DNA from: Hyphomicrobiales bacterium
Lineage (GTDB): Bacteria > Pseudomonadota > Alphaproteobacteria > Rhizobiales > Beijerinckiaceae
NCBI GenBank assembly: GCA_947455725.1
Contig: CANGPL010000019.1
Coordinates: 1 to 49,286, forward strand
Direction: 5' to 3'
Length of the DNA stretch: 49,286 nucleotides
In this document: one piece after another, positions 1 to 49,286 of the stretch
Layout: the number at the start of each line of letters is the position of its first letter
Numbering within the stretch: position 1 is the stretch's first letter
Program-made: the position numbers and the translations under genes
Notes under the pieces: generated by a model
What the model saw: the letters and a program-made list of their open reading frames with translations, nothing else
What the model was told of the DNA's origin: nothing
Database searches by the model: none

Positions 1-753
1 ATGGGTGCGGGGGTTGATCATCTTTTCCGCGACGCGCAATTACCCGATGTTGCAATCGCTCGCGTTGTTGATCCGGATCTTACCAATCGCATGAGTGAAT
101 ATGTGGTGCTGCATGCGCTCTCCATCATGCGGCAAACGCGGCGTTATCGCGAGCAACAAAAACAGCTGCAATGGATCGATGATGATTGGCAGCCAGCCGC
201 TTCAGACGTGCGCGTGGGCGTGATGGGTTTGGGCGTGCTTGGCTCCGATGCGGGGCAAAAATTAAAGCATATCGGATTTGATGTTGCAGGCTGGAGCCGC
301 TCCATGAAATCCATCGACGGCATTCACTGCTTTGCGGGTGAAAATGAATTACCAGCCTTTCTTGCGCGCACCGATATTCTTGTTGTCTTGCTGCCGCTGA
401 CCGATGCAACGCGCGGTATCATTAATGGCAAACTCTTGAGGGGTTTAGCACGCGATGGGCGTGTACCGGCACCATCGCTGATCAATGCAGGGCGCGGCAA
501 TCTACAGATTGAACGTGATATTTTAGAGTGTCTCAACGATGGCACATTGCATGAAGCCGTGCTCGATGTTTTCCAAACCGAACCCTTGCCAGAAACATCG
601 CCTTTATGGACCCATCCGCGCGTGACGATAACGCCGCATAACGCATCGGTCTCCGATCCGATGGCGGTTGCGCGTGCAATAGCGGCACAAATTCGGCGTG
701 TTGAAAAGGGTGAGGCTTTGTTGAATAGGGTGAGCAGAGCGAGAGGGTATTAA
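1..753 (+). CDS. ghrA: Glyoxylate/hydroxypyruvate reductase A-like D-2-hydroxyacid dehydrogenase (5' end missing)
   Basis: NAD(P)H-dependent reductase of the D-isomer 2-hydroxyacid dehydrogenase family, which reduces glyoxylate to glycolate and hydroxypyruvate to glycerate in the cytoplasm. The 250 residues in the window show the Rossmann motif GLGVLG (about 76-81), the conserved Arg in NAGRG (165), a Glu in QTEP (194) and the catalytic His in TPHNAS (213). GhrA proteins usually have about 310 residues, and the first residues here (MGAGVDHL) match an internal family motif. The ATG at base 1 is therefore probably an internal Met, and about 60 codons lie upstream of the window. The gene converges on the NlpC/P60 gene across a pair of short repeats. 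Family is certain; the GhrA subgroup is likely. Confidence 0.85.
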   Translation: MGAGVDHLFRDAQLPDVAIARVVDPDLTNRMSEYVVLHALSIMRQTRRYREQQKQLQWIDDDWQPAASDVRVGVMGLGVLGSDAGQKLKHIGFDVAGWSRSMKSIDGIHCFAGENELPAFLARTDILVVLLPLTDATRGIINGKLLRGLARDGRVPAPSLINAGRGNLQIERDILECLNDGTLHEAVLDVFQTEPLPETSPLWTHPRVTITPHNASVSDPMAVARAIAAQIRRVEKGEALLNRVSRARGY

Positions 754-769
754 AAAGGTAAAAAATGAT

Positions 770-934
770 CCTTCTCCCGTTGGGGAGAAGGTGGTTGCGG
801 AGCAACCGGATGAGGGAATGATGTCTGCAAGCGTTGCACAAATTAATCAGCGCTGAAAGTTTAGCGTCTATACGACTAACACTAGAACCTCATCCGTCAT
901 GCTGCGCATGACACCTTCTCCTTAAAGGAGAAGG
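770..934. repeat. Inverted pair of short palindromic repeats between convergent genes
   Basis: Two related copies of about 47 bases lie in opposite orientation, at 770-817 and 888-934. Each has a CCTTCTCC...GGAGAAGG hairpin, a second small hairpin (GGTTGCGGAGCAACC in one, TCATGCTGCGCATGA in the other) and a CATCCG end. They fill the gap between two convergent genes and could form terminator-like structures on either strand. Similar short interspersed palindromes are common in Rhizobiales genomes; that comparison is from memory. Confidence 0.7.
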
Positions 935-935
935 A

Positions 936-1781
936 CTAAATGCGCTTGATCGATGTAACCGATCCTGCACCTTTAGCTTCAATGCGCTCTACGACTTCCG
1001 ACAATGGCTCGCTCACAACCAACATCTGATGTCCGCTCGCATGCAAGAGCTCATGTGAGTCCCGCATAATGCCGACATGGCCTTTCCAGAAAATCAGGTC
1101 GCCGCGTTTTAATTCACTGCCCATCGGCACTAAATTACCGACTGATTTTTCCTGCATGTCGGTATCGCGGGGCGCTTCAAAACCGATGCTATCCAAGGCC
1201 ACTTGAACGAGGCCGGAGCAATCAAGTCCGAGGCTTGTTTTGCCGCCCCAAAAATAGGGAATGCCAATAAATTTTTCGGCGATAGTAACAAAATCCGAAG
1301 CATGCGTCGTAATGGGCTGTAAATGATCGGCAATCACATAATGCCCGCGATGCGTTATTGCGAATTGATCCTTTATGCCGGTAATCGTTAAACGGCTACC
1401 CAGCGAGAGTGCTGCCATTGGTGGCAATTTGATGCTGGGCCCGCCGAATAGAAAACTACGCAACACGCTTACGCGGTGGGTGGGCGCTTGAATATCTGCG
1501 GTCAGGGCTTTGGATGGCATAAAGCCAACATAACCGTCACGCTTCAACTGGCCCCAGCTCCAGCCCTCTTCGTCTCGATCATAGACGGTAAAAATTTCGC
1601 CATGCAGCGCTTCTGTATCGAGTGGCGCATCAGGCACGGGCGCGCGTCGCAGATCGGCTGAACCGTCAAAGACAATTCGCTCTTCGCCGTTGACATATCG
1701 AGGCGCATCGATGATGCCGCGCAAATGCTCGGCTGCGAGATCAGGGCGAGCGGGCGTTAGCCGTTTATCGAACGTGCTCAT
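936..1781 (-). CDS. NlpC/P60 family peptidoglycan endopeptidase with SH3 region
   Basis: Predicted cysteine peptidase that cleaves peptide cross-links or stem peptides of cell-wall fragments. The 281-residue protein has a bacterial SH3-like part (about 35-155, with the GWSWGQL...GYVGFM pattern) followed by an NlpC/P60 domain. Catalytic Cys188 lies in GLDCSG, His235 in KGHVGIM and a third polar residue, His247, in LLHAS. There is no signal peptide, so it may act on recycled muropeptides in the cytoplasm; this is inference. Its ATG overlaps the stop codon of the upstream MarR gene by four bases (ATGA), so the two are translationally coupled. Confidence 0.85.
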   Translation of the reverse strand: MSTFDKRLTPARPDLAAEHLRGIIDAPRYVNGEERIVFDGSADLRRAPVPDAPLDTEALHGEIFTVYDRDEEGWSWGQLKRDGYVGFMPSKALTADIQAPTHRVSVLRSFLFGGPSIKLPPMAALSLGSRLTITGIKDQFAITHRGHYVIADHLQPITTHASDFVTIAEKFIGIPYFWGGKTSLGLDCSGLVQVALDSIGFEAPRDTDMQEKSVGNLVPMGSELKRGDLIFWKGHVGIMRDSHELLHASGHQMLVVSEPLSEVVERIEAKGAGSVTSIKRI

Positions 1782-2128
1782 CGAGGTAGCTCCTTCGCGC
1801 GTGCAACAATAATGTCGCCCATTTTTTCGACGAATAATGCGCCTTTAACGGTACGTTGGATGATCACATTGCGGCGATCGGTTTCATCGCGACGACGCGT
1901 GACAAGGTCTAATGCACCCATCGTATCCAAAGCGCGGGTAATAACCGGTTTTGTAACCTTCAACTTGGCCGCCAAGCCTCTCACCGTATGCGGCGGCGGC
2001 TCCAGATAAATCGTCAACAGAATCGTAATTTGCCGCGAGGAAAAATCATGGCCCCCGTCGCGCACAAGATCAAGGGTAACATCATGCCAAAGGGCTAATG
2101 CTTCCGAAGGGCGAAGAGAGACACTCAT
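1778..2128 (-). CDS. MarR-family winged-helix transcriptional regulator
   Basis: Small 116-residue regulator with the MarR winged-helix core: HTVRGLAAKLKVTKPVITRAL is the DNA-binding helix-turn-helix (about 47-67) and TRRRDETDRRNVII is the wing with the typical DxRR pattern (about 77-90). It is short for the family (usually about 140), with reduced terminal dimerisation helices. It lies upstream of, and overlaps, the NlpC/P60 gene, so it probably shares that transcript. Its ligand and targets cannot be read from the sequence. No palindromic operator was recognised in front of it. Confidence 0.75.
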   Translation of the reverse strand: MSVSLRPSEALALWHDVTLDLVRDGGHDFSSRQITILLTIYLEPPPHTVRGLAAKLKVTKPVITRALDTMGALDLVTRRRDETDRRNVIIQRTVKGALFVEKMGDIIVARAKELPR

Positions 2129-2217
2129 TAGGGCTCCAATTGTTACGGAGGCGTTATAGTTTGGAGTGTGCGTTATAGCAAGACGTGATATTTTTATTGG
2201 CTACCGAAGCACCACTC

Positions 2218-2340
2218 ACCGTCATTGCGAGCGGGAGCGAAGCAACCCAGTTGATGATGCAAAAAAGCGTGCGGCGGCTATATCGCACTATACAAACAAC
2301 CTCTAACTGGGTTGCTTCGCTCATCGCTCGCAATGACGGT
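2218..2340. repeat. MITE-like element with about 35-base terminal inverted repeats
   Basis: The ends 2218-2252 and 2305-2340 are near-perfect inverted repeats that begin ACCGTCATTGCGAGCG and contain GCGAAGCAACCCAGTT. They differ only around one internal GGG/GATG position. The interior of about 50 bases has no coding potential. A diverged copy of the same element sits at 23291-23410. The 'GTCATTGCGAGCG' type of dispersed repeat is widespread in proteobacteria (recalled, not searched). It occupies the gap between the MarR and hslO genes (2129-2501), in which I see no gene. Confidence 0.8.
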
Positions 2341-2386
2341 TAACGGTATTAATGCACCAAAATTGCAATCGGACTTCATATCATCA

Positions 2387-2490
2387 CCTCATCCTGAGCA
2401 GCATCGCTTTAGCGATGCTTGTCGAAGGATATTGCGCAAAATGATACACAGTGGTTCGACACGCGCTTTCAGCGCGGCTCACCATGAGGG
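2387..2490. repeat. Dispersed palindromic repeat (CCTCATCCTGAG...CCATGAGG type)
   Basis: The outer ends CCTCATCCTGAG and CTCACCATGAGG are imperfect inverted repeats. Inside are two hairpins (GCATCGCTTTAGCGATGC and a CGCGCTTTCAGCGCG stem) and the paired GTCGAAGGAT/GTGGTTCGAC segments. It resembles a repeat common in Bradyrhizobium- and Beijerinckia-related genomes (recalled). It ends 12 bases beyond the hslO stop codon and may act as a transcription barrier for hslO, whose 3' end faces it. Confidence 0.65.
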
Positions 2491-2501
2491 TTTAATATTC
2501 T

Positions 2502-3464
2502 CTAAACCTCGGCCTCATCGGGCGTTACTTCATACCGCGTCGAGCAGAATTCGCAGGTCACGCCGATTATACCGTCATCGGCAACCATGGCTTGGCGCTC
2601 ATGTGGGGGGAAGCTTTTGATCATTGTCAGAATTCGCTCGCGGGAGCAGCGGCATTGCGCGAGTACGGGGGCGGCATCGAACACCATGACGCCGCTTTCG
2701 TGGAAAAGCCGATAGAGCAGCGCTTCGCTTGTTAGCGTAGGATCAATGAGTTCATGATCCTCAACCGTTTCAACCAGCACGCGGGCTTCCGTCCAAGCAT
2801 CGTCTTCGCCCGTCTCAAAAATGGAAGCGCCTTCAGGTGCATCACCCGGATGTAAATCCATCCTGCGTTGGCGTTCAGGCGAGGTCGGCATGAATTGCGC
2901 GATGATACCACCCGCGCGCCATTTCGGCGTCAGATTGCCAGCGCCATCGGCTTGCATGACTTGGCCAACCGCTAATCGGACGCGCGTTGGAATTTGCTCC
3001 GATTGACGGAAATATTGTTGGGCAGCTTCCTCTAAGCCCTGACCTTCAAGCGCGACAATGCCTTGATAGCGCGACATGTCATTGCCTTGGTCAATCGTTA
3101 AACCCAATTGTCCGCAGCCTAGCACTTCGGCGGCGGACATCTCATCGCGAAGACGTGTGGCATCAAAGCGCGCATAGCCACGCACGCGATCAGGCGCTTC
3201 ATAATCAACGACGAGTAAATCAACCGGCCCGTCGGTGCGCGTTTGGATTTGAAAACGGCCTTCAAATTTGAGCGCAGACCCTAACAAAACCGCAAGCGTT
3301 GTGGCCTGTCCCAAAAGATCGGAAACGGGATCGGGATAGGCATGGCGACGCAGGATTTCATCCATCATCGGCCCAAGACGAACCGCGCGACCGCGAACAT
3401 CTAAAGCCTCAACGGTGAAGGGCAACACCTGATCATCAGGCGCTAAATCCAAAACATTGGTCAT
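2502..3464 (-). CDS. hslO: Redox-regulated chaperone Hsp33
   Basis: Cytoplasmic holdase chaperone activated by oxidation; a zinc ion held by four cysteines is released when disulfides form. The 320-residue protein has the Hsp33 N-terminal core ([19 protein letters not shown] at the start) and the C-terminal redox switch with CxC (about Cys271/273) and CxxC (about Cys304/307). I chose the ATG at 3464, which overlaps the argF stop as ATGA, over an upstream in-frame start that lies inside argF. It is the last gene of an argD-argF-hslO operon, an order I recall from other Rhizobiales. Confidence 0.93.
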
Positions 3465-4405
3465 GATGCAGGAAGCGCTCCGAGGCACCAAGCCAAAATG
3501 CCCTTTTGGGCGTGAAGCCGATTTTCTGCCTCGTCAAACACAACCGATTGCGGACCATCCATCACCTCATCGGTGACTTCCTCACCGCGATGCGCGGGCA
3601 GGCAATGCATGAAAAGGGCTTTCGGCGAGGCGAGCTTCATGAGCTTTGCATTGACCTGATAGGGCAACAGCAAATTATGCCTGCGGCCTGCATCTTCATC
3701 GCCCATCGAAACCCAGCAATCGGTAACGACACAATCGGCACCCTCGGTTGCGTCTTGCGGGCTGCGGGTAACGGTGACGCGCGCGCCTTCATTGCGCGCC
3801 CATGCGATCAATTCCGCCGTCGGAGATAATTCTTCCGGCGAGGCAATCTTGAGTTGGAAGTCGAACCGCGCGGCTGCGTGGACCCATGAGGCCAAGACAT
3901 TGTTCGAGTCGCCTAACCAAGCGACGCTACGACCTTGGATTGGGCCGTTATGTTCCTCAAACGTCATCACATCGGCCATCACCTGACAGGGATGCGAATT
4001 TTTGGTGAGGCCGTTAATGACAGGCACCGTAGCGTTTTCGGCAAGCTCAACGACTTTGCCGTGATCGAGCGTTCGGATCATGATCGCATCGACGAAGCGC
4101 GATAAAACGCGTGCGGTATCGGCAATGGTTTCGCCGCGACCGAGCTGCATTTCAGCGCCCGTCAGCATCAGTGTCTCACCACCCAATTCGCGCATGCCGA
4201 CATCGAAAGAGACGCGTGTGCGGGTGGAAGGCTTGTCGAAAATCATCGCCAAGACTTTGCCATCGAGCGGGCGGTTCTCGGCGCGCTTGCCCGTAATACG
4301 GCTTGCTTGGCGCGCGGCTTTAAGCGCGTTCGCGCCGTTTAAAATGGCGCGCAATTGATCATGCGAAAAATCGGTAAGATCGAGGAAGTGATGGGGGGAG
4401 CTCAT
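3461..4405 (-). CDS. argF: Ornithine carbamoyltransferase
   Basis: Transfers the carbamoyl group of carbamoyl phosphate to ornithine, making citrulline in arginine synthesis. The 314-residue protein has the carbamoyl-phosphate loop STRTR (about 60-64), HPCQ (about 138-141), the ornithine-binding DCWVSMG motif (about 229-235) and the catalytic HCLP motif (about 267-270). The start at 4405 forms an ATGA overlap with the argD stop and gives the usual family length, so an upstream extension of 18 residues was rejected. It is translationally coupled to argD before it and hslO after it. Confidence 0.95.
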
Positions 4406-5637
4406 GCGTCTGCCGCTTTCTTTTGGGTAAGGCCCATTTCGGCCTCGATATGCGAACAAGCACGATCAATCCGCGCGATGGCGTCCGCAACGATGGTCTC
4501 ATCAATGATCAAAGGCGGCAAAAGGCGCACGACATTGTCGCCCGCGCCTACGGCTAAGAGGTGCTCTTGCATCAAGGCCGTTGTCATTTCCGTGTTCGGC
4601 ACTGCCATTTTGAGGCCGACGAGCAGGCCTTCGCCGCGCACCTCGGCGATGATGCGCGGATGGCGGTCTTTCAACTCCGCAAGCCTTTGCTTGAAGAGTA
4701 GAGCTATTGTTTCAACATGCTCCAGAAAGCCCGGTGCGAGCACGACATCAAGCACGGCATTGCCAACCGCCATTGCGAGCGGGTTGCCGCCGAAAGTGGT
4801 ACCATGCGAGCCGGCGGTCATACCCTTGGCCGCTTCAAACGTGGCGAGGCAGGCACCCATGGGAAAGCCACCGCCAATGCCCTTGGCGGATGCCAAAATA
4901 TCCGGAACGATGCCGGATCTTTCATAGGCGAAGAATTTGCCCGAGCGGCCTACGCCACATTGCACTTCATCAAATATCAGCAAGAGGCCGTGACGGTCGC
5001 AGAGTTCGCGCAAACCGCGCAAGCATTGGGTCGGAACCACGCGCACGCCGCCCTCACCCTGAATAGGCTCGATGAGGATTGCGGCCGTTTCCGGCGTAAT
5101 TGCTTTTTCAATCGCCTCGTGATCGGCAAAGCCTACTTGATCGAAACCATCGACCTTAGGCCCAAAGCCGTCGAGATATTTTTGCTGGCCGCCCGCGGCA
5201 AGCGTTGCAAGCGTGCGGCCATGAAACGCGCCTTCAAAGGTTATGATCCGGTAGCGCTCGGGATGGCCGGAGGCGGCGTGGTATTTGCGCGCCATCTTAA
5301 TCGCGCATTCAAGCGCCTCGGCGCCGGAATTCGTGAAGAAGACCGTGTCGGCAAAGGTGTGCTCGACCAGCCTGCGGGCGAGCCGTTCACCATCGGGGAT
5401 TTGATAGAGATTGGAGGTATGCCAGAGCTTTTCAGCTTGCGCCTTGATGGCCTCGACGAGATGGGGATGGGCGTGGCCGACCGCATTCACCGCGATGCCT
5501 GAGCCAAAATCGAGGTAGCGCTCACCTTTGGTCGAAATAAGCCAGGCGCCCTCGCCTCGCTCAAACGCAAGGTCCATGCGCGCGAAGACCGGCAAAAGCG
5601 CCGATGAGGGATGCGCGGCGGAACTTGTGTCGACCAT
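4402..5637 (-). CDS. argD: Acetylornithine (succinyldiaminopimelate) aminotransferase
   Basis: Pyridoxal-phosphate class III aminotransferase that converts N-acetylglutamate semialdehyde to N-acetylornithine in arginine synthesis, and often also serves in lysine synthesis. The 411-residue protein shows TNSGAEALE (cofactor phosphate binding, about 102-110), FDEVQ with the cofactor-binding Asp (about 223) and the Schiff-base Lys252 in ASAKGIGGG. It is the first gene of the argD-argF-hslO operon. The AT-rich stretch upstream (from 5638) is shared with the divergent gcrA gene. Confidence 0.93.
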
Positions 5638-6027
5638 ATCCGTCTCCTTTAGAAAATCAGGCGAAAAAGTAAAATAGGCACAAAAACAAAAATGGCCGCC
5701 CTCGTGGGACGGCTCATTTCACGATTACATCATAGAATGCCTGCATTTCATGTCAATCTTTTGGATTGGGTCAAAATGATTTTGCGCCATGTGACAGTCG
5801 TCATGGAAACGACACGAAGATATCCACTACTCATCGCTGGGGAAAACCACTGGAGGGACTCCGCAATGCTTGCAGCGGAGTCACGGCATATTGTAGGTTG
5901 TCGTCACGTTAAATACGACATCTGGTGATCGCTCGTTCGATCATTTGCCACCAGTCTGGTGGTGGGGTGTCTGAAATGACGGTCCGCCGATCTGTTTCGG
6001 CGTTGCGTAGGGTTAATGAGGTAACGA
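5638..6027. other. Divergent argD/gcrA intergenic region
   Basis: A 390-base gap between the argD start (minus) and the gcrA start (plus). It must carry both promoters. The argD-proximal part is AT-rich. The clearest structure is the inverted repeat with two GANTC sites at 5857-5882. One open frame of 78 codons (5692-5928) was judged not to be a gene. Confidence 0.6.
5857..5882. promoter_or_regulatory. Inverted repeat carrying a GANTC site in each arm, upstream of gcrA
   Basis: The arms GACTCCGC (5857-5864) and GCGGAGTC (5875-5882) are perfect inverted repeats separated by 10 bases, and each ends in a GANTC site, the target of the cell-cycle methyltransferase CcrM. It lies about 145 bases before the gcrA start. 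In Caulobacter, GcrA acts at promoters with methylated GANTC sites. A role in gcrA autoregulation is inferred. Confidence 0.5.
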
Positions 6028-6603
6028 ATGTCCTGGACCGATGAACGGGTTGAGTTGTTGCGGAAGCTCTGGAATCAAGGGCTTAGCGCGAGTCAGATCG
6101 CAGCAGAGCTTAATCACGGCATTACCCGCAATGCGGTTATCGGCAAAGTGCACCGCTTGGGTCTTTCCGGCCGGGCCAAGACGCCTTCGGCCCCTTCTTC
6201 CCGCCCACGGAAAGTAACGCGCGCGCCGAGCCATCCTTTGACCCATAGTTCGGGCCGCTCATCGGGTGCCGGTTCCTACTCCTCCGCTAGCGCGGCTGGC
6301 GGTGGGGGTGGCGGTGCCGTACGCGGCAATCTGGCGCTGGCCGCTTCGGCTGCGACGATGCTCTCGCCCGTTATCGATTATGACGTTCAGCCATTCGAGG
6401 AAGTGGTCGTTCCAATGTCGGAGCGGATCACGATTATGGAATTGCGGGAAACCACCTGCCGTTGGCCGTTTGGTGATCCGGCCTCGACTGATTTCCGCTT
6501 CTGTGGTGGCAATTCACCGGTTGGCACGCCCTATTGCGCATTCCACTCGCGGATTGCCTATCAGCCGTCAAATGATCGGCGCCGGAATAAGCCGCGCGAT
6601 TAA
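6028..6603 (+). CDS. gcrA: GcrA cell-cycle regulator
   Basis: Alphaproteobacterial transcription factor that works with sigma-70 RNA polymerase at promoters holding CcrM-methylated GANTC sites, controlling cell division genes. The 191-residue protein has the N-terminal helix-turn-helix typical of GcrA (SWTDERVELLRKLW, then GLSASQIAAEL and ITRNAVIGKVHRLGLSGR, residues about 2-50). A variable Ser/Gly-rich linker follows (about 55-115, with a run of six Gly). The polymerase-binding C-terminal part contains TCRWPFGDP...FCGG...PYCAFHSRIAYQP. It is a single gene followed by an intrinsic terminator. Confidence 0.95.
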   Translation: MSWTDERVELLRKLWNQGLSASQIAAELNHGITRNAVIGKVHRLGLSGRAKTPSAPSSRPRKVTRAPSHPLTHSSGRSSGAGSYSSASAAGGGGGGAVRGNLALAASAATMLSPVIDYDVQPFEEVVVPMSERITIMELRETTCRWPFGDPASTDFRFCGGNSPVGTPYCAFHSRIAYQPSNDRRRNKPRD

Positions 6604-6633
6604 GAGCGGCGCACACATCAATTTTGAAATATA

Positions 6634-6663
6634 AAAACGCCGCTGATATAGCGGCGTTTTTTA
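6634..6663. terminator. Bidirectional intrinsic terminator between gcrA and phoB
   Basis: Stem AACGCCGCT/AGCGGCGTT with loop GATAT, flanked by an A-run on the left and a T-run on the right. It can therefore stop both gcrA (plus) and the pst-phoUB transcript (minus), whose last stop codon lies 14 bases away. Confidence 0.88.
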
Positions 6664-6676
6664 TTGGTTGATTGAT

Positions 6677-7384
6677 TTATGCGCGGCGGGAGAAGTTTTC
6701 GTCAAACGAATAGCCCGCACCACGAACCGTCCGGATCGGATCGCGCTCGCGGGGTTTGTTAACGGCTTTGCGGAGACGACCAACATGGACATCGACCGTG
6801 CGCTCGTCGATTTCCGCATCCATGCCCCAGACGCTATCGAGCAATTGTCCGCGCGTGAAAACGCGGCCGGGGCGTTCCATCAAAAATTCGAGAAGCTTGA
6901 ATTCGGTAGGTCCGAGATGGAGCTCGCGATTGCCCCGCCGCACGCGATGGCTGCCACGGTCCAAATGCAGATCGCCCAGTTCAAGGGACGTCGCTAGCCG
7001 GTTAGGCGAAGCCCGGCGCAAAAGCGCTCTAACGCGGGCGAGTAATTCCGGAACAGAAAACGGCTTGACGACATAATCATCGGCGCCGGTCGCGAGCCCT
7101 CGTACCCGCTCGCTTTCTTCACCGCGCGCGGTGAGCAAGATCACGGGTAGGGTTTGTGTTTCGGGCCGTAACCGCAAGCGACGGCAAAGTTCGATGCCGG
7201 ATAGGCCGGGTAACATCCAATCCAGAATAACAAGATCCGGAACCTGCTCGCGCAGCATGATTTCCGCATCATCACCACGCGCGGCACTGTCGACCGTGTA
7301 GCCTTCGGCTTCGAGATTATACCGCAATAGCAGCGTTAGCGGTTCTTCATCTTCAACGATCAGCACGCGTGGCTTTACGGACAT
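6677..7384 (-). CDS. phoB: Phosphate regulon response regulator PhoB
   Basis: DNA-binding response regulator that activates phosphate-starvation genes when phosphorylated by PhoR. The 235-residue protein has a receiver domain with the acidic pair (about 11-12), phospho-acceptor Asp55 in VILDWMLPG, Thr85 and Lys107 (KPFS), and a C-terminal OmpR-type winged helix ending in RTVRGAGYSFDE. It is the last gene of the pst-phoU-phoB series, 32 bases after phoU, which matches the usual alphaproteobacterial order. Transcription should be driven by the Pho box before pstS, so it is probably autoregulated. Confidence 0.95.
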   Translation of the reverse strand: MSVKPRVLIVEDEEPLTLLLRYNLEAEGYTVDSAARGDDAEIMLREQVPDLVILDWMLPGLSGIELCRRLRLRPETQTLPVILLTARGEESERVRGLATGADDYVVKPFSVPELLARVRALLRRASPNRLATSLELGDLHLDRGSHRVRRGNRELHLGPTEFKLLEFLMERPGRVFTRGQLLDSVWGMDAEIDERTVDVHVGRLRKAVNKPRERDPIRTVRGAGYSFDENFSRRA

Positions 7385-7416
7385 AACGGCTTACTCTTGT
7401 TCTTGCGATGTGAGGC

Positions 7417-8124
7417 TTAAGGCGTTTGTAAAGGCTCATATCCATCGGCCGCCCGTGGACGGTCGGTTACAACGGTCTCGCCAGTGACGAGATATTTGAT
7501 CGTCTCGGCAATATTGGTCGCGTGATCGCCGATGCGCTCGATATTCTTGGCCGAGAACAGGAGATGGGCGCAGAAGCCGATATTGCGCGGATCTTCCATC
7601 ATATAAGTGAGCAATTCGCGGAACAGCGAATTGTAAAGCTGATCGATTTCCTCATCCTGGTTCCAGACCGCCATCGCCGCCTCGACATTACGATGCGCAT
7701 AGGCATCCAGAACGCGATGCAAGCGATCGAGCGCCAAATCGCTAATATGGATCACGCCACCAACGATCTTTTGCGGGGCGAATTGGCCATCAATTGCAAC
7801 AACGCGCTTGCCGACATTTTTTGCTAAATCGCCAATACGCTCAATATCGCTTGCGATCCGAATGGCGGATACGAGTGCGCGCAGATCAATGGCCATGGGT
7901 TGGCGGCGTGCAATCGTTAAAATCGCCTTCTCTTCAATCTCGCGCTCAAGCGCATCGAGTTTAGGATCGGTCGCGATCACGCGTTGTGCAAGTTCGGTAT
8001 CGCCTTTCACAAGAGATTGAATGGCATTTGCGAGCATCGTTTCGGCAATGCCACCCATTTCCGTAATCTTACGGCCGATTTCCATCAGCTCGTCATCATA
8101 GGCCCGTACGGTATGGTCACTCAT
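7417..8124 (-). CDS. phoU: Phosphate transport/signalling accessory protein PhoU
   Basis: Cytoplasmic negative regulator that couples the Pst transporter to PhoR and restrains phosphate uptake. The 235-residue, all-helical protein has the two repeated three-helix PhoU modules, each with the metal-binding pattern (DIERIGDLAKNVGKR about 93-107 and NIERIGDHATNIAE about 195-208). It lies between pstB and phoB with about 30-base gaps, consistent with one transcript. Confidence 0.95.
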   Translation of the reverse strand: MSDHTVRAYDDELMEIGRKITEMGGIAETMLANAIQSLVKGDTELAQRVIATDPKLDALEREIEEKAILTIARRQPMAIDLRALVSAIRIASDIERIGDLAKNVGKRVVAIDGQFAPQKIVGGVIHISDLALDRLHRVLDAYAHRNVEAAMAVWNQDEEIDQLYNSLFRELLTYMMEDPRNIGFCAHLLFSAKNIERIGDHATNIAETIKYLVTGETVVTDRPRAADGYEPLQTP

Positions 8125-8155
8125 TACGATATCTCCCTTCCGGAGGCTTTATTGA

Positions 8156-8911
8156 TTAGCCGAACCGGCCAGTAATATAATCTTGGGTGCGTTGATCGGA
8201 TGGCGTCGTGAAGATTTTTGACGTCTCATCAAACTCCACCAATTCACCGAGATACATGAAGGCCGTGTATTCGGACACGCGCGCGGCTTGCTGCATATTA
8301 TGCGTGACGATGGCGATCGTGTATTCGGTTTTCAATTCGTCGATCAGCTCTTCGATCTTTGCAGTAGAAATCGGGTCAAGTGCCGAGCAAGGCTCATCGA
8401 ACAAAATCACTTCCGGTTTGATGGCAACCGTACGCGCAATGCAGAGGCGTTGTTGTTGGCCGCCCGAAAGGCTCAAGCCATTGGCACCAAGCTTGTCTTT
8501 CACTTCACTCCAAAGTGCCGCACGCTTGAGCGAGTCTTCCACGCGTCCATCGAGCTCCGACTTTGAAAGATTTTCATAAAGCTTAAGGCCGAAAGCGATA
8601 TTGTCGTAAATCGTCATCGGGAATGGCGTTGGCTTTTGAAACACCATGCCGATACGGGCGCGAAGCAAGTTCAAATCTTCGCCCGGATTAAGAATATTGC
8701 GACCGTCAAAATTTACTTCGCCTTCGGCATGTTGGCCGGGGTAAAGATCATACATGCGGTTGAGAACGCGCAGTAGCGTTGACTTTCCGCAACCCGATGG
8801 CCCGATAAAGGCTGTGACCTTATTCGCATAAAGCGGAATGTTAATTCCCTTGAGAGCGAGATTGGCTCCGTAGAAGAATTTTAAATCCTTGACTGAAATT
8901 TTTTCAAGCAT
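8156..8911 (-). CDS. pstB: Phosphate ABC transporter ATP-binding protein PstB
   Basis: ATPase of the high-affinity PstSCAB phosphate importer, on the inner face of the membrane. The 251-residue protein has Walker [10 protein letters not shown] (about 37-45), the ABC signature LSGGQQQR (about 148-155) and Walker B VILFDEP (about 168-174). I chose the ATG at 8911; an in-frame GTG six codons upstream is possible. The length fits the family (about 250-260). Confidence 0.95.
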
Positions 8912-8946
8912 GGTAAGACAGGCTCTCACTGCGAAATGATTTTAAA

Positions 8947-9789
8947 TTACCGGCCATCTTTCGATGCTCCGAAGATACGTGCCGTAATATTGAGGCTCAA
9001 GACTGCAACCGTGATCAGCAATGCACCCGTCCAAGCTAACTGTTTCCAATTCGCGTCCGGATTATTGATGAAATTATTGATCGTGACGGGCAAATTGGCC
9101 ATCGGCTTGAGAAGATTGGCACTCCAGAATTGGTTTGAGAGTACCGTGAAAAGCAGCGGTGCTGTTTCACCGCCAACACGTGCGACCGCGAGAAGCACGC
9201 CGGTAATCAAGCCTGCACGAGCGGCGCGATAGGCTACGCGGCGAATAACAAAGGAGCGCGGCAAACCCAAAGCCGATGCAGCTTCGCGCAACGTATTAGG
9301 CACGAGCAACAACATATCTTCTGTTGTGCGCACAACGACCGGAATAACAATCACTGCCAACGCTATCGATCCGGCAACCGCCGAGAAACTCCGCATTGGC
9401 ACAACAACAGCGCCATAAACGAACAAGCCGATGATAATCGATGGTGCGCTCAAGAGAATATCATTGATGAAGCGAATAACCGGCGTGAGCTTTGAATGGC
9501 GTCCATATTCGGCCAAATAGGTACCGGCCAAAATGCCGATCGGTGCGCCAATTCCAACGCCCAAAACAGTCATCAAGACGCTACCAAAGATCGCATTGAG
9601 CAATCCGCCGCCATGCTCGCCCGGTGGTGGCGTCATTTCAGTAAACACGGCGAGCGTGAGGCCGGGAATACCGTTCACAAGCAGAGAAAATAAAATCAGA
9701 AACAACCAGACAACGCCGATGCCGGTGGCGGCGAGGCAAAGGCCCATGACGATTGTACTATTCCGGCGACGTGAAGCGTAGCTTGCCAT
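8947..9789 (-). CDS. pstA: Phosphate ABC transporter permease PstA
   Basis: Inner-membrane permease subunit of the Pst importer. The 280-residue protein has six hydrophobic segments, the first at about residues 17-40, and the permease coupling loop around [19 protein letters not shown]. The ATG at 9789 has a GGAG ribosome site about eight bases upstream and follows the pstC stop by four bases. A longer start at 9816 would overlap pstC by 23 bases and is less likely. Confidence 0.93.
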
Positions 9790-9793
9790 GGTC

Positions 9794-10798
9794 TTAAGCT
9801 CCCGCGCGTTTTTCAAGGCGCATCAACATAAAGCGCGCTGAAGCGAGGACGATGAACGTCAATACGAAAAGCAAAAGCCCGAGAAGGATCAAGGCTGATT
9901 GATGAAGCCCTTCACTTTCAGCAAACTCGCTCGCAATAGCGGCCGAAATCGTCGTTCCCGGCGCGAAGATCGAGCCTGAGATTTTAAAGCTGTTACCGAT
10001 GATAAAAGTAACCGCCATGGTCTCACCCAATGCGCGACCAAGCGCCAGCATCACGCCACCGACAACGCCCACGCGGGTGAAGGGCAGCACGACATTATTG
10101 ACCACTTCCCATGTGGTGCAGCCGATACCGTATGCAGCTTCTTTCAACACGGGCGGCACGGTCGAGAAGACATCGACGGCAATCGCCGTAATGAACGGCA
10201 AGATCATAATCGCCAAAATCAACGAGGCATTAAACAGGCTGAGATTGGAAACCATCTCGCCGCTGAAAATGCTGTTCAATACCGGAATATTCGCGACCGC
10301 TGCCACGATGCTTGGCTCGATATGATTGGCCAGAAATGGCCCAAGCACGAAGAAGCCCCACATGCCGTAAATGATCGATGGGATACCGGCCAAAAGCTCG
10401 ATGGCGAGACGGATCGGGCGGCGGATGGCGTGCGGGCAAAGTTCGGTCAAAAAGATCGCAATGCCCAAGCCGAAGGGAACCGCAATCAGCATCGCGATAA
10501 AAGACGATACAAGCGTTCCATAAATCGGGGCTAAGGCACCCAAAACCGGTTCTGGCTCAAGCTGCGGAGCCCAGCGACGCGTAATCAAAAATTCGAAGCC
10601 GAACGCCTTCATGGCGGGCCACGCACCGGCGATCAAAGAAAGGATAATACCGGCAAGGAGAAGAAGCACGGCATAAGCTGCAGCGCGGGTAGCGAAGGCA
10701 AAGACCTTATCGCTCAAAGCGAGGCTCTTGAGCACCCGAGCTCGGTCAGACGACGCGGCCATATCCAGATGTTTTGTTGTATCCGATATGGTCGTCAC
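9794..10798 (-). CDS. pstC: Phosphate ABC transporter permease PstC
   Basis: Second membrane permease of the Pst importer. It has a long hydrophilic N-terminus, then six membrane spans (the first around [20 protein letters not shown]) and the coupling loop [21 protein letters not shown] chose the GTG at 10798 because GGAGAAG lies just upstream at normal spacing, giving 334 residues. An upstream ATG at 10837 and an ATG at 10762 are alternatives. The gene follows pstS across a 91-base spacer with a strong hairpin. Confidence 0.9.
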
Positions 10799-10824
10799 GG
10801 TGCTTCTCCGTCGAGAGGTAGAAA

Positions 10825-10847
10825 GGAGCGGCGACAACCGCCGCTCC
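10825..10847 (-). terminator. Intercistronic hairpin between pstS and pstC
   Basis: Perfect 9-base stem GGAGCGGCG/CGCCGCTCC with a 5-base loop and no strong U-tract. Its place just after the gene for the abundant binding protein suggests mRNA 3'-end stabilisation or partial termination, which would make PstS more abundant than the membrane subunits. This role is inferred. Confidence 0.55.
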
Positions 10848-10889
10848 GAAGATCATCAAAAGTACAAGACTTACTTATTAGAATAGGGC

Positions 10890-11900
10890 TTACTTGGCGA
10901 TGCCCTTCCAGACGTTACGCACTTGGGCGATAACTGAGTCTGGCATTGGGACATAGTCGAGCTCTTCAGCCATCTTGCCGCCATTCGTGTAAGCCCAATC
11001 GAAGTATTTGAGCGCTGCGGTGGAAGCCGCTGGATCAACAGGCTGAGCGTACATGAGGATGAAGGTCGTAGCCATCATCGGCCATGAAGCTTCGCCAGAC
11101 GAGTTAGCGAGAATGAGGTAGAAATTCTTCGCATTAGCCCAGTCACCCTTCGCAGCAGCGGCCTTGAACGAAGCCAATGTTGGCTTCACGCGCTTGCCGG
11201 CCGAATTGATCATGTCGGTCCATGCGAGGCCGTTCTGCGTTGCATAAGCGTATTCGACATAACCGATCGAACCCTTGGTCTGCATCACGTTAGCAGCAAC
11301 GCCAGCATTACCTGCAGCGCCAATGCCGACTGGCCATTCAACCGCTTCACCTGCACCAACGCTCTTCTTGAAGTCTGCGCTAACAGCCGAGAGGTAGGTG
11401 GTGAAGTTAAACGTCGTGCCCGAACCGTCCGAACGGCGGATCACGATGATGGGCAAGGATGGAAGCTTTGCCTTTGGGTTGAGCTTTGCAATCGCGGCGT
11501 CATCCCAGGTCTTGACCTTACCGAGATAGATATTGGCAAGCGTATCACCATCGAGGGCAAGATCGCCACCGGCAACGCCTTCAAGGTTTACGATGGCAAC
11601 GATGCCACCCATGACCATTGGAAACTGAACGAAGCCATTGGTGTTGAGATATTCTTCCTTCTGAGGAATATCGGTCGCGCCGAACGTAACCGTCTTGGCT
11701 TGAATTTGCTTGCGGCCGGCGCCAGAGCCGATCGACTGATAGTTGAGGCCTACGCCAGATACCTTCTTATAGGCGTCAGCCCATTTCGAATAGATTGGGT
11801 ATGGGAACGTAGCACCCGCACCTGAAATGTCTTCGGCGAACGCTACAGTTACAGAGGCTGCCAAGGCAAAGCCGGCGGCAATCAGGGACGAGAATTTCAC
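10890..11900 (-). CDS. pstS: Periplasmic phosphate-binding protein PstS
   Basis: Binds inorganic phosphate in the periplasm and delivers it to PstCA. The preprotein of 336 residues begins at a GTG at 11900 with AAGGAG eight bases upstream. A signal peptide (KFSSLIAAGFALAASVTVAFA) is followed by the mature start EDISGAGATFPYP, typical of PstS. The phosphate-binding pieces include IGSGAGRKQI and RSDGSGTTFNFTTYL. The open frame extends 35 codons upstream, but that part lacks a ribosome site and would bury the signal peptide. It is the first gene of the operon, directly after the Pho box. Confidence 0.96.
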   Translation of the reverse strand: MKFSSLIAAGFALAASVTVAFAEDISGAGATFPYPIYSKWADAYKKVSGVGLNYQSIGSGAGRKQIQAKTVTFGATDIPQKEEYLNTNGFVQFPMVMGGIVAIVNLEGVAGGDLALDGDTLANIYLGKVKTWDDAAIAKLNPKAKLPSLPIIVIRRSDGSGTTFNFTTYLSAVSADFKKSVGAGEAVEWPVGIGAAGNAGVAANVMQTKGSIGYVEYAYATQNGLAWTDMINSAGKRVKPTLASFKAAAAKGDWANAKNFYLILANSSGEASWPMMATTFILMYAQPVDPAASTAALKYFDWAYTNGGKMAEELDYVPMPDSVIAQVRNVWKGIAK

Positions 11901-12003
11901 GGGACTATCTCCTTTTGTGTACTGCCGTACGTTGTACATACTTAGCAACGACATCGGCTTCACGCGGTTGCGTACCACGTTGAAAAGCCCGTAGCGGCTC
12001 TGC

Positions 12004-12021
12004 ATGACAGCTTTGTGACAA
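12004..12021 (-). promoter_or_regulatory. Pho box (PhoB binding site) upstream of pstS
   Basis: Read on the minus strand, the site is TTGTCAC-AAAG-CTGTCAT: two 7-base direct repeats separated by 4 bases, matching the known PhoB consensus CTGTCAT-N4-CTGTCAT with two mismatches, both in the first half-site. It lies about 105 bases before the pstS GTG and after the phoR stop. It marks a separate phosphate-starvation promoter for pstSCAB-phoU-phoB. Confidence 0.88.
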
Positions 12022-12056
12022 TTCCAAGACGGCCTGATGAATTCGAGGCGCGGGCT

Positions 12057-13130
12057 CTATTTTATCCCATATAAAGGCAAATAGACGTGGAAGGTCGAGC
12101 CCGAGCCGAGCTCGCTTTCAATGATCAACCGGCCCCGGTGGCGATTGACGATATGCTTTACAATCGCAAGCCCGAGCCCCGTTCCACCCGTTTCTCGGCT
12201 GGCCGATGCATCCACGCGATAAAAGCGCTCGGTCAGGCGGGGAAGGTGCTCATTCGGGATGCCGGGGCCATAATCCCGAACGGAAAAGTGACATTCGCAG
12301 GGCTGGTCTGAATTCGGTTCACGAAATTGGAGCGCAACATCAAGTTTTTGGCCCGTTTGACCGTATTTGATGCCGTTCTCGATCAGGTTTTCGAGAACCC
12401 GCATCAATTCATCGTGGTCGCCGATCACATTAACAGGCTGATCCGGCAAGGTGAGGTGAAACGCGACCTGCCGCTCTTCAGCCACGGGCCGGAGCGTATC
12501 GATAATTTGCCGGATCAAGGCGCTGAAATCGACTTTATCGACGGGGCGGCGGTGCTCGCTCATCTCGACGCGGGATAGGGACAATAAATCATCGATCAAG
12601 CGGGCCATGCGGCGGCCTTGCTCGCGCATAATGTCTAAAAACCGGCTGTGGGCCAGCGGATCATTGCGGGCGGGGCCTTGAAGGGTTTCGATAAAGCCCA
12701 AAAGCGAGGCGAGCGGCGTGCGTAACTCATGGCTCGCATTGGCGACGAAATCGACGCGCATCGACTCGAGACGACGTGCTTCCGTGAGATCGCGGAAGAC
12801 AAGGACGGCGGCAGGCGCGGTGCGCGGACTCGCATTGGCGGATGGGGAAAGGCCTACGACCTGAAACTCGAATAATCGCTCGACAGGTGATCTCTCGGTA
12901 ATGGTCCCGCGCGACATATTTGCCTTAGCACCCAAGACGTGATCAATCGCATCGATCAAATCGGGGGCACGAAGGGTAAAGGACAAGGGCGTGCCACGCG
13001 TTAATGCAGGCCAGGCCGCAAGCGAGGCCGCATTGGCAAAAGAAACCACTTTGCGCCCGTCCACCATAATCACGGGGTCGGACAGCGCATCAAGTACTTC
13101 TGGCAATAATGCCGATGGGAGGCCATCCAT
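12057..13130 (-). CDS. phoR: Phosphate regulon sensor histidine kinase PhoR, without membrane segments
   Basis: Histidine kinase that phosphorylates PhoB when phosphate is scarce. The 357-residue protein has a PAS-like domain (about 10-115), the dimerisation/phospho-acceptor motif FVANASHELRTPL with His134, and an ATPase domain with the N box ENLIENGIKYG, DYGPGIP and GGTGLGLAI. Its position upstream of pstS supports PhoR. The oddity is the N-terminus: unlike most PhoR proteins it has no transmembrane helix, and an in-frame TAA lies two codons before the ATG, so the frame cannot simply be extended. It may be held at the membrane through PstB/PhoU, or signalling may be cytosolic. Confidence 0.88.
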   Translation of the reverse strand: MDGLPSALLPEVLDALSDPVIMVDGRKVVSFANAASLAAWPALTRGTPLSFTLRAPDLIDAIDHVLGAKANMSRGTITERSPVERLFEFQVVGLSPSANASPRTAPAAVLVFRDLTEARRLESMRVDFVANASHELRTPLASLLGFIETLQGPARNDPLAHSRFLDIMREQGRRMARLIDDLLSLSRVEMSEHRRPVDKVDFSALIRQIIDTLRPVAEERQVAFHLTLPDQPVNVIGDHDELMRVLENLIENGIKYGQTGQKLDVALQFREPNSDQPCECHFSVRDYGPGIPNEHLPRLTERFYRVDASASRETGGTGLGLAIVKHIVNRHRGRLIIESELGSGSTFHVYLPLYGIK

Positions 13131-13163
13131 GCCTTAGCCGTCCTTCTTCGTCCGATTATTCGC

Positions 13164-14177
13164 TTACTTGCCGAGATGGCGTTCGACGATTCGCTCACGG
13201 ATGCGTGACAGTCGCATGACAATTTCATAAATGCCAAGGCTGCCAATCGCCAGGACAAAGGGTCCGAGGTAATAGCAGAGACGAAAAAGCAGAAGCGCGC
13301 CGATCAATTCCGGCTTTGCAACGCTGGAGAAGGCACCGAGAATGGTGCTTTCCAACACGCCAATGCCGCCGGGGACATTGCTGATGACGCCCAAAATGCA
13401 GCCAAAGGCGTAGACGGCGGCGAAGGTTTCAAAGGCGATGCCGTGGCCTTCAGGCAAAAGCACATAAAGAACGGCGGAGGCCGCGCAGACATCAGCGGCA
13501 CCAAGCGCCAATTGGCCGAGCGAGACTTTAAGCGTCGGGAGTTCAATCAAAAAATGCTTGATGCGGACATGACGGCGTTTGGCCGCCGCCCAGACGAGAT
13601 AAACCAAAATAGCGGAGAGAACCGCCATGCCAGCGAGCTGATTAAGATGCGCGGTGGCTTGATTGATCGCGGAAATCGCCTCCGCCTGCCACATCAAGCC
13701 GACGCCCACGACCACCGCCATGCCCAAAATAAAGGTCATGCCGGCAATCAATGTGAGGCTCATCACCTTTGAGGAGGAGACGCCGCTTGCCGAATAGATG
13801 CGGTAGCGAACCGTTCCGGCGGTTAAAAGCGGGAAACCCAGTGTGAAAGAGATGGCATAGCTCGTAAAGGAGGCGAAAACGACCGTTGCCAGCTTTATTT
13901 TCAGACCAAGCTGGCGCATGGCCAAGGAGTCATAACCTGCCAAAAAGACGTAGCTCAGCACCGTGAAGCCAATGGCCAATAATAATTGCCCGCCACTTGC
14001 CCGATGAATGCCTTGTTCGATGTCAGCCAAACTCACATCCGCAAGCTCGGCTCTAAGAACAAAAAACGAGCCCACGATCAGCGCGACGCTTATAAGCGGG
14101 CCAATCCAGCGGGTCAGTTTATGTTCCGGCTCGGGCTTTTCAGGCGCGGATATCGGTTGATCAGTCGAACCCGTCAT
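13164..14177 (-). CDS. UPF0104 / lysylphosphatidylglycerol synthase transmembrane-region family protein
   Basis: Integral membrane protein of 337 residues with about eight hydrophobic segments. It carries hallmarks of the MprF N-terminal (flippase-like) family, including YRIYSASGVSSSKV (about 125-138) and NVPGGIGVLES (about 268-278). There is no aminoacyl-transferase domain, so it cannot make lysyl-phosphatidylglycerol by itself; lipid translocation is a guess from the family. It lies 33 bases upstream of phoR on the same strand and may be cotranscribed with it. Confidence 0.8.
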   Translation of the reverse strand: MTGSTDQPISAPEKPEPEHKLTRWIGPLISVALIVGSFFVLRAELADVSLADIEQGIHRASGGQLLLAIGFTVLSYVFLAGYDSLAMRQLGLKIKLATVVFASFTSYAISFTLGFPLLTAGTVRYRIYSASGVSSSKVMSLTLIAGMTFILGMAVVVGVGLMWQAEAISAINQATAHLNQLAGMAVLSAILVYLVWAAAKRRHVRIKHFLIELPTLKVSLGQLALGAADVCAASAVLYVLLPEGHGIAFETFAAVYAFGCILGVISNVPGGIGVLESTILGAFSSVAKPELIGALLLFRLCYYLGPFVLAIGSLGIYEIVMRLSRIRERIVERHLGK

Positions 14178-14261
14178 GCGTTCCTTCTAAGATCCTGATC
14201 CCGCCCATCCGCGGTAAAATCTGCGTGTTCTATGGCCTGTCGCCCGGCAGGAAGCAAGCCG

Positions 14262-15341
14262 TTACCCGGCATAGGCGGCAAGTACGGCTTCAGACACGCC
14301 GACCGAGGCGCCTGCGGCGGTAATTTGCAGCCAGGTGTTACGATCAACGGGAATGCCATGTGCCAGCCGCTCCGCTTTGGTTGCCCGCTCAGGATCACCG
14401 GGCAAGAGAACCGTCGGCGACTGACCTTCAACTGGTAATTGGGCCCAGTGTACGAAGCTTTCAAGCTCTGAGAGGTAAGTTGCTTGCGTGCCAAGGGCGT
14501 CGGGCGACACAATAATCGAGAGCATATTGTTGATGATCGCCTTTTGGGTGACCGGACCCTTCATCGCGTGCCCGCCGGTTAGGGCTCCCGCCAACGCCTC
14601 GCAGGCGAAGGCCAAGGTCCAGCCTTTATGCTCGCCAAAGGGCAATATCGCGCCGGTGGGTGCCTCAAACATCGCCGCCGGATCATTGGTCGGCCGCCCT
14701 GCGGCGTCGATCAAGGTGCCGTCCGGAACCGGCACACCCTTATTATAGGCGACGCGGATTTTGCCATGCGCCAATTTACTCGTCGCAAAATCGACGATAA
14801 CCGGTTCAGCCTCCCGCCGTGGAATACCGATCGCGATCGGATTAGTGACGAGTTTTGGCACTTTGCCGCCAAAGGGCGCAACGACGGGATCGGCGATTAC
14901 ATTGACAAAATGGATCGAAACGAGCCCTTCGCGTGCGCATTGCTCGGCCCAATGGCCAATTCTGCCGATGTGATGGCTGTTGCTGAGGGCTACAATCGCG
15001 GAGCCAGTTTTTTTAGCGCGCTCAATACCCATCACCATCGCATCAAAGGCAATCGTTTGGCCAAGGCCCAGACCGCCATCGAGGACAAGCGCCCCGCCGA
15101 TATCATTCACGACGCGCGGCGCGTGATTGAGCGTGAGTTCTTTGGCTTTGAGCGACGCGATATAGGCCGGGATCATGCCGACGCCATGCGAGTCATGGCC
15201 CTTGAGATTGGCCTCGACGAGATGGTCAGCGACGAGATCGCATTCGCGCTCATTCGATCCAGCTGATCGGAATATGTCTTTCACCACCGTGCGAAGGGTG
15301 GCTTCGGTGATCCTGAGTTCCTGCCCTGATGGAAGCGACAT
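14262..15341 (-). CDS. Ldh2-family malate/L-lactate/ureidoglycolate-type dehydrogenase
   Basis: NAD(P)-dependent 2-hydroxyacid dehydrogenase of the Ldh2/MDH2 family, a fold unrelated to the usual malate dehydrogenases. The 359-residue protein has the N-terminal signature GHDSHGVGMIP (about 53-63), AIVALSNSHHIGRIGHWAE (about 116-134) and PFGEHKGWTLAFACE (about 236-250). The substrate cannot be decided from sequence; malate, lactate, sulfolactate and ureidoglycolate are all used in this family. It starts 18 bases after the prfC stop on the same strand, so it may be read from the prfC transcript. Confidence 0.85.
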   Translation of the reverse strand: MSLPSGQELRITEATLRTVVKDIFRSAGSNERECDLVADHLVEANLKGHDSHGVGMIPAYIASLKAKELTLNHAPRVVNDIGGALVLDGGLGLGQTIAFDAMVMGIERAKKTGSAIVALSNSHHIGRIGHWAEQCAREGLVSIHFVNVIADPVVAPFGGKVPKLVTNPIAIGIPRREAEPVIVDFATSKLAHGKIRVAYNKGVPVPDGTLIDAAGRPTNDPAAMFEAPTGAILPFGEHKGWTLAFACEALAGALTGGHAMKGPVTQKAIINNMLSIIVSPDALGTQATYLSELESFVHWAQLPVEGQSPTVLLPGDPERATKAERLAHGIPVDRNTWLQITAAGASVGVSEAVLAAYAG

Positions 15342-15359
15342 TGGCGTTTTCTCGTTTTG

Positions 15360-16943
15360 TTAGGCGCTTTCGCGAATTTGGTAGTCTTTCACATCGGTGA
15401 CGTCGATCGCTGGCCAGCGCTCATGCTCATAATTAAGCGTGAAGGCAGACGGGGCCATGAAGACGGGCGCACCGTCCAAATCATGCGCGATGGACGATGT
15501 GTGAGAATCGATGAATTTTTGCAGCTCGATCTTATCTTTCGACGAGATCCACCGGCAGATCGTGAAGCGCGACGGTTCAAACTCGACCGTTATGCCATAT
15601 TCCGCCTGCAAACGCTCGAGCAACACATCGAGCTGCAAGGCGCCGACCACGCCGACAATCGCGCCTGAGCCATCGGCTGGCACAAAGAGCTGAACCACGC
15701 CCTCCTCGCCAAGCTGCTCCAGCGCCTCGCGCAACTTCTTGGCTTTCATCGCGTCTTTGAGCCGCACGCGGCGTAAAATTTCGGGGGCAAAACTTGGCAC
15801 GCCCCGAAACACCAATTCTTCGCCCTCGGTCAGCGTGTCGCCAATGCGTAAAGTCCCGTGATTGGGGATGCCTACAACATCACCCGCAAAGGCCTCCTCG
15901 GCCAAAGCGCGGTTCCGGGCGAAAAAGAATTGCGGCGCGTTGATCGGCAAGGCTTTTCCGGTTCGTACCAGCTTGGCCTTCATGCCGCGCTCGAGCTTAC
16001 CCGAGCAGACGCGGATAAAGGCGATCCGGTCGCGGTGGTTCGGGTCCATATTCGCCTGAATTTTGAACACGAAGCCGGTCATTTTCGCCTCATCGGCCGT
16101 GACCATGCGCGTATCAGCCTCTTGCGCGCGCGGCGGCGGGGCAATTTCCGCCATGGCGTCGATCAGATCCCGAACACCAAAATTCCGAAGCGCCGAGCCA
16201 AAAAAGACGGGCGTTAAATGCCCCTCGCGAAACGCCTCCAAATCAAAAGGTCGGCAGGCTTCGCGCGCGAGCGAGATTTGATCCAAAAAAGCAGGCCATT
16301 CATGCTCGGGCAACAAGGCCTCGACACGTGAATCCTCCGGGCCATTCACCGTGATCGGCTCTTCGTCCGTATCAATGCGGCGAATGCGATTGCGCTTGAA
16401 ATCATAGGTTCCGGCAAAGCTCTTGCTCTGACCGATGGGCCAATTGACAGGCGCCGTGTCCAAAGCAAGCGTTTTCTCGATCTCATCGAGCAAATCAAAC
16501 GGATCGCGCGTTTCACGGTCCATTTTATTGATGAAGGTCACAATCGGAATGTCGCGCAACCGGCAAACTTCAAAAAGCTTACGCGTGCGCGCTTCGATGC
16601 CTTTGGCCGCATCGATCACCATGACGGCTGAATCCACCGCGGTGAGCGTCCGATAGGTATCTTCGGAAAAGTCTTCATGGCCCGGCGTGTCGAGCAAATT
16701 AAACACGCAGTCGGCATATTCAAAGGTCATCACCGAGGTGACCACCGAAATGCCACGCTCGCGCTCAATGCCCATCCAGTCCGAACGGGTCTGCGTGCCG
16801 CTCTTCTTCGCCTTCACCTCGCCCGCCAATTGAATGGCGCCGCCCATCAAAAGCAATTTCTCGGTAAGCGTGGTCTTACCGGCATCCGGATGGGAGATAA
16901 TCGCGAAGGTGCGGCGGCGGGAAGCGGGAGAAGATGGGGTCAT
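15360..16943 (-). CDS. prfC: Peptide chain release factor 3
   Basis: Translational GTPase that recycles release factors RF1/RF2 after termination. The 527-residue protein has the G1 motif SHPDAGKTT (about 17-25), the switch-I region around ERERGISVVTSV, G3 DTPGHEDFSEDTYR, G4 NKMDR, and the RF3-specific C-terminal part. Length matches the family (about 525-530). It heads a minus-strand series with the Ldh2-family gene and follows a complex palindromic repeat. Confidence 0.96.
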   Translation of the reverse strand: MTPSSPASRRRTFAIISHPDAGKTTLTEKLLLMGGAIQLAGEVKAKKSGTQTRSDWMGIERERGISVVTSVMTFEYADCVFNLLDTPGHEDFSEDTYRTLTAVDSAVMVIDAAKGIEARTRKLFEVCRLRDIPIVTFINKMDRETRDPFDLLDEIEKTLALDTAPVNWPIGQSKSFAGTYDFKRNRIRRIDTDEEPITVNGPEDSRVEALLPEHEWPAFLDQISLAREACRPFDLEAFREGHLTPVFFGSALRNFGVRDLIDAMAEIAPPPRAQEADTRMVTADEAKMTGFVFKIQANMDPNHRDRIAFIRVCSGKLERGMKAKLVRTGKALPINAPQFFFARNRALAEEAFAGDVVGIPNHGTLRIGDTLTEGEELVFRGVPSFAPEILRRVRLKDAMKAKKLREALEQLGEEGVVQLFVPADGSGAIVGVVGALQLDVLLERLQAEYGITVEFEPSRFTICRWISSKDKIELQKFIDSHTSSIAHDLDGAPVFMAPSAFTLNYEHERWPAIDVTDVKDYQIRESA

Positions 16944-16976
16944 GGGACTTTCAAACGAACAATGAAAAATAATATC

Positions 16977-17029
16977 GGACCGCGAGCCTCCCGGCTCGCC
17001 TTTTTTGCGTGGCAGGAGCCACGCGGTCC
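16977..17029. repeat. Three-way-junction palindrome between dcd and prfC
   Basis: An outer GGACCGCG/CGCGGTCC stem encloses two hairpins, GCGAGCC/GGCTCGC (16982-16999) and GCGTGGC/GCCACGC (17007-17024), joined by a run of six T. The first hairpin plus T-run looks like a plus-strand terminator, but both flanking genes are on the minus strand, so it is more likely a dispersed REP-like repeat. Similar text occurs in several alphaproteobacterial genomes (recalled). Confidence 0.7.
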
Positions 17030-17047
17030 ATGAAGAATATCATCCTC

Positions 17048-18160
17048 TCACAAAGCCGATTTAAAATGCTTCGAAAGCTTCAAGCCCTGCGCTTGATAGT
17101 TCGAACCTAAATCCTTGCCGTAGAGCATTTCGGGCAGATGGGCCATGCGCTCATAAACCAAGCGCCCCACCGTTTGCCCATCTTCTAGAATAAAGGGCAC
17201 GTCGCGAGAGCGGACTTCCAATACCGCACGGCTGCCTGCGCCGCCGCTTCCGGCATGGCCAAAGCCCGGATCGAAAAAGCCGGCATAATGCACGCGGAAT
17301 TCACCGACGAGCGGATCAAACGGCGTCATTTCTGCGGCATGATCGGGTGGGACATGCACGGCTTCTTTGGAGGCCAAAATATAAAACTGGCCGGGATCCA
17401 AAATTATGTCGCGATCTTTGCGCGCATAAAGCGGATCCCAATACTCATCGACGTCATAACCGCCTACGCAGTCAACATCGACAAGCGCGGTATGACGCTT
17501 CGCGCGGTAGCCCACTAAATGGTCTTTACCGAAACCCGAAAGATCAACGGACACGGCAATGCCATTCTGGATCGATGGCTCAGACGACGTTACAAGTCGA
17601 TCCCGCGCGTGAAGGGCTTTCAGCTCTGTATCATCGAGCCGCACAAGGCCACGCCGGAAGCGAACCTGCGAGAGGCGCGAGCCGGTACGCACCAGAACCG
17701 GAAAAGTGCGTGGCGAAATTTCGAGGTAGAGCGGGCCGTGATAACCCGCTTCAATCTGATCAAATTCTTGCGCGTGATCGGCGATCACGCGGGTAAACAC
17801 ATCCAATCGACCGGTTGAGCTTTTCGGATTGGCAGACGCCAAAAGATCGGGAGGAAGGGCGAGCCCTTCGAGCAATTCGGCGATATAGACGGCGCCCGTT
17901 TCAAGCACTGCCCCGTTGGTCAAATCGATCTCATGCAGCGCGATGCGGTCGAGCCGATCTTTCACCGCCCGATCCGGACCCGGAAGGAAGCTGGCGCGCA
18001 CGCGCCATACACGGCGGCCCAAGCGCAAATCGAGACTTGCAGGTTGCACCTGTCCATCGGCAAAGGGGCGATCCGCCTGAATGATGCCGGCGGCATGAAG
18101 CGCGCGGATATCTTGCGCTGCCAGAATACCGTCTTTGCTGCTGAGGGCCGTTTGCGTCAC
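17048..18160 (-). CDS. dcd: 2'-deoxycytidine 5'-triphosphate deaminase (long form)
   Basis: Deaminates dCTP to dUTP, feeding dUMP and thus dTMP synthesis; the window's own Dut takes the next step. The protein (370 residues from the GTG at 18160) is about twice the length of E. coli Dcd and has two deaminase/dUTPase-like halves. The first holds QPASLDLRLG (about 38-47) and ANPKSSTGRLDVFTRV, the second the GFFDPGFGHAGSG...VLEVRSRDVPF segment. I chose the GTG because a GGAG ribosome site, inside the end of fabI, precedes it at good spacing; a start 20 codons earlier would run into fabI. It is the last gene of the fab operon. Confidence 0.88.
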   Translation of the reverse strand: MTQTALSSKDGILAAQDIRALHAAGIIQADRPFADGQVQPASLDLRLGRRVWRVRASFLPGPDRAVKDRLDRIALHEIDLTNGAVLETGAVYIAELLEGLALPPDLLASANPKSSTGRLDVFTRVIADHAQEFDQIEAGYHGPLYLEISPRTFPVLVRTGSRLSQVRFRRGLVRLDDTELKALHARDRLVTSSEPSIQNGIAVSVDLSGFGKDHLVGYRAKRHTALVDVDCVGGYDVDEYWDPLYARKDRDIILDPGQFYILASKEAVHVPPDHAAEMTPFDPLVGEFRVHYAGFFDPGFGHAGSGGAGSRAVLEVRSRDVPFILEDGQTVGRLVYERMAHLPEMLYGKDLGSNYQAQGLKLSKHFKSAL

Positions 18161-18167
18161 GTTGTGA

Positions 18168-19016
18168 TTACTCCGCCGCCTTACCAACCAAACGCGCTTC
18201 AGCCGCAGTCTCGGCGTCATCCACGGTTTTAAGTGCCGCCGGTTGCGGCATCGAAATGATGTTGTAACCGGAGTCTACAAAATGCACTTCGCCGGTGACA
18301 CCGGTTGAAAGGTCCGACAACAGATAAAGACCCGAGCCACCAATCTCTTCAATCGATACCGTACGACGTAAAGGTGCATGACGCTTTTGGTAATTGAACA
18401 TCAAACGCGCATCCGCGATGCCGGCACCCGCGAGTGTGCGCACAGGGCCTGCTGAAATGGCATTCACGCGAATATTGTCGGGACCAAAATCGGAAGCGAG
18501 ATAGCGCACCGAGGCTTCTAGTGCTGCTTTGGCAACGCCCATAACATTATAGTTCGGCATAACGCGCGTTGCGCCGCCATAAGTGAGCGTGACGATGGAC
18601 CCGCCATTCGGCATCAAAGCCGCGGCCCGTTTGGCAACTTCAACGAAGGAGAAGCACGAAATCAACATCGTACGCGAGAAGTTTTCACGCGTCGTGTCAG
18701 CAAAGCGGCCCTTCAATTCGGACTTATCGGAAAACGCAATCGCATGAACGAGAAAATCAATTGATCCCCATTTTTGGGCGACCACTTCAAAAGTCGCATC
18801 AACCGACGCGAGATCTTCGACATCGCAGGGAATAAGAAAATCAGAACCGGCCTCTGTTGCCAATGGCTCGACGCGTTTTTTAAGCGACTCGCCTTGATAG
18901 GTGAAAGCGAGTTCCGCGCCTTGTGCTGCAAGCGCCTTGGCGATGCCCCAAGCGATCGAATGATCATTGGCGACACCCATAATGAGTCCGCGTTTTCCCT
19001 GCATCAATCCGGTCAT
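18168..19016 (-). CDS. fabI: Enoyl-[acyl-carrier-protein] reductase (NADH)
   Basis: Last step of each fatty-acid elongation cycle, reducing trans-2-enoyl-ACP. The 282-residue short-chain dehydrogenase relative shows the modified nucleotide motif RGLIMGVANDHSIAWGIA (about 9-26) and the active-site Tyr-x6-Lys in PNYNVMGVAKAALE. SAGPVRTLAGAGI is the substrate-binding loop region. It lies downstream of fabA-fabB, with dcd immediately after its stop codon. FabI enzymes are the target of triclosan-type inhibitors. Confidence 0.95.
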   Translation of the reverse strand: MTGLMQGKRGLIMGVANDHSIAWGIAKALAAQGAELAFTYQGESLKKRVEPLATEAGSDFLIPCDVEDLASVDATFEVVAQKWGSIDFLVHAIAFSDKSELKGRFADTTRENFSRTMLISCFSFVEVAKRAAALMPNGGSIVTLTYGGATRVMPNYNVMGVAKAALEASVRYLASDFGPDNIRVNAISAGPVRTLAGAGIADARLMFNYQKRHAPLRRTVSIEEIGGSGLYLLSDLSTGVTGEVHFVDSGYNIISMPQPAALKTVDDAETAAEARLVGKAAE

Positions 19017-19054
19017 GGGGCCGTCCTGTCTCTTAGTGTTAATCGCGCTTGGTC

Positions 19055-20275
19055 TTACGCTTCGAGGCGTTTCATCACGATGGTTGCATTGGTGCCGCCA
19101 AAGCCGAAGGAGTTCGAAAGAACCGCACCAATATTGGCATTGTCGATGCGCTTGCGGATGATCGGCATATCAGCAAAATCAGGATCGATTTCTTGGATAT
19201 TGGCGCTCTCGCAAATGAAGCCATTGTTCATCATCAAGAGCGAGTAAATCGCTTCTTGAACACCGGTGGCGCCAAGCGAGTGACCGGTTAATGATTTCGT
19301 TGCTGAAATAGGCGGACAATCAGTACCGAAGACCGCGCGGATGGCTTCGATTTCCTTTGCATCACCGACAGGCGTCGAGGTCGCGTGCGGATTAATGTAA
19401 TCGATCTTGGTGTTCACAGTTGCCAAGGCCTGCCGCATGCAGCGGATAGCGCCTTCGCCCGATGGGGCCACCATGTCATAGCCGTCGGATGTTGCGCCAT
19501 AGCCCACGATTTCGGCATAGATTTTTGCGCCGCGCGCTTTAGCATGCTCAAGCTCTTCAAGCACCAAAACGCCTGCACCGCCCGCGATCACGAAGCCGTC
19601 GCGGTCTTTGTCGTAAGCGCGTGAGGCAATGGCTGGCGTGTCGTTATATTTCGTCGACATCGCACCCATCGCGTCGAATAATTGCGACATGGTCCAATCG
19701 AGATCTTCGCAACCGCCGGCAAACATCACATCCTGCTTGCCCCATTGGATCATTTCATAGGCGTTGCCGATGCAATGGTTTGACGTCGCGCAGGCCGACG
19801 AGATCGAGTAGTTGACGCCCTTAATCTTAAACCATGTGGCCAATGTAGCCGAGGCCGTCGAGGACATCGATTTAGGCACGGCGAATGGGCCTATGCGCTT
19901 AGGACCACCTTTTTCGCGGGTAATATCAGCCGCTTCAACGAGGATGCGGGTCGAAGGACCGCCTGAGCCCATGATAATACCGGTGCGCTCGTTCGAAATC
20001 TCGCTTTCTTCAAGACCCGCATCGAGGATGGCCTGATCCATGGCAACATGGTTCCAAGCCGTGCCGGTGGCGTGAAAGCGCATCGCGCGGCGATCAACGA
20101 TCTCGGCGGGATCGAGCTTCGGCTGGCCGTGGACCTGGCAGCGGAAACCGAGCTCGGTGTAGCGCTCGGCATGGATCACGCCAGAGCGCGCTTCGTATAA
20201 GGACGACAAAACTTCCTGGGTATTATTGCCGATCGACGAAACAATCCCCATGCCGGTAACAACGACGCGTCTCAT
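19055..20275 (-). CDS. fabB: 3-oxoacyl-[acyl-carrier-protein] synthase I
   Basis: Condensing enzyme for elongating acyl-ACPs, needed for unsaturated fatty-acid synthesis together with FabA. The 406-residue thiolase-fold protein has nucleophile Cys162 in [10 protein letters not shown] and the two active-site His in [11 protein letters not shown] and [10 protein letters not shown], followed by FGFGGTNA near the C-terminus. A clear AAGGAG ribosome site precedes the ATG. The fabA-fabB pair defines the anaerobic unsaturated fatty-acid pathway. Confidence 0.96.
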
Positions 20276-20354
20276 GGCTTAACTCCTTAGCGGGAACGAT
20301 CGGAACTCACTGTTTACGCCGATCACAACATTCATTTGAGCGGGATATGGCGGC

Positions 20355-20861
20355 TTACGCTGCTTTAAACAATCCCACGCGAAGATCACGCGCTTCATAA
20401 ATCCGGCGACCATCGGCTTCAAGATAGCCGTCGGCAATGCCGAGGACGAGTTTAGAGCGGAAAACACGCTTCAAATGGACCTCATAGACCACTTTTTTGA
20501 CGGTCGGCAGCACTTGATCGATAAATTTTACCTCGCCAACACCCAAAGCGCGGCCACGGCCCTCCGCTCCAAGCCAGCCGAGATAAAAGCCGCAGAGCTG
20601 CCATAAGGCATCAAGGCCCAAGCAGCCCGGCATGACGGGATCGCCCTGAAAATGGCAGGGGAAGAACCAAAGATCGGGACGGATCGCGAATTCGGCGCGG
20701 ATAATGCCCTTGCCATTCTCGCCGCCAGTTTCGGAAACTTCGGCGATACGATCAAACATGAGCATCGGAGGAAGCGGGAGTTGGGCATTGCCGGGGCCAA
20801 AAAGCTCTCCGCGGCCACACGCCAGAAGATCCTCATATTCGTAACTCGAACGCTGTTGCAT
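20355..20861 (-). CDS. fabA: 3-hydroxydecanoyl-ACP dehydratase/isomerase
   Basis: Bifunctional enzyme that dehydrates 3-hydroxydecanoyl-ACP and isomerises trans-2 to cis-3-decenoyl-ACP, the branch point to unsaturated fatty acids. The 169-residue protein carries the active-site His70 ([12 protein letters not shown]) and Asp84 (LGLDALWQ) at the same numbers as E. coli FabA. That supports the ATG at 20861 rather than a 33-codon longer frame. It is divergent from irr, and a perfect 7+7 palindrome lies just upstream. Confidence 0.95.
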
Positions 20862-20892
20862 GTTCCGCCCGCTCTCTATTTCGTCACATTTG

Positions 20893-20908
20893 CGTGGCAA
20901 GTGCCACG
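20893..20908. promoter_or_regulatory. Palindrome upstream of fabA (candidate operator)
   Basis: CGTGGCA-AG-TGCCACG is a perfect palindrome with a 2-base centre, about 32 bases before the fabA ATG in the fabA/irr divergent region. Its place suits a repressor site for the fab operon. It also resembles the small hairpin inside the repeat at 17007-17024, so it could be a repeat remnant. The binding protein is unknown. Confidence 0.4.
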
Positions 20909-21055
20909 ATAATCCCTCAAAGCCAAGCCCGATCACTAGCATAGTGTCGCTTTGCTTCAAAGCTGCACCTAAAGCAGGATGATTTTAATGGGTTGCAGCA
21001 CTGGGGCATAGCGTTTATTCTTCTAACAATCGGTTTACATACAGGAATCCCGATT

Positions 21056-21514
21056 TTGTCATCAACGATTGCATCTTCGACCCATTGGCGCGACCAAAGC
21101 GGCTGTCTTTATCATGATTTGCGGGTCAAACTGCGGAATGCGGGTTTGCGCCCGACGCGGCAGCGCGTTGGCTTAGGCTGGCTGCTGTTTGCCCGTGGTG
21201 ACCGTCATTTGACGGCCGAAACGCTCTATGAAGAGGCATCAAAGGCCCGTGTGCCCGTCTCACTGGCAACAGTTTACAACACGCTGCACCAATTTACCGA
21301 GGCTGGTCTCCTGCGCGAAGTAGCGGTTGAGGGTGCCAAGACCTATTTCGACACGAATACGAGCCAGCACCACCATTTCTTTGTGGAAGGCGAGAATCAG
21401 CTTTTGGATATTGAGGGGCAGAACATCTCGGTTTCGATGTTGCCCGAAATTCCGGAAGGCATGGAAATCGCGCGTGTGGAAGTCGTCGTCCGGTTACGCC
21501 GCAAAGAAGCCTGA
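21056..21514 (+). CDS. irr: Iron response regulator Irr (Fur family)
   Basis: Haem-responsive Fur-family repressor/activator that adjusts iron uptake and haem synthesis in Rhizobiales. The DNA-binding half (LRNAGLRPTRQRVGLGWLLF and SLATVYNTLHQFTEAGLL) and the histidine cluster TSQHHHFF, characteristic of Irr, are present. No ATG exists at the N-terminus. I chose the TTG at 21056 because AGGA lies nine bases upstream and the resulting length (152) suits the family; a TTG at 20993 is an alternative. The N-terminal haem regulatory motif (Cys-Pro in Bradyrhizobium) reads Gly-Cys-Leu here. Confidence 0.88.
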   Translation: MSSTIASSTHWRDQSGCLYHDLRVKLRNAGLRPTRQRVGLGWLLFARGDRHLTAETLYEEASKARVPVSLATVYNTLHQFTEAGLLREVAVEGAKTYFDTNTSQHHHFFVEGENQLLDIEGQNISVSMLPEIPEGMEIARVEVVVRLRRKEA

Positions 21515-21517
21515 GTT

Positions 21518-22063
21518 TTACTCGACTTTCTCGTCCGGATAGGCCCCCCAGAGCTGTTGCTGCTGCATATAGCCATCAAAGCCGTCGCCAATCAGGCGGC
21601 ACCATTGCCCGTCGCAGGATTTGATGGAGGCCACGACATTCGGCATTAATTGCGCGACCATTGGGCTCTCGACACTCGGCTTGGTGCGCAAGGGCACGGG
21701 CTTATCCTTGCCCCAAGGTGCGACAATCGCCGTCCGCCGTCCGGAGAGGAGATTGTGCAAGACCCAGCCTTCCGCCCCTTCCGAGTCGCGGATCCGACGC
21801 CATGTCTCGAATTCGGCGGTGATTTCGACCGGCAAGCCGGCTTTCTCATAAATCCACTTTGTGCGGTGGTCTTTGCTCGGACCCTCGCGCAAATTGACGC
21901 GATCCGACTTCAGACTGGCAAATCGTGGCAAAGGTAGGCCCGTTGTCGACCCTATATTGGGATCAACCGCCCAAGCAGGTCCGCCCAGCATGGCCCCTAG
22001 AACAAGGCCAGCCATACATCCTGCAAGGAAAGGCTTTAGTCGAAACATACGCACCCGGTGCAC
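21518..22063 (-). CDS. Exported protein with bacterial SH3 domains
   Basis: A 181-residue secreted protein: signal peptide (about 10-33, ending GGPAWA before VDPNIG), then an SH3-type segment (SDRVNLREGPSKDHRTKWIYEKAGLPVEI...TWRRIRDSEGAEGWV, about 53-102) and a second half-repeat (about 110-175) with a possible disulfide (SCDGQWC). Such domains often bind cell-wall peptides. It converges on irr with only three bases between the stop codons. The ATG at 22048 is an alternative start. Confidence 0.8.
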   Translation of the reverse strand: MHRVRMFRLKPFLAGCMAGLVLGAMLGGPAWAVDPNIGSTTGLPLPRFASLKSDRVNLREGPSKDHRTKWIYEKAGLPVEITAEFETWRRIRDSEGAEGWVLHNLLSGRRTAIVAPWGKDKPVPLRTKPSVESPMVAQLMPNVVASIKSCDGQWCRLIGDGFDGYMQQQQLWGAYPDEKVE

Positions 22064-22268
22064 CTACAAGGATTAACGCCCGTTGTTTTTCACTTATCTG
22101 CCCGTTAGAGAGATAGAAGGGTACATCGGCGCGGTGGATCAGCTTGATCGGTCTAAGCCGATATGGAAAGAAATCAACTAGGTTTACGGCGATATTAGTT
22201 GCTTACTGATCCTTAAAACGGCGTAAATTCGGTTGATGCGGCCTAAGAAGGCTTAAGGGAGTGGGGAA

Positions 22269-23264
22269 ATGACAAAGCAAAAGCCGTTGGTCGTGGTAAC
22301 CCGACGCCTCCCTGACACCATCGAAACGCGCATGCGCGAGCTGTTCAACGCGTCGCTGAACATTGATGACCGTCCTTTATCCAAGACGGAGTTGATAGAG
22401 GCGGTCAAAACCGCGCAAGTTCTGGTCCCTACCGTCACCGATGAAATTGATGCCGAAGTCATTGCGGCCGCCGGTGAGCAATTGAAGCTCATCGCCAATT
22501 TCGGCAATGGCGTGGACCATATTGATGTCGCCGCTGCCCAAGCCAAAGGGATTGCGGTAACCAACACCTCGGGCGTGCTGACCGATGATACGGCCGATAT
22601 GACCATGGCGCTTATTCTGGCGGTTTCACGCCGCATTGCCGAAGGCGCGCGCGTGATCCCCGAGGGCAATTTCCACGGCTGGTCGCCGACTTGGATGTTG
22701 GGCCACCGCATTACGGGCAAGAGGCTCGGCATTGTCGGCATGGGACGCATCGGCCAAGCGCTGGCCCGCCGCGCGAAGGCCTTTGGCTTACAAGTGCATT
22801 ATCACAATCGCCGTCCGGTCGCGGCCTCTATCGAGCAGGAATTGGAAGCGACCTATTGGGACTCGCTCGATCAAATGCTGGCCCGAATGGACATCGTCTC
22901 GGTCAACTGCCCGCATACACCTGCGACCTATCACCTTTTATCGGCTCGTCGTCTCAAACTGTTGAGACGCGATGCTATTCTCGTGAATACCGCGCGCGGC
23001 GAAATTATCGATGAGAGCTCGCTCGTCAAAATGCTCGAAGCCGGTGAATTGGCGGGCGCAGGTCTCGACGTGTTCGAGCATGAACCCGCGATCTCGCCGC
23101 GGATGCTGAAACTCGCGAAACAAAACCGCATCCTCGTGATGCCCCATATGGGCTCGGCGACGATTGAAGGCCGCATCGAGATGGGCGAGAAGGTCATCAT
23201 CAATATCCGCACCTTCATGGACGGCCACCGACCGCCCGATCGGGTGATTGCGTCGATGGTGTAA
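22269..23264 (+). CDS. D-glycerate dehydrogenase / hydroxypyruvate (glyoxylate) reductase
   Basis: NAD(P)-dependent D-isomer 2-hydroxyacid dehydrogenase of 331 residues. The Rossmann motif is GIVGMGRIGQALARRA. The catalytic residues are Arg in NTARGEIID, Glu in LDVFEHEPA and His in MPHMGSAT. It belongs to the GyaR-like branch and is a distinct paralogue of the GhrA-type enzyme at the window start. With glcDEF at the other end it would contribute to glyoxylate/glycerate interconversion; the exact substrate is inferred. A GGGAGTGGGG stretch just before the ATG serves as ribosome site. Confidence 0.88.
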   Translation: MTKQKPLVVVTRRLPDTIETRMRELFNASLNIDDRPLSKTELIEAVKTAQVLVPTVTDEIDAEVIAAAGEQLKLIANFGNGVDHIDVAAAQAKGIAVTNTSGVLTDDTADMTMALILAVSRRIAEGARVIPEGNFHGWSPTWMLGHRITGKRLGIVGMGRIGQALARRAKAFGLQVHYHNRRPVAASIEQELEATYWDSLDQMLARMDIVSVNCPHTPATYHLLSARRLKLLRRDAILVNTARGEIIDESSLVKMLEAGELAGAGLDVFEHEPAISPRMLKLAKQNRILVMPHMGSATIEGRIEMGEKVIINIRTFMDGHRPPDRVIASMV

Positions 23265-23290
23265 AGTTAAGGGTAGAGCGGGTAAACGGT

Positions 23291-23410
23291 CCGTCATGGC
23301 GAGCGATAGCGAAGCCACCCAGTTGATGGTTGCCGATTAAATACCCCTTTACGCTAGCATTTACTTCTTCAGCATCAGCTAGGCTGCTTCGCTCTCGCTC
23401 GCAGTGACGG
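23291..23410. repeat. Diverged second copy of the GTCATTGCGAGCG-type inverted-repeat element
   Basis: The ends CCGTCATGGCGAGCGATAGC and the complement of GCTCTCGCTCGCAGTGACGG are inverted repeats that match the ends of the element at 2218-2340, with more mismatches. The interior again has no coding capacity. It lies between the convergent glycerate dehydrogenase and cysK genes. Confidence 0.7.
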
Positions 23411-23432
23411 ATAGGGTGCAAGCACCCTATCC
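23409..23432. terminator. Strong hairpin between convergent genes
   Basis: GGATAGGGTGC-AA-GCACCCTATCC is a perfect 11-base stem. No U-run follows on either strand, so it may be a weak or factor-assisted terminator. It abuts the inverted-repeat element and the 3' end of cysK. Confidence 0.5.
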
Positions 23433-23443
23433 GCTAAAATCTA

Positions 23444-24415
23444 TCACAACCCCTCAAACAAAGCCGTCGACAGATAGCGCTCGGCAAAGCTCGGGATAAT
23501 GATCACGATATTTTTGCCCTTTGATTCAGGCCGTGCCGCGATCTCGAGCGCTGCGGCGACCGCCGCGCCGGACGAGATGCCGGTTGGAATGCCTTCCATG
23601 CGGGCCAATAGACGCGCGGTGTCAAAGGCGGTTTGATTGGCCACTTGCACGACCTCATCAATGATCGAGCGATCGAGAACATCCGGCACGAAGCCTGCGC
23701 CGATGCCTTGGATTTTATGCGGGCCGGGATTGCCGCCCGACAAAACGGGCGAATCTTCTGGCTCGACGGCCACGATCTTTACCGCCGGATTGCGGGCTTT
23801 GAGGACCTGCCCGACGCCTGTAATGGTACCGCCCGTGCCAACGCCCGAGACGAAAATATCGACCTTGCCGTCAAGATCATTCCAGATTTCTTCCGCGGTC
23901 GTGCGGCGGTGAATATCCGGATTGGCGGGATTTTTGAATTGTTGCGGAATAACCGAGCCCGGGATTGAGGCCTTTAATTCTTCCGCCTTAGCGATGGCGC
24001 CCTTCATGCCTTGCGGGGCGGGGGTCAGCTCCAATTCCGCGCCAAGAAGGGCGAGCATTTTGCGGCGTTCAACCGACATTGATTCCGGCATTACGAGAAT
24101 GAGCCGATAACCGCGCGCGGCAGCAACAAATGCCAAAGCAATGCCTGTATTGCCTGAAGTCGGCTCAATAAGGGTAGCGCCCGGCTTAATTGTACCGGCG
24201 GCCTCGAGCGCGTCGATCATATTGACACCGATGCGGTCTTTCACGCTTGCGATCGGGTTGAAAAATTCGAGTTTTGCCAAAAGATTGGCGTGAACGCCCT
24301 TTTCTTTCGCCACGCGATCCAGCCGCACGATGGGCGTATCGCCGATTGTGTCCGTAATCGAATTATAGATGCGGCCGCGGCCGGGCTTGTGGGTGGATGA
24401 AGCCTGATTGGTCAT
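23444..24415 (-). CDS. cysK: Cysteine synthase A (O-acetylserine sulfhydrylase)
   Basis: Pyridoxal-phosphate enzyme that makes cysteine from O-acetylserine and sulfide. The 323-residue protein has the Schiff-base Lys59 in NPIASVKDR, the [12 protein letters not shown] substrate loop and the phosphate-binding GTGGTITG loop. I chose the ATG at 24415, preceded by GGGAG at good spacing. It follows an Rrf2-family regulator gene on the same strand, an arrangement that suggests CymR-like sulfur control; that is inferred. Confidence 0.94.
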
Positions 24416-24498
24416 GACAGTGTCTCCCATCGTCAATGCTGTTCGTCAGCAGTTTAGTTTATTTACAGATTATGTCGATTAATTTTTTAATTTACGTT

Positions 24499-24948
24499 CT
24501 AAATTGTAAAATCTGTACTCTCAGCACCGTTATTGAAGCCTATTTTTCCTGCACGCTGGCACAAATCCTCAACCGATATGGCATCGAGATGCGTCAAAAA
24601 TGCCTGACTGGCCTGCTTAATTTCAGGCTCAATCACGTCATCAACCAGCACCGATTTGGGCTCGGGAAGTGAACCCTCCTCGTCGGCACCCTGCATAGCA
24701 GCGCGCACAATATCACCAGCGCTGATCCGGCGACGTTCGGTAGCTAACTCATAGCCACCCTTCGGACCGCGAACGCCTTTTAAGATCCCTGCGCGCACAA
24801 GCGCTTGTAGGATGGTTTCAAGATGGCGGGGTGGCAATTGATGGCGCTCGGCCAAATGTTTCGCGGCGACCGGATCGGGCCGGGCATGGATGGCAATATC
24901 GACGACAGCGGCGATAGCCAAAAGGCTGCGACGAGACAGAAGATTCAT
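24499..24948 (-). CDS. Rrf2-family transcriptional regulator
   Basis: A 149-residue regulator with the Rrf2 winged helix (SRRSLLAIAAVVDIAIHA, AKHLAERHQLPPRHLETILQALVRAGILKGVRGPKGGYELA). It lacks the three clustered cysteines that hold the Fe-S cluster in IscR/NsrR/RirA; its only Cys is near the C-terminus. It therefore resembles cysteine-metabolism (CymR-type) members more than iron-sulfur sensors. It stands 84 bases upstream of cysK on the same strand, and the AT-rich space between them may hold its operator. Confidence 0.82.
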   Translation of the reverse strand: MNLLSRRSLLAIAAVVDIAIHARPDPVAAKHLAERHQLPPRHLETILQALVRAGILKGVRGPKGGYELATERRRISAGDIVRAAMQGADEEGSLPEPKSVLVDDVIEPEIKQASQAFLTHLDAISVEDLCQRAGKIGFNNGAESTDFTI

Positions 24949-24999
24949 TCGGCATATCCTATCTATTTCCCGGATCGTCAGACCCGGAAAACCGATGTC

Positions 25000-25452
25000 T
25001 CACACGCCCGTTGAACCATACCCCCCCGCGCCACGGGACGTATCGCCCAGCGCGTCGCGCTCTTCCCAAACGGCCTTTGTAACGGGCGCGACCACCAATT
25101 GAGCGATGCGCATACCGCGGGATATGTCAAAGGGCTGATCACCGTGATTGATCAACAGCACGGATACTTCACCCCGGTAATCGGCATCGATGGTGCCCGG
25201 CGCGTTCAACACGGTAATACCGTGCTTTAACGCCAGACCCGACCTTGGCCGAACCTGTCCCTCATAGCCATTGGGTAATTCAATACACAATCCTGTCGGG
25301 ATTAACATCCTTTTCCCGATTTCTAATGTAAATATTTTATTTTCCGGAATAGCGGCGGTTAAGTCCATCCCCGCCGCCGCATCGGTTGCATAGGTTGGCA
25401 AAGGAAGGCCCGCGCCATGGGCCAGCCGACGCACCCCAATCGACACGCTCAT
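25000..25452 (-). CDS. dut: dUTP diphosphatase
   Basis: Hydrolyses dUTP to dUMP, keeping uracil out of DNA and supplying thymidylate synthesis. The 150-residue trimeric-type enzyme has the family motifs in order: [45 protein letters not shown] and the flexible C-terminal GGYGSTGV. The ATG at 25452 overlaps the coaBC stop as ATGA and gives the normal length; a 27-codon upstream extension into coaBC was rejected. Confidence 0.95.
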
Positions 25453-26666
25453 TGACGACTCGTTTTTGAAAATTTTGTGGCAAAAAGGGCAACCAACCGC
25501 TCGGCTACCTCGGCTTTGCTGAGCTTCGGCCAACTGTCGACGGCATCCTTCGAGACGATGTGCACGGCGTTCATCTCCCCGCCCATGACGCCACTATCGC
25601 CGCCGACATCATTGGCAACGATCAGGTCGCACGCTTTTTTGTCGAGCTTGCCGCGCGCGTAATCCAAAACATTCGAGGTTTCAGCCGCAAAGCCAACAAC
25701 CAGCGATGGCCGGTGATGGGTAAGATGCGACACCGTCGATAAGATATCCGGATTGGGCGCGAGCGACAAAGCGGGCGGGCCGGCATCGGTCTTTTTAAGC
25801 TTATCATGGCTTTGAGTAGCGACGTGCCAATCGGCCACTGCTGCGCAAAAAACCGCGATATCGGCGGGCAGCGATTTTTCAACGGCCGCTAACATCTCAA
25901 CCGCTGTCTCAACCGGGATAACCGTCACACCAACCGGATTGGGAATGGAAACGGGCCCCGAAACGAGCGTAACCCGTGCGCCCGCGCGTGCGGCAGCTGC
26001 GGCAATCGCATGGCCCTGTTTGCCCGAAGAGCGGTTGGCAATATAGCGCACCGGATCAATCGGCTCATGCGTCGGCCCGGAGGTGACGAGCACGTGGCGG
26101 CCTTCGAGCGGACGGGAGCCCGGTGCAAGTGCGCTCTCAATGGCGTCAGCAATCCTAAAAGGCTCGGCCATGCGGCCCGGGCCATATTCGCCACACGCCA
26201 TTTCGCCATCATCCGGCCCGACGAATAGGACACCATCGGCTTTTAGCGTCACAAAATTGCGCTGGGTGGCCGCGTGCTGCCACATCCGGACATTCATGGC
26301 GGGTGCCGCGAGCGCGCGCTTATCGGTTGCGAGCAGAGCGGTGGAAGCGAGATCATTGGCAAGCCCATGGGCCATTTTTGCCAAAAGATCCGCGGTGGCA
26401 GGGGCTACGACGACGAGATCGGCGGAGCGTGATAATTCAATATGGCCCATCTCGGCCTCATCCGTCAGCGAGAAGAGATCGCTAAATACCTTCTCGCCGG
26501 TAAGGCTTGAGACAGAGAGCGGCGTCACAAACTCGGCACCAGCCTTGGTGAGGATGGCGCGCACGGAACCACCGCGCTTTTTGATCTCACGGATCAGCTC
26601 CAGCGATTTATACGCCGCAATGCCACCGCCGATGATGAGAAGAATGCGTTTGCCTGCAAGCGCCAT
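25449..26666 (-). CDS. coaBC: Bifunctional phosphopantothenoylcysteine decarboxylase / phosphopantothenate-cysteine ligase
   Basis: Two consecutive steps of coenzyme A synthesis. The 405-residue protein has an N-terminal flavin-dependent CoaC domain ([24 protein letters not shown] and the [10 protein letters not shown] substrate clamp) and a C-terminal CoaB ligase domain ([25 protein letters not shown], the DKLKK lysines). It is coupled to dut by a four-base overlap. In other Rhizobiales, coaBC and dut stand next to ubiB; here an accessory segment of about 3.4 kb separates them. Confidence 0.95.
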
Positions 26667-26905
26667 GACGACTTTCCCCGTTTGAACGACCTTTTAGCCG
26701 ATTGTGCCACGAGGGGAAAGTCGCGAGGGCTGCCGCTTCAGGGGGCTGGCTTGAAGCGACCGGGATCGAAAGCGGCCAAGAAAAATCAGTGACGCAATTT
26801 AAGGTTGAGATCGCGACTAAAATTGCAACCCGTGAGCGGATTGCACACTAGATTACGTAAGGTAAATTAATTTCTCAAAATAATAGAGTTTTGGGAAAAC
26901 AAGTG

Positions 26906-27187
26906 ATGCTGATGGGACGTGCGATAGCGGTATTGCTGGCTGTGATGACTCTTGCTGCGTGCAGTGGTGGAGGCGGGGGTGGTGGGGGCGGGGGAGGAAA
27001 GACCCAAGCCAGTTCGACGACGACTTATACGGCGGCAGGAGCCAATATCATTGCCAAAGTGATTAGCTATTATACGGATGGTACTCAAAGTGTCACAACC
27101 GGATCGGTTGTAACAAAAGGGCCTACAACCGTCGCAGCAGACCATGTTACAGCGAGTGGTAATTTTTCATTTGGCTGCTGCGGATAA
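26906..27187 (+). pseudogene. N-terminal lipoprotein part of an S8 peptidase, ended by an in-frame TAA
   Basis: Begins MLMGRAIAVLLAVMTLAACSGGG: a lipoprotein signal with lipobox LAAC, then a run of eleven Gly and a Thr/Ser/Val-rich stretch. A GGGAA ribosome-like site precedes the ATG at 26906; the ATG at 26912 is an alternative, and the frame is open back to a TTG at 26891. The frame stops at TAA 27185-27187 but continues without any shift into the S8 peptidase gene, so the two read as one 572-residue precursor broken by a single nonsense codon. It is either the dead start of a pseudogene, a short lipoprotein, or the first part of a read-through product. Confidence 0.65.
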
Positions 27188-27199
27188 GCACAAATCGTT

Positions 27200-28624
27200 G
27201 TGGAGCCATCTGTCACATCAGCTCCCGTATTGACGAGTTCCGTGTACCCAAGCTTTTGGACATCAGGAGGTACTGTCATTCCGCCTCATGTGTCTCCGGC
27301 TGCAGGTACTTATTTTGACGGAACAGCCTACTCGGCCGACGGATCGGCGGGTGCTCCTTTCCGGCAGGCAACTCTAGCGCCGAACGGGCCAACAGGTGCC
27401 GGTGCCATCAATGATCCGAATGCCGTCGTTACCACAGGGCCAGCATGGTATATTGCTTCGTATAGAACGAAATCTTACGACCTTCGCTGGGGCACACCCG
27501 ATCCGGCAGGGCCGGGATATGTCAATAATTACAAATCCGGAAGTTATACGCTTGATAAATCTTTGACCATTTTTGGCGGCGTCGCGGCAAAGGTCGGTTG
27601 TACGAATGTCGCCAATGTCGCAAATTGCGGACCAACAATTGCTGCGCCAAATGGTGATGTTCTAGCTGCGTGGTCGAATGGCTGGACGGGTAAAGGCAGC
27701 ACGATTCTGATTTACGATAATATTGGTGGCTTCGCCTTAGACGATAACAAGCAGAAAATAAAAAATAGCGATGGCAATTTTGCCCTTTCTGCACACCCTG
27801 CAACCGTCATGACGCTTGCCATTCGTTATGCACCCGGTGCGACAGCTTTAGGCCTTTCTTATAATAACGACTCGACAACAATCGTTGACTCAACATTCGG
27901 ATATTCCATCTCACCATCACAATCGACAGCAAAAATTCACGTCATCAATGCCAGCTTTGGAGCCGATCTTGCCGGCCATATTGGCCGGGAAAATTTGACA
28001 TCAAAACCGTGGACTGCGGACGAATTGGCAGAAGCGAGAACCTATTTTTCAGGCTATCAAACCACAAAAGTGGCTTATATGAAATCAAGCAATTTCAGCG
28101 GTGGATATGACCTAAGCGATGCCGTGATTACGAAATCAGCGGGCAATGACCACATCAACTATATCGATAATCCTCTGAATTATTATTTGCTCAACGATAG
28201 CGCAACATTGGCTCGCCTGGTGGTTGTTGGTGCCTTAGATGGAAATGGAACACCTTCGGCTCGAACCGCGATTGCGTCCTACAGCAATACGCCCGGCTCG
28301 GATCCGTTATCGCAAAGTCGCTTCCTCACAGCATCCGGCGGCGTGGCCTTTCAATCAAACTCGATTGCATATGATGGCATCACGCAACTTGGATCCAATC
28401 AAGGCAATGTAGGCACCTCCTACGCCGCACCGCGTGTGGCTGGTTATGCCGCTATTGTTCGACAAAAATTTCCAAACCTGACGGGGGTCAATACAGCGGA
28501 TATTCTCCTCGCCACCGCGCGCTATGACACGCTCAAATGTTATCCCAATTGCGACAAAGCGATTTACGGCCAAGGTGAGGCGTCGCTCTCGCGGGCCTTA
28601 GCGCCCGTCGGCTATTTGCGATGA
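27200..28624 (+). CDS. S8 (subtilisin-like) serine peptidase, catalytic part downstream of an in-frame stop
   Basis: Subtilase of about 474 residues counted from a GTG at 27200, in the same frame as the lipoprotein leader. The catalytic triad is recognisable: Asp in KGSTILIYDN (about 175), His in SAHPATVMTL (about 198) and Ser in GTSYAAPRVAG (about 406). The oxyanion Asn lies in KSAGNDH. The usual HGTHVAG motif is degenerate (AHPATVM). Without the leader it has no signal peptide, so it would stay in the cytoplasm if made alone. Composition is more AT-rich than the flanking core genes, suggesting recent transfer. It may be a pseudogene. Confidence 0.75.
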   Translation: MEPSVTSAPVLTSSVYPSFWTSGGTVIPPHVSPAAGTYFDGTAYSADGSAGAPFRQATLAPNGPTGAGAINDPNAVVTTGPAWYIASYRTKSYDLRWGTPDPAGPGYVNNYKSGSYTLDKSLTIFGGVAAKVGCTNVANVANCGPTIAAPNGDVLAAWSNGWTGKGSTILIYDNIGGFALDDNKQKIKNSDGNFALSAHPATVMTLAIRYAPGATALGLSYNNDSTTIVDSTFGYSISPSQSTAKIHVINASFGADLAGHIGRENLTSKPWTADELAEARTYFSGYQTTKVAYMKSSNFSGGYDLSDAVITKSAGNDHINYIDNPLNYYLLNDSATLARLVVVGALDGNGTPSARTAIASYSNTPGSDPLSQSRFLTASGGVAFQSNSIAYDGITQLGSNQGNVGTSYAAPRVAGYAAIVRQKFPNLTGVNTADILLATARYDTLKCYPNCDKAIYGQGEASLSRALAPVGYLR

Positions 28625-28646
28625 AAAATATTTACTGCCACAGGCG

Positions 28647-29357
28647 ATGATTGCGCAGGAAAAAATCGGTATTTCGTTTCATCAAAAATTAATCGGCCTA
28701 AAAGCAACTATCCTTGTTTATTATTCTTCGATTGTTGTTCTGTTGCTTATAAGTCTAACGTTATCAGCGGTCGCCGATAATCTCGAACCCGAATACTCGC
28801 TTTTGCCAACCTCGGCCAAGCAAGCATTCATCATGGATGCGCAATTGCCGAGTGAATATTGGGGTGCCCTTGATGAGCGGCGCTAAGTTGCTGTCACAGG
28901 ACTTTTTATCGGTGAAAAAATGTTTGCTGCCGGTGGGCAGTCGCTGATGAGCCGGCCCGACCGTGTGTGCTCGTTATATGACAGCGCCGTATGCTTCGAC
29001 ATCAACCGATTTTATTCCTCTTCGATGCCGCAAATTTTAGTATCGGGATTTCTCATGCTCGATGGAAGTGATGCCATTACCTTCGGGATTGATACGGGTT
29101 ACGCCTCACCCAAATTAAAAATAAGCCCATCTATTTTGCTCGGTCTTTCGAAGCGCTGGTTTACGTCAGAAAAGCGCGATGCGCACTTCATTGTTGAGGC
29201 AAGCAGTTGGCTTGGGCAATCGGTCTCGCATGAACCGTGTTACGACGCGTATAATCGCGCTTATTATTGCGGCAATTTATCAGCTTGGAGCGATTTTACC
29301 TACGAGTCACACCCGACCAATTTTTACATTAAGCTTTGGTACGAGAAGGCGTTTTGA
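28647..29357 (+). pseudogene. Exported protein of unknown function with an in-frame TAA (companion of the S8 peptidase)
   Basis: One open frame of 237 codons, broken only by TAA at 28884-28886. The first piece (28647-28886) has an N-terminal hydrophobic segment (ATILVYYSSIVVLLLISLTL) that looks like a signal peptide or anchor. The second piece (from about 28920) has a Cys-containing segment (EPCYDAYNRAYYCGNLSAWSDF, a 20-plus residue stretch at about 29230-29300 described here by its two Cys and aromatic residues), alternating beta-like strands and a terminal Phe, as in outer-membrane or beta-rich proteins. I do not recognise the family. It begins 22 bases after the peptidase stop, so the two form a unit. 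Its end overlaps the convergent antitoxin gene by 29 bases. Confidence 0.55.
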
Positions 29358-29676
29358 TACTGGCTGTTTGTCGCGGGCGGACAGGTTTTTCTTTGACAAA
29401 ATGAATACGAAGCTTGGTACCCGTGGCCTCCGCAAAGCGCGTAAGCGTGCGAGTAGATGGCATTGTTCGACCACTCTCTAACCGCGCAATGGCGGCTTGC
29501 GTCGTACCCATTTTTTGCGCGACATCTTCCTGCGTCATAGAAGCTTGAGCGCGCGCAGAGATAAGCGCCTCGGCGAGTGCGAATTCTTCTTCTAAGGCAT
29601 CATAAGCGGCAACGAATTCGGGGTCTTTAAACCACTCTTTAGCCGCCTCTTCGACGGGAATATACATCCGCTTCAT
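29329..29676 (-). CDS. XRE-family antitoxin (HigA-like)
   Basis: A 115-residue protein with a helix-turn-helix of the Xre/Cro type (ASMTQEDVAQKMGTTQAAIARLESGRTMPSTRTLTRFAEATG, about 45-85) and an acidic N-terminal helix region that could bind the toxin. It is preceded by GGGAG at good spacing and lies 35 bases after the toxin gene. The toxin-first order is that of higBA modules. It would neutralise the toxin and repress the operon. Its 3' end overlaps the convergent exported-protein gene. Confidence 0.85.
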   Translation of the reverse strand: MKRMYIPVEEAAKEWFKDPEFVAAYDALEEEFALAEALISARAQASMTQEDVAQKMGTTQAAIARLESGRTMPSTRTLTRFAEATGTKLRIHFVKEKPVRPRQTASIKTPSRTKA

Positions 29677-29711
29677 TTAACGCTCCCTGCGCGCTTAAGA
29701 GCAAATTCGAT

Positions 29712-29996
29712 TTAGCGGCGTGGTGTTTTTTCCGTCTTTTTTATAAAAACATGCACAATAACAACACGCTCCCTCTTAATCGTAACATAGGCTGCGCGAG
29801 CAATCCCGCTACGTCCTTTCATCCTCATTTCCCAAAGTGGGCCATCAAGGTGTTTCACATAAGGTTCACGCATGCCCAAAAGCCCATGTCCTTCAATCAT
29901 ACGAGATATTCGCAAAAAACTTGCGACAATGTCCGTCGGAAAGGCTTCAAGCTTACGGCGAAGCTCGTCATTTAAAAACTCAACCGTCCAAGCCAT
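29712..29996 (-). CDS. RelE/HigB-like (Gp49 type) mRNA-interferase toxin
   Basis: A 94-residue basic protein with the pattern of phage Gp49-like/HigB toxins: FLNDELRRKLEAFP, GLLGMREPYVKHLDGPLWEMRMKGRSGIARAAYV and the C-terminal VVIVHVFIKKTEKTP. Members cleave mRNA on the ribosome. I chose the ATG at 29996; an in-frame TTG at 30017 is possible. It is the first gene of the pair with the XRE antitoxin. It completes the accessory segment between coaBC and ubiB. Confidence 0.85.
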   Translation of the reverse strand: MAWTVEFLNDELRRKLEAFPTDIVASFLRISRMIEGHGLLGMREPYVKHLDGPLWEMRMKGRSGIARAAYVTIKRERVVIVHVFIKKTEKTPRR

Positions 29997-30104
29997 CAGA
30001 ACATACCATTTTTGCAATAATTTTCAAGCGCCCTTTCCGGCGTTTATCGGTTGCAAAGATGATCGTTTAAAGGATCTCGTACAGCTGTCTTAAAAGACAG
30101 GAAT

Positions 30105-31670
30105 TTAAAGCACGCGCATCGCAACCGCCAGCAACACAGCTGCAATAATCCAGAGCGCAAGATTACCCCAGCGATTACGGCGGGCCTCGGCGCGGCCGAT
30201 TTCGGCAATCGAACGAGCATCCAAGGGAAAGCCTTTATCCGTTGCATGCGCCAATTGCTCGGCGAGGGCTTCAGCGCGGGAAGCAAGGGCGGGTAAATGC
30301 CCGACCATGCCGGCAAGCGATACAGCACCGCGTCCGAGCTCTTCAATCTTTCCGATAGGGCCAAGATTGCGTTCGATCCAGCTGCGCACAACGGGCTCTG
30401 CTGTCGTCCACATATTGAGATGTGGATCAAGCGAGCGGCTAACGCCTTCCACCACCACCATCGTCTTTTGCAGCATCACGAGTTCGGTGCGCGTGCGCAT
30501 ATCGAAGAGACCGGTGACTTCAAATAACAGCGTCAAAAGTTTCGCCATCGAAATCTGATCGGCAGAGCGCTGATGAATAGGCTCGCCAATCGCGCGGATG
30601 GCTTGTGCGAAATCATCAACCGAGTGGCGGGCAGGCACATAACCTGCTTCAAAATGCACTTCCGCCACGCGGCGATAATTGCGCGTGATAAAGCCCAACA
30701 AAATTTCCGCCAAGAAACGGCGCTCTTTTAAACCGAGCCTTCCCATAATGCCGAAATCGACGGCGCAGAGGCGGCCTTCGGCATCAACAAACAAATTGCC
30801 GGGATGCATGTCCGCGTGGAAAAATCCATCCCGCAACGCATGCTGCAAAAAGGACTGGATAACAATTCGGCCCAAGCCTTTTAAATCATGACCCGCGGCC
30901 GCTATGCCCTCAATATCATGGAGTGGAATGCCCTCAATCCATTCCATCGTGAGCACTTCGCGTGCGGTTAAATCCCACACCACGGTCGGCGCGCGGAACT
31001 CGGCATCGCCTTTGGCGTTCTCGGCCATTTCTGACAACGCCGCAGCTTCGAGCCGCAAATCCATTTCCATCGTCACCGAACGGGCGAGCGTCTCAACGAC
31101 TTCGATGAATTTAAGACGACGCGCCTCAGAGGATACAGACTCCATAAACTCGGCGGCATAGGCCATGGCGGACAAATCGCGGCGAAAACGGGCGCGGACA
31201 TGTGGGCGCAAAACCTTAACAGCAACCGTCTGGCCCGATTGGGTTACCGCCCGATGCACTTGCGCGATGGACGCCGCTGCAATCGGCGGGCTGAATTCAG
31301 AAAATAACGCATCCACCGGTTTGCCAAACGCTGCTTCAATCGCAGCCAACGCGTCGGGCATACCAAAGGCGGGAATACGATCTTGCAGCTTTTCCAAATC
31401 ACGCGCGACACGCACGCCAACAACGTCCGGACGCGTGGCCATAAATTGGCCGAGCTTGATATAAGATGGCCCTAGCCGAGTAAGCGCTGCGACCAAGCCC
31501 TCGGCGCTCGAAGCGGCTCCGCGCTTTTCGATCAGACGCGCCGCGCGCACCAAAAGGCGGATGCCAGTGGGCGCTTCAGAAAGATCGACCAAAGCAAAAG
31601 CGCCTTCGCGCGCCAGCACAAAGCCAACGCGGGCCAATCGCATCAAATGGATGGGAGCAAAACGGGGCAC
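30105..31670 (-). CDS. ubiB: Ubiquinone biosynthesis regulatory kinase-like protein UbiB
   Basis: Atypical (ABC1/ADCK-type) kinase-like ATPase at the inner membrane that supports ubiquinone synthesis. The 521-residue protein has the KxGQ motif region (LGPSYIKLGQFMATRPD), the Ala-rich loop AAASIAQVHRA, VAVKVLRP, and FHADMHPGNLFV plus VDFGIMGRL in the catalytic part. A C-terminal hydrophobic helix (WGNLALWIIAAVLLAVAMRVL) anchors it. I chose the GTG at 31670, seven bases after the ubiE stop; a longer frame would overlap ubiE. Confidence 0.93.
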   Translation of the reverse strand: MPRFAPIHLMRLARVGFVLAREGAFALVDLSEAPTGIRLLVRAARLIEKRGAASSAEGLVAALTRLGPSYIKLGQFMATRPDVVGVRVARDLEKLQDRIPAFGMPDALAAIEAAFGKPVDALFSEFSPPIAAASIAQVHRAVTQSGQTVAVKVLRPHVRARFRRDLSAMAYAAEFMESVSSEARRLKFIEVVETLARSVTMEMDLRLEAAALSEMAENAKGDAEFRAPTVVWDLTAREVLTMEWIEGIPLHDIEGIAAAGHDLKGLGRIVIQSFLQHALRDGFFHADMHPGNLFVDAEGRLCAVDFGIMGRLGLKERRFLAEILLGFITRNYRRVAEVHFEAGYVPARHSVDDFAQAIRAIGEPIHQRSADQISMAKLLTLLFEVTGLFDMRTRTELVMLQKTMVVVEGVSRSLDPHLNMWTTAEPVVRSWIERNLGPIGKIEELGRGAVSLAGMVGHLPALASRAEALAEQLAHATDKGFPLDARSIAEIGRAEARRNRWGNLALWIIAAVLLAVAMRVL

Positions 31671-31677
31671 GTTGGTT

Positions 31678-32463
31678 CTACACTTTCCAGCCGGAATGAA
31701 GCTGAACGATGCCGCCTGACATAGGCCTTGCGCGAACCTCGCCAAAGCCCGCCTCGCGGATCATGGTTGAGAAACGACCAGGCGACGGGAAGCGCCGGAT
31801 CGATTCCACCAAATATTGATAGGGCTCGGCATCGCCCGTAACCATTTTGCCCATGGGAGGAATGATCTTGAACGAGAAAAGATCATAGATTTTGTCGAGC
31901 ATCGGCACATCGACGGCAGAAAATTCGAGGCACATGAAACGGCCACCGCGTTTCAACACGCGGTAGGCCTCGGCCAAAGCTACGTCGATACGCGGCACGT
32001 TACGGATGCCGAAAGCGATGGTGTAGGCGTCGAACTCATTATCCTCAAAGGGTAGCTGCTCGGCATTGCCTTGCACGAATTCGATCTGACCGCTCAGCAC
32101 CTTGGGCGTCCGGTCACGGCCTACGCGCAGCATATCGCCATTAATATCACAAACGGTCGCGCGGCCACGCGGGCCTGCCGCTTCCATGACCCGGAAGGCC
32201 ACATCTCCGGTGCCACCCGCCACGTCCAACAGATTAAACGGCTTGTTCTTATTGGGCCGGAGGGAGGAGACGAGCGCGTCCTTCCAGGCCCGATGCAGGC
32301 CGAAGGACATCAGATCGTTCATCACATCATAGCGCTCGGCAACCTTATGGAAGACGTCGTCAACGAGAGCCTGTTTGTCGCCAAGGCGAACGGACGAAAA
32401 GCCAAAATGCGTTTCATCGCCGCTATCTCGGCCGCTATCCTGTCGGGTGTCCGTATCCGTCAT
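31678..32463 (-). CDS. ubiE: Demethylmenaquinol / 2-methoxy-6-polyprenyl-1,4-benzoquinol methyltransferase
   Basis: SAM-dependent C-methyltransferase of ubiquinone synthesis. The 261-residue protein has [19 protein letters not shown] near the N-terminus, motif [26 protein letters not shown] and the UbiE signature [11 protein letters not shown]. The stretch [11 protein letters not shown] and the C-terminal [13 protein letters not shown] complete it. It heads the ubiE-ubiB pair and is divergent from mutM. Confidence 0.95.
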
Positions 32464-32558
32464 GCTTAAACTACCTGCCTTGTTGGCTTTATGCTGAAGA
32501 CCATAGCGCGCGGCGCGTCAAGACGCTATGCCGTCGCTGCACAGGGGAGAAATTGTCC

Positions 32559-33440
32559 ATGCCCGAACTTCCTGAGGTCGAAACCGTCCGCCGCGGCCTT
32601 GAGCCCGCTATGGCGCGACAAAGGCTGATTAAGGTTGAGCAGCGCCGAAAAGACCTCCGTTTCCCCTTCCCTCCGCACTTTACCGAGCGGCTCGAAGGGC
32701 AAAGGGTGATGTCTTTATCTCGGCGAGCAAAATATTTGGTGCTGGATCTCTCCTCGGGCGAGGCCTTGATCATGCATCTCGGCATGAGCGGACGGTTTAC
32801 CGTCGAAATGGCGGGCGAAAAATCCCCGCTAGGCGAGTTTCATTACGAAACAGCGGGCAAAGCCCCCCATGATCATGTCGTCTTCCAGATGGAGAACGGG
32901 GCCAGAATTACCTATAATGATCCAAGGCGCTTTGGCTTTATGGACCTTGTGCCTAGCGCATCCCTCGCCCAATCTAAGCATTTTAAGGGGATGGGGATTG
33001 AGCCCTTGGGCAACGCGCTTGATGGCGAGCTTATCCAAACCCTGTTTGCAGATAAAAAAACGCCGCTGAAGGCCGCGCTCCTGGATCAGCGCCTCATTGC
33101 GGGGCTTGGCAATATTTATGTGTGCGAGGCGCTGCATCGCTCCGGCCTATCGCCAAAGCGGCGTGCGGGAACGCTCGCGAGCAACCGCGGCGCTATGCGA
33201 GGAAAGGCCGCGCTTTTGGCGGCGACCATCCGCGAGGTTCTGACAGAAGCCGTTCAAGCGGGTGGCTCGTCGTTGCGCGATTACGCGCAGACGGATGGTT
33301 CGCTCGGCTATTTCCAGCATCGCTTCCGGGTTTATGACCGGGAAGGCGAGAAATGCCCCACACCCTCGTGCACCGGGATGATCCAGCGCATTGTCCAATC
33401 TGGCCGCTCGACCTTTTATTGCAAAACCTGCCAAAAATGA
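32559..33440 (+). CDS. mutM: Formamidopyrimidine-DNA glycosylase
   Basis: Base-excision repair enzyme that removes 8-oxoguanine and formamidopyrimidines. I chose the ATG at 32559 so that the mature N-terminus is Pro-Glu (MPELPEVE), the catalytic nucleophile; GGGGAG precedes it. The protein of 293 residues has the conserved MHLGMSGRF lysine-loop region, [19 protein letters not shown] (helix-two-turn-helix) and a C-terminal zinc finger of four Cys (CPTPSC...YCKTCQK). It is divergent from ubiE. Confidence 0.95.
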
Positions 33441-33503
33441 GCGGCCTTGAACCAAAGACAAAGCCGCGCTAGCACTCGCTAAAGGGCATCGAAGGGGGCA
33501 CAG

Positions 33504-34277
33504 ATGGCGTATGAAACCATATTGACGGAGATCCGTGGCAAAGCGGGGCTGATAACCATCAACCGTCCGGACGCTTTAAACGCGCTCAATTCGGTTGTTA
33601 TTCGCGAAATCACCCATGCGCTTGATGCGTTTGAGCGCGATGCGTCGATTGGTGCCGTGGTGCTGACGGGTTCCGAGAAGGCCTTTGCCGCTGGCGCAGA
33701 CGTCAAAGAAATGAAGGATCTTTCCTTCCCCTCCGCCTATCTCGACGATTTTGTCACCGCTTGGGACGCTATCCCTGAGCATCGTAAACCCCTGATTGCC
33801 GCCGTTTCCGGCTTTGCGCTCGGTGGTGGGTGCGAATTGGCGATGATGTGCGATTTCATTTTGGCCTCCGATACTGCCAAATTCGGGCAACCGGAAATCC
33901 GGCTCGGCATTATGCCCGGCGTTGGCGGCAGCCAGCGTTTAACGCGTGCGGTGGGCAAAGCGAAAGCCATGGAAATGTGCCTCACGGGGCGGATGATGGA
34001 TGCCAATGAGGCCGAACGTGCAGGCCTCGTGTCACGGATCGTGCCGGTGGCTGACCTTGTCGACGAGGCTATGAAAACCGCGCAAACCATTGCCGGTTTC
34101 TCGCGCCAAAGCGTTTTGATGACCAAAGAAGCCGTTAATCGCGCCTTTGAGACGACGCTTGCGGAAGGTGTCCGTTTCGAGCGGCGGCTGTTCCAGTCGC
34201 TTTTTGCGACCGAGGACCAGAAAGAAGGCATGACAGCCTTCATCGAAAAGCGTCCAGCAGCCTTTAAAGACCGCTGA
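33504..34277 (+). CDS. Enoyl-CoA hydratase
   Basis: Crotonase-fold enzyme that hydrates 2-enoyl-CoA in beta-oxidation. The 257-residue protein has the oxyanion-hole segments [11 protein letters not shown] (about 61-71) and [18 protein letters not shown] (about 98-115). The first catalytic Glu is in GGGCELA and the second in [15 protein letters not shown]. It occupies the position between mutM and rpsT where Rhizobiales commonly carry a crotonase gene (recalled). The TSUP gene starts directly after its stop (TGAATG), so the two are probably cotranscribed. Confidence 0.92.
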
Positions 34278-35075
34278 ATGGACCTAACGCTTGATGCAAT
34301 AGCGCTTTTATGCGCCACCGCCTTCGCTGCCGGTTTTGTGGATGCAATTGCCGGTGGCGGCGGATTGCTCACCATTCCAGCGATGCTCTTTGCCGGTATC
34401 CCGCCAGTGGCAGCAGTCGCGACCAATAAGGTGCAGGGAACGCTCTCAATTGTCTCTGCACTTTATACCTATAACCGGTCCGGCATCGTGGAATGGCGCG
34501 CGGGGGTGCCAATGGCGGCCATGTCGTTCACGGTCGGGATTGGTGGGGCGCTATCGGTCCATATTTTGCCGAAAGACGCCATTGCCGCGCTCATTCCGGC
34601 GCTTTTGATTGCCGTTGCACTTTATTTTGGGCTGACGCGGGGATTGGGGGATTCAGACCGCAAGAGCCGCCTCACACGCGCGGCCTTTATCCTCGTGGTC
34701 GTGCCCCCCATTGCCTTTTATGACGGATTTCTAGGGCCGGGTGCCGGATCCTTTTACGCGCTCGCCCTCATTGCCTTACAGGGTTTTGGCATCACGCGGA
34801 CGACGGCTATGTCAAAATTGCTCAATGGCGGCAGCAATGCGGGGTCTTTGTTGCTGTTTTCGCTCGCTGGCAGCGTTATATGGCCTTTGGGGCTTGGAAT
34901 GGGCGTTTTTTCGATGCTAGGCGCTCAAATTGGCTCACGGCTGGCAATTAAACAGGGCGCACGGATCATTCGCCCGCTGATTGTGCTCACCTGCTGCACG
35001 CTTTCGATCCGAATGTTGATGGACCCAACCAATCCAGCCCATCTCTTTCTCGTGAATCTGCGATTTCTGGGCTGA
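34278..35075 (+). CDS. TSUP (TauE/SafE, YfcA-type) membrane permease
   Basis: Integral membrane protein of 265 residues with about eight hydrophobic segments and the two TSUP repeats: FAAGFVDAIAGGGGLLTIPAML (about 17-38) and FYDGFLGPGAGSFYALALI (about 147-165). Family members move sulfite, sulfoacetate or other organosulfur anions; the substrate cannot be told here. It begins one base pair after the enoyl-CoA hydratase stop. Confidence 0.88.
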   Translation: MDLTLDAIALLCATAFAAGFVDAIAGGGGLLTIPAMLFAGIPPVAAVATNKVQGTLSIVSALYTYNRSGIVEWRAGVPMAAMSFTVGIGGALSVHILPKDAIAALIPALLIAVALYFGLTRGLGDSDRKSRLTRAAFILVVVPPIAFYDGFLGPGAGSFYALALIALQGFGITRTTAMSKLLNGGSNAGSLLLFSLAGSVIWPLGLGMGVFSMLGAQIGSRLAIKQGARIIRPLIVLTCCTLSIRMLMDPTNPAHLFLVNLRFLG

Positions 35076-35222
35076 AGGACATTGACGCGTCACGCTGAAG
35101 CCGGTATGAACCCCGCCACACAAGGGCATTCTTGAGTTTCGTCAGGGGTGCCTTCAACCTTCCAACCATGGGTGGTTATCCATACTCCTTCAAAGGAAAT
35201 GGTTCCGCCGTGAGGTATACCA

Positions 35223-35489
35223 ATGGCCAATACGACTTCTGCAAAGAAGGCCACCCGTAAGATCGAACGCCGCACGGCCGTAAACCGTAGCCGTCGTTCG
35301 CGCGTCCGCACCTATGTCAAGAAGCTTGAGGAAGCTTTGAAGGCCGGTGACAAGGCAGCCGCAACGGAAGCCTTCAAGCATGCCGAGCCTGAGTTGATGC
35401 GCGCTGCGCAAAAAGGCGTTCTGCATAAGAACACCGCTTCCCGTAAGGTTTCTCGGTTAGCGAAAGCGATAAGCGCACTCAGCGCGTAA
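35223..35489 (+). CDS. rpsT: 30S ribosomal protein S20
   Basis: Primary 16S rRNA-binding protein of the small subunit. The 88-residue, Lys/Arg/Ala-rich helical protein begins [27 protein letters not shown] and ends [18 protein letters not shown], typical S20. A strong intrinsic terminator follows. The leader between the TSUP gene and rpsT (35076-35222) holds its own promoter, presumably. Confidence 0.97.
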
Positions 35490-35520
35490 CCCATTAGGGT
35501 GCAACCTTATAGTTGTAAAA

Positions 35521-35547
35521 TAGCCCCGCCAAAAGCGGGGCTTTTTC
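35521..35547 (+). terminator. Intrinsic terminator of rpsT
   Basis: Stem AGCCCCGC/GCGGGGCT with loop CAAAA, followed by TTTTTCTTT, 32 bases after the rpsT stop. Confidence 0.93.
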
Positions 35548-36267
35548 TTTGGCTAAATGCAATTTTTTACAAAAATGCAACAGAATTATTTGCCCCATTT
35601 TTCAAATTTTTTGCTTGACAGAACATTAGCGAAATCGGGCCAATGGTGACATTTCATTGACGCTAAACGCACAAAATTAACTTAGCATTATCAATGGTTT
35701 AACGCATAAGATGCTTTTAGATGTTCGGCAAATGCCCTTTGTGGGGCGTCCAAGCTAAGACTGGAAAATAAAAAATAAATTTTTTCGATGTGGAATAAGA
35801 TTAAGGAAACGTGAACGAAGCCAAGCGTTTGCAGCAAACTGCGTAATTATGACAGGCTTTGTCTTGGCCGCTTATCGGAAATTTCAAGCTTAGGTTGTGC
35901 TCGGTCCGTTGCGTCGTTTTTTTTCGGTGTGTAAGACTCGCATCTGTCAGCGCGGCTTGCGATGATCGTTTCACAGGCAATCAAGACAGAACCTCCTCAA
36001 CTATTGGGGCGGAGGATCTTGGCCTAAAACGAGTGCAGCCTAGGTGACGCGAGTTAAGATGAAGCGTTTTCATTTTCTAACGCTTCATGAAAGAGTGATG
36101 ATAAGGGAGATAGATGGATGCTGGCCTTCTCGACTGTTTCATATGCGAGCACTCCATTATCGATGGTCACCATCCATGGTTATTTCGAACATTGTCCAAA
36201 CTGATTTTTGAGCCGTCAATCTGTTGCGTTTTTGTTTTTAAAATATCGAATTGGAATTTAAAGTCTT
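35548..36267. other. Long non-coding region upstream of dnaA (candidate control region; origin not shown)
   Basis: About 0.72 kb without a credible gene. The first 170 bases are AT-rich with A/T runs. It holds one GANTC site (35935-35939), a CtrA-like TTAA-N7-TTAT (35677-35691, one base off TTAA-N7-TTAA) and a perfect 10+10 inverted repeat (36059-36088). I found no clear cluster of TTATNCACA DnaA boxes, so an origin is not supported. A frame of 87 codons at 36114 with a GGGAGA ribosome-like site overlaps the dnaA start and is probably not a gene. Confidence 0.5.
36059..36088. repeat. Perfect inverted repeat upstream of dnaA
   Basis: Arms ATGAAGCGTT and AACGCTTCAT with a 10-base spacer, about 180 bases before the dnaA ATG. 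No T-run follows, so it is not a standard terminator. It could be a regulator site in the dnaA promoter or leader. Confidence 0.5.
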
Positions 36268-37743
36268 ATGATGTCGAGCGTATTAAAGACCAATCTCATT
36301 GTCGAAGCGGACCAACCACAAACCTCCACCGAGGCGTGGGATCGTGTTCGTCGCCGTCTTCGTGCCGAACTTGGTGAAGATGTTTTTTCAAGCTGGTTTG
36401 GTCGGCTTGAGCTCGTTGAAATTGCTGGTGCGACTGTTTTTCTTTCGGTGCCAACGCGCTTTTTGAAGAGCTGGATTCAATCGCATTATATGGATCGGTT
36501 GCGCGCTTTATTGGTTGAAGAGTTCGAAGGTGTTTCAGATTTATCGCTCGCGGTAAGAGGCGCCTTAAGCAAGCCTGTGCAACGCCCTGCTGCTCCGCAC
36601 ATTGCAGAGCACGCGCCAACAGAGCGCAGCTTCCCGCAACACAATAAAGTCGAGACGCTTGTTGCGAACGAAGGCAAGTCCGTTTCGGAAAGCGACGCGC
36701 TGACCGGAGCGCCGTTGGATCGTCGTCTAACGTTTGCGAATTTCCTTGTCGGTAAATCGAATGCATTAGCCAATGCAGCTGCTGAACATATTGTTCAAAA
36801 TCCGGCAGGTGCAGCGCCTCTTTATAATCCTCTTTACGTTCATGCGGGTGTTGGTCTTGGCAAGACCCATTTACTTCACGCCATTGCGCATGAAATGACG
36901 GCACAAGGCCGTCGCGTTATTTATCTGACCGCTGATCGTTTTATGTACGGGTTCGTGTCAGCGTTGAAGGCGCAGACGGCGCTCAATTTCAAAGAGCGGC
37001 TTCGGGGCATTGATCTTCTTGTGATCGACGATGTGCAATTTCTGCAAGGTAAATCGATCCAACAAGAATTCTGCCACACGCTTAATGCATTGATCGATGC
37101 CGGGCGTCAGATCGTCATCGCTGCTGATCGTCCCCCAACGGATTTGGAAAGCTTGGACGAACGCGTCAAATCGCGTTTGGCTGGTGGCTTGGTTGTTGAA
37201 ATGGGACCGCTTGATGAAGGTCTGCGGGTCAAGATTATCGAAGCGCGAATTGCAAGCGCGCGGCAACATCAGCCGGGCTTTGATGTTAGCCCATCGGTCA
37301 TCAGCTATGTTGCTAAAACAATCATTTCCAATGGCCGTGATCTAGACGGCGCCGTTAATCGGTTGCTCGCGCATTCGACGCTGACCGGTGGTACGATGAC
37401 GGTAGAAGCGGCTGAAATTGCCATTCGTGATCTGGTTCGCACGCGTGAACCGCGCAAGGTCAAGATTGAAGACATTCAAAAGCTTGTCGCAACGCACTTT
37501 AATGTGAGCCGGGCGGATATTCTCTCCTCCCGTCGCTCCGCAAGCGTTGTAAAGCCGCGGCAGATTGCGATGTATCTCGCGAAGGTCTTGACGCTTCGCT
37601 CGCTGCCAGAAATCGGCCGCCGCTTCGGTGGTCGCGATCACACAACGGTGCTTCATGCGGTCCGCAAGATTGAGGGCGCCGTGAATGCCGATGTGATGTT
37701 GAAAGACGATGTCGAGCTCCTCAAGCGGATGCTGCAGGATTAA
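36268..37743 (+). CDS. dnaA: Chromosomal replication initiator DnaA
   Basis: AAA+ ATPase that binds DnaA boxes and opens the origin. The 491-residue protein has domain I ([26 protein letters not shown]), a variable linker, and domain III with Walker [15 protein letters not shown] (about 197-210) and Walker [11 protein letters not shown] (about 251-260). Domain IV ends in the DNA-binding signature [16 protein letters not shown]. The start could be either Met of the initial MM; the ribosome site is weak. It begins a dnaA-dnaN-recF series. Confidence 0.97.
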
Positions 37744-37848
37744 TTCCCGTCGATTTCTGTGGAAGGAAGCGGTCAATTCCGCCTAGAACCGTGCGGGGGC
37801 TTGCCTATCGAAGGCGCCCTTGCCACAATTTTTGACCCTGTATGGGCG

Positions 37849-37853
37849 GATTC
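37849..37853. promoter_or_regulatory. GANTC site before dnaN
   Basis: A single GATTC, 48 bases before the dnaN ATG in the 157-base dnaA-dnaN gap. A CcrM-methylation influence on dnaN is possible but rests on one short motif. Confidence 0.25.
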
Positions 37854-37900
37854 GATCAATCCAAAAGCCCATGCGTCCTATTATTTAAGCAAGGTAAGCG

Positions 37901-39019
37901 ATGAAGGTCACTGTTGAGAGAGCAGCCCTGTTGCGTTCTTTGGGCCATGTTCACCGGGTGGTGGAACGTCGGAACACGATTCCGATCCTGTCCAATATCT
38001 TGATCCGCGCAGAAGATTCCTCCGTGCGCCTGAAAGCCACCGACCTCGATCTCGAGGTGACCGAGCGCTTTGCGGCTGATGTCGAGCAGGCGGGTGCAAC
38101 CACCATCCCTGCTTACATGCTCTATGACATTATTCGTAAGCTGCCCGATGGTGCACAGGTCTCGCTTGAAATGAATGGCGATACCAACACCATGGTTATT
38201 CGCTCAGGCCGTTCGCGCTTTACGCTGCAAACGCTTCCTGACAGCGATTTTCCTGATCTTGCCGCAGGCGATATTGGCCATCAATTCACATTGCCATCGG
38301 CTGAATTGAAGCGGTTGATTGAAAAGACGCAATTTGCGATTTCGACAGAAGAAACGCGCTATTATTTGAACGGTATATATCTGCACACGATCGATGTGTT
38401 GGGCCATACGATGTTGCGCGCCGTTGCTACCGATGGTCACCGTTTGGCACGCGTTGAAACCGATGCACCGGAAGGTTCATCGGGCATGCCTGGCGTGATT
38501 GTTCCTCGCAAAGCCGTTAGCGAAATTCTTAAACTCGTTGAAAGCGGTTCGGAGACGGTGATGATCGAACTTTCGGCAACGAAAATTCGTCTCACCTTTG
38601 GCGAAGTAGTGCTCACGTCGAAGCTGATTGACGGTACCTTCCCGGATTATCAGCGCGTTATTCCGATGGCGAATGACAAGCTGCTAACGGTTGATAAAGC
38701 CGAGTTCACCTCCGCCGTTGACCGCGTATCGACGATTTCATCCGAGCGTAGCCGCGCGGTTAAGATGACCTTGGCCGATCATAAATTGACGCTTTCGGTT
38801 GTTAATCCTGACTCTGGCTCGGCGACGGAAGAAATTGAAGTCGATTACGATCAGGGCGCTTTGGAAATTGGTTTCAATGCGCGTTATCTTCTCGATATCT
38901 GCGCTGAGCTCGACAGCGACACAGCCTTCTTGAAACTTGCCGATTCTGGCTCACCAACTTTGGTGCAGGATCGTGAAGGGGCAAGCGCGCTGTATGTCTT
39001 AATGCCGATGCGCGTTTGA
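37901..39019 (+). CDS. dnaN: DNA polymerase III sliding clamp (beta subunit)
   Basis: Ring-shaped processivity factor of the replicase. The 372-residue protein begins MKVTVERAALLRSLGHVHRVVERRNTIPILSN and ends ALYVLMPMRV, as usual for DnaN; three repeated clamp domains of about 120 residues are expected from its length. Its stop codon is overlapped by the recF start. Confidence 0.97.
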   Translation: MKVTVERAALLRSLGHVHRVVERRNTIPILSNILIRAEDSSVRLKATDLDLEVTERFAADVEQAGATTIPAYMLYDIIRKLPDGAQVSLEMNGDTNTMVIRSGRSRFTLQTLPDSDFPDLAAGDIGHQFTLPSAELKRLIEKTQFAISTEETRYYLNGIYLHTIDVLGHTMLRAVATDGHRLARVETDAPEGSSGMPGVIVPRKAVSEILKLVESGSETVMIELSATKIRLTFGEVVLTSKLIDGTFPDYQRVIPMANDKLLTVDKAEFTSAVDRVSTISSERSRAVKMTLADHKLTLSVVNPDSGSATEEIEVDYDQGALEIGFNARYLLDICAELDSDTAFLKLADSGSPTLVQDREGASALYVLMPMRV

Positions 39020-40155
39020 CGAACCCGCATCTTACCCGATTGATCCTGCAGGACTTTCGGTCCTATCCAACGCTTGATTTACATCTTGCCGGTCGCATGA
39101 TTGCCTTTACGGGCGAAAATGGCGCCGGCAAGACCAATTTACTTGAAGCCATTTCGCTCTTTTCATCGGGGCGCGGCTTAAGACGAGCAGACCTTACCGA
39201 TATGGTGCGTGAGCATGGCACCGGCGCCTTCGCGGTTGCCGCGGAAGTCTCTGGCCCCTTTGACACCGTCAAGCTTGGCACCGGCTTAGAGCCACCCGGT
39301 GCGGATGGGTACGGCCCAAGAAAATATCGCATCAATGGTGAGCCCGCCTCGTCTGCGGCAGCCTTTAACGACTATCTCCGTTTGGTTTGGCTCACACCGG
39401 CTTTTGATGGGCTCTTTACTGGGTCAGCCGGTGATCGACGCCGCTTTCTCGATCGCTTGGTGCTTGCCATTGATCCGAGTCACGGCTCGCGGGTGAGCGC
39501 GCTTGAAAGGGCTCTCCGTTCACGCAATCGTATTTTGGAAGATAAAAGTAGCGATTCAAACTGGTTAAGCGCGGTTGAACGCGAAGTAGCCGAGACGGGC
39601 GTAGCAGTCGCTGCCGCACGGCGTGAAACCGTTGGTCAACTTGCCGGCCTCATCGCCAAAGAACGCGATGATACATCGCCTTTTCCTTGGGCCGATATTC
39701 AATTGGAAGGCACGATTGAAGCGGCCTTGGCGGATCAAGCCGCGGTTGACGTTGAAGACCTCTTTCGAAAACTGCTTCACACCAATCGCGCGCGAGACCG
39801 TGCGGCCGGACGGGCTACGATCGGTCCGCAAACATCGGATTTGATTGTTCGTCACGGACCAAAAGATGTGGTGGCCGAGCGCGCCTCAACCGGTGAGCAG
39901 AAAGCGTTGCTAATCGGCATTATCATCGCGCATGCGCGCCTTGTGGCGGCAACGAGTGGCATGGCGCCTATTGTCTTGCTGGATGAAGTAGCAGCCCATC
40001 TTGATCCGCGCCGGCGGGTTGCTTTGTTTAACACACTCTATGCGTTGGGCGCGCAGGTCTTTATGACCGGTGCCGATCGCGCGTTATTTTCGGACTTGCC
40101 GACGGGTGCAGAACTTTTTCACGTCACACCCGGTCAAGTAGAAGCAATCCTCTAA
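39016..40155 (+). CDS. recF: DNA replication/repair ATPase RecF
   Basis: SMC-like ATPase that helps load RecA at single-strand gaps. The 379-residue protein has Walker A GENGAGKTNLLEA (about 33-45), the signature STGEQKALLIGI and Walker B PIVLLDEVAAHLD. The start is a TTG at 39016 that overlaps the dnaN stop (TTGA), so expression is probably coupled and low. The N-terminal LTRLILQDFRSY matches the family start. Confidence 0.93.
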   Translation: MTNPHLTRLILQDFRSYPTLDLHLAGRMIAFTGENGAGKTNLLEAISLFSSGRGLRRADLTDMVREHGTGAFAVAAEVSGPFDTVKLGTGLEPPGADGYGPRKYRINGEPASSAAAFNDYLRLVWLTPAFDGLFTGSAGDRRRFLDRLVLAIDPSHGSRVSALERALRSRNRILEDKSSDSNWLSAVEREVAETGVAVAAARRETVGQLAGLIAKERDDTSPFPWADIQLEGTIEAALADQAAVDVEDLFRKLLHTNRARDRAAGRATIGPQTSDLIVRHGPKDVVAERASTGEQKALLIGIIIAHARLVAATSGMAPIVLLDEVAAHLDPRRRVALFNTLYALGAQVFMTGADRALFSDLPTGAELFHVTPGQVEAIL

Positions 40156-40157
40156 TT

Positions 40158-40949
40158 TCATTTGATCACCAATCCCTGACTGGTTGGCAATTCGATCACA
40201 TCATAGCCACGCTCGGCAAACCATCGCCATTCGGCATCGCGTTGCGCGCGGTAAGGCATATAGCCGTAATCATCGAGCACGATCACGCCGCCCGGTGATA
40301 CACGCTCAAATAAAACCTCAAGCGCGCCAATTTCAGGTGCAACGCTGTTCATATCAATGTGTAAAAAAGCTATTTTTTCAGGCGAGCGCACATGCAGCAT
40401 CTCAGGTATCGAACCTTTGATTACATGCGCCTTTGGGATCGATGAAAAGCGCTCAACGACTTCATCAAAAAGCTTTGGGCCCATATCGGGCATACGCGTG
40501 TGGTTACTCCCTTCTGGATATTCAAACAAATCATAAAGATAGAACGCACGACCTGACGCGTTAAAATTTATTGTATCGCAAATAATTCGAGCGGAAATTC
40601 CGCGATAGCAACCACACTCGACGAAATCACCTTCACGTCGCAGGCCATTGCGTGCAGCCCATGCAAGCACAGCCGTCCGCCAGATAATGCTTTTCTCAAC
40701 ATCCGTTGTGGCATGCGCAGCAATAGCGGCCATAAAAGGCTTATCAATCTGGAACGATAAATTTTTGCCATAGGTAATCAGATTATCGCCAGTAAAAATA
40801 CCAGCCCGCCAATTAGCGCTAATCGAGTCAAAAACACCTTTTACACTCTTCGCAAAAGACTCACGATTGGCGACACCAAAGAAGGCCTGACCAAAATAAT
40901 TTCCGAGATCACCCATTAATCGACCAAACCCTGCTCTTAGAACCGCCAT
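40158..40949 (-). CDS. TylF-like (macrocin O-methyltransferase family) SAM-dependent methyltransferase
   Basis: Class I methyltransferase of 263 residues. The SAM-binding motif is GDFVECGCYRGISARII (about 112-128). IAFLHIDMNSVAPEIGALEVLFERVSPGGVIVLDDYGY, in the C-terminal half (spanning roughly 193-230; given here by its key D and G residues), carries the metal-ligand Asp and the post-motif region of TylF-type enzymes. The acceptor is unknown; relatives methylate sugars of antibiotics or polysaccharides. It converges on recF with only two bases between the stop codons. Confidence 0.8.
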   Translation of the reverse strand: MAVLRAGFGRLMGDLGNYFGQAFFGVANRESFAKSVKGVFDSISANWRAGIFTGDNLITYGKNLSFQIDKPFMAAIAAHATTDVEKSIIWRTAVLAWAARNGLRREGDFVECGCYRGISARIICDTINFNASGRAFYLYDLFEYPEGSNHTRMPDMGPKLFDEVVERFSSIPKAHVIKGSIPEMLHVRSPEKIAFLHIDMNSVAPEIGALEVLFERVSPGGVIVLDDYGYMPYRAQRDAEWRWFAERGYDVIELPTSQGLVIK

Positions 40950-41114
40950 TTCAATACATGACGAAACGTAAACTGATCTTTAAAGTTAGCAAGACCGATC
41001 CCGCGTGGCGATAAAAGGTAAGAATTTTAATTAAACAAAGCTGCCTTGTCGCTTGGCCGTACACATGCGATCAAGACGGCAATTCCAAAACGAAAGACGG
41101 ATTCCTCATCTGCC

Positions 41115-41732
41115 ATGACGCTTTACGGCCTTGCTATCTTTGCGCTTACCTATTTTGTTGCCGTTGCCACGCCAGGCCCCGGAATTGCGGCTGTTCTGGC
41201 GCGTGCATTGGCGAGGGGCTTGAAAGGTATGCCTGCGTTTATCGCGGGCTTTGTTTTAGGCGATCTTACGCTTTATGCCGCAGCGGCGGCTGGCTTTGCC
41301 GCTCTTGCGGGTGCCTATGCGCCTTTGTTTTTAGCGATTAAATGGGGCGGCGCGGCCTATCTGGTCTGGCTGTCGTACAGGCTATGGACGGCTCCGATTG
41401 AGCCGTCGATGGAAACATCATCGGCACAGGGATCGGATGCGCCTTTATCCTTGTTTCTAACCACCTATTCGCTGACGCTTGGCAATCCGAAGCCAATTCT
41501 GTTCTTCGTTGCCCTTCTGCCGTCCATTATCGATCTCGAAAATCTGACAGTTTTAGATTTTCTAACGGTCGCTTTGCTTATCGCGATGATCATTTCAGCC
41601 ACACTAACCGGCTATGCGTTTGCAGCGGCGAAGGCGCGGCGATTATTTGTGAGTGTAACGGCACGCCGCAGGATTAACCGGATAACCGGTACTATCTTAG
41701 GCTTGGCAGCGGTGCTGATCGCTTTCAATTAA
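41115..41732 (+). CDS. LysE/RhtB-family amino-acid exporter
   Basis: Membrane exporter of 205 residues with about six hydrophobic segments. The family signature is at the N-terminus (FALTYFVAVATPGPGIAAVLARAL, whose PGPG is diagnostic), and SLTLGNPKPILFFVALLPSI lies in the middle. I chose the ATG at 41115 because the upstream frame to a TTG at 41046 is not membrane-like. The substrate is unknown. It is divergent from the methyltransferase gene. Confidence 0.87.
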   Translation: MTLYGLAIFALTYFVAVATPGPGIAAVLARALARGLKGMPAFIAGFVLGDLTLYAAAAAGFAALAGAYAPLFLAIKWGGAAYLVWLSYRLWTAPIEPSMETSSAQGSDAPLSLFLTTYSLTLGNPKPILFFVALLPSIIDLENLTVLDFLTVALLIAMIISATLTGYAFAAAKARRLFVSVTARRRINRITGTILGLAAVLIAFN

Positions 41733-41737
41733 ACAGT

Positions 41738-41755
41738 GAGGCCCTTATTGGCCTC
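41738..41755. terminator. Small hairpin after LysE and tRNA-His
   Basis: GAGGCC-CTTATT-GGCCTC, a 6-base stem between the convergent LysE gene and tRNA-His. There is no T-run, so termination is uncertain. Confidence 0.35.
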
Positions 41756-41771
41756 GGCCCCTCAAAGAGGG

Positions 41772-41848
41772 TGGTACAGCTACCCCGGCTCGAACGGGGG
41801 ACCTCTAGATCCACAATCTAGCGCTCTAACCAACTGAGCTATAGCTGC
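41772..41848 (-). tRNA. tRNA-His (anticodon GTG)
   Basis: A full cloverleaf of 77 bases on the minus strand: acceptor GCAGCTA/TAGCTGT, D stem GCTC/GAGC, anticodon stem CTAGA/TCTAG with loop TTGTGGA (anticodon GTG), T stem CCCCG/CGGGG with TTCGAGC, A73 and an encoded CCA end. The first pair is G1-U72, the discriminator is A, and the base before G1 is T, so there is no encoded G-1. This is the divergent tRNA-His type known from many alphaproteobacteria. Confidence 0.97.
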
Positions 41849-41856
41849 ATATATCA

Positions 41857-41893
41857 AAAGCGGGCGGACCCTACGCCGGCCCGCCCGCTTTTT
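41857..41893. terminator. Intrinsic terminator of the phasin operon
   Basis: Long stem AAAAGCGGGCGG/CCGCCCGCTTTTT around a 13-base loop, between the second phasin gene and tRNA-His, both on the minus strand. It has T-rich ends on both strands, so it can stop transcription either way. Confidence 0.85.
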
Positions 41894-41914
41894 CAAGACC
41901 TTTAACCACACAGA

Positions 41915-42616
41915 TTAACGACTTGTGCGTGCCGTCTCGACCGCATGGTCAATGGCTTTACGAACGGGCTCGGTGGCTTTCGACGCAATAGCCTGTGCCA
42001 AGGAGGACATTTCTTTGGCTTCGCCCAAGGTCCTTTGAACGCCGAGCCGCAATTCGGTAGATTGCAATTCGATCAAATCGGACAGCGTATGGGCCTTTGT
42101 CACCGCACGGAAATAATTGAAGGCCGCATGGGTTTGTGCCTCTACGGCTTCCGACATACGGAGCTGCAGCTCTTTAAGACCCGACTGCATGACCGCACCG
42201 CTGGCTTCTAAGCCTTGGGCTAGCTGCTGAGTCGCCTCTTGCGATTTGGCAAAAGCGGTCCGTGCCTGAGCAAGCGACTGTTCGGCAACGCCCCGGAACG
42301 CGTCGACGGGTGCCACAGATTTAGCGAACGACGTCGCCGCAGCTTTGATAGGCTTTTCAGCCTTAGGCGCTACCTTGGCCTTCACTGCCTTGCTGGCAGA
42401 TGGCTTGGAAGCCGCTTTCTTGGGCTGCGTTACGGCCGCTTTAGGGGCAACCGCCACGCTCACGGGAGCGGATGGCATGGCCTTCTCGGCGGCTACGGGT
42501 TCGGTGGTTACCGGTGCTGGCTTTACAGGCGCTTTCGCGTCTTTTGCTGGCTTAGCAGGCACCTCTGCAGGTGCCGTTACGCTTGATTTACTTGGAACTC
42601 CAACTTCGGATGCCAT
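41915..42616 (-). CDS. Phasin with long Ala/Pro/Lys-rich N-terminal region
   Basis: Granule-associated protein of 233 residues that coats polyhydroxyalkanoate inclusions. The first 95 or so residues are low-complexity Ala/Pro/Lys/Val repeats (like the basic tails of PhaF-type proteins). The rest is the helical phasin domain (AFRGVAEQSLAQARTAFAKSQEATQQLAQGLEASG...MSEAVEAQTHAAFNYFRAVTKAHTLSDLIELQ, about 108-185; described by its heptad-like Ala/Leu/Glu pattern). It lies 39 bases downstream of a second phasin gene, so one transcript is likely. The basic tail could contact nucleic acid; that is inference. Confidence 0.85.
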   Translation of the reverse strand: MASEVGVPSKSSVTAPAEVPAKPAKDAKAPVKPAPVTTEPVAAEKAMPSAPVSVAVAPKAAVTQPKKAASKPSASKAVKAKVAPKAEKPIKAAATSFAKSVAPVDAFRGVAEQSLAQARTAFAKSQEATQQLAQGLEASGAVMQSGLKELQLRMSEAVEAQTHAAFNYFRAVTKAHTLSDLIELQSTELRLGVQRTLGEAKEMSSLAQAIASKATEPVRKAIDHAVETARTSR

Positions 42617-42655
42617 TTGCCCCTCCTATTGGTGGTAAAAAAATCTCGCTGATGC

Positions 42656-43096
42656 TTATTTCGGTTTTGCTGCTGCTGCCGCTTTGCGGATTTCAGCCGC
42701 CGCACCTTCAACAGTAGCCTGTGTCGTTTCTGCGACTTTCTTAGCAGAAGCCTGCATGGTCGAGCCAAATTCGGTCATTTGCGTCTGGAGCGATGACACC
42801 TGCGTTTTTACAAATTCGGTCTGGATATGGACCACTTCCTGGATGTCTTTAGCGTGCAAAAGACGTTGGGCTAGGTCAAAAGCCGCAGCGACGTTCTGTT
42901 CCGCATAGCCCATCGCGCGCTTGGCTAAGTCGCGGGATTGGTGCTGAGCGGTCGTTGCCTGCGTATCTGCAGCTGCTACTGCCTTGTTTGCCGCGCCGAT
43001 GAAACCGTCAAAAGCCGTCTTGGCCTGTTCTACGCTTTTTTCGGCCAAATCGCGCATTTCTGCAGGAATTTCGTAGCCAGAGTGTGATTTTGCCAT
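42656..43096 (-). CDS. Phasin family protein
   Basis: A 146-residue helical phasin that covers PHA granules. It begins MAKSHSGYEIPAEMRDLAEKSV and carries FIGAANKAV, YAEQNVAAAFDLAQRLLHAKDIQEVVHIQTEFVK (about 69-102) and an Ala/Lys-rich C-terminus. I chose the ATG at 43096 with AAGGA upstream. The palindrome at 43145-43171 lies about 50 bases before it. Confidence 0.9.
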   Translation of the reverse strand: MAKSHSGYEIPAEMRDLAEKSVEQAKTAFDGFIGAANKAVAAADTQATTAQHQSRDLAKRAMGYAEQNVAAAFDLAQRLLHAKDIQEVVHIQTEFVKTQVSSLQTQMTEFGSTMQASAKKVAETTQATVEGAAAEIRKAAAAAKPK

Positions 43097-43144
43097 GATG
43101 CCGTCCTTTTCAAAGTGGGGTGTATTACGTCGTGAATGAATTAC

Positions 43145-43171
43145 TGCAGTGCAATATAATGCTGCACTGCA
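43145..43171 (-). promoter_or_regulatory. TGC-rich palindromic operator upstream of the phasin operon (candidate PhaR site)
   Basis: Arms TGCAGTGCA and TGCACTGCA with a 9-base AT-rich spacer (ATATAATGC). On the minus strand the spacer reads GCATTATAT, which resembles a -10 element, so a bound repressor would block the promoter. PhaR-type repressors bind TGC-rich palindromes before phasin genes and are released by PHA (known from Paracoccus). Assignment to PhaR is inferred. Confidence 0.6.
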
Positions 43172-43229
43172 CAATCGTCAATGGAGGGGGTCGTTAACGG
43201 TGTTTGATGGTTATTCGACCTTCGGGTGA

Positions 43230-43239
43230 GATTCGATTC
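43230..43239. promoter_or_regulatory. Two adjacent GANTC sites before the PAS kinase gene
   Basis: GATTCGATTC holds two back-to-back GANTC sites, 53 bases before the kinase start. CcrM methylation may influence this promoter, as at other cell-cycle genes. Confidence 0.35.
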
Positions 43240-43291
43240 GACGTGGAGATGACCAAACGATAAATATTTATCTGATCATTTTAGGAAATTT

Positions 43292-45385
43292 GTGAGAAGC
43301 CAAAGGGTTCCCAATCGAATGAGCGACGGCAAAGACATCCAGTCTGGTCGATCCAAGCATCCGAGCGCGTCTACAGGGCGCGTCCGGTTTGTTTGGCAGA
43401 CCAATGCTGCCGGTCAGTTTCATTTTCCCGATGTCAACGAAGCGATTACCGGGCTTTATCGAACGCTTTCTGGCAAAATCTGGTCGCAAGATGACGTGAT
43501 CGGTGACGCCCTTCAATCCCGCGAGACCTTTGTTGGCCTTGAGGCAACCCTCTCTTTGAATGGCATCGCCTCGGCTGAACTCACTTTATCCGGAACGCCC
43601 ATCACGGATGCTGATCAGTCTTTTGAGGGGTATCGTGGGTTCGGATTTATTAAATCTTCGGCACCCGTAAAGGTCGCTCCGGTTATTGAGCCTGTTAAGC
43701 ATAAACCCGTTGATGCGCCTTGGTCGACCTCGAATGGTCTGAGCGAAAGTGAACGAAACGCTTTCCGAGAAATTGCGCGCGCTTTAGGGGCGCATACCGC
43801 CGATCTGGAGCCTAAGCCAGCGATGACCGAGGCGCGTGAATGGCCCCCGATCGAGCCGATAATCCCCGCATCGCAAAGCCCAGTGCCTGAAAATGATCTG
43901 GCGGCGGATCGCCTCACTCTGGTCTTGGATCGCCTGCCGGTTGGCGTTTTGATCAGCCGTGGCGGCGTGCCCATCGTCATGAATCAGCCACTCTTGGACT
44001 GGCTCGGCTATGAGAGCGCCGATGCGTTTTTCGAGATGGGCGGCATTGATACCATGTTTGGCGGACGGGATCCGTCCCGCCGTGCCGTTGAAGATGACGG
44101 CGCTATGCTGTTACGCCGACGCGATGGCGACATGGTTGCGCTCGGGGTCAAATTACAAACCGTCCAATGGGACGATTTACCCGCCAGCATGATGATCTTT
44201 GAAAAGATCGCGTCGCCTCGCGAAGAATTTTTACCGTTTGACGACGAAACAGTCAGCATTGGTAACGGCGTTTCAGCGCAAGAACTCTCAGCCATTCTGG
44301 ATACCGCGACCGATGGCGTGATCATTCTCGATTTTAATGGCCGTATCCTATCCATGAACCGTTCGGCCGAAGCGCTGTTCGGGATTGATACGATCGAGAT
44401 TTCGGGTGAGCATTTCACAACGCTGCTTTCCGAGACGAGCCGTAACCGGGCGTTGGATTATCTTGAAGGCCTCAAAGATAATGGCGTCGCCAGCGTCTTG
44501 AACGATGGGCGCGAAGTGACCGGACAAACGCAGGATGGCGGACATATTCCGCTTTTCATGACGATGGGCCGGATCGGCACCTCGTCCGAGCCAAAATTCT
44601 GCGCCGTTTTACGCGATATCACCTCGTTTAAGCGGGCTGAGCGCGACTTTACGGAGGCAAGACGAGCGGCCGAGACGGCAAGCGCCAGAAAATCGGATTT
44701 TCTCGCCCGCATCAGCCATGAAATCCGCACCCCGCTTTCGGCCATTATCGGCTTTGCCGAAATTATGCATGACGAGCGCTTCGGTGTTTTGGGCAATACA
44801 CGCTATCGCGATTATGTGCAGGATATTCTGAAATCGGGCGCGCATATGCTCGATCTCGTGAATGATTTGCTCGATCTGTCGAAAATCGAAGCCGGACGCG
44901 CCGACCTCACTTTCGTCGAAGTCGATGTCAACAGTTTGCTGCTTGAAACGGCCAATACGGTGCAAGAATCGGCCAATAAAGCGCGGATCATTTTACGGAC
45001 GAGCTTGGCGTCGCATCTGCCGTCGATTGTGGCTGACGTGCGATCACTCACGCAGATCATGCTGAATATCCTCTCCAACGCCATCAAATTCACGCCCGAA
45101 GGTGGCCAAGTGATCGTTTCAACGACGCGCACACCGGATGGCGAGGTGGTTATCCGCGTCAAAGACACGGGCATCGGCATGTCGGAAACGGATATTGCAA
45201 CGGCGTTAGAGCCGTTTCGACAGGTAACAACAACGCGCCGTGCAGGCGGCACGGGCCTGGGCCTGCCGCTGACAAAAGCGCTGATCGAAGCCAATCGTGC
45301 GTCCATGGCGATCAGAAGTGCCCGCCATTCGGGAACGATTGTGGAAATTACCTTTCCGCCAACACGGGTTTTGGCCGACCGCTAA
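43292..45385 (+). CDS. PAS-domain histidine kinase of the PdhS/PleC/DivJ-like group
   Basis: Cytoplasmic histidine kinase of 697 residues without membrane segments. It has an N-terminal FVWQTNAAGQFHFPD segment, two PAS domains (about 210-310 and 330-445; LDTATDGVIILDFNGRILSMN), a phospho-acceptor domain (RISHEIRTPLSAIIGFAEIM, His476) and an ATPase domain (NILSNAIKFT, DTGIGM, GGTGLGLPL). The HEIRTPL...GFAEIMHDERFG...YRDYVQDI pattern matches the cell-cycle kinases that act on DivK. The start is a GTG with AGGA five bases upstream; an ATG at 43319 is the alternative. Function as a cell-cycle kinase is likely, not proven. Confidence 0.82.
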   Translation: MRSQRVPNRMSDGKDIQSGRSKHPSASTGRVRFVWQTNAAGQFHFPDVNEAITGLYRTLSGKIWSQDDVIGDALQSRETFVGLEATLSLNGIASAELTLSGTPITDADQSFEGYRGFGFIKSSAPVKVAPVIEPVKHKPVDAPWSTSNGLSESERNAFREIARALGAHTADLEPKPAMTEAREWPPIEPIIPASQSPVPENDLAADRLTLVLDRLPVGVLISRGGVPIVMNQPLLDWLGYESADAFFEMGGIDTMFGGRDPSRRAVEDDGAMLLRRRDGDMVALGVKLQTVQWDDLPASMMIFEKIASPREEFLPFDDETVSIGNGVSAQELSAILDTATDGVIILDFNGRILSMNRSAEALFGIDTIEISGEHFTTLLSETSRNRALDYLEGLKDNGVASVLNDGREVTGQTQDGGHIPLFMTMGRIGTSSEPKFCAVLRDITSFKRAERDFTEARRAAETASARKSDFLARISHEIRTPLSAIIGFAEIMHDERFGVLGNTRYRDYVQDILKSGAHMLDLVNDLLDLSKIEAGRADLTFVEVDVNSLLLETANTVQESANKARIILRTSLASHLPSIVADVRSLTQIMLNILSNAIKFTPEGGQVIVSTTRTPDGEVVIRVKDTGIGMSETDIATALEPFRQVTTTRRAGGTGLGLPLTKALIEANRASMAIRSARHSGTIVEITFPPTRVLADR

Positions 45386-45465
45386 TCTGCCGCAGAATCC
45401 ACACTTGCAAAATGTCAGGAAAACTCTGACATGGTAGGCATGTATCAACCTGCGGGAGCAAGCCG

Positions 45466-46896
45466 ATGAGCATTCAATTTCCGATGCCCGACGAAGCCAT
45501 TCTGGCGCGCCGCGATTCAATCATCGCGGGGCTTGTCCCTCTCGTGCCCGCAAGCTCGCTGATTACGACGGAAGACGAGCGCCGCGCGTTTGAAACCGAT
45601 GCGTTAACCGCCTATCGCAAAATGCCGCTCGCCGTTGTGTTGCCGACAACTACCGAAGAGGTCGCCGCTGTGCTGCGCTTTTGCAATGAGCAAGGCGTGA
45701 AAGTTATTCCGCGCGGCGCAGGAACCTCGCTCGCCGGAGGTGCCATTCCGCAAGAAGACGCGATTGTCATCGGCGTAGGTAAAATGAACCGCGTGCTCGA
45801 CATTAATTTTGGCGACCGGACGATGCGCGTGCAATCGGGCATTACCAATCTCGCGATCTCGGGCGAAGTGGCGCATAAAGGTTTCTTCTACGCGCCTGAT
45901 CCTTCCTCGCAATTGGCCTGCACGATTGCCGGTAATATTGCGATGAATTCCGGTGGCGCGCATTGCTTGCGTTATGGCGTGACCACGAACAATATTTTGG
46001 GCGTCCGTATGGTGCTGATCGATGGCACCATCGTCGATATCGGCTCAGACGCCATGGATGCGGCGGGGCTTGATCTTTTAGGTCTTGTCATCGGTTCAGA
46101 AGGCCAGCTTGGTATTGTGACAGAGGCGACCGTTCGCATCCTGCCGATGGCTGAGGGTGCGCGTCCGGTGCTCTTCGGTTTCGATTCAAGCGAAGCCGCT
46201 GGCCGTGCAGTGGCCGCTATTATCGGCGCGGGCATTATTCCCGTTGCGATGGAGTTTATGGACAAGCCCGCGATTGAAATCTGCGAGGCCTTTGCCCATG
46301 CCGGTTATCCGTTAGACGCCGAAGCGCTTCTCATCATCGAAGTTGAAGGCTCCGATGTCGAGATGGATGCGACACTCGAAAAAATCGTCAAAATTGCCAA
46401 AGAACACGGCGTAAAAACCGTGAAAGAATCAAAATCTGCCATGGAAACAGCAGCGATTTGGAAGGGTCGTAAATCCGCTTTCGGTGCCACCGGTCGTATT
46501 GCGGATTATATCTGCATGGATGGCACGATCCCAACGGGACAATTGCCTTTGGTGCTGCGTCGCATTGACGAGATTGTGAAGAGCTATGGCTTGCGCGTCG
46601 CCAATGTGTTCCACGCGGGCGATGGCAATTTGCACCCGCTCATCCTCTATAATTGCAATGATGAGGAAGAGGCACATAAGGCCGAAGAAGCGGGCAATGA
46701 TATTCTAAAACTCTGTGTTGAAGTCGGCGGATGCCTCACTGGCGAGCATGGCGTGGGTATTGAAAAACGCGACCTGATGCGCAAACAATTCACCGACATC
46801 GACTTAAACCAGCAAATGCGCGTGCGCGCGGTGTTTGATCCAGCTTGGTTGCTCAATCCGGCAAAGGTTTTTCCGCTTGATGGAAGACCTGCCTGA
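45466..46896 (+). CDS. glcD: Glycolate oxidase subunit GlcD
   Basis: FAD-linked catalytic subunit of glycolate oxidase, which oxidises glycolate to glyoxylate. The 476-residue protein has the FAD-binding PCMH fold ([16 protein letters not shown], about 82-97; [16 protein letters not shown]) and the C-terminal motif HAGDGNLHP with [21 protein letters not shown] ribosome site precedes the ATG. Its stop codon overlaps the glcE start (TGATG). Confidence 0.94.
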
Positions 46897-48083
46897 TGAA
46901 TGAACCCATATCTCTTTTCGCCGAAGATGATCTGATTGCTGCCGTTCAAAACGCCTATGCGGCCAAAACACCGCTTGTGATCGAAGGCGGTGGCACCAAG
47001 GCCGCTGTTGGTCGCCCCGTTCAAGCCGCGACCTCTTTATCAACCCGTGCGCTAACGGGCGTGACGCTTTACGAACCCTCAGAAATGGTGATCTCCGCGC
47101 TTGCCGGAACACCGCTCAAAGAAGTCGAGCGGCGATTGGCCGAAAAAGGCCAGATGCTCCCTTTTGAGCCTGCCGATTATCGCCCTTTGCTGGGCACGCA
47201 AGGCGAGCCAACGATGGGCGGGTTAACCGCGACCAATCTTTCAGGCCCGCGCCGTGTCGTGGCGGGCGCATGCCGCGATAGTCTCATCGGTGTGCGTCTC
47301 ATCAATGGCAAAGGCGACGTCGTGAAATCCGGTGGACGTGTGATGAAAAACGTCACCGGGCTTGATCTTGTTAAATTGCTCTGCGGTTCCCATGGCACGT
47401 TGGGTGTTTTAACCGAGGTGACGTTCAAGGTTTTACCCCGTCCGGAAACGACAGTTACATTGGCGCTGCATGGGCTCGATGATGCCCGCGCGATTGAAGC
47501 CATGTCGATGGCCTTGGGTTCGCCGTTTGACATTACCGCTGCCGCTCATTTGCCCAACGGTGTTGAGCGCGTTTCAGCTACCGTGTTGCGGCTTGAAGGG
47601 TTCATCCCTTCGGTTGATTATCGGTTCAATCGGTTGAAAGATCTGCTCAAAGGTTTTGGCACCTGCGACCGTTTAGAAAATGATGCCTCAACCTCGCTTT
47701 GGAAAAAGGTGCGTGATGTCACCTGGCTTACCGAGCCGCGCGATCAAGCCGTTTGGAAAATTTCAATCGCACCTTCCAAGACACCGGCCCTGCTCGCGCA
47801 ATTGAAATCCACTTTGAACTTCCGCCATCTGCTCGATTGGGGCGGCGGTCTCATCTGGCTGCAAACCTCGGCTGAGGGCGATGCCGGTGCAGCAATGATA
47901 CGCGCGGCATTATCGGACACGGGCGGTCATGCCACGCTTGTCCGTGGTTCTGAAGTATTGCGCGCCAGCATCGACGTATTTGAACCGTTGAGCGCACCGC
48001 TGCAGGCGATTTCGTCTAATATCAAAGCAAGCTTCGACCCCGAACGTATTCTCAATCCGGGCCGCATGGCGGCACATCTTTAG
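46896..48083 (+). CDS. glcE: Glycolate oxidase FAD-binding subunit GlcE
   Basis: Second flavin-domain subunit of glycolate oxidase, 395 residues. It has the same PCMH-type fold as GlcD but is shorter: [16 protein letters not shown] (about 26-41), [25 protein letters not shown] and the C-terminal [12 protein letters not shown]. It is coupled to glcD by TGATG and is followed by glcF after 10 bases. Confidence 0.93.
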
Positions 48084-48093
48084 GCAACTCACG

Positions 48094-49286
48094 ATGCAAA
48101 CCAGTTTCCTACCCGAAGCGCTTAAAGAACCGGCGATGCAGGCCTCGGAGAAAATCCTGCGCACCTGCGTGCATTGCGGCTTCTGCACCGCGACGTGCCC
48201 GACTTATGTTCTGCTCGGCGATGAACTCGATAGCCCGCGCGGGCGCATCTATATGATCAAGGACATGCTAGAGCGCGGCAAGCCCGCTTCCTCCGATGTG
48301 GTTAAACATGTCGATCGCTGCCTCTCCTGCCTCTCCTGCATGACGACCTGTCCTTCTGGCGTGCATTACATGCATCTTGTCGACCACGCGCGCGCGCATA
48401 TCGAGGCGACCTATGAACGCCCCTTCGCCGATCGCGCGATGCGCGCTATATTGTCATCCATTCTGCCCTATCCGAACCGCTTCCGCGTCGCTTTAACCTT
48501 TGCAGCACTCGGCAAGCCTTTTGCGCCATTGATCCGCAAACTCCCCGGCATCGGCGCGCGGCTTTCTGCCATGCTCGCTTTAGCGCCTTGGTTTTTGCCT
48601 GGTAAATCACCTTATGAAGCACCGCAAAAGGTCGCTGCGGAAGGCGAGAAACGCGGCCGCGTTGCCATCCTTACCGGTTGCGCCCAACCTGTTCTGAACC
48701 CCGGCATTAACGAAGCGGCTATTCGTTTGCTGACTAGAATGGGCATCGAAATCGTGATTCCCAAAAACCAAACCTGCTGCGGCGCGCTTGTGCACCATAT
48801 GGGCAAGGACGAGGCGAGCCACGCTTTCGCCAAACAGATGATCAGTGCTTGGATGGATGAGATCGAGGGCGAAGGACTGGACGCGATTGTGATCACCGCT
48901 TCAGGATGCGGCACGACGATCAAAGATTACGGCCATATGTTCCGCAATGATCCGGAATGGGCGGAGAAAGCCGCGAAGGTTGCAAGCCTTGCCAAAGACA
49001 TCACCGAAGTGCTGACGCGTTTCACTTTGCCGCAAACCGCCATCGCCACGGGGCAAACGGTTGCTTATCATTCAGCCTGCTCGATGCAACACGGCCAGAA
49101 ATTGAGCGATGAACCAAAGAAGCTTTTAAAGGCCGCTGGCTTTAATGTGAAAGACGTTCCCGAAGGCCATATTTGCTGCGGCTCGGCGGGTACCTACAAT
49201 ATGTTGCAACCCGAAATTTCCGGCCAGCTACGCGAGCGCAAAGTCCGCAATATTGAAAAGCTAAACCCCGACATCATCGCTACCGG
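48094..49286 (+). CDS. glcF: Glycolate oxidase iron-sulfur subunit GlcF (3' end outside window)
   Basis: Iron-sulfur subunit that passes electrons from GlcDE to the quinone pool. It begins MQTSFLPEALKEPAMQASEK and has two 4Fe-4S ferredoxin motifs, CVHCGFCTATCP (about 25-36) and CLSCLSCMTTCP (about 75-86). Two CCG domains follow (NQTCCGALVHH and GHICCGSAGTYN). The reading frame is open to the end of the window (397 codons), so only the last residues are missing. It is the third gene of glcDEF. Confidence 0.93.
   Translation, partial: MQTSFLPEALKEPAMQASEKILRTCVHCGFCTATCPTYVLLGDELDSPRGRIYMIKDMLERGKPASSDVVKHVDRCLSCLSCMTTCPSGVHYMHLVDHARAHIEATYERPFADRAMRAILSSILPYPNRFRVALTFAALGKPFAPLIRKLPGIGARLSAMLALAPWFLPGKSPYEAPQKVAAEGEKRGRVAILTGCAQPVLNPGINEAAIRLLTRMGIEIVIPKNQTCCGALVHHMGKDEASHAFAKQMISAWMDEIEGEGLDAIVITASGCGTTIKDYGHMFRNDPEWAEKAAKVASLAKDITEVLTRFTLPQTAIATGQTVAYHSACSMQHGQKLSDEPKKLLKAAGFNVKDVPEGHICCGSAGTYNMLQPEISGQLRERKVRNIEKLNPDIIAT

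Follow-up and report, generated by a model that had tools for sequence, protein, structure and literature searches.

The window analyzed here, a stretch of 49,286 nucleotides, corresponds to contig C19 in a draft genome of 2.98 Mb (G000, the source genome; 128 contigs, 90.5% complete). Between two genes that we take, from their sequence, to be coaBC-like and ubiB-like, it carries a gene for an S8 peptidase (26906-28624) followed by a gene for a putatively exported companion protein (28638-29357), and each of the two is cut by a single in-frame TAA (Table 1). Translation of the S8 gene gave one internal stop, at codon 94, plus its terminal stop, and translation of the companion gene likewise gave one internal and one terminal stop. 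An XRE/Gp49 toxin-antitoxin-like pair (29329-30017) adjoins the companion gene, the Gp49/RelE-like gene likely being the partner of the HTH gene next to it; a similar pair lies at the same place in a relative, G006.

Table 1. Features of the interrupted locus and its flanks, in window coordinates.
Feature	Position	Strand	Basis
coaBC-like gene, upstream flank fixing the orthology of the locus	25449..26666	-	Comparison with relatives
S8 gene, 5' piece: lipoprotein signal with LAAC lipobox and Gly run, then the first part of a variable linker, 93 codons	26906..27184	+	Translation; alignable with intact G006/G007 copies
In-frame TAA no. 1, within poorly conserved linker	27185..27187	+	Translation, alignment with relatives
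S8 gene, 3' piece: S8 (subtilase) catalytic part and nearly invariant C terminus, to TGA 28622-28624	27188..28624	+	Pfam PF00082, alignment
Companion gene, 5' piece: signal-peptide-like N terminus, 79 codons in all, ATG at 28647	28647..28883	+	Translation, alignment
In-frame TAA no. 2, within conserved stretch; sense codon in relatives	28884..28886	+	Translation, alignment
Companion gene, 3' piece, conserved Cys kept	28887..29357	+	Translation, alignment
XRE-type (HTH_3) antitoxin-like gene, 29-base overlap with companion 3' end	29329..29676	-	HTH_3, E 1.3e-13
Gp49/RelE-like toxin-like gene	29712..30017	-	Gp49, E 2.2e-19
ubiB-like gene, downstream flank	30105..31745	-	Comparison with relatives

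By its domain and catalytic motifs, the S8 gene product can be classed as an S8 (subtilase) peptidase. The piece downstream of the stop (27200-28621) matched Pfam Peptidase_S8 over residues 211 to 441 of its 474 residues (E 1.8e-13; 50.9 bits against a curated cut-off of 21.8), whereas the piece upstream had no match to this Pfam family. The motifs of the Asp/His/Ser triad and the oxyanion Asn, which presumably mark the catalytic part, were seen by eye in eight of nine aligned S8 copies, including that of the source genome; the exception is the second copy of G010. The upstream piece contains a LAAC lipobox followed by a Gly run, again read by eye. Across the alignment, the N-terminal parts of the S8 proteins are strongly variable and the C terminus is nearly invariant; the last ~50 residues of all S8 copies, around APVGYL, differ far less from paralogue to paralogue than the remainder of the chain. 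As a guess, this C terminus might be recognized by the companion or by a sorting step.

For the companion, no credible match was obtained in Pfam, NCBIfam, or the PDB (the weak matches reached at best E 0.068 in Pfam and E 0.43 in the PDB profile search), and the predicted structure of the G006 companion has a mean pLDDT of 35. The match of the companion profile in the source genome spans 28728-29354 and contains one TAA. Of 199 genomes sampled in the family, this profile matched 6, and all 6 belong to one genus (1 of 43 genera); of 249 genomes in a sample of the order, it matched the source genome alone (1 of 112 genera). Relatives of the companion were not found on the viral contigs searched.

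Our first-pass annotation of this stretch, made before any homologue was consulted, had described one in-frame TAA per gene, flanked by long open frame before and after, which translation confirmed. It also stated that the first stop parts the export signal from the enzyme and that the second splits a hydrophobic N terminus from a Cys-containing C-terminal part. Both descriptions agree with the pieces as delimited here, since the lipobox lies before the first TAA and the Peptidase_S8 match only after it, and since the signal-like N terminus and the conserved Cys of the companion fall on either side of the second. Its claim that neither gene is frameshifted holds for the net frame of both; the linker near the first TAA is too divergent and gapped for the claim to extend to a local, compensated change.

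The pair is intact in 4 of the 12 genomes of the genus, where the S8 match lies in a single open frame of 570 (G006), 578 (G007), 887 (G004), or 665 (G010) codons; a single frame of 218, 218, 236, or 256 codons, respectively, holds the companion match. At the site of the first TAA, these four copies have no stop and the frame is open, while the source genome has its one TAA. In these four genomes and in G003, the pair sits between coaBC-like and ubiB-like genes, and because the flanks are the same, we regard the pairs as orthologues at one locus. Both members are interrupted in 2 of the 12 genomes, namely, the source genome and G003. Four others have the locus without the pair, the matched segments of ubiB and coaBC being 70 (G001), 73 (G005), 575 (G009), and 604 (G002) bases apart; in G009 and G002, an antitoxin-like gene was seen by eye in place of the subtilase pair. 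The two least complete genomes (G008 and G011), which gave no match to either gene, were left unjudged. In all 10 judged genomes, the locus pair is wholly intact, wholly broken, or wholly absent, and none of the six pairs present is half broken. This live-or-die-together pattern hints at a functional bond between the lipoprotein subtilase and an orphan family of exported proteins, although with six pairs it is only suggestive.

Related genes were also observed away from the locus. Contig C1 of the source genome has a 599-codon S8 frame, as well as a 912-codon S8 frame with an intact companion behind it. This second subtilase-companion pair of the genome (L024 = G000:C1:24000-42000; S8 match 34140-35516, companion 35533-36177) is intact, and a further S8 frame there (match 30255-31760) has no companion directly behind it. 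Outside the locus, S8 frames without a companion occur on C1 and, as a contig-edge piece, on C143 of G010. A second S8 frame in G010 (C81, L023, about 12480-14320) is open over 613 codons and keeps the conserved C terminus without catalytic motifs or lipobox, and it is possibly a pseudo-enzyme.

Beyond the stops, the pair in the source genome carries few scars. Where every other aligned copy has the same residue, it departs at 3 of 91 columns in the S8 gene and at 0 of 54 in the companion (3 of 145 together), and the four intact orthologues show 0 to 4 departures per gene at such columns. On the branch leading to the source genome, dN/dS was 0.131 versus 0.139 elsewhere for the companion (P = 0.85) and, for the S8 gene downstream of its stop, 0.113 versus 0.151 (P = 0.51). 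When the companion was divided at its stop, the values were 0.42 versus 0.21 before it (P = 0.21, 59 codons) and 0.08 versus 0.12 after it (P = 0.28, 155 codons), neither difference being significant. Given that ubiB on the same branch was, if anything, more constrained (0.018 versus 0.047, P = 0.007), the lineage is not relaxed as a whole. One tree was used for all branch tests, though ubiB alone favored another, and the S8 and G003 branches were near saturation. Since dN/dS gives no sign of relaxed selection on the pair, the interruption should be recent, not real, or tolerated; on such long branches, dN/dS is unable to tell a recently broken gene from one that is still used.

From the two stops and three departures, a neutral-decay estimate gave about 1% divergence since loss (95% interval, 0.26 to 2.5%, flat prior). 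At 1% neutral divergence, 0.8 stops, ~7 departures, and 1 to 2 frameshifts are expected (the last figure assuming an indel:substitution ratio of 0.05 to 0.1), and 2, 3, and 0 were observed. Stops are therefore mildly overrepresented relative to other damage in the source genome, as they are in G003.

We also searched the source genome for other interrupted genes. A homology scan of its stretches against relatives covered 79 distinct places and 27,476 codons; some of these places are antisense frames, so that they do not equal 79 genes. Stops occurred at six: the S8 gene, the companion, L072:14601 (just upstream of the likely start of its gene), two places opposite a better gene, and a short, ambiguous place at L072:12704-13084. 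Apart from the latter, no further clearly interrupted sense gene was found among the 77 other aligned places. With stop-to-stop queries, 10 of the 79 places had been flagged, and 5 fell away once the queries were cut to the start codon; on inspection, all five had stops before the likely start of the gene. A second comparison, with stretches of G006 and G009, covered 19 places and 6,522 codons, which may partly repeat the first set, and its one stop-bearing match lay opposite a better gene. The reverse comparison covered 18 places in G009, two of them with stops, and 15 in G006, none with a stop. Since so few other stops appeared in aligned places, the source genome is not riddled with false ones. 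A coding-potential scan for in-frame stops listed 38 candidates in 449 kb of the source genome and 32 in 414 kb of G003, most of which looked like tandem genes. It recovered placed breaks in 675 of 1,008 (G000) and 697 of 981 (G003) trials when run without its last two filters, yet as a positive control it missed both stops of the pair in the source genome and listed only the companion stop of the pair in G003. Because of this failure, we relied on the homology scan.

The interrupted pair of G003 is more heavily altered. Its S8 gene contains a TAG, a TAA, and a TGA and its companion one TGA, and no frameshift is needed to align the two genes, with their four stops in total. The stops lie in different alignment columns from those of the source genome, and a stop common to the two was therefore rejected. 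At columns invariant in all other aligned copies (the second S8 copy of G010 excluded), G003 differs at 20 of 108 for the S8 gene and at 15 of 69 for the companion, which has lost two Cys; plain divergence accounts for part of this, as G003 is the most distant orthologue. The intact paralogous companion on C1 of the source genome departs at 27 of 81 columns. On the G003 branch, dN/dS was raised for the S8 part (0.331 versus 0.139, P = 0.03) and for ubiB (0.101 versus 0.033, P = 4e-6), was close to being so for coaBC (0.096 versus 0.057, P = 0.06), and was not raised for the companion (0.092 versus 0.141, P = 0.39). Stops were present at 5 of 78 aligned places in G003, comprising the pair, two conserved genes, and one short, ambiguous place. 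The two conserved genes, with an in-frame TAA at L086:9535 and L082:6230, are presumably amino-acid-transporter-like and FlgI-like, respectively. As a whole, therefore, the G003 genome is either decaying or richer in errors.

How, then, should the two TAAs in the source genome be read? Both genes have a disrupted frame where their orthologues are intact, which is one mark of a bacterial pseudogene, and the pair is intact, broken, or absent across a single genus while the rest of both genes is unscarred. A dN/dS that is not elevated on this branch is what a very recent break would give. Recent inactivation fits best, and we consider it probable that the source genome has lost, together and very recently, both members of a dispensable exported accessory pair, a lipoprotein subtilase and its companion. 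The intact second pair on C1 of the same genome counts against this reading, as does the mild excess of stops over other damage. An error in the assembly or consensus, or a minority allele picked by the assembler while the dominant strain is intact, would leave genes that look whole apart from two TAAs, and the draft is fragmented and incomplete; such an artifact is nonetheless unlikely, given that the scans disclosed no other clearly interrupted sense gene at the 77 further places (the ambiguous one aside) or at the 19 more. Two independent random nonsense errors in adjacent genes would be improbable at that rate, and the flanking coaBC- and ubiB-like genes have no internal stops.

Low-level read-through, or stops acting as translational dampers on a working pair, would be in keeping with the absence of a frameshift and with selection that is not measurably relaxed on this branch. 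Belinky et al. 2021 (PMC7918605) argue that, for many in-frame stops in bacteria, dN/dS stays below 1 and the stop is tolerated, and further that such stops are usually short-lived. The first-pass annotation had remarked that both stops are followed by G, which is true; TAAG also ends 6 of the 35 genes picked from the open reading frame list of the window, so that here it is an ordinary terminator. The stops of G003 lie elsewhere, no intact relative has any, and the stop positions are not conserved, which together make read-through very improbable. The argument of the first-pass annotation against a changed genetic code stood up, and that candidate was rejected, as TAA is the commonest terminator of these 35 genes (19 of 35). 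Scarcely credible is the idea that the pieces are separate working genes with internal starts at GTG 27200 and ATG 28920, from which the open reading frame listing does give 474 and 145 codons. Alignment of homologues at the TAA sites showed both parts joined as one continuous frame in intact copies rather than second parts standing as genes of their own, the downstream pieces would lack an N-terminal signal, and inspection by eye showed a weak ribosome-binding site at most ahead of ATG 28920 and nothing good ahead of GTG 27200. Among the three options that the first-pass annotation had left open, recent inactivation thus comes out ahead, read-through is unsupported, and assembly error keeps a lower weight.

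On the favored reading, the pair is an accessory unit, located between coaBC and ubiB in a single genus of the Alphaproteobacteria (order Rhizobiales), and in the source genome each of its genes was struck by one nonsense change. If translation ends at the first TAA, the predicted product is a lipoprotein of 93 residues that lacks the enzyme; if it ends at the second, a signal with a short N-terminal piece is predicted. The downstream pieces lack an export signal and would therefore stay inside the cell even if translated. The pair in the source genome is, judging from sequence, most likely nonfunctional, and the loss most likely recent on the scale of species divergence. We infer the order of events and the coupling along with the loss of function: the two products may work together, such that the loss of either removes the reason for keeping its partner, which would fit the joint interruption in the source genome and, separately, in G003.

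Recent bacterial pseudogenes include nonsense-inactivated accessory genes. The present pair resembles them in having in-frame stops where relatives are intact, in its patchy presence, and in its variable locus, but it differs in that two adjacent, seemingly coupled genes were hit with almost no other damage. NalP and SphB1 are lipoprotein subtilases of the autotransporter type, and the enzyme of the pair shares with them a lipobox, a Gly run, and an S8 domain; in NCBIfam, the intact G006 S8 protein gave weak matches to T7SS mycosin and a fusolisin autotransporter, both far below the cut-offs. In contrast to them, the intact G006 chain has no autotransporter beta-barrel in Pfam (Peptidase_S8 only), and a separate companion of no known family follows it. 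The pair also resembles the genes under selection treated by Belinky et al. 2021 (PMC7918605) in combining an in-frame stop with low dN/dS, whereas the large-scale part of that study concerns stops common to at least two species, and the source genome and G003 share none.

A bolder reading would be that the pair forms an undescribed two-part export system of one genus, whose two genes live or die together and are silenced again and again by in-frame stops, not by indels, the stopped forms perhaps serving as reversible on/off alleles in natural populations; we regard this as a long shot. The ordinary kind of gene loss, in a clean case of a recently broken accessory pair, is most likely. At this locus, a gene caller would report plausible "genes" that are in fact fragments. 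On the likeliest reading, the pair is mostly a tidy example of very recent gene loss, and its indirect use lies in the hint that it gives at a bond between the subtilase and its companion.
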